Both the position numbers and the translations under genes were made by a program. From Acidimicrobiales bacterium (lineage in GTDB: Bacteria > Actinomycetota > Acidimicrobiia > Acidimicrobiales > JACCXE01): a stretch of 64,000 bases of DNA. Positions 1 through 64,000 of the stretch are shown here, one piece after another (within the stretch, counting starts at the first letter, position 1; each line of letters opens with the position of its first letter). The notes under the pieces were generated by a model that saw nothing but the letters and a program-made list of their open reading frames with translations, did no database searches and was not told the DNA's origin. Location: the NCBI GenBank assembly GCA_035546775.1, contig DASZWD010000047.1, positions 1 to 64,000 of the forward strand, written 5' to 3'.

Positions 1-116
1 AACGGATCCCGCACTCGACGTGGGACGTGTTCGACGACGCCGCCCACTTCCTGCAGGACACCCACGGCGCGCGGATTGCCGAGGTCGTGCTGGAGCGGAT
101 CGCGGAGGAGCGATGA
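1..116 (+). CDS. C-terminal end of an alpha/beta hydrolase, haloalkane-dehalogenase-like (partial)
   Basis: Only the last 37 codons lie in the window; the reading frame enters from the left edge and stops at TGA 114-116. The visible segment carries an AHFLQDTHG stretch, which matches the region around the catalytic histidine of haloalkane dehalogenases and related epoxide-hydrolase-like enzymes, where a GHFLQED-type motif is usual. An Ala replaces the usual Gly just before the His. The rest of the tail is an amphipathic helix, as expected for the last helix of the fold. The substrate cannot be judged from this fragment. Confidence 0.6.
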   Translation, partial: RIPHSTWDVFDDAAHFLQDTHGARIAEVVLERIAEER

Positions 117-170
117 CGCCCCTAACGACCCAATCAACTAGCTGACAATTCTCGGCGCGATCAGCGCTGA

Positions 171-626
171 ATGCGCATCGTTTGGGCGTTGCGCGGCGAA
201 ACACCTCTCGACACGCGGCGCACAGTGACTTGCAAGGCACCTTCGGCGTGCCGGTGGGCTCGCTGGCGTGGAGCGCCATCGTCGACAACCTCACCGCGCT
301 CGAAGCCGCCAACGACGCGCTGCTCGGCGACGCTGGATACCTGAGCCTCGTGGCGAAGGCCACGCCGTGGGCGACGACGGCTCCGCAGGACTCGTGGCTC
401 CAGACGATCCACACGTCCGGCGGCGAATTCGTTCGTGCCCGCGTCGGTTCCTACAGCGAGAACATCATGGCGATTCCTGCGCCGGGCAAGCGACTCCGCC
501 GCCGCGGTCGATACCGCCGCCGAACTCGTCGCCAAGGACGAGGAGTACGGCGCCAAGCTCGACGCCGCCGGCGACCTGTTCGTCGCCGGGATGGCCCAGC
601 GCGTCCTCGCTCGCCGCATCGCCTGA
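171..626 (+). pseudogene. Broken dimeric alpha/beta-barrel (NIPSNAP-like) gene with two frame changes
   Basis: No single frame is open across this stretch, but three pieces in a row look like one protein. ATG 171 opens a frame starting MRIVWALRGETPL. From about 230 the sensible reading moves to another frame (LQGTFGVPVGSLAWSAIVD, then LTALEAANDALLGDAGYLSL) up to about 480. From about 490 it returns to the first frame (TAAELVAKDEEYGAKLDAAG, then DLFVAGMAQRVLARRIA) and ends at TGA 624-626. Both later pieces share the pattern of a hydrophobic strand, then A-A---L--D--Y---V, then a strand, which I know from two-repeat ferredoxin-like dimeric-barrel proteins of actinobacteria. The stretch between the repeats is shorter than usual, so a deletion is likely too. 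I infer a decayed gene; two sequencing indels are the alternative. Confidence 0.5.
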
Positions 627-700
627 CGCTTCGCGGTCACCCGGCCGGACGCGAGACGCGTCGGACGCGAGGCGCCCGTCGAGGTGAGAGATTTGGTCGC

Positions 701-3529
701 GTGACCGACCCGGTGCTGCACCTCGACGCGATCGACGCCGTCGTCGTCGACCTCGACGGTGTGGTGACCGACACCGCGCGCGTGCACGCCGAGGCATGGG
801 CCGAGATGTTCAACGCCTTCCTCGCCGTCACCGCTCCGGCTGATCCGCCGTTCGATCTCGACGGGGATTACCTGCGCTTCATCGACGGGAAGCCCCGAAC
901 CGACGGCGTAGCGGCCTTCCTGGCGTCGCGTCACCTCGAGGTGGCGATGGGGCAACCCGACGATCCGCCGACAGCGGTGACAGTCCACGGACTGGGCAAA
1001 CGCAAAGACGAGTTGTTCCGGGCGCGGCTGCGCCGCGACGGCGTCCGCACGTTCCCCGGAACCATTGACCTGCTTGCTCGGGCGCGGGCCGCGGGCAAGC
1101 CGATCGCCGTCGTGTCGGCCAGCCGGAACTGTCGCGACGTGCTCGCGGCGGCCGGTCTCGGCGACTTCTTCGACGTCGTCGTCGACGGCAACGTCGCCGC
1201 CGACCAACACCTTCCCGGCAAGCCCGACCCGGCGACGTTCCTCGAGGCCGCCCGCCGCCTCACGGTCGCGCCGGCGCGCATGCTGCTCGTCGAGGACGCG
1301 CTGGCCGGAGTCGAGGCGGGGCGCCGGGGCGGGTTCGGTCTCGTGGTTGGCGTCGACCGGCACCACCATGCTGATGACCTGCGCGCTGCTGGCGCTGATC
1401 TGGTGGTCGGTGACCTCGCCGAACTCGCGATCGCCGACGACGCCCCCGCCGGATGGACCCTGACGCGCGACGTCCCCGCGGGCGCAGCGCTCGGACGCTC
1501 CCGCGATGCGCTGTTCGCGCTCGCCGACGGCGCCGTTGGCGTGCGCGGCGACCTCGAACGAGGTCGCAGGAACGGCGGGTGCCTGACGCTCGTCTCCGGC
1601 GCGTACGGTCTAGGGCCGGCCGACGACGACATCGTGCGCCTGCTTCCGGGCCCCTCTCTGACTCCGCTGCGCGCCGCCGACGAAGCGGTCGACGCGTCGC
1701 CGGTGCGCCACGTGCTCGACATGATGGCGGGGTCCATCACCACGCGACCCCTCACACCGTCAAGCCGCTTCACCACGACGCAGTTCGCGTCGCTCGTACG
1801 CCCCGGATTGGTGGTGCAATACGCCGAGGCTGGTCCCGGCCAGCGATGGTCAACCAACATGCTCGGTCCGCCGCGGCTCGACGGCGACACCGGGATGGCG
1901 GCGCGCTTCGAATACCGCGAGCAGCGCCTCTCCGGTGGTCGGCAGTTCGCCGAGACGCGCAGCGACCGCGCGCGGGTTGTGGCGCTGGCGCAGCAACACC
2001 ACGTCGACCACGGGGACCGGTCGCGGTTGGAGCGCGTAACCATCGTGCGGTCCAGCGCCGACGGGCGACACGCCGCCGAGGCGGCGCTCGCCGACGCGTG
2101 GGCTGTCGGCGTCGACGCGCTGGCGGAGGAACACCGCCGCGCGTGGGCGGCGCGGTGGGACGCGTGCGACGTCGAGATCGACGGCGACCCCGCGGCCCAA
2201 GAAGCGATTCGCTTCGCGTTGTTCCATCTCGTTTCCTGCGCCCCGGCAACCGGTGAGGCGGGCATCGGTGCCCGCGGCCTCACGGGGCTGAGCTACGCCG
2301 GCCACGTGTTCTGGGACGCCGACGTATTCGTCCTGCCGGCATTGGCCGCCACCTTCCCGGCGGGGGCACGGGCGATGCTCGAATATCGCGTCCACCGCCT
2401 GGACGCCGCCCGCGCCAACGCGCGAGCCCGCGGCCTGGTCGGCGCTCGCTTCCCGTGGGAGTCGGCCGACACCGGCGAGGAGGTCACACCCGGTTCGGTT
2501 CGCGACTTCGAAGGCAACGTCGTGGCGATCCTCACGGGCGAACACGAGGAACACATCACCTCCGATGTCGCGTGGGCGGCGCTGCGCTACGTCGAATGGA
2601 GCGGCGACGACGGCTTCATGGCCGGACCGGGTCGTGACCTCGTCGTCGACACCGCCCGCTATTGGGCATCACGGATTCGCCTCGACGACGACAACCGAGC
2701 GCACATCGACGGCGTCATGGGGCCCGACGAGTACCACGAGGTCGTCGACGACAACGCGTTCACGAACGTGCTGGTCCGCTGGCACCTGCGCCATGCGGCG
2801 ACGCTCGTGGACGGCACCGCGCCCGATCAGGCGGCGCGGTGGCGCGCCCTGGCGGACGCGCTGGTCGACGGCTACGACGCGGCGACGGGTTGTCACGAAC
2901 AGTCCGTCGGTTATTTGGACCTGGAGCCGTTGCGCGTCGTCGATGTCGCCGAGGTTCCCGTCGCCGCTGACGTGTTGCTCGGCCGGGCGCGCGTCGCCGA
3001 GTCGCAAGTCGTCAAACAACCCGACGTGTTGATGGCCCACCACATGGTGCCCGACGAACTGCCGCCTGGGTCTCTCGCCGCCGACCTCGACTTCTACCTG
3101 CCTCGCACCGCCCACGGCAGCTCGTTGTCCCCCGCCGTCTGTGCGACGCTGCTCGCCCGCGCCGGCCGACCCGACGATGCACTCGAACTGTTCGATGTCG
3201 CGAGCCGCATCGACCTCGACGACCTCACCGCCATGACCGGCGGTGGTCTCCACCTGGCCAGCCTCGGCGGGCTATGGCAGGCGGTGGTCACCGGCTTCGC
3301 GGGTGTCCGCGTCGCCGGCGACGTCTTGCGGGTGGACCCCGCACTGCCCGGCCGCTGGAAACGGTTGTGCGTGCGGGTGCGCTTCCACGGCGTCGGGGTA
3401 CGCCTTGACCTCACTCACGATCGTGTCACCGTCGACACGGACCGCCCGGTGCCGCTCGTCGTGCACGGCGTCGCGCTGCGCGCGGCCGGCACGGTCACGC
3501 GACACGGTGACCATTGGAGGCAACAATGA
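701..3529 (+). CDS. Fused beta-phosphoglucomutase (HAD) and glycoside hydrolase family 65 phosphorylase
   Basis: A 942-residue fusion. Residues 1-240 are a HAD phosphatase-fold mutase: DLDGVVTDT places the nucleophile and acid/base Asp at 17 and 19, followed by a VVSASRN motif, GKPDPATF and VEDALAGVEAG. The remaining roughly 700 residues are a GH65 inverting disaccharide phosphorylase, with HVFWDADVFVLP, the acid motif GVMGPDEYHE (Glu about 677), KQPDV and a TAHGSSLSP loop that typically holds phosphate. Such pairs phosphorolyse maltose, trehalose or kojibiose to beta-glucose-1-phosphate and isomerise it to glucose-6-phosphate; which disaccharide is used is not readable here. GTG 701 is chosen because the HAD domain begins there and GAGGTGAGAG (681-690) precedes it. 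The frame stays open back to 182, but that part belongs to the broken upstream gene. The GH65 part is somewhat short at its N-terminal beta-sandwich. Confidence 0.9.
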   Translation: MTDPVLHLDAIDAVVVDLDGVVTDTARVHAEAWAEMFNAFLAVTAPADPPFDLDGDYLRFIDGKPRTDGVAAFLASRHLEVAMGQPDDPPTAVTVHGLGKRKDELFRARLRRDGVRTFPGTIDLLARARAAGKPIAVVSASRNCRDVLAAAGLGDFFDVVVDGNVAADQHLPGKPDPATFLEAARRLTVAPARMLLVEDALAGVEAGRRGGFGLVVGVDRHHHADDLRAAGADLVVGDLAELAIADDAPAGWTLTRDVPAGAALGRSRDALFALADGAVGVRGDLERGRRNGGCLTLVSGAYGLGPADDDIVRLLPGPSLTPLRAADEAVDASPVRHVLDMMAGSITTRPLTPSSRFTTTQFASLVRPGLVVQYAEAGPGQRWSTNMLGPPRLDGDTGMAARFEYREQRLSGGRQFAETRSDRARVVALAQQHHVDHGDRSRLERVTIVRSSADGRHAAEAALADAWAVGVDALAEEHRRAWAARWDACDVEIDGDPAAQEAIRFALFHLVSCAPATGEAGIGARGLTGLSYAGHVFWDADVFVLPALAATFPAGARAMLEYRVHRLDAARANARARGLVGARFPWESADTGEEVTPGSVRDFEGNVVAILTGEHEEHITSDVAWAALRYVEWSGDDGFMAGPGRDLVVDTARYWASRIRLDDDNRAHIDGVMGPDEYHEVVDDNAFTNVLVRWHLRHAATLVDGTAPDQAARWRALADALVDGYDAATGCHEQSVGYLDLEPLRVVDVAEVPVAADVLLGRARVAESQVVKQPDVLMAHHMVPDELPPGSLAADLDFYLPRTAHGSSLSPAVCATLLARAGRPDDALELFDVASRIDLDDLTAMTGGGLHLASLGGLWQAVVTGFAGVRVAGDVLRVDPALPGRWKRLCVRVRFHGVGVRLDLTHDRVTVDTDRPVPLVVHGVALRAAGTVTRHGDHWRQQ

Positions 3530-4284
3530 CCACAGTGCTGGCTGCCATCGACGACAGCCCCGCAGCGGCTCCCGTCTTGCGCGGCGCGCAAGCCCTCGCC
3601 GGCACCCTCGGTATCGACGTGCGCGCCCTGCACGTTGTCGATAACGGCGGTGATACCGCCGCGGCCGTCGCGGTGCACGCCGCAGTGCCGGTCCAGCACG
3701 TGCGGGGTGATCCCACGGCCGCCATCATCGACGCCGCCGCGGGAGCCGATGTCGCCGTCGTCGCGGTTGGAGCACGGCGTGATGCAACCGGGGCGCGACC
3801 CGCGGGCCATGTCGCGCGGGCAGTGATGACCGGCGCGGTGAAGCCGGTCCTGGTGGTCGCCCCCGACGCCCGCCTGCCAACCGACGGCCGGTTCCGGCGC
3901 GCGCTGCTTCCCCTCGACGGCACCGCGAAGACGAGCGTCGCCGTCGAAGACGTCGTGCGCCGGCTCACTACCGCCGGCGTCGACGTTGTCGCCGTCCACG
4001 TCTTCGCGTCCGGCACGGTGCCGCGGTTCTGGGACCAAGCGGGTCATGCGGACCAAAGCTGGGCGGCGGAGTTCCTGGCCCGCTGTTGCGTCGAGGCGCC
4101 CGACGCCGAACTTCGCCTGCGCACGGGCGACGTCGGCGGCGCCGCCATCGACGTCGCTACCGAGGAAGCAATCGACCTGGTCGTCCTCGGCTGGTCCCAA
4201 CACCTCGAACGCGACCGGGCGCAGGTCGTGCGCGACATCGTCGGCCGCGCTGATGTCGCGATTCTGCTGGTGCCAACGGCCTAA
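3526..4284 (+). CDS. Universal stress protein with two UspA domains
   Basis: The product is 252 residues with two tandem Usp folds, about 1-115 and 125-252. Each starts with a hydrophobic strand followed by D (VLAAIDDSPAAAP; ALLPLDGTAKTSV) and ends with a V-LVV/LLVP strand. The usual ATP-binding G-x2-G-x9-G-S/T string is not clear in either half, so the protein may be of the non-nucleotide-binding type. The ATG overlaps the stop of the phosphorylase gene as ATGA (3526-3529) and has GGAGG at 3516-3520, so it is translationally coupled to it. An in-frame TTG at 3514 is a weaker start. The coupling suggests joint expression with disaccharide use, as part of a stress or starvation response. Confidence 0.85.
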   Translation: MTTVLAAIDDSPAAAPVLRGAQALAGTLGIDVRALHVVDNGGDTAAAVAVHAAVPVQHVRGDPTAAIIDAAAGADVAVVAVGARRDATGARPAGHVARAVMTGAVKPVLVVAPDARLPTDGRFRRALLPLDGTAKTSVAVEDVVRRLTTAGVDVVAVHVFASGTVPRFWDQAGHADQSWAAEFLARCCVEAPDAELRLRTGDVGGAAIDVATEEAIDLVVLGWSQHLERDRAQVVRDIVGRADVAILLVPTA

Positions 4285-4306
4285 CCGCTGCGACAACTCC
4301 GCCGCG

Positions 4307-4576
4307 TTAGGCGAGCTTCATGAACATGCGCTCGACCGCTTCGAGGGGATAGCCGTCGGCGGCGGCGCCGTCGGGGTCGGCGAGGCAGTACGTGAGGCCG
4401 GCGGCGATGAGTTTGAAGCCGGCTTGTTCGAGCGCTTTGGTGGCGGCGGAAAGCTGGTTGACGACATCGCGGCATTCCTCGCCTTCGGTGAGCATCCGCT
4501 CAACGGCCTGGACCTGTCCAGCGGCGCGGCGGAGGCGCTTGCGTACGTCGTCGACGACCTCGTCAGGTAGTTGCAT
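4307..4576 (-). CDS. CsoR/RcnR/CstR-family (DUF156) transcriptional repressor lacking the His metal ligand
   Basis: This 89-residue all-helical repressor has the family pattern V-KRLRRA-GQV-AVERML and ECRDVVNQL. Copper-sensing CsoR proteins bind metal through Cys-His-Cys. Here Cys35 and Cys64 are present, but the His position four residues before the second Cys is Gly60 (GLTYC instead of HLRHC). Two cysteines without the His is the pattern of the persulfide sensor CstR, so a sulfur or redox signal is more likely than Cu(I); this is inference. The start codon lies 11 bp from a pair of operator palindromes, and the divergent MMPL-DUF302 genes begin on the other side, so it probably represses itself and them. 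Confidence 0.87.
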   Translation of the reverse strand: MQLPDEVVDDVRKRLRRAAGQVQAVERMLTEGEECRDVVNQLSAATKALEQAGFKLIAAGLTYCLADPDGAAADGYPLEAVERMFMKLA

Positions 4577-4587
4577 CTTGCAATCGT

Positions 4588-4627
4588 ATACCCCCTTGGG
4601 TATGGTGGTCTATACCCCCTAGGGTAT
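4588..4627. promoter_or_regulatory. Tandem CsoR/CstR-type operators
   Basis: Two 16-bp sites, ATACCCCCTTGGGTAT (4588-4603) and ATACCCCCTAGGGTAT (4612-4627), sit 24 bp centre to centre. The arms ATACCC and GGGTAT are inverted repeats, matching the C-tract/G-tract operator class of CsoR-family repressors. They fill the gap between the divergent repressor gene and the MMPL gene. The 24-bp spacing puts the two sites slightly more than two helical turns apart. Confidence 0.85.
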
Positions 4628-4636
4628 CGAACCAGA

Positions 4637-4669
4637 ATGCGAGGCTTCCCCCCCCGATGGCAGTTGTGA
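4637..4669 (+). other. Possible 10-codon leader ORF before the MMPL gene
   Basis: ATG 4637 opens MRGFPPRWQL and stops at TGA 4667-4669, which overlaps the in-frame MMPL ATG at 4669 as TGATG. The hexamer TATCGA ends 6 nt before this ATG, where other genes here carry a leaderless -10 box. If transcription starts there, the leader peptide would be translated first and the exporter by re-initiation. The evidence is positional only. Confidence 0.2.
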
Positions 4670-6852
4670 TGACCCCCCATGGCACCCGGCCCCGGCGCAC
4701 CGCACCGTTGCGCGGCCGTCCATCGCCGCCTCCGCCCCCGCCGACGCTGTTCGCGCGGCTGGCGGCGTTCTCGGCTCGGCATCGGCGGGGTGTGATCCTC
4801 GCCTGGTTGGTGGTGACGCTCGCGGCGGCGCCGCTGGCGCTCACGTTGAACGGCGCGCTATCGGGTGCGGGGTGGGAGGCACAGGGTTCGACGGCGCAGC
4901 GAGTCCGCGACGAGCTGCGCCGCGACTTTCCCGCGCTGGGCGCCGAGAACCCCGTGGTCGTCTACCACCAGACGTCGCCCATCGCGTCCAATCCCGCCGG
5001 GCTGCGGGCGCTGGTGACCGCGCTGCGCGCCGCGCCGAAGGCGGCCGGGGTGGCGGACCCGCTCACGCTGCCGCCCGCCGCGGGACTCGTGTCGCGTGAC
5101 GGCCGCACGGCGATCGTGCCGGTCGCGCAAGCCGTCACCTCGGACGCGCAACGACCTGAAGCCGCGGGCGAACTCGGTCGGTACGTCGCCCACCTCACCT
5201 TCCCGGCTGGCGCGCAGGCGAAAGTGACGGGGGAGTGGCCCGTGTGGAGCGACTTCAATCACATCAACGAGCAAGCGCTGCACAAGGCCGAACTTCTCTC
5301 CGGCCTCCCGAGCCTCGTGCTGCTGTTCGTCGCGTTCGGCATGCTCATCGCCGCTGGCATCCCGCTCGTGCTTGCCGTCGCCGGCATCGCCGTTGGTTTC
5401 GCCAGCCTCCACTTGCTCACGGCGGTGACGCCGCTGTCGGTGTGGTCGATGAACTTCTCGATGATGATCGGCCTCGCAGTTGGCATCGACTACAGCCTCT
5501 TCATCGTCAGTCGCTACCGCGAGGAACGCCTGGAAGGCAAAGAGGCGGTGACCGCGATCCAGAACACGCTGGCGACCGCAGGCAAAGCCGTGTTCCTCTC
5601 GGCGCTGACGGTCGTGCTGTCGCTCGCCGCCGTGTTCCTCGTGCCCGTCATGGTGTTCCGGTCGATGGCTCTCGGCATGATTCTGTCGGTCGTCGCCGTC
5701 GCGCTGGCGTCGCTCACACTGCTGCCCGCGGTCTTGGTCGCGCTCGGTGACCGCGTCCTCGTGCCCAAGAACGAGGCCGACCCTGACGTCACCGCTGAGT
5801 CCCGCTGGAAGCGCTGGACCAGCCTGTCGCTGCGCCGGCCCGGAACCGTGCTCGCCGTCGGCGCCGTCCTGCTCGGCGGTCTTATCGCTCCCGCATTCGG
5901 GATGCACCTCGGGATGCCGGGCGCGGGCGTGGTCGACCGCGGCCACACGAGTCGTGACGGCTTCGACATGCTCGTGGCGGCCTTTGGTCCAGGCGCGGCC
6001 GCGCCCGTGTTCATCACCACCCCGGCGACCGACGCGACACAGGTCGTCACCGTCGCGCAACGCGCCAGCGGTGTCGTCGACGCGCGCGTCGTAAGCGCTC
6101 CGGCCAATACCGGCCGCACCGTTGTGCGCGTGATCGGTTCGACGTCGGTGGACAACTCCCGCACCGCCGCGCTCGTCGACACCCTGCGCGCCGAGCTGCG
6201 CGCCGCGGTGCCCCAGGCCCGCGTCGGCGGCCCGGCGGCCCAGAACCGCGACCTCACCGCGGTGCTGACCGACCGCGCCCCGTACGCCATCGGCCTCATC
6301 CTCATCGTGGCGTTCGTGTTGCTGCTGGTCGTGTTCCGTAGCGCGGTGATCGCGGCTACTTCGGTGCTCATGAACGTGGCCACGGTGGGTGCGGCGTTCG
6401 GCTTCGCCACGCTCGTGTTCCAGCACGGCTTCGGCGCCGGCGTGCTCGGTATCGATCACCAGCCCTTCATCGACGCTTGGGCGCCACTGTTCTTCTTCGC
6501 CCTCCTCTTCGGCCTGTCGATGGACTACCAGCTGTTCCTGCTCGCCGCGATCCGCGAGCGCTATGAAGCCACGGGGGACACGCGCACCGCCATCTCCGAA
6601 GGCATCGCGCGCACCGGCCGGCCGATCACGAACGCCGCGCTCGTCATGATCGTCGTGTTCATCGCCTTCGGTGTCACGGGGCCGATCCCGCCGACAGAAC
6701 TCGGCATCACCCTCGCCATGGCGGTGCTGCTCGACGCCACCATTGTCCGGGTCCTCCTGGTCCCTGCCACCATGGCGCTCATCGGTGAGCGCAACTGGTA
6801 CCTGCCGCGTTGGCTCGACCGCGCCCTGCCCCACGTCCACTTCAACCACTAA
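4657..6852 (+). CDS. MMPL/RND-superfamily membrane exporter
   Basis: The product is 731 residues with the two-fold RND layout. A first membrane helix lies at about 43-63, then a long extracytoplasmic loop, a block of five helices (about 215-370) containing GIDYSLFIVSRYREE at about 277, a second loop, and a second block (about 540-710) containing FGLSMDYQLFLLAAIRERYE at about 619. The paired -DY-LF- motifs hold the proton-relay Asp/Tyr typical of actinobacterial MmpL lipid and metabolite exporters. ATG 4657 is taken as the start; ATG 4669 is also possible. The gene lies behind two CsoR/CstR-type operators and is followed by a DUF302 gene. The substrate is unknown; the operators suggest it responds to a thiol, sulfur or metal stress. 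Confidence 0.9.
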   Translation: MAVVMTPHGTRPRRTAPLRGRPSPPPPPPTLFARLAAFSARHRRGVILAWLVVTLAAAPLALTLNGALSGAGWEAQGSTAQRVRDELRRDFPALGAENPVVVYHQTSPIASNPAGLRALVTALRAAPKAAGVADPLTLPPAAGLVSRDGRTAIVPVAQAVTSDAQRPEAAGELGRYVAHLTFPAGAQAKVTGEWPVWSDFNHINEQALHKAELLSGLPSLVLLFVAFGMLIAAGIPLVLAVAGIAVGFASLHLLTAVTPLSVWSMNFSMMIGLAVGIDYSLFIVSRYREERLEGKEAVTAIQNTLATAGKAVFLSALTVVLSLAAVFLVPVMVFRSMALGMILSVVAVALASLTLLPAVLVALGDRVLVPKNEADPDVTAESRWKRWTSLSLRRPGTVLAVGAVLLGGLIAPAFGMHLGMPGAGVVDRGHTSRDGFDMLVAAFGPGAAAPVFITTPATDATQVVTVAQRASGVVDARVVSAPANTGRTVVRVIGSTSVDNSRTAALVDTLRAELRAAVPQARVGGPAAQNRDLTAVLTDRAPYAIGLILIVAFVLLLVVFRSAVIAATSVLMNVATVGAAFGFATLVFQHGFGAGVLGIDHQPFIDAWAPLFFFALLFGLSMDYQLFLLAAIRERYEATGDTRTAISEGIARTGRPITNAALVMIVVFIAFGVTGPIPPTELGITLAMAVLLDATIVRVLLVPATMALIGERNWYLPRWLDRALPHVHFNH

Positions 6853-6915
6853 CGAACGGACTCACATGCTCGCAAACCCAACCATTGATCGGCTTGAGAG
6901 TTGCCGGAGCGGGTC

Positions 6916-7305
6916 ATGAAAGCCATCGAGACCACCGTCGACCTCACCCCCGCCCAAGCGGAGGAGGTCGTGCGCGCCGCGCTCGGGGAGCAGGGTTTCG
7001 GCGTCCTCACCGAGATCGACGTCGCGGCGACCCTCAAAGCCAAATTGGGCGTCGAGCGCGCGCCGTTGAAGATCCTCGGCGCCTGCAACCCCAATTTCGC
7101 TCACCGCGCGCTCGAACTCGACCCGTCGGTCAGCCTGCTGCTGCCCTGCAACGTAGTCATCGAGGTCACCGACGCGGGTACACGCGTCGCCGCCGTCGAC
7201 CCACGCGAACTTATGGACGATCCGGCGTTCGCGGAGATCGCGGCCGATGCCGCCGCCCGGCTCGCGGCCGCGATCGACAAAGTGGCCAACGCTCCTCGGC
7301 AGTAG
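6916..7305 (+). CDS. DUF302 domain protein
   Basis: The product is 129 residues and consists of one DUF302 domain. It shows the characteristic sequence GFGVLTEIDVAATLKAKLGV, then KILGACNP, HRALE and LLLPCNVVI. The two conserved cysteines (in GACNP and LPCNV) are present. ATG 6916 is chosen because the family's MKAIETTVDL start follows directly. DUF302 proteins are often found beside sulfur-oxidation, thiol-stress and heavy-metal genes, but their biochemical role is not settled. The position 63 nt after the MMPL gene under the same operators suggests co-expression, so it may handle the molecule that the repressor senses. Confidence 0.88.
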   Translation: MKAIETTVDLTPAQAEEVVRAALGEQGFGVLTEIDVAATLKAKLGVERAPLKILGACNPNFAHRALELDPSVSLLLPCNVVIEVTDAGTRVAAVDPRELMDDPAFAEIAADAAARLAAAIDKVANAPRQ

Positions 7306-7329
7306 ACCCTGGAGCCGGCAACGCCGTCT

Positions 7330-7746
7330 TCAGGCGGCTTGGCCCTTGGCGGCAGCCTTCATCGTCTCGGCGAGGATTCCGTAAGCCGCGGTCCACGCGC
7401 CTTCGAGTTCGGGCGTGAACTTGTCGCGGAAGGCCTGCGCGAGCGTCCACAGCAGCGCTTCGGCAACGGTGTCGTAGTGCTCGTCTTTGACGCCGTAGCC
7501 AGCGTGGCGCGCGCCCATCGTCTCGACGGCGCGCACGATAGACCCGAGGTTGTTGAGGTTGTTGACGGCGATGCCGATCATCCGCATGAGCTTCTTGCCC
7601 TGCTCGTCGAGGTCGCCGGTGAACATCGCCCGCACCGACGGGTCGAGTTCGAACAACCTGCCGTAGAACAGGTTGGCTGCGGTGTCCGCGATCGGGACCA
7701 CGTTGGCGAACGAGTCTTGGACGAGTCGGATTTGTTCCGGGGTCAC
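7330..7746 (-). CDS. Single-domain globin (flavohemoglobin/Vitreoscilla-type)
   Basis: The product is 138 residues, the size of one globin domain with no reductase attached. NLFYGRLFELDPSVRAMF gives the B helix with Tyr28 at the B10 position, and GARHAGYGVKDEHY gives the proximal F8 His at about 81. This heme protein probably binds O2 or NO in the cytoplasm. GTG 7746 is chosen because AGGAGA lies seven bases upstream; the frame itself stays open much further, antisense to the amidase gene. It is divergent from the DUF1360 gene, with an 189-bp gap in which I see no clear operator. Confidence 0.9.
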   Translation of the reverse strand: MTPEQIRLVQDSFANVVPIADTAANLFYGRLFELDPSVRAMFTGDLDEQGKKLMRMIGIAVNNLNNLGSIVRAVETMGARHAGYGVKDEHYDTVAEALLWTLAQAFRDKFTPELEGAWTAAYGILAETMKAAAKGQAA

Positions 7747-7935
7747 TACGAGTCTCCTGATTCGAGGGGGCCGGTGGCGGCACGCCGCCAATCGGCGGCT
7801 CGACCCGAAGCCTGAGGGGCCTAACGCGGCGATTCTCCGGCTCGTCGAGATTTGCGCCCTGTGCTCCGCGGTCGTCGGTCGGTGTGAAGCTCCCACGTCG
7901 GCATCGGCGCTCGGAGGATCGGGTACGAATCGACT

Positions 7936-8442
7936 ATGGCTCACGCCGTCTCGTCGATAACCCGGGCCTACGAGAAGACCGCGCCGGACGAACGTCCGCT
8001 CGGTGGCTACCTCACGTTGTTCGGCGTCTACTCGTCTGCGGTTGTAGCCGCGGTTGCGTTCATCCGCAGCTTTCGCCGGCCCCAAGCGGTCACTGCGGCC
8101 GACATCGCGCTGGGTGCGGCTGCCACCTATCGGTTGAGCCGCCTCATCACCAAGGACACCGTCACTGCGTTCGTGCGCGCCCCCTTCACCGAGTTCGGGG
8201 AAGCGATCGGCGAAGGCGAAGTGAACGAGAACGCGCGGGGTACCGGCCTCCAGCACGCGATCGGCGAGTTGCTGACCTGCCCGTTCTGCGTGTCGCAGTG
8301 GGTGGCGACGGCGTACGTCGCCGGCCTCACGATCGCGCCGCGCTTCACGCGCGCCGCCGCGTCGGTCCTGGCCGTTGTCGCGGGCGCCGATGCGCTCGAG
8401 TTCGGGTACGCCGGACTGCGCCGTCTGGACCAGCGAGCCTGA
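7936..8442 (+). CDS. DUF1360 membrane protein
   Basis: A 168-residue protein with hydrophobic segments at about 25-44, 55-66, 119-135 and 140-152. The diagnostic DUF1360 block is ELLTCPFCVSQWVATAY, with a CxxC at 115-118 next to a membrane helix; AATYRLSRLITKDTVT is also typical. The function of the family is unknown. Members are small inner-membrane proteins found in sporulation clusters of Bacillus and widely in actinobacteria. TACGAA lies 6 nt before the ATG, a near match to the leaderless -10 pattern seen elsewhere in the window. Confidence 0.82.
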   Translation: MAHAVSSITRAYEKTAPDERPLGGYLTLFGVYSSAVVAAVAFIRSFRRPQAVTAADIALGAAATYRLSRLITKDTVTAFVRAPFTEFGEAIGEGEVNENARGTGLQHAIGELLTCPFCVSQWVATAYVAGLTIAPRFTRAAASVLAVVAGADALEFGYAGLRRLDQRA

Positions 8443-8517
8443 CCGGGCACGGGCGCCAAGGAATAGCGTGCGTCGCATGGCGGCCGCCCGCTCGGCGATG
8501 CCGGAGGAGACGGTGAG

Positions 8518-9960
8518 GTGACGGTGGTGGACGACGTCGTATGGATGGACGCCACGGCCCAGGCCGAGTTGGTGCGCGCCGGTGAGGTGTCGCCGGTCGA
8601 GCTGGTGCAGAGTGCCATCGACCGCATCGAGCGCGTCGACCGCGAGTTGCACTCGATCATTCACCGCCGCTTCGAAAAGGCGCTCGACGAAGCCCGCTCG
8701 CCACAGTTGCCCGACGGACCGTTCCGCGGCGTGCCCTTCGTGGTCAAGGACCTCTACGCGCCGACCGCCGGCGACCCGATGCACAACGGCATGCAAGCGC
8801 TCAAGGATGTGGGATACGTCGCGCCGGCAGACAACTGGCTGACGGCCCGCTACCGCGCCGCGGGGTTCGTCTTCGTCGGGCGGACGAATACCCCCGAGTT
8901 GGGACTGGTGCCGACGACCGAGCCCGCGGCGCACGGGCCCACGCGCAATCCGTGGTCTCGCGAACACACTGCCGGTGGGTCCAGCGGCGGCAGCGCCGCC
9001 GCGGTCGCGGCCGGCCTCGTTCCGGCGGGCCACGCCAGCGACGGCGGAGGGTCGATCCGGATCCCCGCCAGCATGTGCGGACTCGTCGGGCTCAAGGTGT
9101 CGCGTGGCCGTATCACTGCCGGGCCCGACCGCGACGAGAGCGGCCTGAGCGTCAACCACGTCGTGACGCGGTCCGTGCGCGACTGTGCCGCCATCCTCGA
9201 CGCCACGTATGGGCCGGGCCCGGGTGACGCCGCGATCGCGCCGCCGCCGCGACGCCCGTACGTGGAAGAAGTCGGCGCGGAGCCCGGTCGGCTGCGCATC
9301 GGGCTGCTCGCCGCCAATCCCGGCGGCGAGCTTCATCCCGACTGCGAGGCAGCGGTGCGCGCTGCGGGGAAGCTGCTCGAGTCGCTCGGCCATCACGTGG
9401 CCGAGGAGCACCCGCCGATTCTCGACACTGCCCGCGAGCTCAGCGGATCATTCGGCGCGCGCTGGTGCGTCAACGCCCGCATGGGCGTCCTCGGTGCTGG
9501 CGAGTTGATCGGGCGGGAGTTGTCCGAAGCCGACGTCGAGCCGGTCACCTGGGCCATGGCCTCGGTCGGTGCGCAGGTCAGCGGCGTCGACCTCGCCCGC
9601 GGCCTCGCCGCCAGCGCCCGCCTGACGCGCGCCCTCGGACTCTGGTGGGCCGAGGGGTGGGATCTGTTGGTCACGCCGACGCTCGGCACGCCACCGCCGC
9701 GGCTCGGCGAACTAATCGGCACGCCCGAGGATCCGATGCGCGGCGTCGTCCGCACCGCCGCGGTCGTGCCCTTCACGACGCACTTCAACGTAAGCGGTCA
9801 GCCGGCGATCTCATTGCCGCTGTCATGGAACGCCGAGGGCTTGCCGATCGGCGTGCAACTCGTCGCCGACTACGGCCGGGAGGATCTGCTGCTGCGCATC
9901 GCCGCGCAACTCGAGGCGGCGCAGCCGTGGAGCGATCGGCGTCCGCCGCTAGGCCGCTGA
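8518..9960 (+). CDS. Amidase-signature family amidohydrolase
   Basis: The product is 480 residues. The Ser-cisSer-Lys triad is visible: Lys77 in [10 protein letters not shown], the glycine-rich [16 protein letters not shown] block with cis-Ser at 155, and nucleophile Ser179 in [12 protein letters not shown]. These enzymes hydrolyse carboxamides or aryl acylamides to acid and amine in the cytoplasm. It is a stand-alone gene without gatB or gatC neighbours and lacks a GatA-specific context, so a catabolic amidase is more likely than a tRNA amidotransferase subunit. The GTG start at 8518 has GGAGGAGA about 7 bases upstream. Confidence 0.9.
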
Positions 9961-9988
9961 CCGCTGCGCGATCACCTTTTGGCGACTG

Positions 9989-10960
9989 CTACCAGGCGTA
10001 GGCCTCGGGGGCGGCGCCGCCGGGCCCGGGAAAGATGCGGTCGAGCTCGTCGAGCACGGCGTCGTCGAGGGTGATCTCGAGGGCACGCAACGCGCCGTCG
10101 AATTGCTCGAGCGTGCGCGGCCCGATGATCGGCGCCGTGACGGCCGGGTTCGCCAGCAACCACGCGAGCGCGACGTCGGCGGGCTGCTCGCCCCGATCGG
10201 CGCACAGCTTCTCCCACGCTTCGAGTTGCGGGCGGTGCTTCTCGACTTGCTGCTGCAACCGCTGCGCACCCCGGCGACCCTCGGTCACCTTCTGGAGCGC
10301 ACCGCCGAGGATGCCGCCGCCGAGAGGGCTCCACGGGATCACACCGAGGCCGTAGTCGCGACACGCCGGTAGCACTTCGAGTTCGACTGTGCGGGCGTTG
10401 AGGTTGTACAGGCTCTGTTCGGAAACGAGTCCGAGCGAGCCGCGCACGTGCGCCGCTTCGTTCGCCTTGGCAATGTGCCAGCCGGCGAAGTTGCTCGACC
10501 CGACGTAGAGCACTTTGCCCTGGGCGACGAGCAGGTCCATCGCCTGCCAGATCTCGTCCCACGGCGTGTCGCGGTCGACGTGATGCATCTGGTACAGGTC
10601 GATGTGGTCGGTCTGGAGGCGGCGCAGGCTGTCCTCACACGCCTGGCGGATGTGCAGCGCCGAGAGCCGATTGGTGTTGGGCCACGGGTCGCGCCCGCCG
10701 TACACCTTGGTGGCGATGACCGTCTTCTCGCGGCGACGGCCGCCCTGCGCGAACCAGCGTCCGATGATCTCTTCGGTCGTGCCTCCGCCGTACATGTTGG
10801 CGGTGTCGAAGAAGTTGATGCCGAGGTCCAGAGCTCGGTCCATGATGCGATGCGCATCAGCCTCCGACGTCTGCGCGCCCTCTTGGGTGCCGAAGTTCAT
10901 CGTGCCGAGGCACAGCGGGCTGACGCGCAGGCCCGTGCGTCCGAGGTGTCGGTATTCCAT
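9989..10960 (-). CDS. Aldo/keto reductase
   Basis: The product is 323 residues with the AKR (beta/alpha)8 signature. The tetrad is Asp52 and Tyr57 in FFDTANMYGGG, Lys85 in VIATKVYGG and His126 in LYQMHHVDRD. The C-terminal cofactor region IIGPRTLEQFDGAL fits NADPH binding. It resembles the YajO/Tas-type (AKR11/12-like) group that reduces aldehydes and ketones. The substrate is unknown. CAGCAT ends 6 nt before the ATG on the coding strand, in the position of a leaderless -10 box. It is divergent from the pyruvate kinase gene with a 50-bp gap. Confidence 0.9.
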   Translation of the reverse strand: MEYRHLGRTGLRVSPLCLGTMNFGTQEGAQTSEADAHRIMDRALDLGINFFDTANMYGGGTTEEIIGRWFAQGGRRREKTVIATKVYGGRDPWPNTNRLSALHIRQACEDSLRRLQTDHIDLYQMHHVDRDTPWDEIWQAMDLLVAQGKVLYVGSSNFAGWHIAKANEAAHVRGSLGLVSEQSLYNLNARTVELEVLPACRDYGLGVIPWSPLGGGILGGALQKVTEGRRGAQRLQQQVEKHRPQLEAWEKLCADRGEQPADVALAWLLANPAVTAPIIGPRTLEQFDGALRALEITLDDAVLDELDRIFPGPGGAAPEAYAW

Positions 10961-11010
10961 CGGCCCATGCTGTCACGCAGGAGTTCGGAGTCGCCCGTAG
11001 CGTTACGGCC

Positions 11011-12447
11011 ATGAGCCGTCGTACCAAGATCGTGGCCACCGTCGGGCCGGCGTCGGATGCGCCCGCCGTGCTGCGCGGGATGATCGCGGCGGGCATGAAC
11101 GTGGCGCGGGTCTCGCTGTCGCACGGCTCGCTCGACGACGCACTCGGCCGCGTGCGCCGCATTCGCGAGGCCGCCGCCAGCGAAGGCCAGATCGTCGGCG
11201 TCCTCGCCGACCTTCCGGGACCCAAGATCCGCGCCGCCGAGTTCGTTGCGGGCGGTGCGCTGCTCGACGACAACCACGTCATCACCCTCGTTCCTGCCGG
11301 ACCCAGGGACCGCAGCGACGGCACGCGCATCGCCGTCGACCTGCCGACGCTCCTGGAGGATCTCCACGTCGGCGATCACGTCGGACTGGGCGACGGCGGG
11401 ATGCAGCTCGTGGTCGAGGACGTGCTCGCCGATCGAGCCACGGCCCTCGTCCTGCGCGGTGGCGTCGCCCAGGGCCGTCCGGGCGTGACGCTGCCACCCG
11501 GGCGTTCCGCGCTCTCCGCGCCGACTCCTGAGGACCTCGCGCTCCTCGACGGCCTGGTCGAACACGTCGATGCCGTCGCCGTCTCGTTCGTACGTCAGGC
11601 CGCCGACATCGAGCGGGCCCGCGCCGCGGCGCCGAACTCCATGCTCGTTGCCAAGATCGAAACCCAGGAGGCGGTCGACGCGCTGGACGAGATCATCGCG
11701 GCGTCCGACGGCGTCATGGTCGCGCGCGGCGACCTCGGTATACGGTGCGCGCTCGAGGACGTGCCGCATTACCAGAAGCGCATTATCCGCACCGGCGTCG
11801 CCTACGGGCGGCCGGTCATCACCGCGACGCAGATGCTCGAGTCGATGATCGCCGCGCCGACGCCGACGCGCGCCGAAGTGAGCGACGTGGCCAACGCGGT
11901 GTTCGACGGGACGAGTGCGTTGATGCTGTCGGCGGAGACGGCCATCGGCGCCGACCCCGTCAACGCCGTGCGCACGATGGCGCTGATCGCCGAGCGCGCC
12001 GAGCGAGAGTTCGACTACGTGGCGTGGGGGCGCGGGCTCGGTCGCCAGCAGAGCGCGGTCGCCGATGTCATGAGCGCGCAAGCGCGCATCACCGCGTCGG
12101 TGTCGGCCGCGGGATGGCGTGCCGCCATCGACGCCGACGTGGCGGCGATCATCGCCTGCACGAACAGCGGCCGGACACCGCGGGCGATCTCCCGGTTCCG
12201 CCCGCAGATGCCGATCATCGCGGTGACGCCGTCGGAAGAAACGGCGCGCCGCCTCACGATGGCCTGGGGAGTGCAGCCCCTGGTGGGCGCGCAATACGCG
12301 ACCACCGACGACATCGTGTGGTTTGCGGTCGAGGCGGCGGTGCAGTCGGGCGCCGTCACGCGCGACGACGTCGTCGCCGTCCTCGCCGGTTCGCCCGCCG
12401 ACCCCGATCCGGCGACTGACACGCTGCGGCTGGTGCGGGTGCGCTGA
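11011..12447 (+). CDS. pyk: Pyruvate kinase
   Basis: A 478-residue enzyme that converts phosphoenolpyruvate and ADP to pyruvate and ATP. Family motifs are TKIVATVGPAS, DLPGPKIR, catalytic Lys215 in VAKIETQEA, MVARGDLG, ITATQMLESM (Thr273) and DVANAVFDGTSALMLSAETA. Two departures stand out: the usual RLNFSHG near the start reads RVSLSHG, so the conserved Asn is Ser, and the GVELP block reads GIRCALEDVP. It may be a divergent second isozyme. A TAGCGT box ends 7 nt before the ATG and there is no Shine-Dalgarno, so the mRNA is probably leaderless. Confidence 0.9.
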   Translation: MSRRTKIVATVGPASDAPAVLRGMIAAGMNVARVSLSHGSLDDALGRVRRIREAAASEGQIVGVLADLPGPKIRAAEFVAGGALLDDNHVITLVPAGPRDRSDGTRIAVDLPTLLEDLHVGDHVGLGDGGMQLVVEDVLADRATALVLRGGVAQGRPGVTLPPGRSALSAPTPEDLALLDGLVEHVDAVAVSFVRQAADIERARAAAPNSMLVAKIETQEAVDALDEIIAASDGVMVARGDLGIRCALEDVPHYQKRIIRTGVAYGRPVITATQMLESMIAAPTPTRAEVSDVANAVFDGTSALMLSAETAIGADPVNAVRTMALIAERAEREFDYVAWGRGLGRQQSAVADVMSAQARITASVSAAGWRAAIDADVAAIIACTNSGRTPRAISRFRPQMPIIAVTPSEETARRLTMAWGVQPLVGAQYATTDDIVWFAVEAAVQSGAVTRDDVVAVLAGSPADPDPATDTLRLVRVR

Positions 12448-12486
12448 CCGATCGGCGACGGGCGCGACGCCGGTATCGTCGGTGCG

Positions 12487-13206
12487 GTGCCCGACAACGA
12501 TCGCCTTTACATACGCCAATTGCTGTCCGGTCGCGACTTCGCCGTAGGCAACGGGGTCGCCCAGCAGATGGTCAACTTCGCCTACGTCATCGGTGACCGC
12601 GACAAGGGCGAGGCGCTCGTGGTCGACCCGGCGTACGCCGCCGGTGAGCTGATCGACCTCGTGGAGAGCGAGGGCATGCGCGTGGTCGGCGCGCTGGCCA
12701 CGCACCACCATCCGGACCATGTCGGTGGGTCGATGATGGGCCACAGGCTCGAGGGTGTCGCCGAATTCGTCGGTCGCGGGGCTGGACCGGTGCACGTCCA
12801 CAAGGACGAGTCGTCCTTCGTGCAGCGGGTCACGGGTATCGCGGCCACCGATGTGGTCGAGCATGCCGGAGGCGACACGATCACCGTCGGTGACATCACC
12901 GTCGAGGTATTGCACACGCCCGGTCACACGCCCGGTTCGATGTGCTTCCTCGTCGGCGGGGTGCTGGTGTCGGGCGACACGCTGTTCCTCGAGGGCTGTG
13001 GCCGCACCGACTTCCCCGGCAGTGACCCCGCCGCGATGTACGACAGCCTCACCCGTCTCGCCACCCTGCCCGACGACACTGTCGTGTGTGCGGGCCACTG
13101 GTACTCACAGCCGGCGGTCGCGTCCCTCGGCGACGTGAAGCAGTTCAACTACGTGTACAAGCCGCGCACGAAAGAGCAGTGGCTGATGATGTTCGGCGCG
13201 CAGTAG
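12487..13206 (+). CDS. Metallo-beta-lactamase-fold hydrolase (glyoxalase II/persulfide dioxygenase-like)
   Basis: The product is 239 residues with a full set of metal ligands: His73, His75, Asp77 and His78 in THHHPDHVGG, His147 in HTPGHTPGS, Asp164 in SGDTLF and His204 in AGHWY. The GCGRTDFPGS loop is shared by glyoxalase II-like and ETHE1-like persulfide dioxygenase proteins, so the substrate could be a thioester or a persulfide. Two metals can bind, judged by the ligands. TATCGT ends 7 nt before GTG 12487, suggesting a leaderless transcript. It follows pyruvate kinase by 40 bp but probably has its own promoter. Confidence 0.85.
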   Translation: MPDNDRLYIRQLLSGRDFAVGNGVAQQMVNFAYVIGDRDKGEALVVDPAYAAGELIDLVESEGMRVVGALATHHHPDHVGGSMMGHRLEGVAEFVGRGAGPVHVHKDESSFVQRVTGIAATDVVEHAGGDTITVGDITVEVLHTPGHTPGSMCFLVGGVLVSGDTLFLEGCGRTDFPGSDPAAMYDSLTRLATLPDDTVVCAGHWYSQPAVASLGDVKQFNYVYKPRTKEQWLMMFGAQ

Positions 13207-13328
13207 GCCGACTTTCGGAGTCTGCGCGCGGCGGGTCATCGGAGAAGTACGCCGAAGATCGATGACATTCGGCCCTATCGCTTGCAGCGCGATCGGCGTC
13301 TAATGCAGTTGGGTCTGAGCGGCAGACG

Positions 13329-13763
13329 ATGAAACCGAAAGGTCGAATCGAACGTCGCTCAGAGCCGCGTCCGGACTCACACAGGAGAACTTCGATCACC
13401 AGTTCTGCATCGGTGGCGTTCGCCGCCGACATCGACGATGCGACCATCTCCAAGGCCGTTCGACCACTGTCGATCTCGCGTGCGCTCGGGCGTGTCGTCG
13501 TCACCGTGCACGGCAGCATCGAGGTGGAAGAGGCGTCCTTCCTGCGACAGGTACTCAACGACCTGATCGACGGACAAGGCAATCTCGACATCGTGGTCGA
13601 CTGCCGGCATTTGACCGCAATCGGCCATCTGGGCGTGGCTGTCCTGGTCGAAGCCGGGCGACGCACGGCGGCGAGACGCGGACGCTTCGCCCTCAGCGGT
13701 GCGCGCGACGAAGTTCGCATCGCGTTGCTTGCGTTCGCGCCGCGGAGCGGCGTCAGCGTGTAG
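13329..13763 (+). CDS. STAS-domain protein without the phosphoacceptor serine
   Basis: The product is 144 residues, with a poorly ordered N-terminal 45 residues followed by a STAS domain of the anti-sigma-factor-antagonist type (about 48-135). The strand IVVDCRHLTAIGHLGVAVLV aligns with the usual V-D-S-x-V-x-F-I-D-S-S-G-L-G-V-L. The phosphorylatable Asp-Ser pair is replaced by Gly-His (about 99-100). If it takes part in partner switching, it cannot be switched off by serine phosphorylation in the normal way. The first ATG at 13329 has no strong Shine-Dalgarno. No anti-sigma kinase gene lies nearby. Confidence 0.68.
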   Translation: MKPKGRIERRSEPRPDSHRRTSITSSASVAFAADIDDATISKAVRPLSISRALGRVVVTVHGSIEVEEASFLRQVLNDLIDGQGNLDIVVDCRHLTAIGHLGVAVLVEAGRRTAARRGRFALSGARDEVRIALLAFAPRSGVSV

Positions 13764-13775
13764 CGGGCGCTCCGC

Positions 13776-14624
13776 TCACCGATTAGCGATCTCGCTGGTC
13801 GGCGCCGGCTGGGCGAAGCGGGCCAAGGCGATGGCGCCACCGAGTGCGAGGGCGAACCCGCCGGCCGCCACGGGTGCGAGACCAGCGCGGGTTCGGTCGC
13901 CGAGCCAGGCGATGCCGACGAAGGCCGGGGCGACCGTCTCGACGGAGAACGTCACCGCCGCGACCGTCGTGACGCGGCCTCGTTGCAAGGCGGCGGCGAA
14001 GAGCACGGTCGCGAGCGCGCCGTCCACGACGATGGCGTACAGCAACGGGTCGCGCAGCGCGTGCAGCCATGGGTGGGGCACGACAAAGGCGCGCGCCGCG
14101 ATGCCGACCGCCCCGAAGGAGACGCCCGCCCCGGCGGCGAGCAGCGCCGCCGCGCTCTTGCGAGTCGACGAACCGAACGCCCACGCGATCAGCGCCAGCG
14201 CGGGCGCGGCGGCGAGCAGCAGAGTTGGCCCAGGCTCGGAGAGGCGCATTGCGTGTTCGGGTCGTGCCGTGGCGGCGAGGAGCAGCAGGCCGCCGCCGAG
14301 GGCGAGCAGCGCCCGTGCCTCGGCGTGCGACAACCGCGTCTTGAGCAGTCGGCGGGCGGCGACGGCGGTCACCCCCACGCTGCTGGCCACGGCGGCTTGC
14401 ACGACGAACAGTGGCAGTGTGCGCAGCGCGACGACGGCGGCAACGAACCCCGTCAGGTCGAGACCAAGGCCGACGAGATAGCGCCATTGCGCCACGAGCC
14501 GGGCGATGACCCGGACGTCGATGCGACCGCTCGCCGCGGAACGGTTGGCGGCGATCGACTGGACCACCGACGCCAGCCCGTAACAGGTGGCCGCGCTAAA
14601 CGCGGCGGTAAGGCCGAGAATCAC
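13776..14624 (-). CDS. DMT-superfamily (EamA-like) membrane transporter
   Basis: The product is 282 residues with about nine or ten hydrophobic helices spread evenly from residue 2 to 275, in the two-repeat layout of drug/metabolite transporters. LPLFVVQAAVASSVGVTA and GRVTTVAAVTFSVETVAPAF are the typical ends of the two repeats. No substrate can be assigned. GTG 14624 overlaps the stop of the upstream hydrolase as GTGA (14621-14624), so the two genes are translationally coupled. The frame is open further upstream, but only as a shadow of the hydrolase gene. Confidence 0.78.
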   Translation of the reverse strand: MILGLTAAFSAATCYGLASVVQSIAANRSAASGRIDVRVIARLVAQWRYLVGLGLDLTGFVAAVVALRTLPLFVVQAAVASSVGVTAVAARRLLKTRLSHAEARALLALGGGLLLLAATARPEHAMRLSEPGPTLLLAAAPALALIAWAFGSSTRKSAAALLAAGAGVSFGAVGIAARAFVVPHPWLHALRDPLLYAIVVDGALATVLFAAALQRGRVTTVAAVTFSVETVAPAFVGIAWLGDRTRAGLAPVAAGGFALALGGAIALARFAQPAPTSEIANR

Positions 14625-15391
14625 GACGAGCGCGTTTTCGCCAGGACGTCGCGCACGGCATCGGCGACGAGGCCGGGATGCGTCCGGTGGAGTTGGTGGC
14701 GGCCGCCGCGAACCGGCACCAGCGTGGCGCGAGGCAGGCGGGCGGCCAGCTCGGCCGCCGTCAACGCTGGAACGACGCGGTCGCGCGTGCCGCTGAGCAC
14801 GGTGACGGGTGCGGCGACCGAGCCGAGCTGATCGAGGAGACCGGGGAGTTCGTCGACGAGGGCGACCTGCTCGGTCACGAAGGCGCGCCACGCCCCGCGC
14901 GCGTGACTGGCGTCGAGTGCGTCGAGGGCGGCGGTACGCGCCTCTCCCGCAGGACCGAAGCGCGACAGGAACCACCGCATCGCCGGGTTCGCAACCCGGA
15001 AGGTCGCCCGCATGATCGGCAGACCAACTGCAGGGTTGGCGAGGAGGCGGTCGACGCGGCTGACCGCGCCCGGACCAATCGAACTGACGAGCACAATCCC
15101 GCGGACCAGATCGGGGCGCCGCAGCGCCAGTGACAGCGCGACGCCTCCCGACCAGCTGTGCGCCGCGATGGCGACGGGTTCAGCACCGCAATCTTCGACG
15201 ACGCCGATCAGCCACTCCGCATTCGCGGCGAAGCCTCCCGCCGCCAGCGGATTGCTCGCGTACCCCGGGCGGTCGGGGGTCACGGCGTCGACGGCGGAAC
15301 CCAGACGCTCGACGACCCGGTGCCACTCGACGCCGGCGCCGGGCTGGCCGTGTAGGAAGACGACGCGCTCGCGGTCCGACGCCTCGGTCAC
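14621..15391 (-). CDS. Alpha/beta hydrolase
   Basis: The product is 256 residues with a complete catalytic triad: Ser79 in AAHSWSGG, Asp in SGTRDRVVP (about 208) and His in GGRHQLHRTHP (about 230). The oxyanion loop HGQPGAGVEW follows the first strand. It belongs to the broad esterase, lipase, haloperoxidase and C-C hydrolase group; the substrate is unknown. The second base pattern around the nucleophile (S-W-S-G-G) is slightly unusual because a Ser replaces the first Gly. It is the first gene of a two-gene operon with the DMT transporter. Confidence 0.85.
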   Translation of the reverse strand: MTEASDRERVVFLHGQPGAGVEWHRVVERLGSAVDAVTPDRPGYASNPLAAGGFAANAEWLIGVVEDCGAEPVAIAAHSWSGGVALSLALRRPDLVRGIVLVSSIGPGAVSRVDRLLANPAVGLPIMRATFRVANPAMRWFLSRFGPAGEARTAALDALDASHARGAWRAFVTEQVALVDELPGLLDQLGSVAAPVTVLSGTRDRVVPALTAAELAARLPRATLVPVRGGRHQLHRTHPGLVADAVRDVLAKTRSS

Positions 15392-15441
15392 CGTTGGACC
15401 TTACCGGCGCAGATCGGCCGCGCAGCCACGCGCGACGACGA

Positions 15442-15469
15442 GTGACCTCGCCGCCGCCCGTCGTATCCT
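15442..15469 (+). promoter_or_regulatory. Promoter of the secreted GH31 gene
   Basis: GTGACC (15442-15447) and TATCCT (15464-15469) are spaced by 16 bp, and the ATG at 15477 lies 7 nt after the -10 box. Transcription would begin at or next to the start codon. Confidence 0.5.
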
Positions 15470-15476
15470 TCGGGAC

Positions 15477-17801
15477 ATGGGGGCGACGCGGCGGGTGGTT
15501 GTAGCAATCGCGCTGTGCGCGGGCGTGCTGGTGGCGGCCGGGGGCGCGGTCGCAGCAGCAAGCGACGCGACCGTGGTCCGATCCGGGCCGATGGTGGCGA
15601 CGGTGACGTACAAGCCGTTCGCCGTGACCGTGACGCAGAACGGCGTGCCCGTGCTCCAGTCGTCACACAGCGGTTCGGTCGGTGCTCTGGGTTTCGCCGT
15701 CGCTACGGGCGTGGCGGCGCAGACCCCGACGATCGGCTACGGCGTGTTCGCCGCCGAACCCGTTGCGTGGGTGCGCGCCACGCGCGCCGAGCCGCGTAAG
15801 GACGGGTCACTACTGGTGCGCACAACCGATCGGTTGCATTCGTTTCGCGTACGCATCTCCGCTCCGTCCGACGGCGTGATCTCGTTCGACGCCACGCTCA
15901 CGAGCAAAGCCGGGGTGCGCATGACGGGCGCGTCGTTCGCCAACGACGCGACCCAGCGCTTCCTCGGCTTCGGGGAGCGCAGCGACAGCGTCGACCAGAC
16001 GGGCCGCACCGTCGAGCAGTGGAACGAGGAAGGACCCTTCTCAGGAGGTGTCGCGCGCCCCGTCACCGAACCCGTGCTCGGTAAGCAGTGGCAGGGCCCG
16101 CCACCGGTTGGTCCGGCGAGCAACTTCACGATGCCGTGGGCAATCTCGAGTCGCGGGTACGGGTTCCTGCTCAACTCGACGTGGCTCAACCGCTTCGATC
16201 TCACGTCGCCGTCGCGCTGGCGCGTCGAGACGTTGCAGCCGGCGCTGCACTGGCGCGTCTACGCCGGCGCGGCGCCTACCGACGTGTTGCGCCGCGTCAC
16301 GAGCGATCCCCTCGTCGGTCGCCAGCCGCAGCCGTCGCAGTGGTTCTTTGGTCCCTGGTACCAACCGCACGGCAACGACGAGTACTTCGAGAAGGCGTGG
16401 CGCACGCCGCGGAGCCAGGGCGGCCTCGAGGCGCCAGTGACCGTGGCGCAGACCTACACGCACTACTTGCCGTGTGGCGCCCAAGCGCCGGATCGTGCCA
16501 CCGGCGCACAGAAGAAGGAGACGAACGGCTACCACGACTGGGGCTACAAGGTGACGACCTACGTCAACTCGTTCGTGTGCAGCAACCACCCCGACGGGGC
16601 GTATCAGTACGGCAACGCGCACGGCTATTTCGTGAAGACCCAAGCCGGCACGACGTATCCGATCCCGTACATCTCGTACCGCAAGGCGTCATCCGCCGTC
16701 GTCGACTTCAGCGCGCCGGGCGCCACGCAGTGGTGGCAGTCGCTCGTCAACGAAGCGTTGACCAATGGCTACGACGGCTGGATGGAAGACTTCGGCGAGT
16801 ACGTGCCGCCGTACTCGCAACTCGCCGACGGCCGCTCGGGCCTCGCAGCGCACAACGATTACTGCACGCAGTACCACCGCGCCAGCACTGAGCTGACGTG
16901 GCCCAAGTTCGGGCCCGACTTCGCCCAGTTCGTGCGCTGCGGCTACATCGGCACCGCGCCCAACGCGCGCATCGTGTGGGGTGGCGATCCGTCGACCGAC
17001 GACTCCGAGGCCGACGGCCTGCCGGCGGCAGTGAGCGAAGGTCTGTCGATGGGCATGTCGGGCATCGCCTACTGGGGTAGCGACATCGGCGGCTTCCACT
17101 CGATGTTCACCGCCAGGCAGACGACGCCCGAGTTGCTGACGCGCTGGATCGAGGTCGGCGCCTTCTCCGGCATCATGCGCACCGAGGCCGACGGCTACGT
17201 GCTGCCGGTGCAGGACTCGCTCTCGCGCCGGGCGCAGGTGTGGGACCCGGAGGTGCTGCCCGTGTGGCGGGCGATGACGCGATTGCGCACGCAGTTGTTC
17301 CCCTACATCTGGGATGCGGCGCAGCAGTACCAGCGCGACGGCACGCCGATCATGCGCGACTTGGCGCTGGCCTACCCGGACCAGGATGTCGCCTGGCGGC
17401 GCGGCGATCGCGCGGCCGTGGCCGCCGCGGCCTACGAGTACCTGTTCGGTCCGGACTTGTTGGTGGCACCCGTGGTGACCGTCGGCACGACATCCCGCGA
17501 CGTGTGGTTGCCGCCGGGCCAGTGGGTGAACTTCTGGGACGCCACCACCTACGACGACGCCACCGGCTCCTTCGACGCGGCACCGCATCAGCGCGTGCTC
17601 GACGGCGGCCGCGTCGTGCACGTCGACGCGCCGCTCAACCGCGTGCCGCTGTTCGTCAAGGCCGGCACGTGCCTGCGCATGCTGCCGCCCGACGTGCAGA
17701 CGCTTACGAACACGTCGGGCTTCGCGCACGACGCGTCGGTGGTGACGCTGGCGGACGGCATCGGCCGCACGCGATCGGTCGGCTACGCCGCCCACTGCTG
17801 A
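15477..17801 (+). CDS. Secreted glycoside hydrolase family 31 enzyme
   Basis: The product is 774 residues with a Sec-type signal peptide: positive MGATRR, a hydrophobic core to about 22, and AVAAA near 24-28. The catalytic nucleophile is Asp438 in WMEDFGEYVPP and the acid/base is Asp504 in VWGGDPSTDD; GLSMGMSGIAYWGSDIGGF follows, as in retaining alpha-glycosidases. The DFGEYxP motif and the SMGMSGI...SDIGG block are shared with the sulfoquinovosidase-like branch as well as with alpha-glucosidases, so the sugar is not certain. It probably acts outside the membrane on alpha-glucans or sulfoglycolipid fragments. The frame continues upstream of the ATG, but codon choice and the signal peptide fix the start at 15477. 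Confidence 0.9.
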   Translation: MGATRRVVVAIALCAGVLVAAGGAVAAASDATVVRSGPMVATVTYKPFAVTVTQNGVPVLQSSHSGSVGALGFAVATGVAAQTPTIGYGVFAAEPVAWVRATRAEPRKDGSLLVRTTDRLHSFRVRISAPSDGVISFDATLTSKAGVRMTGASFANDATQRFLGFGERSDSVDQTGRTVEQWNEEGPFSGGVARPVTEPVLGKQWQGPPPVGPASNFTMPWAISSRGYGFLLNSTWLNRFDLTSPSRWRVETLQPALHWRVYAGAAPTDVLRRVTSDPLVGRQPQPSQWFFGPWYQPHGNDEYFEKAWRTPRSQGGLEAPVTVAQTYTHYLPCGAQAPDRATGAQKKETNGYHDWGYKVTTYVNSFVCSNHPDGAYQYGNAHGYFVKTQAGTTYPIPYISYRKASSAVVDFSAPGATQWWQSLVNEALTNGYDGWMEDFGEYVPPYSQLADGRSGLAAHNDYCTQYHRASTELTWPKFGPDFAQFVRCGYIGTAPNARIVWGGDPSTDDSEADGLPAAVSEGLSMGMSGIAYWGSDIGGFHSMFTARQTTPELLTRWIEVGAFSGIMRTEADGYVLPVQDSLSRRAQVWDPEVLPVWRAMTRLRTQLFPYIWDAAQQYQRDGTPIMRDLALAYPDQDVAWRRGDRAAVAAAAYEYLFGPDLLVAPVVTVGTTSRDVWLPPGQWVNFWDATTYDDATGSFDAAPHQRVLDGGRVVHVDAPLNRVPLFVKAGTCLRMLPPDVQTLTNTSGFAHDASVVTLADGIGRTRSVGYAAHC

Positions 17802-17818
17802 CCTGGTAGGCAGAACGC

Positions 17819-18961
17819 ATGCGTACCGCTGCGACCGACCTCGTAGGAATCGACGTTCCGATCTTTGCCTTCAGCCACTGCCGCGACGTGGTGGCGGCGG
17901 TAACCAATGCCGGTGGGTGCGGCGTGCTCGGCGCCGTCGGCCATTCGCCTGAACAACTCGACATCGACCTGACGTGGATCGAGGAGGAAGTCAAGGGCAA
18001 ACCGTTCGGCGTCGACCTGCTCGTCCCGCAGAAGTTCGCGGGTTCGGACGCGGGTGGGCTCGAGCGCGACGAGTTGCGCGACCTGATCGACGACGAGCAC
18101 AAGGGCTTCGTCGACGACATTCTGCGCCGCTTCGACGTGCCGCCGCTACCCGACGATCCCGGTCAGTCACGCCGCGGGCGTGGCGGGCTGAACATGCGGG
18201 TCGACCAGAAGAGCATGGCGCCGCTTCTCGACGTGCTGTTCGCCCACAAGACCAAGCTGGTGGCTTCGGCGCTGGGTCCGCCGCCGCCCCACTTCATCGA
18301 GCGGGCGCACGCGCAGGGCATCCCCGTGGCTGCCCTCGCCGGCGCCCTCGAGCACGCCGAGCGCCACAAGGCGGCGGGCGCGGACCTGATCGTGGCGCAG
18401 GGAACGGAGGCCGGCGGGCACACCGGACAGGTGGCGACGATGGTGCTCGTTCCCGAGGTCGTCGACGCGGTTGCACCCGTGCCGGTGCTCGCCGCGGGCG
18501 GTATCGGCCGTGGCCGGCAACTCGCGGCCGGCATGGCGCTGGGGGCCGACGGCGTGTGGTGCGGCTCGGTGTGGCTCACCACTGAAGAGGCGGAGACGCA
18601 GCCGGCCGTCAAGGAGAAGTTCTTGCGCGCCCGTTCGGGTGACACCGTGCGCTCCAAGTCGATCACCGGCAAGCCGGCGCGCATGCTGCGCACGGCGTGG
18701 ACCGATGAGTGGGAGCGCGCCGACGGCCCCGGTCCGATGCCGATGCCGCTGCAGTCGATGCTGGTCGGTGAAGCGCTCGGACGGATCCAGCGGGTGGCGA
18801 CCAAGGAAGGCTCGGGCGCCAACCAACTGGCGACGTACTTCGTCGGCCAGATCGTCGGCTCCATGAATACCGTCAAGCCGACGCGCCGCGTCGTGTTCGA
18901 GATGGTGGAGGAGTTCGTCGACGCGGTCGCGCGGCTGAATCGGCTCGTCGAGTCGGAGTAG
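17819..18961 (+). CDS. Nitronate monooxygenase (2-nitropropane dioxygenase family)
   Basis: The product is 380 residues, a TIM-barrel FMN enzyme. GTEAGGHTGQVATM carries the catalytic-type His201 and phosphate-binding glycines, and VLAAGGIGRGRQLAAGMALGA, DGVWCGSVWL and KSITGKPAR are family landmarks. These enzymes oxidise alkyl nitronates such as propionate-3-nitronate. An insertion at about 80-125, rich in charged residues and prolines, is longer than in bacterial class II enzymes. TAGGCA lies 6 nt before the ATG, a weak -10 box. The gene lies 17 bp after the GH31 gene and converges on a TetR gene. Confidence 0.88.
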   Translation: MRTAATDLVGIDVPIFAFSHCRDVVAAVTNAGGCGVLGAVGHSPEQLDIDLTWIEEEVKGKPFGVDLLVPQKFAGSDAGGLERDELRDLIDDEHKGFVDDILRRFDVPPLPDDPGQSRRGRGGLNMRVDQKSMAPLLDVLFAHKTKLVASALGPPPPHFIERAHAQGIPVAALAGALEHAERHKAAGADLIVAQGTEAGGHTGQVATMVLVPEVVDAVAPVPVLAAGGIGRGRQLAAGMALGADGVWCGSVWLTTEEAETQPAVKEKFLRARSGDTVRSKSITGKPARMLRTAWTDEWERADGPGPMPMPLQSMLVGEALGRIQRVATKEGSGANQLATYFVGQIVGSMNTVKPTRRVVFEMVEEFVDAVARLNRLVESE

Positions 18962-18970
18962 GACGAGCGG

Positions 18971-19639
18971 TCAGGCGGCGAGGCCGAGGTCGCGGCCGAC
19001 GGCTTTCACGCTCCAGTCGAAGAAGGCGTCGCCGTCAGAGATGACGCCGTGCGTGTGGCCGAACAACTCGAAGGAGATCAGACCGAACAGCTGCGCCAGC
19101 GCGCCGATGAATCGCAGCGCGGTTGGGTGGTCGGCGTCGAGGGGGAGGCCGCTCACGATGGCGGCGGCGTCGCCGACGAGGGTGCGGGGAACGGGGACGG
19201 GCGCGGCAACGTCGGCCGTCCCGGACAGCGGTGCAGCCAGCGCGGCGTACACGCGCGTCGCCGGTGCGATCGTGTCCTGCGGGGCGGCGTACCCCGGCAC
19301 CGGCGTCCCGTAGAGCAGCGCGTACTCGTGCGGTCGCGCCAACGCGAAGGTTCGCACGGCCCGGCAGCCCCGCAGCCAGCGTGTGGGCGCGTCGCCCCGG
19401 GGCACCACCGCCGCTTCCACGGCGTCGGCGAGATCGGTGTATCCGGCGACGACGAGCATCGTGAGCAGCTCGTCGCGGCTGGCCACGTAGCGGTAGATGC
19501 CCGATGACACCATGCCCAACTCGCGGGCGATGGCGCGCAACGACAGGGCGGCGGGGGCGACCTCGGCCAGTTGGGCACGGGCGGCGTCGCGGATATCGGC
19601 GAGAACGGCGGCGCGGGCTTCGGCTCGGCGGGGAGTCAC
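18971..19639 (-). CDS. TetR-family regulator
   Basis: The product is 222 residues. The N-terminal helix-turn-helix is LSLRAIARELGMVSSGIYRYVASRDELLTMLV in two adjoining parts at about 33-65, followed by a TetR_C-type helical ligand domain. GTG 19639 is preferred because PRRAEARAAVLADIRDAA is the usual start of the domain and CATGCT ends 6 nt upstream; an in-frame GTG at 19693 would extend it into the operator. It is divergent from a DUF385/F420-type reductase gene, and the GTGAGCA-TGCTCAC palindrome between them is the likely binding site. Confidence 0.85.
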   Translation of the reverse strand: MTPRRAEARAAVLADIRDAARAQLAEVAPAALSLRAIARELGMVSSGIYRYVASRDELLTMLVVAGYTDLADAVEAAVVPRGDAPTRWLRGCRAVRTFALARPHEYALLYGTPVPGYAAPQDTIAPATRVYAALAAPLSGTADVAAPVPVPRTLVGDAAAIVSGLPLDADHPTALRFIGALAQLFGLISFELFGHTHGVISDGDAFFDWSVKAVGRDLGLAA

Positions 19640-19672
19640 AGCACCAGCATGCCAGAAATGTGAGCACCGCTC

Positions 19673-19700
19673 TTGACTGTGAGCAGTGCTCACGTATTAT
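19673..19700 (+). promoter_or_regulatory. Sigma70-type promoter with a TetR operator in its spacer
   Basis: TTGACT (19673-19678) and TATTAT (19695-19700) are 16 bp apart. The perfect 7+1+7 palindrome GTGAGCAGTGCTCAC (19680-19694) fills exactly that spacer. A related half-site GTGAGCACCGCTC begins at about 19660. The ATG of the reductase gene is 6 nt after the -10 box, so the message is leaderless. A repressor bound here would block RNA polymerase directly. Confidence 0.85.
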
Positions 19701-19706
19701 GGGGAC

Positions 19707-20147
19707 ATGCTCACGACCCGCTACGTCAAGCCCACCAAGTCCGACGAGCTGTTCTCGCGTGCGCTCGCCTGGTTGGCGCGCCACGGTCTCTCCGTGTTCG
19801 GTACGCGGCTGCTCGCAGTGCGCGGGCGAACGTCGGGCGTCACGCGCACGACCGTGGTCAACCTGCTCGACGTCGACGGCCGGCGGTACCTCGTCGCCCC
19901 GCGGGGCGCCACGCAGTGGGTGCGCAACCTGCGCGCCGCCGGCGACGCCGAACTGCGCGTCGGGCGACGCGTCGAGCACGTCACCGCGACGGAGCTGGCC
20001 GACGCCGACAAGGGTCCGGTGCTGCGGGCCTATCTGGCGCGCTGGGGCTGGGAGGTCGGGCGCTTCTTCGAAGGCGTGAACCGCAGGGCGAGCGACGACG
20101 ACTTGGCCGCGATCGCTCCAGGCTTCCCGGTGTTCGCCGTCGCCTAA
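19707..20147 (+). CDS. Deazaflavin (F420)-dependent nitroreductase-family protein (DUF385)
   Basis: The product is 146 residues and belongs to the split-barrel family that includes the mycobacterial Ddn protein. The hallmark is RGRTSGVTRTTVVNLLDVDG, then YLVAPRGATQWVRNLRAAGD. These proteins use reduced F420 to reduce quinones, nitro compounds or unsaturated ketones, often at the membrane. Its presence implies that the host makes F420. ATG 19707 is chosen from the promoter geometry; an in-frame GTG at 19686 lies inside the operator. The divergent TetR regulator probably controls it in response to a toxic or catabolic ligand. Confidence 0.87.
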   Translation: MLTTRYVKPTKSDELFSRALAWLARHGLSVFGTRLLAVRGRTSGVTRTTVVNLLDVDGRRYLVAPRGATQWVRNLRAAGDAELRVGRRVEHVTATELADADKGPVLRAYLARWGWEVGRFFEGVNRRASDDDLAAIAPGFPVFAVA

Positions 20148-20262
20148 CCAGAAGCGTGACTGGAAACTGCGAATGCCGTTGAGTCCGGCGGCGTCGAGTT
20201 GGGCGACCTCGGCGGGTGCGAGCGACCAACCAGGGCGGCGGGCAGGACGTTGATATCGAGCA
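20144..20262 (-). pseudogene. Possible remnant of a VapC-type PIN toxin
   Basis: In one minus-strand frame this gap reads ALLDINVLPAALVGRSHPP, which resembles the first strand of VapC PIN domains (LLDVNVLIAL), including the first catalytic Asp. The frame ends at TAG 20144-20146, about 38 residues later, far short of a normal 125-140 residues, and has no good start codon. A neighbouring frame reads LDAAGLNGIRSF, which could be the next conserved part after a frameshift. No antitoxin gene is visible. The match is short. Confidence 0.3.
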
Positions 20263-20319
20263 GCGCTCCTCACCGACGCTTCGGCGTACGCGCCGCGCGC
20301 GGCGACCTACATTGCTCGG

Positions 20320-21540
20320 GTGCATCTCGCCGACACGCCGTGGCCGGCTGAGGACGGCGGCCCGCGTCGCCAGCAACGCCCGATCGGTCTCGCCGGTCCG
20401 CGAGCCAGTTCGGCGCGGCTGGCCGCGGTGCGCCAGGCGCCGATCAGTGTCATGGCATTGCTCGCTCCCGACGACGCCGTGCTTGTGCTGCGCAACACGA
20501 TCGGGGGCGACGGCGTCAGCTGGGTCGAATCCGTCGACCCGGAGACACTGGCCGAGCGCGGGCGCTCACCCGACCTGCCGTTGGGTCCGTTCTGGCCCGG
20601 CGGATTCGCCGTGCTGGCCGACGGGGCCGTCGTCGTGGTGCAGGGCCGCCACGCCACCCGCCTGGCACCCGACCTGTCCGTGGAGGTGACGCGTGAACTG
20701 CCGGTCGACGCGCCCTACAACTCCTTCGTCGTGCTCGCCGACGGGTCGCTCGCCACCAAGGACCTGCAGCGGCCGGGCGGAGCGCCGTCGACGATGTCGA
20801 TCCTCGATGGGGTGACGCTCGAAGATCGGTGCGCGCCAACGCCACTCGACGAGCCGTGTGTCGCCCGCCTCAGCGCCGACGGCAACGACGTCATCGTCGT
20901 CGGCGTCACCACCCTGCATCGGCTGGCGTGGGATCCCGCGGCCGCGAGCCTGACGCCCCGTCACGATCTCGACCGGCCGTACCTCGTGCACGCAGGCCAG
21001 TCGTTTGGCTGGGATCCGGTGGTCGACGCCGGCGCGGTCTGGTGGATGGACAACGGCGATCACACGTTTCCGAACGGCATGACGATGCTGGGTAACGGCG
21101 TCGCCCCGGGGCCGGTGCGGCTGTGGCGCGCCGCGCTCGCCGGCGACGCGCTGGCGTCGGTCGAGATCAGTGGCGAACCGGCGGGCGCGGTCACGAACCC
21201 GCCGGTGATCGATCCCGACCGCGGCCTCGCCATCGCCTACGACTCGGCCAACGGAGTGCTCGCGGCGTTCGGCATCGACGACCTGTCGCCGGCGTGGCGC
21301 ACGCGTGTCAACACCGCGCAGCACCTGGTGCTGTTTGCCGATACCGGCGAACTCCTGGTCAACGACTTCGACCGGGCGACGGGCGACGCGCTGGCGATCG
21401 TCGACGTCACCGACGGGTCGGTGCGCGCCCGCGTCAGCGTCGAGAGCCCGGCCCAATCGGTGGTGTTCCCCGCGCCGGGCTCCCGCCGCGACGCCTACTA
21501 CGTGTCGCTGTCGACCATCGCCCGGGTCGTGTTCAGCTAG
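20320..21540 (+). CDS. Hypothetical beta-propeller-like protein
   Basis: The product is 406 residues with no signal peptide or membrane helix. The sequence is built of repeated short strands with patterns such as G-FAVLADGAVVVVQGR, NSFVVLADGSLATKD, VARLSADGNDVIVVG and QHLVLFADTGELLVNDFD, typical of a seven- or eight-bladed propeller of the PQQ or SMP-30 kind. No catalytic motif is evident. I do not recognise a characterised family. TACATT ends 6 nt before GTG 20320, so the message is probably leaderless. Its stop lies within the KstR-like site of the next gene. Confidence 0.7.
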   Translation: MHLADTPWPAEDGGPRRQQRPIGLAGPRASSARLAAVRQAPISVMALLAPDDAVLVLRNTIGGDGVSWVESVDPETLAERGRSPDLPLGPFWPGGFAVLADGAVVVVQGRHATRLAPDLSVEVTRELPVDAPYNSFVVLADGSLATKDLQRPGGAPSTMSILDGVTLEDRCAPTPLDEPCVARLSADGNDVIVVGVTTLHRLAWDPAAASLTPRHDLDRPYLVHAGQSFGWDPVVDAGAVWWMDNGDHTFPNGMTMLGNGVAPGPVRLWRAALAGDALASVEISGEPAGAVTNPPVIDPDRGLAIAYDSANGVLAAFGIDDLSPAWRTRVNTAQHLVLFADTGELLVNDFDRATGDALAIVDVTDGSVRARVSVESPAQSVVFPAPGSRRDAYYVSLSTIARVVFS

Positions 21541-21555
21541 AACGCGTTCTAGAAT
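21537..21555 (+). promoter_or_regulatory. KstR-like operator overlapping a leaderless -10 box
   Basis: CTAGAACGCGTTCTAG (21537-21552) is a perfect 16-bp palindrome and fits the KstR consensus TnnAACnnGTTnnA exactly. TAGAAT (21550-21555) overlaps its right end and lies 6 nt before the GTG of the amidohydrolase gene. A bound TetR-type repressor would cover the -10 box. KstR controls cholesterol and lipid catabolism in mycobacteria. Confidence 0.7.
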
Positions 21556-21561
21556 TGTCGG

Positions 21562-22740
21562 GTGGAACTCGCGCACCCCGTCTTCGACGCCGACAACCAC
21601 TACTACGAGGCGCTCGACGCGTTCACCCGGCACGTGCCGCCGGCGTTGCAACCGCGTTGCGTGCAGTGGTCCGAGATCGACGGCAAGAAGTATCACGTGG
21701 TCGGGGGCAAGATCAGCCGGGCCGTCGCCAACGCCACGTTCAATCCGGTCTCGAAGCCCGGCTGTCTCAGCGAGTACTTCCGCGGCAATCCGAACAACAT
21801 CGACGTGCTGGCCAAGCTGAAGGACAGCGAGCCGATCCGTTCCGAGTATCTCGATCCGATCGCCCGCACACGGGTGCTCGACGAGCAGGGCCTCGCCGGC
21901 TGCTTCATGTATCCGACGCTCGGCATGCTCTACGAGGAAATCCTCAAGGACGATCCCGAAGCGGTGTGCATCACCTTCCGCGCGTTCAACCGCTGGCTGC
22001 TCGACGACTGGGGTTACGACCACGAGGGTCGCATCCTCAACGCGCCGTATCTCACGCTGGCCGACGTCGCGTGGGCCGTCGAAGAACTCGAGTTCGCCCT
22101 CGACCATGGCGCGCGGCTGATCGTGATGCGCACCGCCGCACCGACGACCACGCTCGGCCGCCGTAATCCGTTCGACGCCATGTTCGACCCGTTCTGGGCG
22201 CGGGTGAACGAAGCCGGCATCACGGTCGTCGTGCACGCCGGCGACAGTGGCTTGTCGTCGAACGGTTATGCCGTCGACGGCTTCGCCGCCAACTTCCGCG
22301 GCGGCTTCCAGCCCTCGGTGAAGAACTTCCACATCGAGCAGGCGGTCAACGAGTACCTGCTGTCGATGTCGCTGGCGAAGATGTTCGACCGCTTTCCGAA
22401 TCTGCGCGTGGCGTCGGTGGAGAACGGCGCCGAGTTCCTGCCCGACTTGTTCCGCAAGCTGCGCTCGCAGGCCAAGAAAATGCCGGGCTACTTCGGCGAC
22501 GACCCCGTCGACACCTTCAGGGAACACGTCTGGGTGAACCCGTTCTGGGAAGACGACCTCCAGACTGTCGTCGACCTCATGGGGGCCGATCGCGTCATCT
22601 TCGGATCGGACTGGCCCCACATCGAGGCGCTGCCCCAGCCCCTCGACTACCTGCCCGAGACCAAGGTGCTCTCCGACGACGAGCGGCGGCGGGTGCTGTG
22701 CGACAACGCCGTCGAGCTGGCGACGCTGCGCCCGGACTAG
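21562..22740 (+). CDS. Amidohydrolase-family metal-dependent hydrolase/decarboxylase
   Basis: The product is 392 residues with an amidohydrolase_2 (ACMSD-like) fold. The first-strand metal motif is FDADNHYYE, followed by GCFMYPTLG, a second-half His in ITVVVHAGDSG, and the last-strand Asp in RVIFGSDWPHIEALPQP. Relatives are decarboxylases or C-C hydrolases of aromatic and steroid breakdown. The HxH of classic members reads D-N-H here, as in many actinobacterial homologues. It sits directly behind a KstR-like palindrome, supporting a role in lipid or steroid catabolism. Its stop overlaps that of the convergent RibD-like gene inside CTAG. Confidence 0.85.
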   Translation: MELAHPVFDADNHYYEALDAFTRHVPPALQPRCVQWSEIDGKKYHVVGGKISRAVANATFNPVSKPGCLSEYFRGNPNNIDVLAKLKDSEPIRSEYLDPIARTRVLDEQGLAGCFMYPTLGMLYEEILKDDPEAVCITFRAFNRWLLDDWGYDHEGRILNAPYLTLADVAWAVEELEFALDHGARLIVMRTAAPTTTLGRRNPFDAMFDPFWARVNEAGITVVVHAGDSGLSSNGYAVDGFAANFRGGFQPSVKNFHIEQAVNEYLLSMSLAKMFDRFPNLRVASVENGAEFLPDLFRKLRSQAKKMPGYFGDDPVDTFREHVWVNPFWEDDLQTVVDLMGADRVIFGSDWPHIEALPQPLDYLPETKVLSDDERRRVLCDNAVELATLRPD

Positions 22741-23294
22741 GTGGTCCGGTAGCAGAGGTAGACGGTGCCGGCGCGGAAGCGCCGCTCGTCGACCAGTTCG
22801 AGATCGAGGCGCACGTCGCGGGGCAGTGCGGGCTTGCCGCCGCCCACGGTAACTGGGGCCACGAATAGGCGGACCTCGTCGACGAGTCCGGCCGCCAGTG
22901 CCTGACCGGCGAGGGTGGCGCCGCCCACGGTGAGACGGCGGTCGGCCGCATCCTTGAGCGCCTCGACGGCCTCGACCTCGAAGACGCGCTCGATACGCGT
23001 CTTGTCGGTGAGGGCGTCGTCGAGCGTCGTGGAGTACACCACCTTGTTCGCGGCCTGCCACATGTCCGCGAACGCCGCCCGCAGCTCAGACTGTTCAGCC
23101 AGGGCCGGCATCGTCTCCCAGACCGCCATCGTCTCGTACATGCGCCGCCCGTACAGGTAGGTGCCCGCCGAGCGTTCGAGATCGGTGATGAAGGCGAACA
23201 CGTCGTCGCCCGGAGTCGTGAAGTCGAAGTTTCCCTGGGCGTCCTCGACGTAGCCGTCGAGGGAAACGTTGGCGGTGTAGATCAGGTCGGCCAC
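22737..23294 (-). CDS. Dihydrofolate-reductase-like (RibD C-terminal domain) protein
   Basis: The product is 185 residues of the RibD_C fold. Visible landmarks are LIYTANVSLDGYVEDAQGNF, YGRRMYETMAVWETMP and LTVGGATLAGQALAAGLVDE, which form the NADPH pocket of stand-alone members such as YyaP/YwjB. The true role of these stand-alone proteins is unclear; reduction of an unknown metabolite is likely. GTG 23294 gives the usual MxDLIY start. The gene shares a 21-bp divergent promoter gap with an aldo/keto reductase and overlaps the stop of the amidohydrolase gene. Confidence 0.85.
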   Translation of the reverse strand: MADLIYTANVSLDGYVEDAQGNFDFTTPGDDVFAFITDLERSAGTYLYGRRMYETMAVWETMPALAEQSELRAAFADMWQAANKVVYSTTLDDALTDKTRIERVFEVEAVEALKDAADRRLTVGGATLAGQALAAGLVDEVRLFVAPVTVGGGKPALPRDVRLDLELVDERRFRAGTVYLCYRTT

Positions 23295-23297
23295 GGG

Positions 23298-23308
23298 GTT
23301 TAGTAAAC
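23298..23308. promoter_or_regulatory. Small palindrome in a 21-bp divergent gap
   Basis: GTTTAGTAAAC is a perfect 5+1+5 palindrome lying between the start codons of the RibD-like (minus) and aldo/keto reductase (plus) genes. TAAACA, 6 nt before the plus-strand ATG, could be its -10 box. Both genes must start transcription almost inside this element. Confidence 0.4.
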
Positions 23309-23315
23309 ACGGCGC

Positions 23316-24290
23316 ATGGAGTACGTGAAGCTCGGTCGCACTGGTCTCGACGTGTCCCGCATCTGTTTGGGCTGCATGACGTACGCGGACGGGTCGCGGG
23401 GGTCGCATCCGTGGGCGCTCGACGAGGAGGCGTCGCGGCCGTTCTTCAAACAGGCCGTCGACGCCGGCATCAACTTCTTCGACACTGCCAACGTGTACTC
23501 CGGCGGCACCAGCGAAGAATTTCTCGGCCGCGCCCTGAAGGATCTCGGTGTCGACCGCGACGGCGTGGTCATCGCCACCAAGGTGCACGGTGTGATGCGT
23601 CCGGGCCCGAACGGTGGCGGGCTTTCGCGCAAGGCGATCCTCACCGAGGTGGACCACAGCCTGCGCCGCCTCGGCACCGACTACATCGACCTCTACCAGA
23701 TCCACCGCCTCGACTACTCGACGCCGATCGAGGAGACGCTCGAAGCGCTCAACGACGTGGTGCGCGCCGGCAAGGTGCGCTACATCGGCGCGTCGTCGAT
23801 GTGGGCCTGGCAGTTCGCGCAGGCACTCGCCGTCTCCGATCGCAACGGATGGGCGCGCTTCGTCAGCATGCAGAACCACTACAACCTCATCTACCGCGAG
23901 GAAGAGCGCGAGATGATCCCGCTGTGCCGCAAGGAGGGGATCGGGCTGATTCCGTGGAGCCCGCTGGCGCGCGGCCGCGTCGCCCGACAGTGGGACTCGG
24001 TCACCGCGCGTTCGGAGACCGACGAGTTCGGCAAACTGCTGTACAACCCGAGCGACGAAGTGATCGTCAACCGCGTCGCCGAGGTCGCGAGCGCACGCGG
24101 CGTCCCGCAAGCGCAGATCGGGCTGGCGTGGCTGTTGTCGAAGCAGGGCATCACCGCGCCGATCGTCGGGGCCACCAAGCCCCAGCACCTCGACGACGCC
24201 GTGGCCGCCGTCGACCTGACGCTTTCGGCCGACGAGATCGCGCGGCTCGAGGAGCCCTACGAACCGCACCGCGACTCAGGGTTCCGGTAG
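23316..24290 (+). CDS. Aldo/keto reductase
   Basis: The product is 324 residues. The catalytic set is Asp56 and Tyr61 ([15 protein letters not shown]), Lys89 (VIATKVHG) and His130 (LYQIHRLD). The region after [18 protein letters not shown] is the usual C-terminal loop. It resembles the YghZ/Kv-beta-like group of NADPH-dependent reductases and is about 40 percent similar by eye to the other AKR of this window at 9989-10960. The two enzymes share the MEYxxLGRTGL start. The substrate is not known. Confidence 0.9.
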
Positions 24291-24306
24291 CGGGCACGAT
24301 AAGGGC

Positions 24307-26769
24307 ATGACCGACCGCCTCGCCAGCATGGGCGGCGACACCGCCGCCGACTTCGACACGTCGGGCGCGGGCGAGACCATCGCTCCCGAACCGCTGGTGC
24401 TCAACGTCGTGCCCGGTCCGCTGCCCGAGGAGATGCTGCGGCGCGTCGACGCCTGGTGGCGCGCCGCCAACTACCTCGCCGTTGGCCAGATCTACCTGAT
24501 GTCGCACCCGCTGCCGCCGGCCCCATTGCAACCCGAAGACATCAAGCCGCGCCTGCTCGGCCACTTCGGCACCGTGCCCGGACTCAACCTCGTGTGGGCG
24601 CACGCCAACCGCGCCATCATCGAGCGCGACCTCGACGCGGTGTTCGTCGCCGGTCCGGGTCACGGCGGGCCGGGCCCGAACGCCTGCGCCTGGCTCGAGG
24701 GCACCTATAGCGAGCGCTACAGCCACATCGCGCAGGACGGCGACGGCATGGTGGCGTTCTTCCGCCAGTTCTCCTTTCCGGGTGGCGTGCCGAGTCATTG
24801 CGCGCCCGAGACGCCCGGCTCGTTCCACGAAGGCGGCGAGCTCGGCTACTCGCTGCTGCACGCCACGGGCGCGGCGCTCGACGACCCGTCGCTCGTCGTG
24901 TTCTGCGTAGTGGGCGACGGCGAGGCCGAGACCGGAGCACTGGCGACGAGCTGGCACGCGCCGAAGTTCCTCGACCCGGCGCGCGACGGCGCAGTGGTGC
25001 CGATCCTGCACCTGAACGAATACAAGATCGCCAATCCGACCGTGCTGGCGCGCATCCCGCCCGACGATCTCGACTCGTTGCTGCGCGGCTACGGCTACGA
25101 CCCGCACGTCGTCGCCGGCGACGATCCCGGCATGGTGCACCAGGCGATGGCGGCCGCGCTCGACGCGTGTCTCGACGCCGTCGCCGACATCCAGGCGCGA
25201 GCACGCGGCGGCGACGTTCCCGCGGCCGGCTGGCGCTGGCCGATGATCGTGTTGCGCACGCCGAAGGGGTGGACGTGCCCGCCGGTCGTCGACGGCGTCC
25301 AGGTCGAAGGCACCTTCCGCGCCCACCAGGTGCCGCTGCCCAACGCCCGTGGCGACGATCGTCACCGCCAGGTGCTCGAGGAGTGGCTGTGCTCGTACCG
25401 GCCCGAGGAGCTCTTCGACGACGCCGGCGCACCCGGCGCCGAGCTGCGCGCCCTGGTGCCGGCGGGTAACCGGCGGATGAGCGCCAATCCCGTCGCCAAC
25501 GGCGGCGAGAAGGTGGTCGACCTGCACCTGCCCGACTGGCGCGAGTTCGCCGTGGACGTGCGTGGGCCGGGGCAGAGCGAGCACGAGGCGACACGCGTGC
25601 TCGGAAGCTGGTTGCGCGAGGTGACGCGCGCCAACCCGACGAACTTCTTGACCTTCGCTCCCGACGAACTGGCGAGCAATCGCTTGCAGGACATCCTCGA
25701 CGTCACCGGGCGCGACTGGCAGATCCGTATCGACGCCCGCGACGAGCGACTGGCGCGCGACGGACGCGTGATCGAGATGCTGAGCGAGCACGTGTGCCAG
25801 GGGCTGCTCGAGGGCTACCTGCTCACCGGCCGGCACGGCGTATTCACGTGTTACGAAGCGTTCATCCACATCGTCGACTCGATGTTCAACCAGCACGCCA
25901 AGTGGCTCGAAGCGGCCAATGCCGTGCCGTGGCGCCAGCCGATCCCGAGTCTCAACTACCTGCTGTCGTCGCACGTCTGGCGGCAGGACCACAACGGCAG
26001 CACGCACCAGGACCCGGGCTTCCTCGACGTCGTCATGAACAAGAAGCCCGAGGTCGTGCGCGTGTACCTGCCGCCCGACGCCAACACGCTCCTGTCGACG
26101 ATGGATCACTGCCTGCGGTCGCGCCAGTACGTGAACGTCGTGGTCGCGGGCAAGCAACCGCAGTTCGACTGGCTCGACGCCGAGGCGGCCGCGGAACACT
26201 GCGCCCGCGGGCTCGGCATCTGGGAGTGGGCGAGTAGTGACGGCGGCCACGGTGAACCCGACGTCGCGTTGGCGTGCGCCGGCGACGTGCCCACACTCGA
26301 GACCCTCGCGGCGGTCACCATGCTGCGCGAGCGCGTTCCGTCGTTGGGGGTGCGCGTCGTCAACGTCGTCGACCTGATGCGTCTGCTGCCGGCCAGCGAG
26401 CATCCGCACGGGTTGACCGACGTCGAGTTCGACGCGCTGTTCACCACGCACGCGCCGGTGGTGTTCGCCTTCCACGGTTACCCGTGGTTGATCCACCGGT
26501 TGGTGTACCGGCGGACCAACCAGGAACGGTTCCACGTGCGCGGCTACAAGGAGAACGGCACGACCACGACGCCCTTCGACATGGTCATGCTCAACGATCT
26601 CGACCGCTACCACCTCGTGATGGACGTGATCGACCGCGTCGAGGGGTTGGGTGAACGCGCCGCGGACGTGCGCCAGGAAATGGTCGACGCCCGCTTCCGG
26701 GCGCGGGCGTGGACCCGCGACCACGGCGAGGACATTCCCGAAGTCGCACACTGGCGCTGGGACGCGTGA
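24307..26769 (+). CDS. xfp: Xylulose-5-phosphate/fructose-6-phosphate phosphoketolase
   Basis: An 820-residue TPP enzyme that splits xylulose-5-phosphate or fructose-6-phosphate with phosphate to acetyl-phosphate. The family-specific segments are [20 protein letters not shown] and [20 protein letters not shown] (the TPP/Mg site), with GPGHGGPG near 120 and [17 protein letters not shown] in the second half. Length matches the usual 790-825. The acetate kinase gene starts one base after its stop, so the pair forms a complete route from sugar phosphate to acetate plus ATP. CACGAT lies 6 nt before the ATG. Confidence 0.95.
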
Positions 26770-26770
26770 C

Positions 26771-27886
26771 GTGACGGCGGCGGTGCTCGTCGTCAACGTC
26801 GGTTCGACATCGCTGAAGCTTGCGCTGTTCAACGCCGACGCGTCTGCCGAATTGTGGGCGCGTGAGACGGCGCTCGCCGCCGACAGCGATCGGGTCGCCG
26901 CCATCGGCGAGGCGATCGGCGAGAGCCCGGCGCACGAATACGACGTTGTTGCCGTCGGCCACCGCATCGTCCACGGCGGAGCGACGCTGACTGCGCCGGT
27001 CGTGGTCAACGCCGGCGTCGAAGCGGCGATCGAGGCGGCAGCGCAGTACGCCCCGCTGCACAATCGGGCCGGTCTCGACGGGATCCACGCGGCGTGTGGG
27101 GCCGTCGCCGGCGCACCGCAGGTGGCGGTGTTCGACACGGCGTTTCACCACACGCTGCCGGACGCCGCCGCCGTGTACGGCGGACCGTACGACTGGTTCG
27201 CCACCGGGCTGCGTCGATACGGATTTCACGGCATCAGCCACGAGCACGCGGCGCGCACGGCCGCGGCGCTGCTGGCGCGCCCGGTCGACGAGTTGTGCCT
27301 CGTGACGTGTCACCTCGGGGGCGGAAGTTCCGTGACCGCAGTGGAGCGCGGTCGCAGCGTCGACACGACGATGGGCCTCACACCCCTCGACGGCTTGATC
27401 ATGACGACACGCTCGGGCAGCGTCGACCCGGCACTGGTGCTGCACCTGCTGCGCGCCGGAGCGACGGTCGACGAGGTGGAGAACGTGCTCGAGCACCGGT
27501 CGGGCCTCGCCGGGCTGTCGGGCACGAGCGGCGACCTGCGCGACGTCGTCGCCGCCCGCGACGTGGGTAGTGCGCGGGCGGCGCTGGCCATCGACGCCTT
27601 CGTGCACCGCGTCGCCAGCGGCGTGGGGGCGATGGCCGCCGCCCTGGGCCGCCTCGATGCGATCGTCTTCACCGGCGGGATCGGCGTGCACAGCGCCGAG
27701 GTGCGCGCCCGCGTGTGCGATCAGTTCGCCTTTGCCGGGCTCGGGCTCGACGCGGCCCGCAACACCGCGGCGACGGGCGACACCGTGATCTCCCACGCCG
27801 ACAGCCCGCTGGCCGCCGCCGTCGTAACCGCCCGCGAGGAAGAAGCGATCGCCCGCGCCTGCGCCGCGCTCGTCGGGCACCCCTGA
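26771..27886 (+). CDS. ackA: Acetate kinase
   Basis: The product is 371 residues, slightly shorter than the usual 395-400. It transfers the phosphoryl group of acetyl-phosphate to ADP. Motifs are VNVGSTSLK (Asn9), GHRIVHGG (Arg65), AVFDTAFHHTLP (Asp122), RRYGFHGISHEHA, CHLGGGSSVTAV and MGLTPLDGLIMTTRSGSVDP (Arg214). The second signature departs from the common MGFTPLEGLMMGTRSG at several places but keeps the key Arg. GTG 26771 follows the phosphoketolase stop by one base, so translation is coupled. No phosphotransacetylase gene is present here, so the acetyl-phosphate likely comes from the phosphoketolase. Confidence 0.92.
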   Translation: MTAAVLVVNVGSTSLKLALFNADASAELWARETALAADSDRVAAIGEAIGESPAHEYDVVAVGHRIVHGGATLTAPVVVNAGVEAAIEAAAQYAPLHNRAGLDGIHAACGAVAGAPQVAVFDTAFHHTLPDAAAVYGGPYDWFATGLRRYGFHGISHEHAARTAAALLARPVDELCLVTCHLGGGSSVTAVERGRSVDTTMGLTPLDGLIMTTRSGSVDPALVLHLLRAGATVDEVENVLEHRSGLAGLSGTSGDLRDVVAARDVGSARAALAIDAFVHRVASGVGAMAAALGRLDAIVFTGGIGVHSAEVRARVCDQFAFAGLGLDAARNTAATGDTVISHADSPLAAAVVTAREEEAIARACAALVGHP

Positions 27887-27906
27887 TCCGCGGCGAGAAT
27901 GCCGGT

Positions 27907-28860
27907 ATGGACGGGCGCGAGGTTTCCTGGATACTCGACGGCATCACGATGTACGGCACGCTGGTGTGCCCCGACGGCGAGGGGCCGTTTCCGGCGGTCG
28001 TGCTCGTCGCCGGGAGTGGACCGACCGATCGCGACTGGTGCTCGCCGTTGTTGCCCGGCAGCAACGGGAGCGGCCGCTTGTTCGCCGAGGCGTTAGCCGA
28101 GGCCGGCATCGCGTCGCTGCGTTACGACAAGCGGGCGTCGGGGCCCCACGCGATGCAGAACGTCCCCCGACTCATCGGCAAGCTGAGTATGCAGTCGCAC
28201 CTCGACGAGCTTGTCGCCGCGGTGGGCGCGCTGGTCGGCGACGGGCGCGTCGACCGTTCGCGGATCGCGGGGTTCGGCAACAGCGAAGGCACGCTGCACG
28301 TGTTGCACTACGCCTCCAGTACGCAGGACGTGCCGTTCGTCGGTCTCGTCCTCGCCGCCCCGCCCGGGCGTCCGATTGCGGAGGTGCTGCTGTCGCAGCT
28401 CGAGCTGCAGTCGAGGCAGGTTCCCGGCGGTGCCGAGCTGATGCCGCTCGTACGCGCCGCCGCGACGCGCTACTCCGCCGGACAACCGATGGATCCCGAT
28501 CCGGCGCTGCCCGAGAGCGTGCGCATGGTGCTGCTGAGCTTCGACACACCGGCGAACCTCCCGCTCGCCCGTGAGCTGTGGAACGAGTCGGCGTGCGACG
28601 CACTCAAGCAGGTCACCATTCCGACGCTGGTGCTCATCGGCGGGCGCGACGTGCAGATCGATGCCCACCTCGACGGCGACCCGCTACAGCGCGCCGCCGC
28701 CGGGATGACCAACGTGACCTTCGCCTTCCCGCCGAACGCCAACCACGTGTTCAAGGAAGACACGGGCACGTCGGGGGTCGGTTACAACGACCCGGGCACA
28801 CACCTCGATCCGGAGAGCCTGGCGCGCATCATTGCGTTCCTGCGCGACGCGTTCGCTTAG
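27907..28860 (+). CDS. Alpha/beta hydrolase (esterase-like)
   Basis: The product is 317 residues. The triad is visible as Ser in AGFGNSEGTLHV (about 122), Asp in IGGRDVQIDAH (about 245) and His in PNANHVFKED (about 281). The oxyanion region is VAGSGPTDRD, and LRYDKRASG matches the YuiL/EstB-like group in which a R-YDKRG element is conserved. A cytosolic esterase with unknown substrate. GAGAAT ends 6 nt before the ATG. Upstream in-frame sequence overlaps the acetate kinase and is not used. Its stop is shared with that of the convergent HAD gene inside TTAG. Confidence 0.85.
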   Translation: MDGREVSWILDGITMYGTLVCPDGEGPFPAVVLVAGSGPTDRDWCSPLLPGSNGSGRLFAEALAEAGIASLRYDKRASGPHAMQNVPRLIGKLSMQSHLDELVAAVGALVGDGRVDRSRIAGFGNSEGTLHVLHYASSTQDVPFVGLVLAAPPGRPIAEVLLSQLELQSRQVPGGAELMPLVRAAATRYSAGQPMDPDPALPESVRMVLLSFDTPANLPLARELWNESACDALKQVTIPTLVLIGGRDVQIDAHLDGDPLQRAAAGMTNVTFAFPPNANHVFKEDTGTSGVGYNDPGTHLDPESLARIIAFLRDAFA

Positions 28861-29480
28861 TTGGCGGCGAGGAGCGCGTCGAGTTCGTCGAGCGCGGCGT
28901 CGGGCGGATCGCCGACGAGGATGGCGCGCAGCCCGACGGCGCGCGCCGCGTCGACGTTGCTCTCGAGGTCGTCGAGGAATACCGCATCGCCCGGATCGGC
29001 GACGCCCAACTTGGCGAGCGCCAGTTCGAAGATCGCCGGGTTCGGTTTCCGCACGCCTTCGGCCGACGAGTCGACCACCACGTCGAACAGCTCGTCGACC
29101 GGGATGAGGCTGCGCCACAGGTTCGAGCCCTCGCGCACGTTGTTGGTGATGAGCGCCGTCTTGTAACCGTCGCGGCGCAACTCGAGGACGCGCTCGACGA
29201 CGTGGGGGAACACCACCATCTCTTCGCGCAGCGCCGCCATCGGCGTCAGGTCGAGTTCGACACCCGCGGCCTGTGCCAGCGCGCTGACTTCCTGAAACCA
29301 CTCGGCGAAACCGATCTCGCCGCGCTCGAGGCGATGCCAGGGGTGGTCGCCGTCCTCGTGGTACGCGCCGACGAGCAACTCGACGTTGCCGCCCGCAGCG
29401 GCGGTGAGATTGGGCCACGGCGACGTCGTCAACACGCCTGTCAGGTCGAACAGCACCGCCGATATCGCCACGGATGCCAC
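28857..29480 (-). CDS. HAD-superfamily hydrolase with altered motif I
   Basis: The product is 207 residues in the epoxide-hydrolase-N-terminal/ACAD10-like HAD group. Motif I reads VLFDLTGVLTTSPW: the nucleophile Asp is present but the second Asp, the general acid of phosphatases, is Thr. ALITNN is motif II, KPNPAIFE motif III and VFLDDLESNVDAARAVG motif IV. Loss of the second Asp suggests dehalogenase-like or weak phosphatase chemistry, not standard phosphatase activity. Neighbouring genes give no clear clue. Confidence 0.83.
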   Translation of the reverse strand: MASVAISAVLFDLTGVLTTSPWPNLTAAAGGNVELLVGAYHEDGDHPWHRLERGEIGFAEWFQEVSALAQAAGVELDLTPMAALREEMVVFPHVVERVLELRRDGYKTALITNNVREGSNLWRSLIPVDELFDVVVDSSAEGVRKPNPAIFELALAKLGVADPGDAVFLDDLESNVDAARAVGLRAILVGDPPDAALDELDALLAAN

Positions 29481-29528
29481 GCTACGAGACGTGACGACGT
29501 CCGACGACTTCTGTTACGCCTTCTGCCA

Positions 29529-29557
29529 TTGCGCCGCCAGGTATACGACCGTACATT
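29529..29557 (+). promoter_or_regulatory. Promoter of the Baeyer-Villiger monooxygenase gene
   Basis: TTGCGC (29529-29534) and TACATT (29552-29557) are separated by 17 bp, and GTG 29564 lies 6 nt after the -10 box. A loose palindrome, TACGACCGTA (29544-29553), abuts the -10 box and could bind the TetR protein encoded after the monooxygenase. Confidence 0.5.
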
Positions 29558-29563
29558 TGTTGG

Positions 29564-31360
29564 GTGACGACGACCGAAGAGCTGGGATTCGATCCGGACG
29601 AGCTGCGCGCCAGGTACGAGGCGGAGCGCGACAAGCGCCTGCGTCCTGATGGCGCCGAGCAGTACATCGAGCTGACCGGTCGCTTTGCCCACTACTACGA
29701 GGAAGACCCCTACGTCGACGCGCCGATCGAGCGCGCTCCGATCAACGCGGAGGCGAACGTCGTCGTCATCGGTGGCGGGTTCAGCGGGCTGCTCGCCGGG
29801 GCGCGCCTCACCGAGATCGGCATCGACGAATTCAACATCATCGAGGCCGGGGCCGACTTCGGCGGCACCTGGTACTGGAACCGCTACCCCGGCGCGCAGT
29901 GCGACATCGAGTCGTACTGCTACCTACCGCTGCTCGAAGAGCTCGAGTACATGCCTAAGGAGAAGTACTCCTTCGCCCCGGAGATTTACGAGCACAGCCG
30001 CCGCATCGGCAAGCACTACGGCCTGTACGACAAGACGTGGTTCCAGACGCGGGTGCGGTCGGTCGACTGGGACGAGAGCATCAAGCGCTGGCACCTGCGG
30101 ACCAACCGCGGCGACGACATCAGGGCGCGTTTCGTCATCTTTGCGCTCGGCCCGGCGAACCGTCCGAAGCTGCCGGGCATCGAGGGCATCGACGACTTCA
30201 AGGGCCACTCGTTCCACACGGCGCGCTGGGACTACGACTACACCGGCGGCGACACGAACGGCGGCATGACGGGTCTGGCCGACAAGCGCGTCGCCATCAT
30301 CGGCACCGGGGCGACGGCCATCCAGTGCGTGCCCCGCACCGCCGAGTGCGCGCAGCATCTCTACGTGTTCCAGCGCACGCCGTCGTCGGTCGACCTGCGG
30401 GGCAACAAGCCGACCGATCCCGACTGGTGGAAGTCGCTGTCGCCCGGCTGGCAGAAAGCGCGGCGCGAGAACTTCGCCGGCATCCTGGCGGGCGAGCAGT
30501 TCGACGAGGACCTCGTCAACGACGGCTGGACCGACATCTTCCGCAACATGACGTCGGAGCTGAGCGGTGGCGGCTCGATCCTCGACATCGGCAAGGCGGT
30601 CGAGCTGGCCGACTTCCGCAAGATGAATTCGATCCGCCGGCGCGTCGAGGAGACGGTGAACGACCCGGCCACGGCCGAGGCGCTCAAGCCGTACTACCGC
30701 CAGATGTGCAAGCGGCCCACGTTCAACGACGAGTACCTGCCGGCGTTCAACCGCGACAACGTGACGCTGGTCGACGTGAGCGAGTCCAAGGGCATCGGCC
30801 GCATCACCGAGAAGGGCGTCGTCGCCAACGGCGTCGAATACGCAGTCGACTGCATCATCTTCGCGTCGGGCTTCGAGATCACCACGAAGCTGGAGCGCCG
30901 CATCGGCCTGCCGGTCAACGGGCGCGACGGCCTGTCGCTGTTCGAACACTGGGGCGGCGGCATCAAGTCGCTCCACGGCTTCACCACCCGCGGCTTCCCC
31001 AACTGGTTCTACATCGGCATGTCGCAGAACGCCTTCAGCGTGAACATGACCCAGATGTTCGACGAGCAGGCCCAGCACATCGCCTACCTGATCAAGGAGA
31101 CGATCGACCGCGGCGCCACGACGATCGAGCCGAGCGAGGAGGGCCAGCGCGCCTGGTGCGAGCTGATCGACAATTTCGGGGCCATGACCGCCGCTCTCGG
31201 CTTCTTCGAGAGTTGCACGCCCGGCTACTACAACAACGAAGGCCAGGGTCAGGGTGGGCTCAGCTCGGGCGTGTACGCGGCGGGCATCAACGCCTTCAAC
31301 CAGCTGCTCGTCGACTGGCGCGAGCGCGGCGATCTCGACGGGATGGAGTTGGACCGTTAG
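29564..31360 (+). CDS. Baeyer-Villiger-type flavin monooxygenase
   Basis: The product is 598 residues. Two Rossmann motifs bind FAD (GGGFSG, 70-75) and NADPH (GTGATA, 247-252), and the fingerprint F-x-G-x3-H-x3-W-D is complete at 212-223 (FKGHSFHTARWD). DFGGTWYWNRYPGAQCDIES is the conserved FAD-side loop. The enzyme inserts oxygen into a ketone to give an ester or lactone. About 60 residues precede the first Rossmann fold, as in cyclopentadecanone- and steroid-type members. GTG 29564 is supported by the promoter position. A TetR gene follows, and the hydrolases and dehydrogenase downstream could process the ester product. Confidence 0.92.
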   Translation: MTTTEELGFDPDELRARYEAERDKRLRPDGAEQYIELTGRFAHYYEEDPYVDAPIERAPINAEANVVVIGGGFSGLLAGARLTEIGIDEFNIIEAGADFGGTWYWNRYPGAQCDIESYCYLPLLEELEYMPKEKYSFAPEIYEHSRRIGKHYGLYDKTWFQTRVRSVDWDESIKRWHLRTNRGDDIRARFVIFALGPANRPKLPGIEGIDDFKGHSFHTARWDYDYTGGDTNGGMTGLADKRVAIIGTGATAIQCVPRTAECAQHLYVFQRTPSSVDLRGNKPTDPDWWKSLSPGWQKARRENFAGILAGEQFDEDLVNDGWTDIFRNMTSELSGGGSILDIGKAVELADFRKMNSIRRRVEETVNDPATAEALKPYYRQMCKRPTFNDEYLPAFNRDNVTLVDVSESKGIGRITEKGVVANGVEYAVDCIIFASGFEITTKLERRIGLPVNGRDGLSLFEHWGGGIKSLHGFTTRGFPNWFYIGMSQNAFSVNMTQMFDEQAQHIAYLIKETIDRGATTIEPSEEGQRAWCELIDNFGAMTAALGFFESCTPGYYNNEGQGQGGLSSGVYAAGINAFNQLLVDWRERGDLDGMELDR

Positions 31361-31379
31361 GGCGAACAAGCGCGACGAG

Positions 31380-31919
31380 GTGCTGCTGGCGGCGCGCGAC
31401 GCGTTCGCGGCGCGCGGCTATTCGGGCGCGTCGATGCGAACCATCGCGGCCGACGCCGGCGTCACCGCCATGGCGCTGTACAACTACGCGTCCTCCAAGG
31501 CCGCGCTGTTCGAACTGGTGTGGGGCGAAAGCGTCGAGGCGCTGTACGCCGAGTTCGCCAAGGCGATCGCCGGCCAAGCGACCCTCGTCGACGAGATCAA
31601 CGCCGTGTTCGACGCCGCCTACGCCGCCTTCGTCGACGACCCAGTCGGGCTGCTGTTCACGTCGCGCCTGCTGGTCGAGCGTCGGCATCCGGACCTGGCG
31701 CACATCGACCTGCACCTGACGCCCTACGCCGAGTTCTTCGTCGACATCACCGAGCGCGCCGTGCGCCGCCGCGAACTGAAGCGCAGCCAGCAGGTCGCCT
31801 TCATCGGCTTCGTCACCACGTTGCTGTGGGGCTTCACGTCGATCGCCACGCTGGAGCCGGCGGTGCTCCAGATCAGTGTCGAGGCGTCGAAGGCCGCCGT
31901 GGCGCGCTTCCTTCGCTAG
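31380..31919 (+). CDS. TetR-family regulator with an uncertain start
   Basis: From GTG 31380 the product is 179 residues. The helix-turn-helix is SMRTIAADAGVTAMALYNYA, then SSKAALFELVW, and the rest is a helical ligand-binding domain. Homology clearly begins earlier: in the same frame RANKRDE precedes the GTG, the usual beginning of the first helix, but there is no ATG, GTG or TTG between 31254 and 31380. Starting at ATG 31254 would overlap the monooxygenase gene by 107 bases. Either the protein begins slightly late in helix 1 or it uses a rare start. It probably regulates the monooxygenase. Confidence 0.78.
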   Translation: MLLAARDAFAARGYSGASMRTIAADAGVTAMALYNYASSKAALFELVWGESVEALYAEFAKAIAGQATLVDEINAVFDAAYAAFVDDPVGLLFTSRLLVERRHPDLAHIDLHLTPYAEFFVDITERAVRRRELKRSQQVAFIGFVTTLLWGFTSIATLEPAVLQISVEASKAAVARFLR

Positions 31920-31931
31920 AACGGGCGCGGT

Positions 31932-32936
31932 ATGGAGGAGCGCGAGACCGAGGCGTTGCGGCGCTGGATCGTCGACCACGTCGACGGGATCGACGACGCG
32001 CCGATCGAGACCGAGCTGATCAGCGGTGGTCACTCGAACGTGACGATCGGCGCGCGCGTCGGCGGGCGCGAGCTCGTGGTGCGCCGCCCGCCGGTCACCG
32101 CCTTCCTGCCGACGGCCAACGACGTCGGGCGCGAGTACCGCTTCTACTCGGCACTGCGCGACACGCCGGTGCCGACGCCGGCCGCGTTCGCCTTCTGCGA
32201 CGACGACTCGGTCATCGGGGCGCCGTTCTACGTCATGGAGCGGCTGCACGGCGTCGTGCCTCACGAGGTGGCGGCGCTCGACGGGATCACGGCGGCGGAC
32301 GCCTCTGCGCTGTGTGACCGCTTCGTCGAGGTGCTCGCGGCGATCCACGCCGTCGACTACGGCGCCGTCGGCCTCGCCGACATCGGCAAGCCCACGGGCT
32401 ACCTCGAACGCCAGGTGCGGCGCTGGACGGATCAGTGGCACCGGGCCAAGGTCGACGACGACCCCGTCATCGACGAACTCGCCTCGGTCCTCGGCGCCAA
32501 CATTCCGCCCTCGCCGGCGGCGACGATCGTGCACGGCGACTACCGGCTCGGCAACGTCATGCTCGACGCGTCGACGCGGCGCGACATCGTCGGCGTGTTC
32601 GACTGGGAGATGGCCACCCTCGGCGACCCGCTGGCCGACGTCGGCTACACGATGCTGTATTGGGGCACGACCGATCGCCCGCCCATCCACCCGTCGCAGG
32701 AGTGCGCGGAGATGCCGGGGATGTACCGCGCCGACGAGCTGGCGCAGCGCTACGCCGAGGTGTCGGGTCGCGCCGTCGACCACGTCGAGTTCTATATCGT
32801 GCTGGCGGCGTTCAAGCTGTCGATCATCGGTGCCGGCAATGCGGCGCGCGCCCGCCGCGCCGGACTCGAGGCGCCTGTCGTCAGCGGGCAGATCCCGCTG
32901 GCGAACTGGGCGCTGGAATTCTGGAATCGCCCGTAA
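31932..32936 (+). CDS. APH-family phosphotransferase (ACAD10/11-like kinase domain)
   Basis: The product is 334 residues with a protein-kinase-like fold of the aminoglycoside phosphotransferase group. IVHGDYRLGNVMLD is the catalytic loop (Asp and Asn) and VGVFDWEMATLGDPLADVGY the metal-binding Asp; ISGGHSNVTI is the nucleotide loop and PFYVMERLHG the hinge. This branch matches the kinase domain of human ACAD10/11, which phosphorylates 4-hydroxyacyl-CoAs so they can be dehydrated. Actinobacterial copies travel with acyl-CoA dehydrogenases, as here. A second, different copy lies at 48864-49919. Confidence 0.87.
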   Translation: MEERETEALRRWIVDHVDGIDDAPIETELISGGHSNVTIGARVGGRELVVRRPPVTAFLPTANDVGREYRFYSALRDTPVPTPAAFAFCDDDSVIGAPFYVMERLHGVVPHEVAALDGITAADASALCDRFVEVLAAIHAVDYGAVGLADIGKPTGYLERQVRRWTDQWHRAKVDDDPVIDELASVLGANIPPSPAATIVHGDYRLGNVMLDASTRRDIVGVFDWEMATLGDPLADVGYTMLYWGTTDRPPIHPSQECAEMPGMYRADELAQRYAEVSGRAVDHVEFYIVLAAFKLSIIGAGNAARARRAGLEAPVVSGQIPLANWALEFWNRP

Positions 32937-32952
32937 CCCCAAGGAGCCGTAC

Positions 32953-33429
32953 ATGCCCGCAGCGAACAAGCCGTACCTCGTCGATTTCAAGGACGTGTCG
33001 ACCGTGGGCCTCGAATCGTCACCGGTGGCCGATGCGCTCGCCGGCCTGCGGGCCAACGAGGCGCGCTACTTCAAGACCAAGTACGACGCCGACTTCGTCG
33101 TCGAGCCGGCGAGCAAGGCGAAGAAACTCGTCGGCTACGTCGCCCGGATCCTCAAGGAAGAGCGCGGCATCGTGATCAAGGCCAAGCCGCTCGAGGCCAC
33201 CGAGCTGCACGTCGACGGCATCCGCTGGACCCACGTCTTCTACGAGAGCGGTCTGGCGATCAACGTGCTGTACACGCTCGAGGACAAAGGCAAGCGGGCC
33301 GTCGGCTTCAAGCTGTCCGAAGGCATGGATCCGCCCGAGGAGCTCTCCGCGTTCAAGTGGGCGCGCCAGAAGTCCAAGCTGGCTGGCACTATCCGCGGCT
33401 CGTATTTCGTCATCAAGAACGAGTACTGA
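32953..33429 (+). CDS. Conserved hypothetical protein
   Basis: The product is 158 residues, soluble and lysine-rich compared with its neighbours. No signal peptide, membrane helix or catalytic motif is evident. It has one compact alpha/beta-type domain with strands such as HVDGIRWTHVFYESGLAINV and ends in a run of lysines and aromatic residues. I do not recognise the family. The ATG has a perfect AAGGAG at 32941-32946, six bases upstream, one of the few strong Shine-Dalgarno sites in the window, so it is translated as an internal gene of the operon beginning with the phosphotransferase. Confidence 0.75.
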   Translation: MPAANKPYLVDFKDVSTVGLESSPVADALAGLRANEARYFKTKYDADFVVEPASKAKKLVGYVARILKEERGIVIKAKPLEATELHVDGIRWTHVFYESGLAINVLYTLEDKGKRAVGFKLSEGMDPPEELSAFKWARQKSKLAGTIRGSYFVIKNEY

Positions 33430-33435
33430 CCCTGC

Positions 33436-33455
33436 AACCCCGATTGGGTGGGGTT
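33436..33455. terminator. Possible hairpin between convergent genes
   Basis: AACCCC (33436-33441) and GGGGTT (33450-33455) can pair around an 8-base loop in the 24-bp gap between two convergent genes. There is no U-tract, so termination ability is uncertain. Confidence 0.3.
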
Positions 33456-34617
33456 AGAGCATGTAGTCGTCCGGCTCGAGGCCGAACGTGACGCGCCCGA
33501 CGCGCTTCATGGCATCGGCGGAGAACACGATGTGCTGGCGCGCCGCGTGCAGGTCGCGGGCGGCGCGCTGCAGCGGTTCGTCGTCGCGCACCGAGCTGGC
33601 GCCCGCGAAGGGGAGCAGCGTGTCGACGGCGTTGAGCCCGGCGCGCAGGATGAGCTGCTGCGCGCCGATGACCGCCGCGCGCTGGCGCGCCGTGCACGCG
33701 TCGCCGCGGGTGACGGTGGCCCACGCGTCGCCGATGGCGTCGACGAACAGGGAGCGGGCGGCGCGCAGTTGCAGGTCGGCCTGGGCGACCACGATCTGGG
33801 CGTACTCGTCGTCACACACCGTCGGGCCGATGCCGCGCCGCTTGGTCTGGGCGATCTCGACGAAGCGGTCGACCGCGGCGCGCCCCACGCCGGCGGCGAA
33901 GCCCGTCACCAGCGGCGCCAGCAGGTCGTACATCGGTAACCGGAACAGCGGGCGGTCGATGCGCGCCGGCTCGAACATCGGCGAGCACGTGTGGTCCGCC
34001 GGGACGTACACCGCGTCGACGGCGATGTCGTGGCTGCCGGTGCCGCGCAGCCCCGGGGCGTGCCACGTGTCGATGACGGCGACGTCGTCGCGACGGAACC
34101 AGGCGAAGCGCCAGTCGGGGCGGTCGCCGACGAAGCGCGGCACGTCGCCGTCCATCACGAGCACGCCGCCCATGACGAGCTCGCTGTGGAGCGCGCCGCT
34201 GGCGCACGGCCAGCGGCCCGAGACCACGAACCCGTCACCGGTCGGCACGGCGCGGCCGAGCGGCGCAAACGTACCGGCGACCGGTCGGTCGGGATCGCCG
34301 GCGAGCAGCCCGCGAGCGGCGTCGGGCTCGAGCCACGCCAGCAGCGTGCCGGTGTTGCCGATGAACGTCGTCCAGGCTGCCGATCCGTCGGCCCGCCCGA
34401 GTTCTTCGATCGTCTCGAAAATCGTGAGCGGCGCCGCTTCCAAGCCACCGAGTTCTTCGGCCAGCGCCAAGCGGAACAAGCTGGCGTGCTTGATGGTGGC
34501 GACGAGGTCCGCCGGCATGGTGCGCTGCGCCTCGCCTTCGGCGGCGCGCGCCCGCAGTTCCGGGGCGAGGGCGGCGGCGCGCGCGACGAGATCGGTGGTT
34601 TCGATCGTGAGGGTCAT
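33454..34617 (-). CDS. Acyl-CoA-dehydrogenase-fold flavoprotein (group D monooxygenase-like)
   Basis: The product is 387 residues. The fold is that of acyl-CoA dehydrogenases, but the C-terminal RDLHAARQHIVFSADAMKRV resembles HpaB/HsaA/DszC-type flavin-dependent hydroxylases, in which a conserved D-H/T-x4-H stretch forms the active site. ELGGLEAAPLTIFETIEELG and GLRGTGSHDIAVDAVYVP are shared landmarks. It probably oxidises a catabolic intermediate using flavin delivered by a reductase not present here. AAGGAGA lies 7 bases upstream of ATG 34617. It is divergent from a TetR gene, with a 36-bp palindrome between them. Confidence 0.85.
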   Translation of the reverse strand: MTLTIETTDLVARAAALAPELRARAAEGEAQRTMPADLVATIKHASLFRLALAEELGGLEAAPLTIFETIEELGRADGSAAWTTFIGNTGTLLAWLEPDAARGLLAGDPDRPVAGTFAPLGRAVPTGDGFVVSGRWPCASGALHSELVMGGVLVMDGDVPRFVGDRPDWRFAWFRRDDVAVIDTWHAPGLRGTGSHDIAVDAVYVPADHTCSPMFEPARIDRPLFRLPMYDLLAPLVTGFAAGVGRAAVDRFVEIAQTKRRGIGPTVCDDEYAQIVVAQADLQLRAARSLFVDAIGDAWATVTRGDACTARQRAAVIGAQQLILRAGLNAVDTLLPFAGASSVRDDEPLQRAARDLHAARQHIVFSADAMKRVGRVTFGLEPDDYML

Positions 34618-34634
34618 CGGCTGGTTCTCCTTCG

Positions 34635-34670
34635 ATAGAGTAACACTCTATTAATAGAGTGTTACTCTAT
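34635..34670. promoter_or_regulatory. 36-bp perfect palindromic operator with back-to-back promoters
   Basis: The left arm ATAGAGTAACACTCTATT (34635-34652) is repeated exactly as its reverse complement on the right (34653-34670). Each arm is itself an inverted repeat, AGAGT-N3-ACTCT, so two operator copies face each other. TACTCT occurs on each strand (34663-34668 plus; mirror at 34637-34642), and the -35 hexamer of each promoter would lie on the -10 box of the other. One repressor could thus silence both directions. Confidence 0.85.
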
Positions 34671-35319
34671 GAGTGTGGCGACGGATGTCAAGAGGGGAAT
34701 GACGCGGCGACAGGAAAAGGCCGAGGCGACGCGCCAGCGCGTGCTCGACGCCGCCCTCGACCTGTTCCTCGCCGAGGGGTATACGACCGCCACCATCGCG
34801 GCGATCGCCGACGCGGCCGACGTCGCCGTGCAGACGGTGTACGCCGTGTTCGGCAACAAGAAGGCGATCCTCGACGCCCTGCGCGCTCGCGCCGTCACCG
34901 GCGAGGGTGGCGGGCCGCTGCGCCAGCGCCCGGACTGGCAGGCGATGGAGCGCGAGCGCGATCCGCGCCAGCAACTGCGCCTCCTCGCCACCATCGCCAC
35001 GGGAATCGGCGCCACGATGGGTCCGCTCTACGAGGTGATGACCGGTGCAGCCGCGTCCGATCCCGAGATCGCCGACACCTTCCGCCGTCAGCAGCAGGCG
35101 CGCCACGACGACCAGCGCCACGTCGCCCAAGCGCTGGCGCGGCGCGGGGCGCTGCGGGAAGGGCTCACGGCCAAGGACGCCACCGACGTCATGTGGGTCA
35201 TCGCCAGCCCAAGCACCTATAACAACCTCGTGGGCGAGCGCGGCTGGAGCCGCGACAAGTACGAGCAATGGCTGGGCGACACGCTCATCGCCGCGCTGCT
35301 CGCTACCGTCACGGCGTGA
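34669..35319 (+). CDS. TetR-family regulator
   Basis: The product is 216 residues from ATG 34669. The helix-turn-helix is TATIAAIADAADVAVQTVYA, then VFGNKKAILDALRA, in a clear TetR_N domain; the C-terminal part is helical. Starting at 34669 puts the codon on the last bases of the operator, while ATG 34699 (MTRRQEKAEATRQRV), preceded by AGAGGGGA, gives a more usual start and leaves room for a transcription start point after the -10 box. I think 34699 is quite possible. The adjoining palindrome is the expected target. Confidence 0.85.
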   Translation: MSVATDVKRGMTRRQEKAEATRQRVLDAALDLFLAEGYTTATIAAIADAADVAVQTVYAVFGNKKAILDALRARAVTGEGGGPLRQRPDWQAMERERDPRQQLRLLATIATGIGATMGPLYEVMTGAAASDPEIADTFRRQQQARHDDQRHVAQALARRGALREGLTAKDATDVMWVIASPSTYNNLVGERGWSRDKYEQWLGDTLIAALLATVTA

Positions 35320-36050
35320 ACGAGACGCTGACGCTTGCGACGCCCGACGGCGACATGGGGATCCACGTGGTGCGCCCCGACGGCGTTGGCTCGTATCCGG
35401 TGGTCGTGTACTTCCACCACGGCCCGGGCCTCGACGACGGCTCCAAGGAATCAATGCAGTGGATCGCCGATCGCGGCTTCTACGTCGTGAGCCACGACCG
35501 GTATCACCGATTCGAACCGTGGCTCGTCGTCACCGCGGAGATGCGCAAGGACGAGGAGGCGATGAAACGGTTCGGTGCCGCGTTTGGCGGCACGACCGAG
35601 GCAATGGTCGACGCCGACCTCGTCGCGCTGCTCGATCATCTCGCCACCGATCCAGCGGCGAGCGACGGGCCGATGGGATGCATCGGTTACTGCATTGGGG
35701 CGCGCTCGGTCGTCATGACAATGGCGCACCACGGTGACCGCTTCGCCGCCGGCGTCGGTATGCACCCGTCGTACTGCACGACGGACCAGCCCGACTCGCC
35801 CCACCTGCTCGTGCCCTCGATCGACGGGTCGCTCTACGTCGCCTTCGGCTCCGAGGACAAGATGCAGTCGCCCGAGGCCAACGTGCCGTTCATCGAGGCG
35901 GTGCGGGCGATGCCCGATGGGCGCGGCGAAGCCGACATCCTCGAGGGCGCCAACCACGGCTTCGCCGTGCCGCAGACGGCGGGCTATCACACCGAGGCGG
36001 CGAAGACCGCCTACGCCAAGGCGTTCGCGTTGTTCGACCGCGTGCGCTGA
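35316..36050 (+). CDS. Dienelactone hydrolase family protein
   Basis: The product is 244 residues. The DLH triad is Cys126 in GYCIGARSV, Asp181 in GSEDKMQ and His214 in GANHGFAVP. Family members open cyclic lactones and dienelactones in ring-cleavage pathways. GTG 35316 overlaps the stop of the TetR gene as GTGA, so it is translated with the regulator; TACCGT lies 6 nt upstream and may act as an extra internal leaderless promoter. In this cluster it could hydrolyse lactones formed by the Baeyer-Villiger enzyme. Confidence 0.87.
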   Translation: MNETLTLATPDGDMGIHVVRPDGVGSYPVVVYFHHGPGLDDGSKESMQWIADRGFYVVSHDRYHRFEPWLVVTAEMRKDEEAMKRFGAAFGGTTEAMVDADLVALLDHLATDPAASDGPMGCIGYCIGARSVVMTMAHHGDRFAAGVGMHPSYCTTDQPDSPHLLVPSIDGSLYVAFGSEDKMQSPEANVPFIEAVRAMPDGRGEADILEGANHGFAVPQTAGYHTEAAKTAYAKAFALFDRVR

Positions 36051-36083
36051 CGCCCCGCCGCGCCTTCAACCCGTACGGTTCGG

Positions 36084-36896
36084 CTACTCGTCGTTGCTGT
36101 TGACGAAGCGCACGGTCGCGTTCAGGTACTCCGGCGGCATGGAGCCGGCGACGATCGCGGTGAGGTGCGACTTGCCCGGCAGCACAACGCTGGTGAAGTC
36201 GTTGAGCTCGCGCCACAGCCGGTGCGTGTGGGCGAAGGGCCGGTCGTACTCGCCGTTGATGGCGAGCACCGGGAAGTTCACCTTGCGCAACTCGATACCC
36301 GCCGACATCTTGCGGATGGCGCTGGGGTCGATGTTGGCGACGGGCGACTCGCGGGGCGTGTCCGCGATGGCCTCGGCTTCCTCGCGCGTCTTGCCGTTGG
36401 TCATGGCGAAGGAGATGCGCAGGTTGCGGCTCACGCGAGCTTCGTCGGGGTCGACGCCGTCGCTGTCCCTCGGCGTCGCGTTGATGAACTCGTCTTCGAA
36501 CTCCATCACGCCCGAGCCGCCGAAGGTGGCGGTGATGATGCGCTCGGGGATGTAGCCCAGCAGGCGCGACGTGATCATGCCGCCCATCGAGTAGCCGTGG
36601 ATGTGGGCGCGGGTGATGTCGAGATGGTTCATCAGCTCGATTACGTCCTTGGCCCGTCCAGGCCCGCCCGGCTGGGGCTTGTCGCTCTTGCCGTGGTTGC
36701 GGCAGTCGATCGCGACGACGCGGTGGTTGACAGCCAGCGCCTGGGCGATGCCGTTGGCGAACCAGTTGCCCTCGGCGCTGCCGGTGTAGCCGTGGATCAG
36801 GACAACCCACGAGCCGGCGTCGCCGGCCCGCAGGTAGTGGATGTTGGTGCCGTCGGACGCGGTGAACCACCCGTCCTGGCGATCGGTATCGGTCAT
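36084..36896 (-). CDS. Alpha/beta hydrolase
   Basis: The product is 270 residues. Ser103 in HGYSMGGM is the nucleophile, Asp lies in NGEYDRPFAH (about 220) and His in PGKSHLTAI (about 246). LIHGYTGSAEGNW is the oxyanion loop and IDCRNHGKSDKP a conserved turn. It is of the size of meta-cleavage-product hydrolases and esterases. The ATG at 36896 has a GGGGGG run 7 bases upstream that could pair with rRNA only weakly. It is divergent from the MoxR operon. Confidence 0.86.
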   Translation of the reverse strand: MTDTDRQDGWFTASDGTNIHYLRAGDAGSWVVLIHGYTGSAEGNWFANGIAQALAVNHRVVAIDCRNHGKSDKPQPGGPGRAKDVIELMNHLDITRAHIHGYSMGGMITSRLLGYIPERIITATFGGSGVMEFEDEFINATPRDSDGVDPDEARVSRNLRISFAMTNGKTREEAEAIADTPRESPVANIDPSAIRKMSAGIELRKVNFPVLAINGEYDRPFAHTHRLWRELNDFTSVVLPGKSHLTAIVAGSMPPEYLNATVRFVNSNDE

Positions 36897-36980
36897 TGGT
36901 TGCCCCCCAGTGAGTTGTCGTCACCTTAGGTCTGACGAAACTTTGTCGGCGCCTTAAGGAAACTCCCAGGTTCGGCGCCC

Positions 36981-38051
<1,071 letters not shown>

Positions 38052-38053
38052 CG

Positions 38054-38989
38054 ATGCCGCCCGAAGGAGTCCCGGCGGCCACGCCGTCGCAGGTCGCGTC
38101 CAAGGCGGCGTTACTGCACCGCTTCGAACTCGACGTGACGCGCCGGATCGAGGGCGTGCTCAGCGGTGCCTACGTGGCCTACGGGCGCGGTCCGGGCAGC
38201 GAGCGCGTCGGCGCTCGCCGCTACGAACCCGGCGACGACGCCCGCCGCATCGACTGGAATCTCACGGCGCGCACGATGCATCCGCACGTGCACGTGACCG
38301 AACCCGATCGCGAACTCGAAACGTGGTTCGTGGCCGACCAGTCGGCCAGCCTCGACTTCGGCACCGCCGAGCGGGAGAAGCGCGAGCTCGTCCTCGCCGC
38401 CGTCGCGACGTTCGGCTTCATGGCGGCGCGCTCGGGCAACCGCTTCGGGCTGCTGACCGCCGGGGGCGCCGCCATCGGCCGCGTGCCGGCGCGCACGGGC
38501 CGCGTCGCCGTCCTCGCGGCGTTGAGTTCGCTCTACGACACGCCGCGCCACGAGTCGGCCCCTTCGCCGGGCGCCGACCTCGCGGCGGCGCTGACGCAAC
38601 TGCAGCGCACGCATCGCCGGCGCGGCCGGGTTGTGGTGGCGTCGGACTTCCTCGACCCGGGCGATTGGCGCACGCCGCTGGCGCATCTGGCGTTGCACCA
38701 CGACGTCGTGGCCGTCCACGTGATCGATCGCCGCGAACTCGAACTGCCTGACGTCGGCATGCTGCGCGTCGTCGACCCCGAGACCGGGCGCTTGCTCGAA
38801 GTGCAGACGCGCTCGCGCGCCCTGCGCGATCGCTACGCCGCCGCCGCTGCGGAACGGCGCGACGCCATCCGCGCCGACATCGCGCAGGCCGGCGCCGCGA
38901 GCTTCGAGCTACGCACCGACGGCGACTGGGTGCTCGACGTGTTGCGCTTCCTCACCACCCGCACCACCTTCGCCCGGACCTACGCATGA
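38054..38989 (+). CDS. DUF58 domain protein
   Basis: The product is 311 residues. The DUF58 signature RRYEPGDDARRIDWNLTART lies at 55-74, followed by a VWA-like fold with FVADQSASLDFG (a degenerate MIDAS strand) and VVVASDFLDP. It lacks the N-terminal membrane helices of longer DUF58 proteins, so it is probably cytoplasmic. In MoxR operons this protein links the ATPase to the membrane VWA protein. ATG 38054 follows the MoxR stop by two bases. Confidence 0.9.
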   Translation: MPPEGVPAATPSQVASKAALLHRFELDVTRRIEGVLSGAYVAYGRGPGSERVGARRYEPGDDARRIDWNLTARTMHPHVHVTEPDRELETWFVADQSASLDFGTAEREKRELVLAAVATFGFMAARSGNRFGLLTAGGAAIGRVPARTGRVAVLAALSSLYDTPRHESAPSPGADLAAALTQLQRTHRRRGRVVVASDFLDPGDWRTPLAHLALHHDVVAVHVIDRRELELPDVGMLRVVDPETGRLLEVQTRSRALRDRYAAAAAERRDAIRADIAQAGAASFELRTDGDWVLDVLRFLTTRTTFARTYA

Positions 38990-39954
38990 GTTTCGCCAGC
39001 CCCCTCCGTCTGCTGCTGCTGGTGGCGCCGCTGGCGCTCATCGGCGCGTACTTCTGGAACGAACGGCGGCGCGCCGGCGTCGCCGTGCGCTTCACCAGCG
39101 TCGACCTGCTCGCCAGCGTCGCCCCCAAACGCCCGGGCTGGCAGCGCCACGTTGCCCCCGTCTTGTTGTTGACGACGATCGTCGTGCTGGTGCTCGGCTT
39201 CGCCGAGCCGTTGCGCACGGTGCACTCGCCGCGCCAGCAGGCGACCGTCGTCCTCACTATGGACGTGTCGGGTTCGATGATCGCCACCGACGTGGCGCCC
39301 GACCGTCTCACCGCGGCCAAGCAGGCGGCCGACACCTTCGTCGACGCGCTGCCCTCGGGCATCCGCGTCGGCCTCGTGGCGTTCTCCACGCAGGCCCGCG
39401 TCGTGACCTCGCCGACGAGCGATCGCACCACGATCAAAGAAGCGATCAACGGCCTGACCGCGGAAGGCGCCACGAATACCGGCGACGCCATTCGCGTGGC
39501 GTTGGCGTCGGCCGAGGGCGTCGCCAGTGGAGCCAAGGGCAAGAAGGTGCCCGCCGCGATCGTGCTCATGAGCGACGGCGTGCCCAACCAGGCCCGCGGT
39601 CAGGAGGACGCGGCCGCGGCGGTCGACGACGCCGTGGCCCAGGCCAAGGCCGACGGCGTGAAGATCAACACCATCGCCTTCGGCACCGACGCCGGAACGG
39701 TCACCATTCGCGGTGAGACGATCCCGGTCCCGTCGGACCCCGCCAGCATGGCCCGCATCGCCTCGGGTAGCGGCGGCAAGACGTTCACCGCCCAGAGCGC
39801 CAACCAGCTCAAGTCGGTGTACGACGACATCGGGCGCATCGTCGGCTACGTCACCCATCGCAAGAAGGTGACGGCGGCCTTCACCGGCCTCGGATTGTTG
39901 ATTGGCGCCGCGGCTGCCGCCGCCGCCCTGACGTGGGGACACCGCATCGCATGA
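38986..39954 (+). CDS. Membrane-anchored von Willebrand factor A (BatA-like) protein
   Basis: The product is 322 residues. Membrane helices are predicted at about 7-23 and 57-72 and near the C-terminus (about 298-316). The VWA domain between them has an intact MIDAS: DVSGS (93-97), the Thr in GATNTGDAI and the Asp in VLMSDGVPN. This is the BatA/BatB layout found next to MoxR and DUF58. ATG 38986 overlaps the DUF58 stop as ATGA. A metal-dependent protein-protein interaction at the membrane is the likely role. Confidence 0.9.
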   Translation: MSFASPLRLLLLVAPLALIGAYFWNERRRAGVAVRFTSVDLLASVAPKRPGWQRHVAPVLLLTTIVVLVLGFAEPLRTVHSPRQQATVVLTMDVSGSMIATDVAPDRLTAAKQAADTFVDALPSGIRVGLVAFSTQARVVTSPTSDRTTIKEAINGLTAEGATNTGDAIRVALASAEGVASGAKGKKVPAAIVLMSDGVPNQARGQEDAAAAVDDAVAQAKADGVKINTIAFGTDAGTVTIRGETIPVPSDPASMARIASGSGGKTFTAQSANQLKSVYDDIGRIVGYVTHRKKVTAAFTGLGLLIGAAAAAAALTWGHRIA

Positions 39955-41207
39955 GTGACATCCGTCCACCTGAAGCCCCCGAGTGGATCGCCGCGCCGCT
40001 GCCCGGCGACCCGCCTCTTCTCCCGCCGGCCGAACCGGCCGCAACCCCGCCTGCCGCCGCGCCGGTCGCGAGCGCCAACCCGTGGTCGCGTTGGGTCATC
40101 GCCGCGGCCGTCGTGCTGGCCATGCTCGGCGCCGTCGCCGGTGGTGCCCTCACCCAGGTGTTCCAGACGAAGAACACGAACGCCAGCGCGCCGGTCACGA
40201 CCCCGTCGCGGGTGCCCGGCTTCGGGCCGTTCCAGCAGCGGCCTTCGACCAACTTCGGCGGCAACTCGAACGGGACGACGACCGCCAGCGTGCCGGCCGG
40301 GATTGTCGACATCGAAACGTCGTCGACGATCAACGGCCTCGAAGGCGCCGGCACCGGCATGATCCTCACCGCGACCGGTGACGTGTTGACCAACAACCAC
40401 GTCATCGAAGGCGCCACGCGCATCGTGGTCACCCGCACCGACAACGGCGCCACCTACAACGCCACCGTCATCGGCACGGATGCCACCGAGGACGTGGCGC
40501 TGCTGCACCTCGCCGACGCCAAGGGTTTGCCGACGATCCCGATCGGCGACTCGAGCAAAGTCGGTGTGAACGATTCCGTCATCGCCGCCGGCAATGCCCT
40601 CGGGCGCGGCGGGGCGCCGACGGTGGTGACCGGCACGGTGCGCGCCCTCAACCAGTCGATCACCGTGTCCGACGAAGTGGGCAACGGCAGCGCCACACTG
40701 CACGGTCTGATCCAGACCGACGCGCCGCTCGTGCCGGGTGACTCCGGTGGCCCGATGTTCGACGACCACAACAAGGTCATCGGAATCAACACCGCGGCGG
40801 CCCAGGGCCGCTTCCGCCAGTTCCAGGACGGCAGCGGCGGCGGGGAAGGCTTCGCCGTGCCGATCAACACCGCGATGGGCGTCGTGAGCAAGATCCGCCA
40901 GGGCGTCGAGACCGACACCATCCACATCGGCGTGCGCGGCTTCCTCGGTGTCAGCACGACCGACGCCGACAACGGCGCCGGCGCGCTCGTCGGCCAGGTG
41001 CAGCCCGGCTCGCCCGCCGACACGGCGGGTTTGGCGGCGGGCGACGTGATCACCGCCGTCGACGGCTCGGCGGTGGCCGACGCCAACTCGCTGACCGATC
41101 GCATCCACGGTCACAAGCCGGGCGACACGATCACGCTGCAGTGGACCACGAGCGCCGGCATCAGCCGCAGCGCCAAGGTCACGCTCAGCACCGGCGCTGC
41201 GGACTGA
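39951..41207 (+). CDS. Membrane-anchored HtrA-type serine protease with PDZ domain
   Basis: The product is 418 residues: a Pro/Ala-rich cytoplasmic tail of 45 residues, one membrane helix (about 47-70), a flexible Asn/Thr/Ser-rich linker, then an S1C protease with His150 (TNNHVI), Asp181 (TEDVALL) and Ser265 (PGDSGGPM), and a C-terminal PDZ domain (about 322-410; RGFLGVSTTD, then GLAAGDVITAVDGS). The active site is outside the membrane. It degrades or processes envelope proteins. ATG 39951 overlaps the VWA stop as ATGA, which ties this protease directly to the MoxR-VWA machinery. Confidence 0.93.
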   Translation: MSDIRPPEAPEWIAAPLPGDPPLLPPAEPAATPPAAAPVASANPWSRWVIAAAVVLAMLGAVAGGALTQVFQTKNTNASAPVTTPSRVPGFGPFQQRPSTNFGGNSNGTTTASVPAGIVDIETSSTINGLEGAGTGMILTATGDVLTNNHVIEGATRIVVTRTDNGATYNATVIGTDATEDVALLHLADAKGLPTIPIGDSSKVGVNDSVIAAGNALGRGGAPTVVTGTVRALNQSITVSDEVGNGSATLHGLIQTDAPLVPGDSGGPMFDDHNKVIGINTAAAQGRFRQFQDGSGGGEGFAVPINTAMGVVSKIRQGVETDTIHIGVRGFLGVSTTDADNGAGALVGQVQPGSPADTAGLAAGDVITAVDGSAVADANSLTDRIHGHKPGDTITLQWTTSAGISRSAKVTLSTGAAD

Positions 41208-41238
41208 TGCGCGGCCGCACAGGCCGTATCGTCGTCGC

Positions 41239-41925
41239 ATGCCGGCACCGCCGCCCGTGAACGGCGACGCCGTCGTCGTCATCGAGGACGACGATCACAT
41301 CGCCGAGCCCGTCATCGAGGGGCTCACACAAGCGGGCTTCACCGCCTACCGCGCCAGCACCGGCGTCGGTGGGCTCGAACTGGCGCCCGACGCCGACCTC
41401 GTACTGCTCGACCTCGGCTTGCCCGACCTCGACGGCGTCGAGGTGTGCCGCCGGCTGCGCGAGCGGTCCGAGGTGCCGATCATCGTCATGACGGCGCGCG
41501 CCGACGAGCTCGACCGCGTGCTCCTGCTCGAGCTGGGGGCCGACGACTACGTGGTCAAGCCCTTCGGGCTGCGCGAGTTGGTGGCGCGCGTGCGCGCCGT
41601 GTTGCGCCGCACCACGGCCACCGCCGGTGGGGCGCAGGTGCTCGGCCCGTTGCGCATCGACCGCCGCGCCCGCCGGGTGACGGTGAACGACGAAGAGGTC
41701 GTGCTGTCGCGCAAGGAGTTCGACCTTCTTGCCGCGCTCACCGAAGACCCGGGAGCGGTGCTGCGGCGCGAAGACCTGATCGCCCGGGTGTGGGACGAGC
41801 ACTGGTGGGGGCCGACCAAGACGCTCGACGTGCACGTGGCGTCGCTGCGCAAGAAGCTCGGGCGGCCCGAATGGGTGGCGACGGTGCGCGGCGTCGGATA
41901 TCGCTTCGAAACCGGCGAGAGTTGA
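41239..41925 (+). CDS. OmpR/PhoB-family response regulator
   Basis: The product is 228 residues. The receiver domain has the acidic pocket EDDD (16-19), phosphoacceptor Asp58 (VLLDLGLPDLDG), MTARAD and Lys107 in VVKPFG. The C-terminal winged helix ends in KTLDVHVASLRKKLG and VRGVGYRF. TATCGT ends 6 nt before ATG 41239, so the pair of signalling genes has its own leaderless promoter in addition to read-through from the protease gene. Its stop overlaps the kinase start as TTGA. Confidence 0.92.
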   Translation: MPAPPPVNGDAVVVIEDDDHIAEPVIEGLTQAGFTAYRASTGVGGLELAPDADLVLLDLGLPDLDGVEVCRRLRERSEVPIIVMTARADELDRVLLLELGADDYVVKPFGLRELVARVRAVLRRTTATAGGAQVLGPLRIDRRARRVTVNDEEVVLSRKEFDLLAALTEDPGAVLRREDLIARVWDEHWWGPTKTLDVHVASLRKKLGRPEWVATVRGVGYRFETGES

Positions 41926-43268
41926 CCCGCCGGCTCGTCGCCACGTACGTGACGATCACGGCGGCGGTGCTGCTGCTGCTCGTCATCCCGTTCGGTGTGC
42001 TGTTCCAGCATCGCGAGCGCGGCGAGTTGACCCTGCAAGTCGAGCGCGACGCCGAGTCCGTCTCGGCGCTGGTCGAGGACGCGCTCCAAGACGGCGGGCC
42101 GCTGCCGGGCACGTCGGTGTTCGACGACTTTCGCGAGCGCGGCCGGGGCCGCATAATCGTCGCCGACGCCGAGGGCCGCCTCGTCGTCGACTCGGCCTTT
42201 CCCGGGGTGAAGGGCCGCGACGCGCGGCGCGTCGTTGGCGTCACGCGGGCGCTGGATAAGCAGCGGACGGTCGGCTACGCCGACGGTGAGTTCTTCGTCG
42301 CCTTGCCGGTCACGTCCGGCGGCGATCTCCACGGCGTGGTGCGCGTGAGCGAACCGACGGCGCGGCGCGACGCGCGCGTCCGCGACGCCTGGTGGCTCCT
42401 GGCGTCGCTGTCGGCGGTCGTGCTCGCCGCGGTCGCCGCCGTCGGGTACCTGCTGGCGCGCACCGTGACCACGCCCGTGCGCGCCATCGAGCGCGCCGCG
42501 GCCGACGTCGCCGGTGGCAACCTCGCGGCGCGCGCACCCACGGGCCGCGGCGTGCCCGAGATCCGCGAACTGGCGCGCACGTTCAACGCCACCGCGGCGC
42601 GCCTCGACGAGCTGGTGTCGTCACAGCGCCGGTTCCTGGCGGACGCCGCCCACCAGCTGCGGGCGCCGCTCACCGCGCTGCGCCTGCGCATGGAGAGCCA
42701 ATCGGGCGATGACTCGGTCGAGGTCGCCGAAGTCGACCGCCTCACCCGCATCGTCGACGGGCTGCTGGCGCTGGCGCGCGCCGAAGCCCCGCCGACGACC
42801 ACGCCGACGAACCTGGCGGTGGCCGTTGCCTCGCGCGTCGAGGCCTGGCGCGACGTGGCCGCCGAACAGGACGTGCAAATCGTGGCCGAGGTGGGCGCAC
42901 CGGTGTGGGCGTCGATCGACACCGACGCCGTCGAGCAGATACTCGACAACCTTGTGGCCAACGCGCTGGCGGTCGCGCCCGCCGGCTCGACCGTCACCGT
43001 CACCATCGGTCGCGAGGACGACCGCGCCGGATTGCGCGTGCGCGACGAAGGGCCGGGCCTCGACGCCGCCACGCGTGAGCGAGCCTTTGAGCGCTTCTGG
43101 CGCGCCGACACGTCGCGGCCGGGCACCGGCCTCGGGTTGGCCGTCGTGCGGCAGGTGGCGCGCTCCTGCGGCGGCGACGCCTGGCTCGACGCGGCACCGT
43201 CCGGCGGGATCGACGCCGTGGTCGTGGTGCCGCTCGCCCGCGTGCCGTCCCCCGGCGGGCGCGCTTAG
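41922..43268 (+). CDS. Sensor histidine kinase
   Basis: The product is 448 residues from TTG 41922. Membrane helices at about 7-28 and 157-179 enclose a sensor domain of about 130 residues; a HAMP domain (about 180-232) and a DHp helix with phospho-His244 (ADAAHQLRAPLTALR) follow. The ATPase boxes are DNLVANALAVA (N), DEGPGLD (G1) and GTGLGLAVV (G2). The start overlaps the regulator stop. Placed behind an HtrA protease and MoxR/VWA proteins, it probably senses envelope state. Its stop is shared with the convergent ApbE gene in TTAG. Confidence 0.92.
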   Translation: MTRRLVATYVTITAAVLLLLVIPFGVLFQHRERGELTLQVERDAESVSALVEDALQDGGPLPGTSVFDDFRERGRGRIIVADAEGRLVVDSAFPGVKGRDARRVVGVTRALDKQRTVGYADGEFFVALPVTSGGDLHGVVRVSEPTARRDARVRDAWWLLASLSAVVLAAVAAVGYLLARTVTTPVRAIERAAADVAGGNLAARAPTGRGVPEIRELARTFNATAARLDELVSSQRRFLADAAHQLRAPLTALRLRMESQSGDDSVEVAEVDRLTRIVDGLLALARAEAPPTTTPTNLAVAVASRVEAWRDVAAEQDVQIVAEVGAPVWASIDTDAVEQILDNLVANALAVAPAGSTVTVTIGREDDRAGLRVRDEGPGLDAATRERAFERFWRADTSRPGTGLGLAVVRQVARSCGGDAWLDAAPSGGIDAVVVVPLARVPSPGGRA

Positions 43269-44050
43269 TCGGCGCGGCAGGCGTCGAACGCGGCCGTCGA
43301 CGTCGTCATACCCGCGGGGTCGATGAGGAACGCGGCGACGTCCGGGTGGTCTTCGAGCCAGCGCGGGGCGTCGGCGCCCAGGGCGACCAGCGCGGTGGCG
43401 ACGGCGTCGGCGAACGAAAGAGAGTCCGCCACCACGGTGGCGGCCACGAGCGCGGTGGCGGACGTGCCGGTCCGCGGGTCCACGATGTGGTCGCCGCGCT
43501 CGTAGCGACCCGACGTGGCGACGCCGCCGTCGGTCACAGCGACGGTGCACGCGACGCGGTCGCGCTGGTACGGGTGCTGGATACCGACGCGCCACGCCTC
43601 GCCCGCGGCCGCGTGGCCGGCGACGATGACGTCACCGCCGGCGTTGACGGCGAAGTTGTGCACCCCGGCGTCGTGCAGCATGGTCGCCGCCCGCTTGAGC
43701 GCCCAGCCTTTGACGATGCCGGAAGGATCGATGACGCCGAGTCCTTCCCAGCGCGTCACGCGCGGGTCGGCGCCCACACCGATGTCGAAGGCGCCGCCGG
43801 TGTAGGTCCGCATGGCGTCGGCGAGGAGCAACACCTCACGGACGTCGGCCGACGCCTCCTCGACCCCCAGCGTGCCCGCGCCGATGCGGCTGATCTCGCT
43901 GTCGCCGCGCCACGTCGAGAAGCGTGCGTCCACGAGGCGGAACCAGTCGAAGACGGCGTCGATGACGGCGGCGTCGACCGGGTCGCGGGCCTCGATCCTG
44001 ATGACCGTGCCCCAGCAGGAGACGGTGTGGCGGCTAGCCGTTGGCGTCAA
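43265..44050 (-). CDS. apbE: FAD:protein FMN transferase (ApbE)
   Basis: The product is 261 residues. ApbE enzymes cleave FAD and attach FMN to a Ser/Thr of a target protein. Landmarks are a GTVIRIEA strand near the start, RFSTWRGDSEISRIG, DPSGIVKGWALKRA, NAGGDVIVAG, GDHIVDPRTG and VADSLSFADAVATALVALG with the Mg-binding Asp and Thr. The usual Met in the opening MGT motif is Trp (CWGT). No signal peptide is seen, so it acts inside, or is held by another factor. TTG 44050 is the only start that keeps the first strand; it overlaps the FMN-binding gene by 17 bases. Confidence 0.88.
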   Translation of the reverse strand: MTPTASRHTVSCWGTVIRIEARDPVDAAVIDAVFDWFRLVDARFSTWRGDSEISRIGAGTLGVEEASADVREVLLLADAMRTYTGGAFDIGVGADPRVTRWEGLGVIDPSGIVKGWALKRAATMLHDAGVHNFAVNAGGDVIVAGHAAAGEAWRVGIQHPYQRDRVACTVAVTDGGVATSGRYERGDHIVDPRTGTSATALVAATVVADSLSFADAVATALVALGADAPRWLEDHPDVAAFLIDPAGMTTSTAAFDACRAD

Positions 44051-44531
44051 TCGCCGCCTGCAGGGAACGGATGTAGCTCTCGCTGGTGTAGCTGGCGCCC
44101 GACACGACCTGGATGCGCGCCGACTGCGCCTGGAGTGCCTCCTGGCGCAGCCGTGGCCCGGCGTAGGTGCTGAGTTCGGCGGACCGCCGGCGGTCCTGGG
44201 GCAGCTGGATCGCCTCGACGTCGTCGATGTGGCGACCGGTGAAGGTGACGCGCACCTGCACCGGGCCGAACTGGTTGGGTACGTTGGGCCCGTCGATGGT
44301 CCGGTGGACCAAGACGGTGGTCGGCGGGAGCGTGCGGCGCGTGGTCGTCGGCACGGTCGTGGCCGTCGTGTGCGTCGTTGTCGACGTGGACGTCGTCGTG
44401 GTCGCCGGCGAGGGTGCGGTGGTGGCCGCCGCGTCGCCGGCGTTCACGGCCGTGCCCGTCGAGGTCTTGAAGCTGGCGAGGAGGGCGAGGCCACCCGCGG
44501 TGGCGAGCAGAACGGGAGCGGCGCGTTTCAT
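44034..44531 (-). CDS. Exported FMN-binding-domain protein
   Basis: The product is 165 residues. An N-terminal hydrophobic signal or anchor (about 3-22) is followed by a 45-residue Thr/Ala/Pro-rich linker and an FMN-binding domain as in NqrC/RnfG. The flavinylation motif S-G-A-T is SGAS here (in RIQVVSGASYTSESYI), so the attached residue would be Ser instead of Thr, or the neighbouring YTS Thr is used. GAGG lies six bases before ATG 44531; ATG 44537 is the alternative. It stands between the flavocytochrome gene and apbE, so ApbE probably loads its FMN. Confidence 0.86.
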   Translation of the reverse strand: MKRAAPVLLATAGGLALLASFKTSTGTAVNAGDAAATTAPSPATTTTSTSTTTHTTATTVPTTTRRTLPPTTVLVHRTIDGPNVPNQFGPVQVRVTFTGRHIDDVEAIQLPQDRRRSAELSTYAGPRLRQEALQAQSARIQVVSGASYTSESYIRSLQAAIDANG

Positions 44532-44539
44532 CGGCATCC

Positions 44540-45877
44540 TCAGTAGGCGAAGCGTTCGAAGTGGATCTGCCGGTCGGAGACGCGCAGCCGGCGCAGGCGG
44601 CGGCGTACGGCATCGACCATGCCGGGCGGGCCGCAGAGGTAGACGTCGCGGCTGGCGATGTCGGGGACGAGGGCGCGCAGCGCCGGGACACCGAGCTTGT
44701 CCGTCTCGTCGTCGCCGATTTCGGGGCCCACGACGTACTGCACGCGCACGCCGCGGCGCTCGGAGAACATCTCGAGTTCGCGGCGGAAGGCAATGTCGGT
44801 CTCGTCGGCGGCGCGATAGACGAGCACGGCATCCGTGTCGGGGCGGACCTCGTCGAGCAACGCTCGCAGCGGCGTGATTCCGATGCCACCGGCGATGAAG
44901 GCCACGCGGTGGCGCTGGCGGCGCCGCGACGTGAACGTGCCGTACGGCCCTTCGGCAAAGACGCGCGTCCCGACCGGTACCGACGCGATGCGCTCCGTGT
45001 CGTCGCCAAGCGCCTTGACCGTGATGCGCAGCACGTCGGAGCGCGGCGCGGCCGACAGCGAGAACGGATGGGCGCGCGCCCAGCCTTCGGGCGTGAGGAA
45101 GCGCCAGAGGAAGAATTGGCCCGGCCGCGCGCCGGTGGCGTCGAGGTTCGCGCCGTCGAGGAAGATCGACACGGTGCCCGACGCCTCGGGGTGCACGGCG
45201 CGCACCGTAAGGCGGTGGCGCAGGTTGAAGGCGATCGGCGCGCCGATGCGCCACCACAGCACGGCGCCCGCGACCGCGGCGTACAGCGCGATCCACCACG
45301 CGCGGGCGACGGGGTCGGCGCTGAAGTCGGTGCCGACGGCGAGTTGATGCGCGAACGTGAGTGCCACCGCGAGGTAGGCGTAGAGGTGCAGGCCGTACCA
45401 CGTCTCGCGCCGCAGCCGCCGCCGCGCGGCGCGCACCGAGGCGGCGCCGACCGCGACGAACAGCGCCGTTCCGACGATCGCCATCAGGACGTCGGGGTAG
45501 TGGCGGATGAAGTCGCCCGTCTGCGAGACCAGCGAGACGTGCTCGCCCTGCGCGTAGCCCACGGTGATGAGGCCGGCGTGGGCCACCAGCAGCCACACCA
45601 CGGCGAATCCACCCCAGCGGTGCCACACCGCCAGCCGATCGAAGCCCACGGCGCGCTCGAGCCAACCGATCCGCGACATCAGCAGCACCTCTACCAGCAC
45701 GGCGTACGTGCCCAGCAGGCCGGTGAGCTGGCCCGCGGCCGTCGCCACGCCGCCGGGCCCGCTGGCGGCGGCGACGCCGCCGTGGCGCCACCACAGGCCC
45801 ACGGTGATCAACGCGTTGGCGACGATCACGACGGTGGCGCCGTATGCGCGATCGTTCACAGCAGCGTCGTCAACCAC
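44540..45877 (-). CDS. Ferric-reductase-like membrane flavocytochrome
   Basis: The product is 445 residues. The N-terminal half has about six membrane helices with heme-binding His pairs (WHRWGGFAVVWLLVAHAG and YGLHLYAYLAVALTFAHQL). The C-terminal half is a ferredoxin-NADP reductase unit: ARAHPFSLSAAP binds FAD, GGIGITPLRALL and YLCGPPGMV bind NAD(P)H. It would pass electrons from NAD(P)H through heme to the outer face. With the FMN-binding protein and ApbE in the same operon, it forms a small transmembrane electron-transfer chain, perhaps to metal ions, quinones or an external flavin acceptor. Confidence 0.9.
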   Translation of the reverse strand: MVDDAAVNDRAYGATVVIVANALITVGLWWRHGGVAAASGPGGVATAAGQLTGLLGTYAVLVEVLLMSRIGWLERAVGFDRLAVWHRWGGFAVVWLLVAHAGLITVGYAQGEHVSLVSQTGDFIRHYPDVLMAIVGTALFVAVGAASVRAARRRLRRETWYGLHLYAYLAVALTFAHQLAVGTDFSADPVARAWWIALYAAVAGAVLWWRIGAPIAFNLRHRLTVRAVHPEASGTVSIFLDGANLDATGARPGQFFLWRFLTPEGWARAHPFSLSAAPRSDVLRITVKALGDDTERIASVPVGTRVFAEGPYGTFTSRRRQRHRVAFIAGGIGITPLRALLDEVRPDTDAVLVYRAADETDIAFRRELEMFSERRGVRVQYVVGPEIGDDETDKLGVPALRALVPDIASRDVYLCGPPGMVDAVRRRLRRLRVSDRQIHFERFAY

Positions 45878-45948
45878 GGTTCCACGGTACGGACGGTTCG
45901 GGGCGATTTAGCCGCAGAGCAGGTAAAGCCTTCGCCAAACCTGGCGGA

Positions 45949-45968
45949 ATATTTGCGCACGCAAGTAT
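45949..45968. promoter_or_regulatory. Inverted repeat upstream of the pirin gene
   Basis: ATATTTGCGCACGCAAGTAT has arms ATAnTTGCG and CGCAAnTAT around a 2-bp centre. The right end overlaps a TATGTT hexamer (45966-45971), a possible -10 box for the pirin gene. The divergent flavocytochrome gene starts 72 bp away, so the site could serve both. Confidence 0.55.
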
Positions 45969-45980
45969 GTTGGGAGGCCT

Positions 45981-46997
45981 GTGAACACGACGACGAGCCC
46001 TGTGCGCGAGACGGTCGAACTCGGTCCCCGCTGGCCGACGATCGACCCGTTCCTGTTCTGCGCCCATCACGACGACGACTATCCGGCGGGCAACGACGTG
46101 CTCGCCCCCGCGGTACCCGTCGACGATCGCGAACTCGGCATGGACTTCTCTGGCCAGGACGGGTGGAGCATGTACCACGGCCTCGTCGTGCCCGGCTTCC
46201 CGCAGCACCCGCACCGCGGCTTCGAAACAGTCACGTTCGTGCGCCAGGGCGTGATCGACCACTCCGATTCGCTGGGTGCGGCGGCGCGCTTCGGCCGCGG
46301 CGACGTGCAGTGGCTGACGGCGGGCCGCGGCATCGTGCACGCCGAGATGTTCCCGCTGCGCGACCGCACGCAGAAGAACCCGCTCGAGCTGTTCCAGATC
46401 TGGTTGAACTTGCCGTCCGCCGACAAGATGGTCGACCCGTACTTCACGATGTTCTGGGACGGCGACATGCCGATCGTGCGTGCCGACGGCGCGGAGATCA
46501 CCGTCGTCGCCGGCCAGCTCGGCGACGAGATCGCGCCACCGCCACCCCCCGACTCCTACGCGGCGCGCCCGCACGCCGATATCGCGATCCTCCACATCCG
46601 CCTCGACGCCGGCGCGACCTGGACGCTGCCGGGGGCGCGTGGCCCCGAGACGGCCCGCGTGCTCTACGTGTTCGAGGGCGACACCGTCGACGTCGCCGGC
46701 ACCGTCGTGAGCAACGACACCGGCGTGCTCGTCGACGCCACCGCGGCCATCGCGCTGGGCGCCGGTGGGCGCGAGGTCGAGATCCTCGTGCTGCAGGGCC
46801 GCCCGCTCGCCGAACCCGTCGCCCAGTACGGCCCGTTCGTCATGAACACGCACGACGAGATCGAGCAGGCGTTCCTCGACTACCGCGAGACGGGCTTCGG
46901 CGGCTGGCCGTGGTCGGAGGACGGCCCCACCCACGGGCGCGAGCGTGAACGGTTCGCGCAACACGTCGACGGCCGCGTCGAGCAGCCGGCCTCCTAG
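45981..46997 (+). CDS. Pirin-family cupin protein
   Basis: The product is 338 residues with two cupin barrels. The metal site of pirins is visible as HPHRGFETVTFV (two His) and GIVHAEM (His and Glu). Bacterial pirins bind Fe or Ni/Cu, and some act as quercetinases or redox-sensitive regulators. GTG 45981 has GGGAGG close upstream (45972-45977), a tight spacing of 3. An inverted repeat lies just upstream. The function in this host is open. Confidence 0.88.
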   Translation: MNTTTSPVRETVELGPRWPTIDPFLFCAHHDDDYPAGNDVLAPAVPVDDRELGMDFSGQDGWSMYHGLVVPGFPQHPHRGFETVTFVRQGVIDHSDSLGAAARFGRGDVQWLTAGRGIVHAEMFPLRDRTQKNPLELFQIWLNLPSADKMVDPYFTMFWDGDMPIVRADGAEITVVAGQLGDEIAPPPPPDSYAARPHADIAILHIRLDAGATWTLPGARGPETARVLYVFEGDTVDVAGTVVSNDTGVLVDATAAIALGAGGREVEILVLQGRPLAEPVAQYGPFVMNTHDEIEQAFLDYRETGFGGWPWSEDGPTHGRERERFAQHVDGRVEQPAS

Positions 46998-47030
46998 GCG
47001 GCGGCAGCCCCGGCAAGGCATGCTGGCGCC

Positions 47031-47909
47031 ATGAGCGCCGCGAGCGAGCCCGTTGAAGTCATCCATCTGTGGCCCGACGGGCCGCCGACCGTGATCGACA
47101 ACGTGCCGACCGAGACCGAGTACGTCGTCAGTTGGGGTCTGGCGGACGGCACCATGATGATCCGCAACATCTCCGACGCGCGGCTCAACGTGTACGCGCC
47201 GGCGCCCGGTGCCGCCAACGGGCACGGCGTCATCGTCGTGCCCGGTGGCGGGTGGGCGATCAACGCGTGGACGCATGAAGGCACCGACGTCGCCGCGGCG
47301 CTGAACGCGCTCGGCTACACGTGCTTCGTGCTCAAGTACCGGCTCCAGCCGACGAGCCGCGATCAGGCGAAATTCGAGGCGACGATGCGCAAGCTCGACT
47401 CGATCCACGCCGGTGGGATGAGGCACGGCGACAAGCCGACGGCCATCGGCACCCTCATCTCGTCGCCGCAGTACCTCGCGGCGCGCGCCGCGTGCGCGGA
47501 CGACGGCCGCCGTGCCATCGAACTCGTGCGCAAGGACGCCGAGCGCTTCGGCATCAGCGCCGAGACGCTCGGCATGATCGGCTTCTCCGCCGGTGCCTTC
47601 CTCATCGTCGACGTCGCCCTCGACCCGCGCTCTGATCAGGTCGCCTACATCGCACCGATCTACGGCGGCGAGACACAGGGCGCGGCCGTGCCCGCCGACG
47701 CTCCGCCGCTGTTCACTGCGGTGGCCCAGGACGACATCCTCGTGCGCATCGTCGAAGGTCTGCACAACGACTGGAGTGCCGCCGACCGCCCGTCGGAAGT
47801 CCACCACTTCCGCCGCGGCGCCCACGGCTTCGGCATGCTGCGCCAGGGCCTTCCGTCGGACCGGTGGTTCGACTTGTTCACCACCTGGCTGGCCGACCTG
47901 TCGCTCTAG
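47031..47909 (+). CDS. Alpha/beta hydrolase (BD-FAE/acetylesterase-like)
   Basis: The product is 292 residues. VVPGGGWAINAWTHEG is the oxyanion loop of the hormone-sensitive-lipase/xylan-esterase type, Ser occurs in MIGFSAGAFL (about 186), Asp in AQDDILVRI and His in RRGAHGFGM. These esterases deacetylate sugars or cleave small esters. CATGCT lies 6 nt before the ATG. Its stop is shared with that of the LigD-type gene inside CTAG. Confidence 0.86.
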   Translation: MSAASEPVEVIHLWPDGPPTVIDNVPTETEYVVSWGLADGTMMIRNISDARLNVYAPAPGAANGHGVIVVPGGGWAINAWTHEGTDVAAALNALGYTCFVLKYRLQPTSRDQAKFEATMRKLDSIHAGGMRHGDKPTAIGTLISSPQYLAARAACADDGRRAIELVRKDAERFGISAETLGMIGFSAGAFLIVDVALDPRSDQVAYIAPIYGGETQGAAVPADAPPLFTAVAQDDILVRIVEGLHNDWSAADRPSEVHHFRRGAHGFGMLRQGLPSDRWFDLFTTWLADLSL

Positions 47910-48847
47910 CGCTCCCGGCGGGCGCGGCGCTTGCCTTCGTGCATCGCCTCGACGCGCGCGCTCGGGATCGCCTCGCCTTCGGCGACGAGGTCGCGTGGCA
48001 ACGCCTGTGGAGGCGGTTGCAGGCGCGTCCACGGGTCGTCGTCGGGCGCGGTGCGAATGGTGAAGTCCGCCGGGCTCACCGCGTCGAGGTCGTCCCAGGC
48101 GACGGGCCACGACACCGGCGTGCCCGGCCGCACGCGCGGGCTGTAGGCGGCGGCGACGGTCGCGCCACCGGCGCGGGTGGCGTCGATGAACACCTTGCCG
48201 GCGCGGTCTTCCTTCATGAACGCCACGGTCGTCACCGACGGCTCGAGCGCGGTGGTGCGCGCCGCCAGGGCGCGGGTGGCGTGCGCCGCGTCCCACACCG
48301 ACGTGCCAGCGGTCAACGGCACGTACACGTGCACGCCCTTCGCCCCGCTGGTCTTGACGATCGCCGCCAGCCCGGCGTCGTCGAGCACGGCGCGGACGAC
48401 GTGGGCGGCGCGCACGGCCGCGGCAAAACCCGCATCGGGTGGGGGATCGAGGTCGAGCACGAGGTGGGTGGCGTCTTGGGGTGCGTCCATGCGGACGAGG
48501 GTCGGGTGGTACTCGACGGCGCGCTGGTTGCCGAACCACAGCAGCGTGCGGCGGTCGTTGCACAGCGCGTAGGCGACGTCGCGCTTGGACGTCTCGGCCC
48601 AAAACGACACGCGCTTGATCCACTCGGGCGCGTACTTCGGCACGTTCTTCTGCATGAACGCGTCTTGACCGCGGTGCACGCGGATCACTGACAGCGGTCG
48701 GTCGAACAGCACCGGCACGAAGCGGTCGGCGACACGGTCGAGGTAGTCGATCAGGTCGCGTTTGGTGGCGTCCGCGCCGTCGAAGAGCGGATGGTCGAGG
48801 TTGGTCAGTGCGACGCCGTCGCGAACCTCGTCAGGCTCTTCGCTCAT
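47906..48847 (-). CDS. LigD-type DNA polymerase/primase domain protein
   Basis: The product is 313 residues and consists only of the LigD polymerase domain (AEP primase family); no ligase or nuclease domain is attached. The catalytic pair is Asp132/Asp134 in LVLDLDPPP, and KTSGAKGVHVYVPL is the nucleotide-binding block. The family fills and primes ends in non-homologous end joining, preferring ribonucleotides. No Ku or ligase gene lies nearby. TAATCC lies 6 nt before the ATG, in the 16-bp gap it shares with the divergent phosphotransferase gene. Confidence 0.9.
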   Translation of the reverse strand: MSEEPDEVRDGVALTNLDHPLFDGADATKRDLIDYLDRVADRFVPVLFDRPLSVIRVHRGQDAFMQKNVPKYAPEWIKRVSFWAETSKRDVAYALCNDRRTLLWFGNQRAVEYHPTLVRMDAPQDATHLVLDLDPPPDAGFAAAVRAAHVVRAVLDDAGLAAIVKTSGAKGVHVYVPLTAGTSVWDAAHATRALAARTTALEPSVTTVAFMKEDRAGKVFIDATRAGGATVAAAYSPRVRPGTPVSWPVAWDDLDAVSPADFTIRTAPDDDPWTRLQPPPQALPRDLVAEGEAIPSARVEAMHEGKRRARRER

Positions 48848-48863
48848 GCGTCAGGATTACCGC

Positions 48864-49919
48864 ATGAGCGACGGGCTGACACTTCCGACCACCATCGACG
48901 ACGTCACGGCGCAGTGGTTGTCCGCCGCCACGGGCCTCGATATCACCAGCAGCAAGGCGGAGCAGATCGGCGCGGGGATCGGCGTGAGCAGTGCGCTGTA
49001 CCGTGTCACCCTCGAAGGCGAGGGCTGCCCGCCGTCGATCGTGGTGAAGCTGCCAGCGCTCGACGAGGCGGCGGTGTTCACGTCGACGATCCTGCGCATG
49101 TACATCCGCGAGGTCACGTTCTTCACCAAGCTGGCGGTCGACGCGCCGGTGCGCGTGCCGCACGCCTACTTCGCCGGTGTCGACCAGGAGACGAGCCAGT
49201 TCGTCGTCGTGATGGAAGACATGGGGTCCATGCGCATCGTCGACCAGACCGTTGGGATGCTGCTCGAAGACGCCGAGCGCGCCGTCGACACGCTGGCACG
49301 CTGGCACGCGAAGTGGTGGCGTCAGGGTGACGCGCTGGCGGCCGCCGGCGACACTGTCAGCCTCGGCGACCCGATCTATCCGGCGATCCTGCCGCTGGTG
49401 TTCGAGGAGGGGTGGCAAAAGGTCACCGGCGCCATGGACCTGGCGCCCGCCATCGAGCGTGTCGGGCCCAAGTGGACCGCGGCGATGCCGCAGTTGCTCG
49501 CCGACCTGAGCCGCGGTCCCAACACGATGCTGCACGGCGACTACCGCGGCGACAACATTCTCTTCGACGGCGACGACAGCGTGGCGCTGCTCGACTTCCA
49601 ACTCATCGGCTCGGGCGTCGGCGCCTACGACCTCGCCTACATGATCACCCAGACGCTCGAACCGCACGTCGCCGCGGCCAGCGAGCGTGCGCTGTTCGAC
49701 CGCTGGGTCGACGGCCTGCGGTCGGCCGGCGTGGCCGCCGACGACCTCGCCGATGCGTGGGAGGACTACCGCAAGGCGGCGCTGTTCTGCCTCGTGTACC
49801 CGATCGTCGCCAGCCGCGGCATGGACTTCGACGACCCGCGCCAGCGCCTGCTCATCGACAAGATGAACGAGCGGTTCTCGCGCGCCGTCGACGACCTCGA
49901 CCTCGCTTCGCTGCTGTAA
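48864..49919 (+). CDS. APH/ChoK-like phosphotransferase
   Basis: The product is 351 residues. MLHGDYRGDNILFD is the catalytic loop and VALLDFQLIGSGVGAYDLAYM the metal-binding motif, as in EcKinase/CHK-like and APH proteins. IGAGIGVSSALYRV is the nucleotide loop. Substrates in this branch are often hydroxylated lipids, steroids or acyl-CoA derivatives; none can be fixed here. The first lines align with ecdysteroid-kinase-like bacterial proteins better than with the ACAD10-type copy at 31932. ATG 48864 has CAGGAT 6 nt upstream; ATG 48846 is in frame too. Confidence 0.84.
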   Translation: MSDGLTLPTTIDDVTAQWLSAATGLDITSSKAEQIGAGIGVSSALYRVTLEGEGCPPSIVVKLPALDEAAVFTSTILRMYIREVTFFTKLAVDAPVRVPHAYFAGVDQETSQFVVVMEDMGSMRIVDQTVGMLLEDAERAVDTLARWHAKWWRQGDALAAAGDTVSLGDPIYPAILPLVFEEGWQKVTGAMDLAPAIERVGPKWTAAMPQLLADLSRGPNTMLHGDYRGDNILFDGDDSVALLDFQLIGSGVGAYDLAYMITQTLEPHVAAASERALFDRWVDGLRSAGVAADDLADAWEDYRKAALFCLVYPIVASRGMDFDDPRQRLLIDKMNERFSRAVDDLDLASLL

Positions 49920-49923
49920 ACCA

Positions 49924-49976
49924 CGCTTTTGGTCCGTCTGAGCCACGGTCTTTGTGGCTGAAACGGACCAAAAGCG
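49924..49976. repeat. Long extragenic hairpin
   Basis: CGCTTTTGGTCCGT (49924-49937) pairs perfectly with ACGGACCAAAAGCG (49963-49976). Inside, a 3-nt bulge on each side is followed by AGCCAC/GTGGCT (49941-49946 and 49954-49959) around a 7-base loop. The structure fills the 77-bp gap between two same-strand genes. No U-run follows it, so it looks like a REP-type palindromic element more than a normal terminator. Confidence 0.8.
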
Positions 49977-49996
49977 GGGGACGTACGCTGCGGTGC

Positions 49997-50854
49997 GTGC
50001 CGAGCCTCGACGAAGTCCGCGCCTTCGTGCGCCTGCACCTCAAGCAGCGCGCCTACGACTACCCGGCGTCCGACGACGATCTCGACGTCGTCTCGCTCGG
50101 CTACGAACCCGATGCGTTCGCGCTCACGATCGCCGGTTTCGGTGATCGCTTCGACGTTGTCGAGGTGGCGCGCCTGGCCTACCGCGACACGGCGCGGCCG
50201 ATGTTCTCCGTCTCGTCGCGCAACGTCGACGCGCCGCAGCGACTCCTGGTCGTCTCGGGCATCCATGGCAACGAGCAGGCCGGCATCGTGTCGGTCCCCG
50301 AGATCCTCGACCGCTTCGACCCCGCCGGCGCCGTCGCGGTGCGCGTCCTCACGCCCACCAATCCCGTCGGCGCCGCCGAGTTCTCGCGCTTCAACGCGGA
50401 CGGCTACGACATCAACCGCGACTTCCTGCAGTTCCGCACCGAAGAAGCACGCGTCGTGCGCGCCGCCTTCGACGACTTCGACCCGCACTTCGTGCTCTCG
50501 TTGCACGAAGGGCCCCAGGCCGCAGCGTTCATCTTCGCCAACCCCTACGTCGACGGTGATCTGGCGCGGCGGCTGCTCGACGCACTCGCGGCCGGCGGAA
50601 CCACGCTCGCCACCAAGGACTACTTCGGTCTGCCGCTGCGGCCGCCGGGCCTCTCGGCGTCGAGCCCGTTCCAGCGCACGGTGCTGCGGGTGTGGGAGGC
50701 GACGCTCAAGATGCAGGCGGTCAACGCCTTCGCCGCCGCCCGCGGCATCCCCGAGATCACTTTGGAGACGGGGTGGCGCAGCGGCGACGGCGCGGCGCGG
50801 GTACGCACCCACGTCGACCTGTTCGTGGCGCTGTGCCGCGAACTCTCGGCGTGA
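49997..50854 (+). CDS. M14/AspA-type zinc carboxypeptidase-like protein
   Basis: The product is 285 residues. Zinc ligands are His90 and Glu93 (GIHGNEQAG) and His170 (LSLHEGP); NADGYDINRDF holds the substrate-binding Arg, and LETGWRSG near the end has the candidate catalytic Glu. The group includes succinylglutamate desuccinylase, aspartoacylase and M14 peptidases. TACGCT ends 7 nt before GTG 49997, so transcription is probably leaderless. The gene overlaps the dehydrogenase gene by GTGA, suggesting release of an amino acid that the next enzyme deaminates. Confidence 0.84.
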   Translation: MPSLDEVRAFVRLHLKQRAYDYPASDDDLDVVSLGYEPDAFALTIAGFGDRFDVVEVARLAYRDTARPMFSVSSRNVDAPQRLLVVSGIHGNEQAGIVSVPEILDRFDPAGAVAVRVLTPTNPVGAAEFSRFNADGYDINRDFLQFRTEEARVVRAAFDDFDPHFVLSLHEGPQAAAFIFANPYVDGDLARRLLDALAAGGTTLATKDYFGLPLRPPGLSASSPFQRTVLRVWEATLKMQAVNAFAAARGIPEITLETGWRSGDGAARVRTHVDLFVALCRELSA

Positions 50855-51885
50855 GCGTGTTCGACCGTTTGCGCGGTCACGAGGAAGTCGTCTTCGTCAA
50901 CGAGCCGTCCGTCGGCCTGCGCGCCATCGTCGCCATCTACTCGACGGCGCTCGGGCCCTCGTGCGGCGGCACGCGCTTTCGTCCGTATGCGTCCGAGGAC
51001 GCGGCGCTGGCCGACGTGCTCGACCTGTCGCAGGCAATGGCGTACAAGACGGCGTGCGCCGGGCTCGACCTCGGCGGCGGCAAGGCCGTCATCATCGGCG
51101 ACCCGGCGCGCGACAAGACCGAGGCGCTGCTGCTCGCCTACGCCGACTGCCTCCAGTCGCTCGGCGGGCGTTACTACACGGCGTGCGACGTCGGCACCTA
51201 CGTCGAGGACATGGACGTGCTGGCGCAGCGGTGCGACTTCGTCACCGGAGGTTCGCCATCCCACGGCGGCGCCGGCGACTCTTCGATCCTCACCGCTGTC
51301 GGCGTGTTTGCCGCCATGCGCGCCGCCGCGGCGCACGTGTGGGGAGAGGCGTCGCTCGCCGGGCGCCGCGTCGCCATCGAAGGCGCCGGGAAGGTGGGGT
51401 CTCGCCTCGCCGCCCACTTGTTGGGAGACGGTGCTTCGGTGGTGATCACGGATGTAGACGACGCGGCCGTTGCCCGCGTGGCGGGCGTGGACGTCGTCGC
51501 GCCCGACGCGTTATTGGACGAACCGATGGACGTGTTCGCGCCGTGCGCCCTCGGCGGCTCGCTGTCGGTCGATTCCGTCGGCCGGCTTTCGGCGCGCATC
51601 GTGTGCGGCGGTGCCAACAACCAACTGGCGACACCCGACGTCGCCCAGCTGCTCGCCGATCGCAACATCGCCTACGTCCCCGACTTCGTGGCCAACGCCG
51701 GGGGCATCATCCAGGTGGGCGCCGAGATCTGCGGATATTCCGAGGCCGACGCCCGCGCCAAGACCGAAGCGATCTTCGACACGACGCGCGACGTCCTCGC
51801 CGCGGCCGACTCCGAAGGGCTGCTGCCCGAGCGGGTGGCCGAGCAGCGCGCCGAAGCGCGCATGCGATCCATCAAACGGCCTTGA
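50851..51885 (+). CDS. Glu/Leu/Phe/Val dehydrogenase (leucine/valine type)
   Basis: The product is 344 residues. Lys66 and Lys78 in AMAYKTACAGLDLGGGKAVI are the substrate and catalytic lysines; GGRYYTACDVGT and VTGGSPSHGGAGDSS continue the active site, and EGAGKVGSRLAAHLL is the NAD site. It deaminates branched-chain or aromatic amino acids to 2-oxo acids. Length and the short form match leucine/valine dehydrogenases more than glutamate dehydrogenases. The start overlaps the M14-type gene stop as GTGA. Confidence 0.9.
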   Translation: MSVFDRLRGHEEVVFVNEPSVGLRAIVAIYSTALGPSCGGTRFRPYASEDAALADVLDLSQAMAYKTACAGLDLGGGKAVIIGDPARDKTEALLLAYADCLQSLGGRYYTACDVGTYVEDMDVLAQRCDFVTGGSPSHGGAGDSSILTAVGVFAAMRAAAAHVWGEASLAGRRVAIEGAGKVGSRLAAHLLGDGASVVITDVDDAAVARVAGVDVVAPDALLDEPMDVFAPCALGGSLSVDSVGRLSARIVCGGANNQLATPDVAQLLADRNIAYVPDFVANAGGIIQVGAEICGYSEADARAKTEAIFDTTRDVLAAADSEGLLPERVAEQRAEARMRSIKRP

Positions 51886-51911
51886 TATATCAGCTACAAC
51901 TGATGTAATCT
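51886..51911 (+). promoter_or_regulatory. ArsR operator overlapping a leaderless promoter
   Basis: TATATCAG (51886-51893) and CTGATGTA (51900-51907) form an inverted repeat with one mismatch and a 6-bp spacer, as in ArsR-family operators. TAATCT (51906-51911) overlaps the right arm and lies 7 nt before GTG 51919. Autoregulation of the ArsR-ArsC fusion is expected. Confidence 0.7.
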
Positions 51912-51918
51912 CCGGAGC

Positions 51919-52647
51919 GTGGTGCCGACGCAGCTCGCCGTGATCGCCGATCCGAACCGCTGGCAGCTGCTGCACCACCTCGCGGCGAGTGATCGACGCG
52001 TCGGCGAACTGACCCGGCTTCTCGACCAGCCCCAGAACCTCGTCTCGTACCACCTGCGTGAGTTGCGCACCGCCGGCCTCGTGTCGTCGCGCCGCAGTTC
52101 CTTCGACGGCCGCGACGCGTACTACCGCGTCGATCTCGACCGCTGCGCCGCCGTGCTCCAAGCCGCGGGTGCCGCCCTCGACCCCGGCCTGCGCCTCGGG
52201 ATCATCCCCCCGGCTCCCAGGCGCGGCCGGGGCCCGAAGCCGCGTGTCCTGTTCCTGTGTACCGGTAACAGCGCGCGCTCGCAGATGGCCGAGGCACTGC
52301 TCGTCGAGCGTTCCGACCACACGATCGTCGCTCGCAGCGCCGGCAGCGCGCCCAAAGTGCTGCACCCGCACGCCGTCGCCGTGATGGCCGCCCGCGGCAT
52401 CGACATCTCGGGTAACGCCACCAAGCATCTCGACCGGTTCACCGGCGACGCGTTCGACGCCGTCGTCACGCTGTGCGACAAGGTGCGCGAGGTGTGCCCC
52501 GAGTTCCCCGGCGACGGGGCGGTGGCGCACTGGAGCATTCCCGATCCCGCCGCCGACGGCCACCGCGCCGCCTTCGAGGCGGTCGCCGACGATCTCGAAG
52601 GGCGCATCCGCCACCTCATCTCCCGCCTAGGAGCGACCCATGGATAA
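51919..52647 (+). CDS. ArsR repressor fused to an arsenate-reductase (LMW phosphatase-type) domain
   Basis: The product is 242 residues. Residues 1-90 are a winged-helix ArsR domain (VGELTRLLDQPQNLVSYHLRE) without the classic CxC arsenite site; Cys76 is its only cysteine. Residues 107-240 are a low-molecular-weight-phosphatase-type arsenate reductase with the P-loop CTGNSARSQ (Cys114, Arg120), the redox pair Cys186 and Cys193 spaced as in ArsC, and Asp209 in WSIPDPA. It would reduce arsenate with thioredoxin while the N-terminal part controls expression. No Acr3/ArsB exporter is near. An inverted repeat at the promoter supports self-regulation. Confidence 0.88.
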   Translation: MVPTQLAVIADPNRWQLLHHLAASDRRVGELTRLLDQPQNLVSYHLRELRTAGLVSSRRSSFDGRDAYYRVDLDRCAAVLQAAGAALDPGLRLGIIPPAPRRGRGPKPRVLFLCTGNSARSQMAEALLVERSDHTIVARSAGSAPKVLHPHAVAVMAARGIDISGNATKHLDRFTGDAFDAVVTLCDKVREVCPEFPGDGAVAHWSIPDPAADGHRAAFEAVADDLEGRIRHLISRLGATHG

Positions 52648-53020
52648 CGACACCACCGTCAACGTCCGCTACCTCGTCGACGACGTCAACGCCGCGGTCG
52701 ACTTCTACACGACCCACTTCGGCTTCACCGTCGGCATCCAGTCGCCCGCCTTCGCCGACGTCACGCGCGGGAACCTGCGGCTGCTGCTGAGCGGCCCGGC
52801 GAGCTCGGCCGGTCGACCCATGGCCGACGGCGAGACGCCCGTCCCCGGCGGGTGGAACCGCATCCACCTGATCGTCGACGACGTCGCCGCGGACGTGGCG
52901 CGGCTGCAGGCTGCCGGCGTGCGCTTTCGCAACGAGATCGTGACCGGCCCCGGTGGCGCGCAGGTGCTCGCCATCGATCCCGCCGGCAATTTCGTCGAGT
53001 TGTTTCAGCCAGCGCGCTGA
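52640..53020 (+). CDS. VOC-family (glyoxalase/dioxygenase-like) protein
   Basis: The product is 126 residues with two beta-alpha-beta-beta-beta modules: VRYLVDDVNAAVDFYTTHFG and IHLIVDDVAADVARLQAAGV, ending in IDPAGNFVELFQP with the C-terminal metal-type Glu. The reading frame overlaps the ArsR-ArsC gene by 8 bases, so they are co-translated. There are no cysteines, so it is not an ArsI-type C-As lyase, which needs thiols. It may be a glutathione- or mycothiol-independent lyase or a resistance protein of the fosfomycin/bleomycin kind. Confidence 0.83.
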   Translation: MDNDTTVNVRYLVDDVNAAVDFYTTHFGFTVGIQSPAFADVTRGNLRLLLSGPASSAGRPMADGETPVPGGWNRIHLIVDDVAADVARLQAAGVRFRNEIVTGPGGAQVLAIDPAGNFVELFQPAR

Positions 53021-53027
53021 CTAGGGT
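53000..53027 (+). promoter_or_regulatory. Promoter of the DUF7064-type gene
   Basis: TTGTTT (53000-53005) and TAGGGT (53022-53027) are 16 bp apart; ATG 53035 lies 7 nt after the -10 box. The -35 box is inside the end of the VOC gene. Confidence 0.45.
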
Positions 53028-53034
53028 GCGCCGC

Positions 53035-54072
53035 ATGGTGCGCATGCGACGGGAACTCGAAGACGACTATCTCCACGCTCCGGAGGACGTGTCGAACTTC
53101 AACGAGAGCCGCTACTACAACTTCTTCGACCAGAAGCTGAACATGGGCGGTTGGGTGCGGATGGGCAACCGGCCCAACGAGGACGGCGGCTACGCGGAGC
53201 TCACGGTGTGCCTGTACCTGCCCGACGGCTCCGTCGCCTTCATCTACAAGAAGCCGAAGATCGAGGGCCACACCGAGCACAACGCCGGCGGCCTCAAGTT
53301 CGAGGTGCTCAAGCCCTACGAGGAACACCGCATCACCTACGGCGGCCACGTGTGCGTGCTCAAGCACCCCCGCGAGATGGCCAACCCACGCGAGGCGTTC
53401 CAGAACAACCCCTTCGTCGGGTGCACGATCGACCTGCATCTGAAGAACGTCGGCCCGGCGTGGGGCGGCGAGCCGGAATGGGAAGAGGGCGAAGAAAAGC
53501 CGGATCTCGACCCCGAGAAGATGTTCGCCCGTGGCCATACCGAGCAGCACATGGAGAGCACCGGCACGATCGTCGTCGGCGACCAGACGTTCAACCTCAC
53601 CAACGCGTACGGCCTGCGCGACCACTCGTGGGGCCCGCGCTTCTGGCAGAACGTGTACTGGTATCGCTGGCTGACGGTGAACCTCGGCCCGAAGCTCGGC
53701 TTTGCGCTGACCGTCGCCGGCAACGAGGAAGACCCCGACGCCCGCGGCGCCCACGGCTTCCTCTACGACCTCGACCGCTACGGCGACGACCGCGCCGTGC
53801 CGATCCGCAAGGTCGAGCTGACGTCGGACTACGACGCCGACTGGTTCCCCACGGCCAACCACGTCATCGTCACCACCGACGACCACGTGTACGACGTGAA
53901 GGGCGACGTGTGGTCCACCATCCCGCTGCGCAACCGTCGCGAGGGCATGGTCACCCGCATTACCGAAGGCATGACGCACTGGTCCTACGGCGACCTCAAG
54001 GGCGCGGGGCTCTCCGAGTACCTCGACCAGATCATCGACGAGACGCCGGTGGGCACCAACGTCGGGATCTGA
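53035..54072 (+). CDS. Lipocalin-like DUF7064/7065-type protein
   Basis: The product is 345 residues, no signal peptide. The C-terminal half has NLTNAYGLRDHSWGPRFWQN, a motif of the CrtC/AttH-like lipocalin group in actinobacteria (DUF7064/DUF7065), with RDHSWG carrying conserved Asp-His. The N-terminal half has long beta strands and YKKPKIEGHTEHNAGGLKFE. Members cluster with lipid, steroid and terpenoid catabolic genes; a ligand-binding or hydratase-like role is possible but unproven. The C-terminus converges on a hypothetical gene 3 bp away. Confidence 0.75.
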   Translation: MVRMRRELEDDYLHAPEDVSNFNESRYYNFFDQKLNMGGWVRMGNRPNEDGGYAELTVCLYLPDGSVAFIYKKPKIEGHTEHNAGGLKFEVLKPYEEHRITYGGHVCVLKHPREMANPREAFQNNPFVGCTIDLHLKNVGPAWGGEPEWEEGEEKPDLDPEKMFARGHTEQHMESTGTIVVGDQTFNLTNAYGLRDHSWGPRFWQNVYWYRWLTVNLGPKLGFALTVAGNEEDPDARGAHGFLYDLDRYGDDRAVPIRKVELTSDYDADWFPTANHVIVTTDDHVYDVKGDVWSTIPLRNRREGMVTRITEGMTHWSYGDLKGAGLSEYLDQIIDETPVGTNVGI

Positions 54073-54075
54073 TCA

Positions 54076-54585
54076 CTAGGCGGCGACGCGCTCCTGGAGG
54101 AACTCGACGAGCGCCTCGGGTTCGGTGACGGTCACTGTCGCGCCCGGGTGCTTGAGCAGTCCGACGGGGTCGACGGCCTTCACCGGTTCGCGGAACTTGA
54201 TGCACACGCCGCCACGGTTGGTGGTGGCGAAGGTGACGCCGCGGTCGCGCAACGACACGTGGGGTGGGCCGATCACCTTCCACCACTCGAAGGGACCGGT
54301 CACCTCGGCGCTCACGATGTTGCTCAGCGGTGTCTCGAGTTGCCACGGCCCGAAGTGGATCTCGAGCTTGTCTTCGTCGACCTCGACGTAGCCGTTCTCG
54401 TCGGTCACCCCGAACAGGTGGCTGGTGAGGGCGAACATCTCGCGGCGGCGCAGCGGCTGCTTGAGATGGTGCAGCTTGCGCTTCGGCGGCGGACCCTTCG
54501 GCTTGTCCTGCTCCACCTCGGGGTGATGCCCGGGCAGGTTGTCCTCGGGGATCGGTGCGGGCGCTGGGGGTCGCGGCTCACTCAT
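54076..54585 (-). CDS. Conserved hypothetical protein
   Basis: The product is 169 residues. The first 45 are rich in Pro, Glu and Lys and look disordered; the rest is a small beta-rich domain with NGYVEVDEDKLEIHFGPWQ, a WWKVIGPPHVSLRDRGVTFA strand pair, and GGVCIKFREPV, reminiscent of a PH-like fold. Similar proteins without assigned function exist in mycobacteria and relatives. No catalytic motif is visible. It is the first gene after the cupredoxin terminator and has no clear -10 box. Confidence 0.72.
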   Translation of the reverse strand: MSEPRPPAPAPIPEDNLPGHHPEVEQDKPKGPPPKRKLHHLKQPLRRREMFALTSHLFGVTDENGYVEVDEDKLEIHFGPWQLETPLSNIVSAEVTGPFEWWKVIGPPHVSLRDRGVTFATTNRGGVCIKFREPVKAVDPVGLLKHPGATVTVTEPEALVEFLQERVAA

Positions 54586-54602
54586 GGTTCGCGGCTACCC
54601 GC

Positions 54603-54634
54603 GAAAAGGGCCGGGCACACGCCCGGCCCTTTTC
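54603..54634 (-). terminator. Strong intrinsic terminator of the cupredoxin gene
   Basis: GAAAAGGGCCGGGC (54603-54616) and GCCCGGCCCTTTTC (54621-54634) form a perfect 14-bp stem with an ACAC loop, 18 bp after the stop of the minus-strand cupredoxin gene. The stem ends in a TTTT run on the minus strand. Read the other way it also ends in TTTT, so it may work in both directions. Confidence 0.85.
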
Positions 54635-54651
54635 ACGCATGCGGTAGTGCG

Positions 54652-55674
54652 CTAGCTGGCTTTGATCGTGCCGCCCATGCCGCTCGGGCTGTGGAAGATG
54701 CAGATGTAGCTGTACTCACCCGCCGCCGGGACGTTGAAGGTGAAGCTGCGGGCCGCCGCCGGCGGCCCCGAACCCGGCGGCACGTTGGGTGGCAGCAGTC
54801 CGGAGTTGAACGTCCCCGTCGCCGTGAGCGTCTGGGGGCTCGGACCCGGCGACGGCGTTTGGGCCTCGGTCGACTCGGGGTTCTGCGGCAGCGTTCCCGA
54901 TCCCTTGAAGCTCGCGGTGTGCGGCGCTGCGGAGTTGTTGATGAACGTCACCTTGTCGCCCGCCTTGATGTCGGCGCTCGCCGGCTGGAACGCGAGGACC
55001 GATGTGTGCTGTGTGTCGACGCCCATCTCGATGGTCCAGGTGGTCGAGCCGTCCGCGTTGGCCGTCTTCTGCAGCGGGGTGTCGGTCAGCTTCTTCTTGG
55101 CGGCGCGGCCTTCGGCGAGCCACTGCTGCTCCTCGGTGATGGCCCGCTTGTTGATCGCCGACTGCTGCTCGGCCGACGCGTCGTCGGCGACGACCTTGAC
55201 CGTGCCCGTCATGCCCGGATGGATGAGGCACTGGTAGGTGAAGGTGCCCTCCTTGGGGAACGACACCGAGTAGGTCGCCGGATCCGGTCCCTGGGGAATC
55301 AGCTCCGAGCTGAAGGTCTGGCTGCCGTCGTAGGCGCCTGTCGTGGACTTGGCGCGCAGGGCGGCGTTCGCCGGATCGCTCGGCGGCGGCGGCGTCTGCC
55401 CCGTCGGCAGGAACGTGATGCTGTGCGGCTCGGGGCCGGGCACCTTCCATTCGATCGACGAACCCGCCTTCACGGTGACCGACGCGGGCAGGAACGCCAG
55501 CACCGCGATGTTGCGGTCCTTAGGGTCGTTTACGCCCGCCTGCACGTTGACCTTCGTCGGGGCTTTGCCGTTCGTGGTCGTGGTGGCGGCCTTGTTGTCG
55601 TCGGACTTCCCGCACGCGGACATCGCGAGTGCGAGGGCGGTTACGACGGCAACGATGGTTGTCGCTCGTTTCAT
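54652..55674 (-). CDS. Lipoprotein with two cupredoxin (blue copper) domains
   Basis: The product is 340 residues. A lipobox AMSAC gives lipidated Cys21, followed by a Thr/Asn-rich linker. Domain 1 (about 45-165) has a His in PEPHSITF and Cys-His-Met in YQCLIHPGM; domain 2 (about 215-340) has His in AAPHTASF and Cys-His-Met in YICIFHSPSGM, so both type-1 copper sites are complete. A helical linker rich in Glu, Gln and Lys joins them. It is probably a periplasmic or surface electron carrier. AAGGGGAGAAACTC precedes ATG 55674. No partner oxidase is in the window. Confidence 0.88.
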   Translation of the reverse strand: MKRATTIVAVVTALALAMSACGKSDDNKAATTTTNGKAPTKVNVQAGVNDPKDRNIAVLAFLPASVTVKAGSSIEWKVPGPEPHSITFLPTGQTPPPPSDPANAALRAKSTTGAYDGSQTFSSELIPQGPDPATYSVSFPKEGTFTYQCLIHPGMTGTVKVVADDASAEQQSAINKRAITEEQQWLAEGRAAKKKLTDTPLQKTANADGSTTWTIEMGVDTQHTSVLAFQPASADIKAGDKVTFINNSAAPHTASFKGSGTLPQNPESTEAQTPSPGPSPQTLTATGTFNSGLLPPNVPPGSGPPAAARSFTFNVPAAGEYSYICIFHSPSGMGGTIKAS

Positions 55675-55699
55675 GAGTTTCTCCCCTTGTTCGCCGTGT

Positions 55700-55712
55700 G
55701 TTCTAGTAGAAC
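55700..55712. promoter_or_regulatory. Palindrome upstream of the cupredoxin gene
   Basis: GTTCTAGTAGAAC is a perfect 6+1+6 palindrome, 25 bp before the cupredoxin ATG on the minus strand. It contains a TACTAG/TAGTAG core that could include a -10 box. It is a candidate operator, partly touching the hairpin beside it. Confidence 0.4.
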
Positions 55713-55776
55713 CCGCAACCGGTTCGCGGATTGTGCCCGTCCCGGGCACAATCCGCGTACGGGTTGGGTGCGGGTT
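55710..55776. repeat. Nested extragenic hairpin
   Basis: An outer stem AACCCGCA/TGCGGGTT (55710-55717 and 55769-55776) encloses a perfect 15-bp stem, CGCGGATTGTGCCCG/CGGGCACAATCCGCG (55725-55739 and 55743-55757), with a 3-base loop. It fills the gap between menB and the cupredoxin gene, which are both on the minus strand; no U-tract follows. It may be a palindromic repeat, or an attenuating terminator for the menB transcript. Confidence 0.75.
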
Positions 55777-55779
55777 AGC

Positions 55780-56679
55780 TCAGTAACGCCAGGGGAAGGG
55801 CGACCAGTCGGGCGCCCGCTTCTCCAAGAACGCGTCGCGACCCTCGGCGGCTTCCTCGGTCATGTACGCCAGGCGGGTCGTCTCGCCCAGCAGCACCTGC
55901 TGGCCGACGAGGCCGTCGTCGATGAGGTTGAACGAGTACTTCAACATGCGCTGGGCCATCGGGCTCTTGCCGTTAATGAGGGCGCTCCACTCGAGGGCCA
56001 CCTTCTCGAGGTCGGCGTGGTCGACGACCTTGTTGACCGCGCCCATGTGGAACATCTCCTCGGCGGAGTACTCCTGGCCGAGGAAGAAGATCTCCCGCGC
56101 GAACTTCTGGCCGACCTGGCGCGCCAGGTACGCCGAGCCGAAGCCGCCGTCGAACGACGCGACATCCGCATCGGTCTGCTTGAAGCGGGCGTGCTCCCGC
56201 GACGCGATGGTGAGGTCGGAGACCACGTGGAGGCTGTGGCCGCCGCCGGCTGCCCAGCCGGGCACGACGCAGATCACGATCTTCGGCATGAAACGAATCA
56301 GGCGTTGCACTTCGAGGATGTGGAGGCGGCCGAGCTTGCCGGGGTCGACCGTCTCGGCCGTGTCGCCCTCGGCGTACTTGTAGCCGTCCTTACCGCGGAT
56401 GCGTTGGTCGCCGCCCGAGCAGAACGCCCAGCCGCCGTCTTTGGGTGACGGGCCGTTGCCGGTCAACAACACGCAGCCGACGTCGGTCTGCTGCCGGGCG
56501 TGTTCGAGAGCGGTGTAGAGCTCGTCGACGCTCTTGGGCCGGAAGGCGTTGCGCACCTCGGGTCGGTTGAACGCCACGCGCACCGTGCCTTGGTCCTTCG
56601 CGCGGTGATACGTGATGTCCTCGAAGGCGAAGCCGGGGACTTCGTCCCACGCCGCGGGGTCGAACAGTTCCGAAACCAT
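55780..56679 (-). CDS. menB: 1,4-Dihydroxy-2-naphthoyl-CoA synthase
   Basis: The product is 299 residues. It closes the second ring of menaquinone from o-succinylbenzoyl-CoA. Family markers are ITYHRAKDQGTVRVAFNRP, WAFCSGGDQRIRGKDGY, GWAAGGGHSLHV, a FDGGFGSAYLARQVGQKFA stretch and the C-terminal PDWSPFPWRY seen in actinobacterial MenB. ATG 56679 begins MVSELFDPAAWDEVPGF, the normal start, so the extension upstream is not used. The histidine phosphatase gene ends five bases before it, so the two form an operon. No other men gene is in the window. Confidence 0.93.
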   Translation of the reverse strand: MVSELFDPAAWDEVPGFAFEDITYHRAKDQGTVRVAFNRPEVRNAFRPKSVDELYTALEHARQQTDVGCVLLTGNGPSPKDGGWAFCSGGDQRIRGKDGYKYAEGDTAETVDPGKLGRLHILEVQRLIRFMPKIVICVVPGWAAGGGHSLHVVSDLTIASREHARFKQTDADVASFDGGFGSAYLARQVGQKFAREIFFLGQEYSAEEMFHMGAVNKVVDHADLEKVALEWSALINGKSPMAQRMLKYSFNLIDDGLVGQQVLLGETTRLAYMTEEAAEGRDAFLEKRAPDWSPFPWRY

Positions 56680-56684
56680 GCGGG

Positions 56685-57263
56685 TCACAGTAGGGCGGCG
56701 GGCGTGTGATTCCACGAGCGCACGACGGGCTGCTCGCGTTCCCACCCGAGTTCGCCGACGCTGCCGGCGTCGAGGAACAAGTAGCGGCCGAAGGCGACGT
56801 CGAGGCCGAGCCAGCGCGCCGCCAGCACGCGCAGGAAGTGAGCGTGCGAGAACACGACGACGTCGCCGGCGGCGCTGCGGGCGCGGGCGACGATGCGATC
56901 GGCGCGCGCCGCGATGCGCGCGGCGGGCTCACCGCTGGGCGCGCCGTCGTCCCAGACGTTCCACTGCGGCGCCTCGACGCGGATGTCGGCGGTGGTGCGG
57001 CCTTCGTAGGCGCCGTAGTCCCACTCGACGAGGTCGTCATCGACGGCGGCGTCGCCGAAGCCGGCGAGGCCGGCGGTCTCCACGGCGCGGCGCCGCGGGC
57101 TGGTGAGGACTTCGGCGAAGCGGCGCGCCGCGAGCACCGGTGCAAGCGCTTGTGCTTGGGTGCGGCCGGTGTCGGTGAGCGGGACGTCGGTCGTGCTCGT
57201 GTGCCGGCCCGTCGCCGACCATTCCGTCTCGCCGTGGCGCACGACCACCAACGCGTTACTCAC
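56685..57263 (-). CDS. Histidine phosphatase-family protein
   Basis: The product is 192 residues with the phosphoglycerate-mutase-like fold. The catalytic RHG is VVVRHGETEW, the second Arg/Glu region is SPRRRAVETA and EWDYGAYEG, and the second catalytic His is in VVVFSHAHFLRVLA. It removes phosphate from a small molecule; the family includes broad phosphatases and acid phosphatases. It lies upstream of menB in the same transcript, which is a recurrent actinobacterial pairing whose role is not settled. Confidence 0.87.
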   Translation of the reverse strand: MSNALVVVRHGETEWSATGRHTSTTDVPLTDTGRTQAQALAPVLAARRFAEVLTSPRRRAVETAGLAGFGDAAVDDDLVEWDYGAYEGRTTADIRVEAPQWNVWDDGAPSGEPAARIAARADRIVARARSAAGDVVVFSHAHFLRVLAARWLGLDVAFGRYLFLDAGSVGELGWEREQPVVRSWNHTPAALL

Positions 57264-57298
57264 CGGCGCCTGTCTACTGCGGCGAGCAAACTGGCGCG

Positions 57299-57760
57299 AT
57301 GCACCGCAACGTCAAGACCGTCGTCGACGCCGCCGCGGCCAAGGGGCTGTCGATCGACGTGCGCTCGTTTCCCGAAGGCACGAAGACCGCCGTCGACGCG
57401 GCCAACGCCATCGGCGTCGACGTCGGCCAGATCGTGAAGTCGCTCGTCTTTCTCGTCGACGATCAGCCGACGATGGCGCTCGTGGCGGGCGACCGCCGCC
57501 TCGACGAGAAGAGGTTCTCCGCCGCGTGCGGCGGGGGCAAGGTGCGCCGCGCCGATGCCGACGCCGTGCGCGCCGCCACCAGCTTTCCCATCGGCGGTGT
57601 GCCGCCCCTCGGGCACGACCTGCCGATCTACGTCGACGAATCGCTATTGCGCTTCGACGAGGTATGGGCCGCCGCCGGCACCTGGACCGACGTGTTCGCC
57701 ATCGCGCCCGACGACCTCGTGCGCGTCACCGGCGGCCACGTGTGTGCCATCGGCGAATAG
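57299..57760 (+). CDS. YbaK/ProX-type aminoacyl-tRNA deacylase
   Basis: The product is 153 residues, one YbaK domain. GQIVKSLVFLVDDQP carries the essential Lys47, and SFPIGGVPPLGHDLPIYVDES is the substrate-binding loop. These proteins hydrolyse misacylated tRNA such as Cys-tRNA(Pro) or Ala-tRNA(Pro). CAAACT lies 6 nt before ATG 57299. The SDR gene follows 13 bp later but has its own -10 box. Confidence 0.87.
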   Translation: MHRNVKTVVDAAAAKGLSIDVRSFPEGTKTAVDAANAIGVDVGQIVKSLVFLVDDQPTMALVAGDRRLDEKRFSAACGGGKVRRADADAVRAATSFPIGGVPPLGHDLPIYVDESLLRFDEVWAAAGTWTDVFAIAPDDLVRVTGGHVCAIGE

Positions 57761-57773
57761 CTAGGTTCGGTGC

Positions 57774-58553
57774 ATGACTTTCCCGCTGCCCAACAACAAC
57801 GCTGACCTGACCGGGCAGGTCGCGCTCGTGACGGGCGCCACGTCGGGCCTCGGCCACCGGTTTGCCCAGACCCTCGCGGCCGCCGGCGCGCAGGTCGTCG
57901 CCGCGGGAAGGCGTGCCGATCGTCTCGACGAACTCGTGGGCCTCATCAACGGGCGCGGGCACGCGGCAGCCTCGACCGTCCTCGACGTGACCGACGCCGA
58001 CAACATCGTGCGCGCCGTCGACGACGCCGAAGCCGCGTTCGGCACCGTGACGATCCTTGTCAACAACGCCGGCATCCCCGACGCGGCGCGCGCCACCAAG
58101 ATGTCGCTCGAATTGATCGACCGAGTGCTCGACACCAACGTGCGCGCCCCCTACCTGCTGTCGTGCGAGGTGGCGCGTCGTCTCATCGAGGCGAAGCTGC
58201 CGGGTCGCATCGTGAACATCTCGTCGGTCGGCGCGTTCTCCTACAGCGGCGACGGCGCCGCGCTGTACTCGATCACCAAGGCGGCGGTGAACCGCATGAC
58301 CGAGGCGCTGTCGGTCGAGTGGGCCAAGTTCCACATCAACGTGAACGGCATCGCCCCCGGCGCGTTCGCCTCCGAGATGATGGACGGGATGATGGAGCGC
58401 ATGGGCGGCAACTTCGCCGAGAAGTTCTCGCCCCGCAAGCGTCTCGGCGACCCCGCCCAACTCGACTCGACGCTGCTGTACCTGTGCGCCCCGTCCTCCG
58501 AGTTCGTCACCGGCACCATCATCAAAGTCGACGACGGCCAGGGCGCCAAGTAA
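57774..58553 (+). CDS. Short-chain dehydrogenase/reductase
   Basis: The product is 259 residues. TGATSGLG (20-27) is the cofactor loop, NNAGI follows the fourth strand, and Tyr165 and Lys169 in YSITK are catalytic; NISS supplies the Ser. An Arg pair after strand 2 (GRRADR) favours NADP(H), as in FabG-like enzymes. TAGGTT ends 6 nt before ATG 57774, so the mRNA is probably leaderless. The substrate is unknown. Confidence 0.9.
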   Translation: MTFPLPNNNADLTGQVALVTGATSGLGHRFAQTLAAAGAQVVAAGRRADRLDELVGLINGRGHAAASTVLDVTDADNIVRAVDDAEAAFGTVTILVNNAGIPDAARATKMSLELIDRVLDTNVRAPYLLSCEVARRLIEAKLPGRIVNISSVGAFSYSGDGAALYSITKAAVNRMTEALSVEWAKFHINVNGIAPGAFASEMMDGMMERMGGNFAEKFSPRKRLGDPAQLDSTLLYLCAPSSEFVTGTIIKVDDGQGAK

Positions 58554-58567
58554 CGCGGGTCGTTTCG

Positions 58568-58795
58568 TTACCCGGACGGCGGCGCGTGGGGAACGGCGCC
58601 GTAGTCGAGCAGCGCCCGATCGCCGAGCGCATGCTGCAAAGTGACCTTGGTGGTCGCCTCGACGCCGGCCTGGCCGAGGGCGCCACAACTCGACACGTCG
58701 GTTCCGGGTGCGGGCTCGGTGGCGGTCTCGATGGGGAACGCTTCGTCGGCTCCGCTCCGCCGCCTCTTTGGGCAGTGGTGGTTCCTAGGGGGCCG
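58568..58795 (-). pseudogene. Probable 3' fragment of an unknown gene
   Basis: In the 283-bp gap between the SDR gene and the DUF1622 gene, one minus-strand frame ends in a protein-like tail, AFPIETATEPAPGTD, then LGQAGVEATTKVTLQHALGD and RALLDYGAVPHAPPSG before TAA. Third codon positions are almost all G or C, as in real genes here. The frame is closed by TAG at 58796-58798 and has no start codon, and a hairpin lies at its upstream edge. I infer a truncated gene; the family is not recognised. Confidence 0.35.
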
Positions 58796-58810
58796 CTAGT
58801 GCCCAAAGAG
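58764..58810. repeat. Inverted repeat at the edge of a gene fragment
   Basis: CTCTTTGGGCA (58764-58774) and TGCCCAAAGAG (58800-58810) are perfect 11-bp inverted repeats. The 25 bases between them can fold further with G-U pairs. The element lies 27 bp beyond the stop of the DUF1622 gene and may act as its terminator or be a mobile palindrome. Confidence 0.6.
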
Positions 58811-58836
58811 TTGGCCGTGGCTGTGCGCGGGTCGGG

Positions 58837-59292
58837 TCACTCCGCGCGCTGACCGCGCTCGACGCGGCGGATCTCGAGGCCGAGGAACTCCGTCAGGAAG
58901 ACACGCAGGACAGCAGTGGCGGCAATGATGCCGACGCCGTTCCACAGGTCACGCGGGGAAGCGGCGGCCTTCGTGAGTGTTGCCGACTCCACGAGCGCGA
59001 CGGTGTGCACCACCTCAGCCGCCAGCAGCAGTTGGAGGCCGAGCACCAGGGAACGGCTGAGCCCGACGCCGATGCTGCGGAAATCTTGCACTTCGTCGCT
59101 GCGTGGACCGGCGCGGACGCCGAGGAGATGACGTGACGGCGAATCGGCCGCCGCGTGTTGTGCCGATACGTGAACCACGATCCATCCCGTCAACCGCATC
59201 AGCGCATGCGCCACGCCGACGACGATGACGCCAGCGGACACGACGGCAATGAAGCCGGCGGTCCAGTCGATCCCGGTCAGGACGGCGTGCAC
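58837..59292 (-). CDS. DUF1622 membrane protein
   Basis: The product is 151 residues with three hydrophobic segments (about 10-30, 70-92 and 112-132). The family pattern is the buried SRSLVLGLQLLLAAEVVHTV helix and VLRVFLTEFLGLEI near the end. No function is known. GTG 59292 is chosen because it follows the upstream gene's stop by four bases; the frame is open further back, but that overlaps the neighbour. The two genes form a small membrane-protein operon. Confidence 0.78.
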   Translation of the reverse strand: MHAVLTGIDWTAGFIAVVSAGVIVVGVAHALMRLTGWIVVHVSAQHAAADSPSRHLLGVRAGPRSDEVQDFRSIGVGLSRSLVLGLQLLLAAEVVHTVALVESATLTKAAASPRDLWNGVGIIAATAVLRVFLTEFLGLEIRRVERGQRAE

Positions 59293-59296
59293 GCGG

Positions 59297-59818
59297 TTAC
59301 CGGCTCGGTCGCAGCTTCTTGTACTCGCGGGCGGTCCAGAACTCCGTCCAACCCTGGCCACGCAACGTCGCCTCGTGTTGCGCGACGGTCATGTGTTGGC
59401 CGCAGTCGTCGTCGCCGTTGTAGGCGAATATGCCGGCGAAGACGACAGCGGCGAGCCCGACCGCTGCGACGAACCATCCGGCGGCGCGCGCGAACTCGGT
59501 GTTCCACAACATCGCGACCACGCCGATAGTGAGCATGACGTAGAAGAACGCGATGAGCGGGACGGCGAAGAACTCGCGGAGGAGCTTGCGCACCGACGTT
59601 GACTCGCGGCCGCGCAACACGCAGGCGTGGCACAGCAACGCCGTGTCGGTTCCGCCGATTCGGAAGTGCGTCGTGACCGTCGTGCGCACACCCGACGACG
59701 TGCCCGACCGGAAAGGCGTACGAGAGTATTCGTCCGGTCCGGACTTGGCCCCGTACCAGAACGAATACGGCTTGGCGGGGGCCGCGCCGCACTTCTCACA
59801 TACGCCCGCGTCGCTCAT
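59297..59818 (-). CDS. Membrane protein with zinc-ribbon-like cysteines
   Basis: The product is 173 residues. Two CxxC pairs (CEKC at 7-10 and CHAC at about 63-66) flank a beta-rich 50-residue segment and suggest a zinc ribbon. Two membrane helices follow (about 84-105 and 112-132), then a short Asp-rich and basic C-terminal tail with a further Cys. I do not recognise the family. It is the upstream gene of the pair with the DUF1622 protein. Confidence 0.7.
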   Translation of the reverse strand: MSDAGVCEKCGAAPAKPYSFWYGAKSGPDEYSRTPFRSGTSSGVRTTVTTHFRIGGTDTALLCHACVLRGRESTSVRKLLREFFAVPLIAFFYVMLTIGVVAMLWNTEFARAAGWFVAAVGLAAVVFAGIFAYNGDDDCGQHMTVAQHEATLRGQGWTEFWTAREYKKLRPSR

Positions 59819-59932
59819 CGCGCACCTCCCGCTCGTCCATCTGAGCCCTCAGGGTGACGACCAACGGCGGTCGGTGGCAGGGCACAACGGCCCATCCTCC
59901 GCGCCGGAGGACACGGTCTAGGGTTCGCCCCG

Positions 59933-61231
59933 ATGAGCACCCCGATTGAACCGCCGGAACTGTTCGACCTGCGCATGAGCGAGGCGGCGCGCCCGCTGTT
60001 CGACCGCGTCACCGCGTTCCTCGAAGACGTGGTGGCGCCGATGCAGGCCGAGTTCTTCGCCCTCGGCGAAAACCATCACGACCGGTGGCAGTTCGCCCCG
60101 GGCCAACTCGAGTTGCTCGACGGCGCCAAGGCGAAGGCCAAGGAAGCCGGCCTGTGGAATTTCTTCCTGCCCGACTCCGAAGTCGGCGGCTTGTCGAACC
60201 TCGACTACGCCTACATCGCCGTCGAGTTGGGCAAGTACCCCCTCGGGTCGGAGTCGTTGAACTGCTCGGCGCCCGACACCGGCAACATGGAGGTGCTCGA
60301 GCGCGTCGGCACACCGGAGCAGAAGAAGCAGTGGCTCGAGCCGTTGCTCAACGGCGAGATCCGCTCGGCGTACGCCATGACCGAGCCCGACCTCGCCAGC
60401 TCGGACGCGAAGAACGTGTCGCTGTCCGCGGTGCGTGACGGCGACGAGTACGTCCTCAACGGCGAGAAGTACTACATTTCGGGAGCGGGCGACCCCCGCT
60501 GCAAGATCATGATCGTCATGTGCAAGACGAACCCGGACGCGGCGACCTACCAGCAGCAGTCGCAGATCCTGGTGCCGATGGACACGCCGGGCGTGCAGAT
60601 CCTCGGTCCGATGCACGTGTTCGGTCACGACGACGCGCCGCACGGTCACATGCACCTGCGCTTCGACAACGTGCGCGTACCGGCCACCAACATGCTGCTC
60701 GGTGAAGGCCGCGGCTTCGAGATCAGCCAGGTGCGCCTCGGTCCGGGTCGCATCCATCACTGCATGCGCGCCATCGGTCAGGGCGAGAAGGCGCTCGAGT
60801 TGATGATCCGCCGCGGCAAGTTCCGCGAGGCGTTCGGCAAGCCGATCCTCAGTCTCGGCAAGAACATGGAGACGGTGTCGCGCGCCCGCATCGAACTCGA
60901 CGCCTGCCGCCTCATGGTGCTCAAGGCGGCCAAGGCGATGGACATCCTCGGCAACGCCGAAGCCCGCGTCTACGTCAGCGCGGTGAAGGCGATGGTGCCC
61001 GAGAAGGTGTGCCAGATCATCGACCAGGCGATCCAGATTCACGGCGCCACCGGCGTGTCGCAGTGGACGCCGCTCGCGGCGATGTACACGAGCCAGCGCA
61101 CGCTGCGCCTCGCCGACGGCCCCGACGAGGTGCACCACTTCGTCGTGGCCCGTCACGAAGCGGGCCGCTACAGCGAGCCGGCGCCGGCGCGGTCCGAGGC
61201 CAACGGCGACGCCATCTTCGCCGGGCCTTGA
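59933..61231 (+). CDS. Acyl-CoA dehydrogenase (ACAD10/11-like)
   Basis: The product is 432 residues. YAMTEPDLASSDAKNVSLSA is the FAD-binding loop, GEKYYISGAGDPRCKIMIVM the middle strands, and QIHGATGVSQWTPLAAMYTS plus RLADGPDEVHHFVVARHE the C-terminal helices. The Asp/Gly-Pro-Asp at the usual Glu position is the form of ACAD11-type enzymes. Such enzymes oxidise long or branched acyl-CoAs, passing electrons to ETF. TAGGGT lies 8 nt before the ATG. The two APH-type kinases elsewhere in the window are typical partners of this family. Confidence 0.92.
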   Translation: MSTPIEPPELFDLRMSEAARPLFDRVTAFLEDVVAPMQAEFFALGENHHDRWQFAPGQLELLDGAKAKAKEAGLWNFFLPDSEVGGLSNLDYAYIAVELGKYPLGSESLNCSAPDTGNMEVLERVGTPEQKKQWLEPLLNGEIRSAYAMTEPDLASSDAKNVSLSAVRDGDEYVLNGEKYYISGAGDPRCKIMIVMCKTNPDAATYQQQSQILVPMDTPGVQILGPMHVFGHDDAPHGHMHLRFDNVRVPATNMLLGEGRGFEISQVRLGPGRIHHCMRAIGQGEKALELMIRRGKFREAFGKPILSLGKNMETVSRARIELDACRLMVLKAAKAMDILGNAEARVYVSAVKAMVPEKVCQIIDQAIQIHGATGVSQWTPLAAMYTSQRTLRLADGPDEVHHFVVARHEAGRYSEPAPARSEANGDAIFAGP

Positions 61232-61284
61232 GCCGGGACCAACGCCCCTAGTGCCACGTCGTTCCTCCGCCTCACCATGGCCAG

Positions 61285-61846
61285 GTGACAACGCACGAAC
61301 AGCTGTACAAAGCCCGCCCGAACGCCCCGCAGCTGGTGGAGGTGCCTGACGCCACCTTCGCGATGATCGACGGTGAGGGCAACCCGAACACCGCCCCGGC
61401 GTTCGCTCTCGCCATCCAGTCGCTGTACTCGGTCGCCTACGGCGTGCACTTCGCGTTGAAGAAGGCGACCGGGCGCAACGAGCGCGTCGCGCCGCTCGAA
61501 GCAACGTTCACCGACACCTGGGCCTGGACGATGATGATCCGTCTCCCCGAAGACCTACCGCCCGGACTGCTCGGCGAGGTGCTGGCGGCGACCGCGGCGA
61601 AGAAGCCCGATTTGCCGGTCGACCACGTGCGCGTCGAGCGGTTCGCCGAAGGCGAGTTCGGCGCAGGTCATGCACGTCGGTCCGTATTCGGCCGAGCAGC
61701 CGACCATCGCCGCGCTGCACAGCTTCATCGCCGACCAGGGCCGCCATCGCCGCGGCCGACATCACGAGATCTACCTGGGCGACCCCCGCCGGTCCGCTCC
61801 GGAGAAGTTGAAGACGCTGATTCGCCAGCCCGTCGCCGCGAACTGA
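61285..61846 (+). pseudogene. GyrI-like small-molecule-binding protein with a frameshift
   Basis: GTG 61285 opens a GyrI-like domain (LVEVPDATFAMIDGEGNPN, then YSVAYGVHFALKKATGRNER and WTMMIRLPEDLP) that runs to about 61660. The frame then loses similarity, but shifting by one base near GAGTTCGGCGCAGG gives the expected continuation QVMHVGPYSAEQPTIAALH, then HHEIYLGDPRRSAPEKLKT, ending at TGA 61844-61846. One extra G therefore breaks the gene. The intact product would be 186 residues and the domain binds drugs or cations. CACCAT lies 6 nt before the GTG. A sequencing error is possible. Confidence 0.75.
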
Positions 61847-61850
61847 CCGG

Positions 61851-63335
61851 CTAGTTGCCCTGCTCGAGGGCGGGCGCCTGGTACTGGTAGGCGTCGGGGT
61901 AGCAGTCGGGGAAGTTACCGGAAGCGTTGGTCCATCCCTTGGCGCTGTCCTGCCAGTGGGCGATGGTGAAGCAGTCCTTGGTACGCGGGGAGGACGGGTC
62001 GTACTTGCCCCAGTCGAGACCAGAATGCACGCCGTGGCCGTCCCAGTTGCGCACGTCGTCGAGGTACTTCACGAGCCCGGTGCGCGTCGGCGCGGACGTG
62101 TTGAGGTACTCCGCCGCCAGGTCGGCTTGCAGCCACGCCTCGAGCGCCCACTGATGCAGCGGCAGGTTCGGCTGGTAGCGGTGGAAGGCGTCGCGGAACT
62201 TGACGATCTCGGGATTCGACGGGTCGTCGTAGTCGAGCGTGAAGCCCGGCACGTACACCGAGTTGCGGCACGTGTCGTTGTAGTCGGTACCGACCTTGTC
62301 GCTCATCACGACGACAGTGGACACCTTCGCCTTGACCGAGAACTTGCGCCGGGCCATGGCGTCGCACAACTTCTTGTTAGCACCGTCGTCCATCGAGTCG
62401 ACGATCATCTCGGTGCCGTTGCGCTGCATATCGGCGACGTCCTGGTCGAAGCTCGGCGCGGCGAATGACACGGTGTACTCGGTCACCTGCATGCCTTCGA
62501 GCTCCATGCCCTTCTTGAACAGGTCGCCCGCCTGCTTCGACTCGTCGATGTCGTAGGTGAACACCGCCGCCTTCGTGAGGTTGAGCGTCTTGTGGAACCA
62601 GCGCATCCAGCCCGACGTGTAGACGAGGTTGCCGTTGTAGCCGACGGTCTTGCCGTCGCGGGCGTAGCCGTTGCGGTAGATGCTGAACATGGTCGGGTAG
62701 CGGTAGAGGCTGTTGGTGATCGGAAAGCCGAGCACCGGGATCTGGTGATCGGCGAGGTACTGCGCCGCGCCCCCGAAGGCGCGGCTGTTGACGCCGATGA
62801 GCGCGAACACCTTGTCCCGCTCGACGAGTTGCTGCGCGCACGCCAGGTCGCGGTTGCGATCCTCGCGGTCGTCGCATGTCTTGAGCACGACCTGGCGACC
62901 GTGGATGCCGCCGTGGGCGTTGGTGTAGGCGACCCAGGCGCGTACGCCGCGCACCGCCGGCGCGAACGCATCACCTAAGACGCCGTTCTCCGCCGTGATG
63001 TTGCCGATGGTGATCGTCGTGTCGGTGACGCCGGTGTCCGACGCCCGGTTCGGGGCGCTGTCGCCCGGCGCGCTCGGCCCGCCGCCGCTGCCGCTGCTCG
63101 ACCGACCGGTGTTCGAGCCGGTGTCGACGCCGCTCGCCGCCGTCGTGTCGGTCGTCCCGCCGTTGTCGAGCGAGTCGCCGCCAGCATCGGTGCCGGTCGC
63201 GTCGCGGCGCGCGCCGGCGCTGACGGGTTGTGCCGAATCGCGGAACGCGCTGTCGGGCAGCCGCGTGCCGCACGAGGCCAACAGCAGCGCCAGCGCCGCC
63301 GCGAGGACGGCCGACGTTCGTGTCAGCTTGGGCAC
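61851..63335 (-). CDS. Branched-chain-amino-acid-type ABC substrate-binding lipoprotein
   Basis: The product is 494 residues. The lipobox LLASC gives lipidated Cys22; residues 30-100 are a Gly/Ser/Thr/Asp-rich linker. The periplasmic type-1 fold starts with TITIGNITAENGVLGDAFAP and AWVAYTNAHGGIHGRQV; VFALIGVNSRAFGGAAQYLA is the hinge region. Two Cys pairs (for example TCDDREDRNRDLACAQ) may form disulfides. Substrates in actinobacterial members vary widely, including amides, amino acids and sterol side-chain products. No permease or ATPase genes are next to it in the window, so it is an orphan here. Confidence 0.88.
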   Translation of the reverse strand: MPKLTRTSAVLAAALALLLASCGTRLPDSAFRDSAQPVSAGARRDATGTDAGGDSLDNGGTTDTTAASGVDTGSNTGRSSSGSGGGPSAPGDSAPNRASDTGVTDTTITIGNITAENGVLGDAFAPAVRGVRAWVAYTNAHGGIHGRQVVLKTCDDREDRNRDLACAQQLVERDKVFALIGVNSRAFGGAAQYLADHQIPVLGFPITNSLYRYPTMFSIYRNGYARDGKTVGYNGNLVYTSGWMRWFHKTLNLTKAAVFTYDIDESKQAGDLFKKGMELEGMQVTEYTVSFAAPSFDQDVADMQRNGTEMIVDSMDDGANKKLCDAMARRKFSVKAKVSTVVVMSDKVGTDYNDTCRNSVYVPGFTLDYDDPSNPEIVKFRDAFHRYQPNLPLHQWALEAWLQADLAAEYLNTSAPTRTGLVKYLDDVRNWDGHGVHSGLDWGKYDPSSPRTKDCFTIAHWQDSAKGWTNASGNFPDCYPDAYQYQAPALEQGN

Positions 63336-63356
63336 GAGGCGAAGCTACCCGCCGCG

Positions 63357-64000
63357 CTACTCCGCGAAGGAACCACGGAAGCGCAACACGTCGAAGTCGG
63401 CGCCCGGTGTGCGCTCACCCGCGATGGCGACCGCCGGGTTGTCCCAACGGTCGAGGTCGACCACGTCCCCCAGCGGCCTTCGCTTCACCGGGCCGTGCCG
63501 GCCGCGGGGCCAGCCGACCACGACGTGGCCGGCGATCAACCAGTCCTCGGGAATGCCGACGGCGTCACGCAGCAGTGGCTCGCCGCCATACGAGGCCCAA
63601 CTCGTGATGCAGGCGCCGAGGCCGAGGGCGCGCGCCGCTAGCAGGAAGTTCTGCATCGCCGGATAGATCGAGCCGCCGAGCAGCAGCTCCGAGGCCGTCT
63701 TGTACTTGTAGGTGCAGAACAGCAGCGACGTGCGCTCGCCGGCGCGGTCGTGCAGTTCGTAGGTGGCGCGGTTGTTGCGGGCGAACTTCGAGGTGTCGTC
63801 GTGGGCGGGACGGCTCATGCCGTAGACCGGTTCGATCACCGTGCGCAGGATGAGATCGGCGGCCGCTTGCACCGCGGCGCGCATCTCGGGCGAGCGCAGC
63901 ACGACGAAGCGCCACGCCTGGGCGTTGGCGCCGTTGGGCGCCCACGACGCGGCGCGCAGGCAGCGCGTCAGCGTGGCGTCGTCGACGGGTTCGTCGGTGA
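63357..64000 (-). CDS. Nitroreductase-family protein (N-terminus outside the window)
   Basis: About 213 residues are visible; the gene runs off the right edge. AASWAPNGANAQAWRFVVLR is the N-terminal FMN-binding loop, LLLGGSIYPAMQNFLLAARA and LGLGACITSWASYGGE the dimer and substrate region, and EDWLIAGHVVVGWPRGRHGP the C-terminal strand and cofactor loop. These homodimeric FMN enzymes reduce nitro groups, quinones or enones with NAD(P)H. The stop lies 21 bp before the start of the binding lipoprotein. Confidence 0.87.
   Translation of the reverse strand, partial: TDEPVDDATLTRCLRAASWAPNGANAQAWRFVVLRSPEMRAAVQAAADLILRTVIEPVYGMSRPAHDDTSKFARNNRATYELHDRAGERTSLLFCTYKYKTASELLLGGSIYPAMQNFLLAARALGLGACITSWASYGGEPLLRDAVGIPEDWLIAGHVVVGWPRGRHGPVKRRPLGDVVDLDRWDNPAVAIAGERTPGADFDVLRFRGSFAE

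Follow-up and report, generated by a model that had tools for sequence, protein, structure and literature searches.

In Tn10, the divergent genes tetR and tetA are separated by two palindromic operators, from which both promoters are repressed, and when a divergent neighbour is under 200 bp away, a TetR-family regulator usually acts as its repressor (PMC3511530). Several other members of the family, namely QacR, CgmR, CprB, SlmA, Ms6564 and DarR, bind as two dimers to one long operator of 22-32 bp, and this binding is cooperative in QacR and CprB (PMC4150764; PMC10636190). The locus described here, which lies in a 64-kb window (the whole stretch of DNA that was analysed) of an Acidimicrobiales genome, is a well-supported new example of this known kind of divergent TetR switch: a palindrome at 34635-34670, between a TetR-family gene and a monooxygenase gene, is very probably, as judged from sequence comparison, the autoregulatory operator through which the TetR-family protein encoded at 34675-35319 represses both divergent promoters by means of two dimer sites. 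As in Tn10 tetR/tetA, the TetR-family gene is divergent from its putative target, with paired operator dyads in between. Unlike in Tn10, the dyads adjoin within a single 36-bp palindrome with 19 bp between their centres, an oxygenase takes the place of a pump as the target, and the similarity between the regulators is limited to the DNA-binding domain. While the dimers of CprB and DarR overlap on the DNA, the dyads in the window are adjacent and have no bases in common, and here two dimers would presumably bind.

The palindrome (ATAGAGTAACACTCTATTAATAGAGTGTTACTCTAT) is perfect, as the first-pass annotation had claimed: its two 18-bp arms, ATAGAGTAACACTCTATT and AATAGAGTGTTACTCTAT, match exactly and meet without a spacer. 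It is the longest palindrome of the window, for which base composition predicts only about 1e-5 perfect 18+18 palindromes, and its GC content is 28% compared to 70% for the window as a whole. The AGAGT-N3-ACTCT repeat that had been noted within each arm is likewise present in both, with AAC as N3 on the left (ATAGAGT-AAC-ACTCTAT, 34635-34651) and GTT on the right (ATAGAGT-GTT-ACTCTAT, 34654-34670), and with the two centres 19 bp apart. When up to three mismatches are allowed, ATAGAGT-N3-ACTCTAT matches solely these two operator dyads in the window (0.11 expected), no further copy with up to two mismatches was found elsewhere in the 3.75-Mb genome, and the double motif (up to three mismatches) occurs there once. 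The lack of other motif copies in the genome suggests that the regulator acts locally, on a single site, and does not control a large regulon. The locus thus resembles KstR and Mce3R of mycobacteria in the apparent control of a catabolic gene by a TetR-family protein in Actinomycetota, but would differ from both in being local and single-site. Searches of the literature returned nothing on AGAGTNNNACTCT together with TetR, and for the half-sites they yielded just unrelated sequences and tetO constructs. Viral contigs contained no exact copy of the 26-bp core.

The regulator gene (34675-35319, plus strand, GTG start) encodes a protein of 214 aa with a TetR_N helix-turn-helix (Pfam PF00440; E 1.2e-11, 44.6 bits against a cut-off of 24). 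The AlphaFold2 model has an all-helical two-domain fold with 10 helices (pLDDT 90.4), which Foldseek matched with a probability of 1.00 (TM 0.6-0.7) to structures of the TetR family, FadR and NalD among them; by sequence, the best match in the PDB is Mce3R, and all PDB sequence matches are confined to the DNA-binding domain. The same genome contains a paralogue of the regulator (L075, G000:C17:39000-42000) that is 36-37% identical, with a TGA within the region of the match. Elsewhere in the window, the stretch 29564-31919 holds a Baeyer-Villiger-type monooxygenase, which reaches 700 bits with the NCBIfam PtlE model (under the cut-off of 1100), and after it, from about 31359, another TetR-family gene that differs from the one described here.

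The divergent gene (33454-34617, minus strand) encodes a flavin-dependent, HsaA/Rv3094c-like monooxygenase of 387 aa with an acyl-CoA dehydrogenase fold (Pfam Acyl-CoA_dh_2, 2.2e-21). Rv3094c (E 1.5e-54) and HsaA are its nearest solved structures, and it matches both by sequence; yet an assignment as HsaA itself (3-HSA monooxygenase) was rejected, as the score of 184.7 bits with NCBIfam NF045629 is under the equivalog cut-off of 450. On the other side, a gene of the dienelactone hydrolase family (35316-36050, plus strand; Pfam DLH, 3.6e-27) shares its first 4 bp with the end of tetR, and both genes probably form one operon. The divergent start codons (34617 and 34675) are separated by a gap of 57 bp, which, together with the overlapping promoters, fits the published rule of less than 200 bp for divergent repression (PMC3511530).

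TetR homologues were gathered from whole genomes and their upstream regions were read, which resulted in 82 homologues for the family counts. In one relative (L035), TetR is 73% identical, a monooxygenase orthologue (83% over 367 aa) is found at the same place, and the upstream sequence, TAGAGTTTAACTCTATTGATAGAGTGATACTCT, keeps both dyads at a distance of 19 bp. The TetR of G075 (L045/L114) comes from another family and is 40% identical to that of the window, and its operator, GTAGAGTTTACATCTATTAATAGAGTGTTACTCTAT, shares 30 of 36 bases with the palindrome, including a nearly identical right dyad with its linker, and again has dyads 19 bp apart. When 397 genomes of the phylum were searched for the double motif, the G075 site turned up independently as the sole other match; this count is not significant alone, since a reversed control also gave one match, and the evidence from the search is therefore the position of the site directly upstream of a tetR homologue. 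The recognition helix (DVAVQTVYAVFGNK / ADVAVQTVYAVFGNK) is identical in the window, L035 and L045. Divergent genes, by contrast, vary among the loci (the window and L035 have a monooxygenase, L037 has an AMP-binding enzyme, and G075 has a 92-aa protein with no Pfam match), so that the shared element is the regulator together with its site. The paired dyads and the identical helix thus lend support to the earlier proposal that the palindrome is an operator of the adjacent TetR with two dimer sites.

The special role that had been ascribed to the perfect 36-bp symmetry finds no support in the same comparison. Symmetry about the axis of the whole palindrome amounts to 18/18 positions in the window, 13/18 in L035 and 12/18 in L045; among these sequences, it is the paired dyads that are conserved, not the 36-bp perfection. 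Moreover, the subfamily can do without a second site: L036 and L037, at 50-52% identity, each retain one clear dyad, and the Lentzea loci likewise have just one, again of this form. Across the 82 homologues, the paired-dyad score is best at 19 bp among all spacings above 11 bp, with a family-wide peak that is modest (36.3 compared to about 34.3 at other spacings).

The recognition helix also correlates with the half-site: where DVAVQT has its Gln, homologues with Gln have TAGA half-sites (13:0) and those with Glu or Asp have TACA (0:8; 82 homologues, Fisher 5e-6). The half-site classes were set after inspection of the data, and the best dyads of many homologues could be assigned to neither. 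In a tree of 27 rows, whose assignment was partly made by eye, about three changes of the joint label are needed (bootstrap 2-4), and L074 switches its label within a Glu/TACA group, which makes shared ancestry alone an unlikely cause of the correlation. The correlation could be used to predict the operators of many unstudied homologues.

A consensus scan of the region returned one promoter, TTGACA-N16-TAGAGT on the minus strand, with a match of 10/12. Its proposed -35 box, TTGACA (34686-34691), lies within the first codons of tetR (GATGTCAAG), its proposed -10 box, TAGAGT, follows at 34664-34669 after a 16-nt spacer, and transcription of the monooxygenase gene is predicted to start near 34657. 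Of the 82 homologues, 58 have GTCAA (TTGAC when read on the opposite strand) close to the start of tetR, compared to 5.5 in shuffles. In 12 of these 58, it is out of the Val-Lys frame; GTCAAG encodes 41 of the 44 Val-Lys pairs found there, although GTC accounts for only about half of the Val codons in gene bodies. Downstream of TTGAC, the pattern nAnnnT peaks sharply, with a spacer of 17 in 33/58 homologues, 18 in 15/58 and few cases elsewhere. These counts argue that the monooxygenase gene is probably transcribed from this sigma-A-type promoter, with its -35 box inside the tetR codons. As a protein feature that would fix the tetR start, the shared N-terminal Val-Lys pair is weak evidence, since the codon and frame counts reveal a TTGAC signal at the DNA level as well.

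For tetR itself, the proposed -10 box is TACTCT (34663-34668, plus strand), with TG one base upstream, and a weak -35 box, GTAACA (34640-34645, plus strand; 4/6), can be read from the sequence 17 bp from TACTCT; the consensus scan of the region did not pick up this -35 box. In the homologues, TAnnnT lies 6 nt (12/82) or 7 nt (16/82) before an in-frame start codon, compared to 0-1 cases in the other frames, which indicates leaderless tetR mRNAs. The gap between TACTCT and GTG 34675 is 6 nt in the window as well as in L035 and L045, transcription is predicted to start at 34675 on the plus strand, and the tetR transcript probably begins with this GTG and has no leader. The ATG at 34669, which had been taken as the start of tetR, would be located upstream of the transcript and is probably wrong; GTG 34675 is the likelier start.

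The proposed switch would operate with one dimer on each AGAGT-N3-ACTCT dyad, the two dimers being placed next to each other at a distance of 19 bp, or about 1.8 helical turns. The right dyad overlies both proposed -10 boxes, that of tetR (plus strand, 34663-34668) and that of the monooxygenase gene (minus strand, 34669-34664), which occupy nearly the same base pairs. A dimer on the right dyad would bar RNA polymerase from both promoters, and because both -10 boxes lie there, a single dimer could be sufficient. The left dyad overlies the proposed -35 region of tetR and early transcribed DNA of the monooxygenase gene, which a second dimer would cover. A small-molecule inducer, probably the substrate or product of the monooxygenase, would free the repressor, and this release would switch on the monooxygenase gene and the tetR-hydrolase operon. 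The palindrome, the gene order, the conserved paired dyads and, by comparison, the promoter elements are observed. Binding and repression are inferred, and two-dimer occupancy, cooperativity and induction by a substrate-like ligand are extrapolated from the family (PMC4150764; PMC10636190; PMC3511530); repression might be tight and cooperative. The first-pass view that the operator overlaps the promoters of the two flanking genes is strengthened by the comparison between loci and by the promoter elements in the homologues.

The same annotation had arranged the two promoters as mirror images, with TACTCT as the -10 box of each, and the -35 region of each on the -10 box of the other, which would place the start of the monooxygenase transcript near 34630. 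The boxes are indeed present on both strands (34663-34668, plus; 34642-34637, minus), each with TG one base upstream by symmetry, but the left box is unlikely to serve as part of a promoter: it would provide the left gene with only GTAACA (4/6) and TACTCT (3/6), the monooxygenase mRNA would begin at its own ribosome-binding site, and the corresponding box in L035 is AACTCT, without the leading T. TTGACA-N16-TAGAGT, in contrast, scores 10/12, its -35 is kept in 58/82 homologues with a -10 at 17-18 nt, and this better, family-conserved -35 lies outside the palindrome and inside tetR, so the claim that each -35 region coincides with the other -10 box lacks support and has a low probability. Another arrangement would place a single dimer on the central dyad ACTCTATTAATAGAGT (centre 34652.5), with the outer half-sites as accessories. 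This dyad is perfect in the window, its counterpart TCTATTAATAGA is intact in L045, and the homologues are also enriched in dyads spaced 10 bp apart. The arms of the central dyad resemble tetO1 of Tn10, but the half-sites of tetO1 are spaced about 3 bp wider. However, such a form arises automatically where two AGAGT-N3-ACTCT dyads abut, and the single-dyad relatives L037, L038, L039 and L041 carry TAGAG-N3-CTCTA and not the inverted form, which leaves a central dimer with a low probability.

An action of the inverted repeat chiefly in RNA, where the monooxygenase mRNA would carry it in its leader as a hairpin or terminator, is by far harder to believe. In a leader starting at 34657, the Shine-Dalgarno sequence is indeed directly preceded by a hairpin (7-bp stem, 3-nt loop), but its fold is no better than that of shuffles (z -0.74), it is rich in A+T and lacks a T-run, and in L045 the left hairpin is broken while the right dyad is kept. 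An RNA role of the hairpin was rejected.

With the palindrome read as a two-dimer operator on both promoters, an uncharacterised actinobacterial oxygenase gains a local, testable candidate regulator with a defined 36-bp operator. This pair could be useful toward finding the substrate of the oxygenase, which is the likely inducer, and possibly as a part of a biosensor. The homologues further suggest a family-wide layout of a leaderless tetR with the target -35 box within the regulator gene. More tentatively, and with somewhat less than an even chance of being right, the subfamily might combine this -35 box in the first codons of a leaderless tetR with a DNA code, in which helix Gln reads TAGA and Glu or Asp reads TACA, the 36-bp palindrome being an optimised two-dimer form. 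If such a module exists, the tetR coding sequence and the target promoter would constrain each other.

Two further inverted repeats were observed in the window. At 54603-54634, GAAAAGGGCCGGGC and GCCCGGCCCTTTTC, separated by N4, form a strong hairpin that resembles a two-way terminator. At 55725-55757, two 15-bp arms, CGCGGATTGTGCCCG and CGGGCACAATCCGCG, flank a 3-nt loop (TCC) about 50 bp upstream of the probable start of a minus-strand gene near 55674, and this repeat could be an operator or an RNA element.
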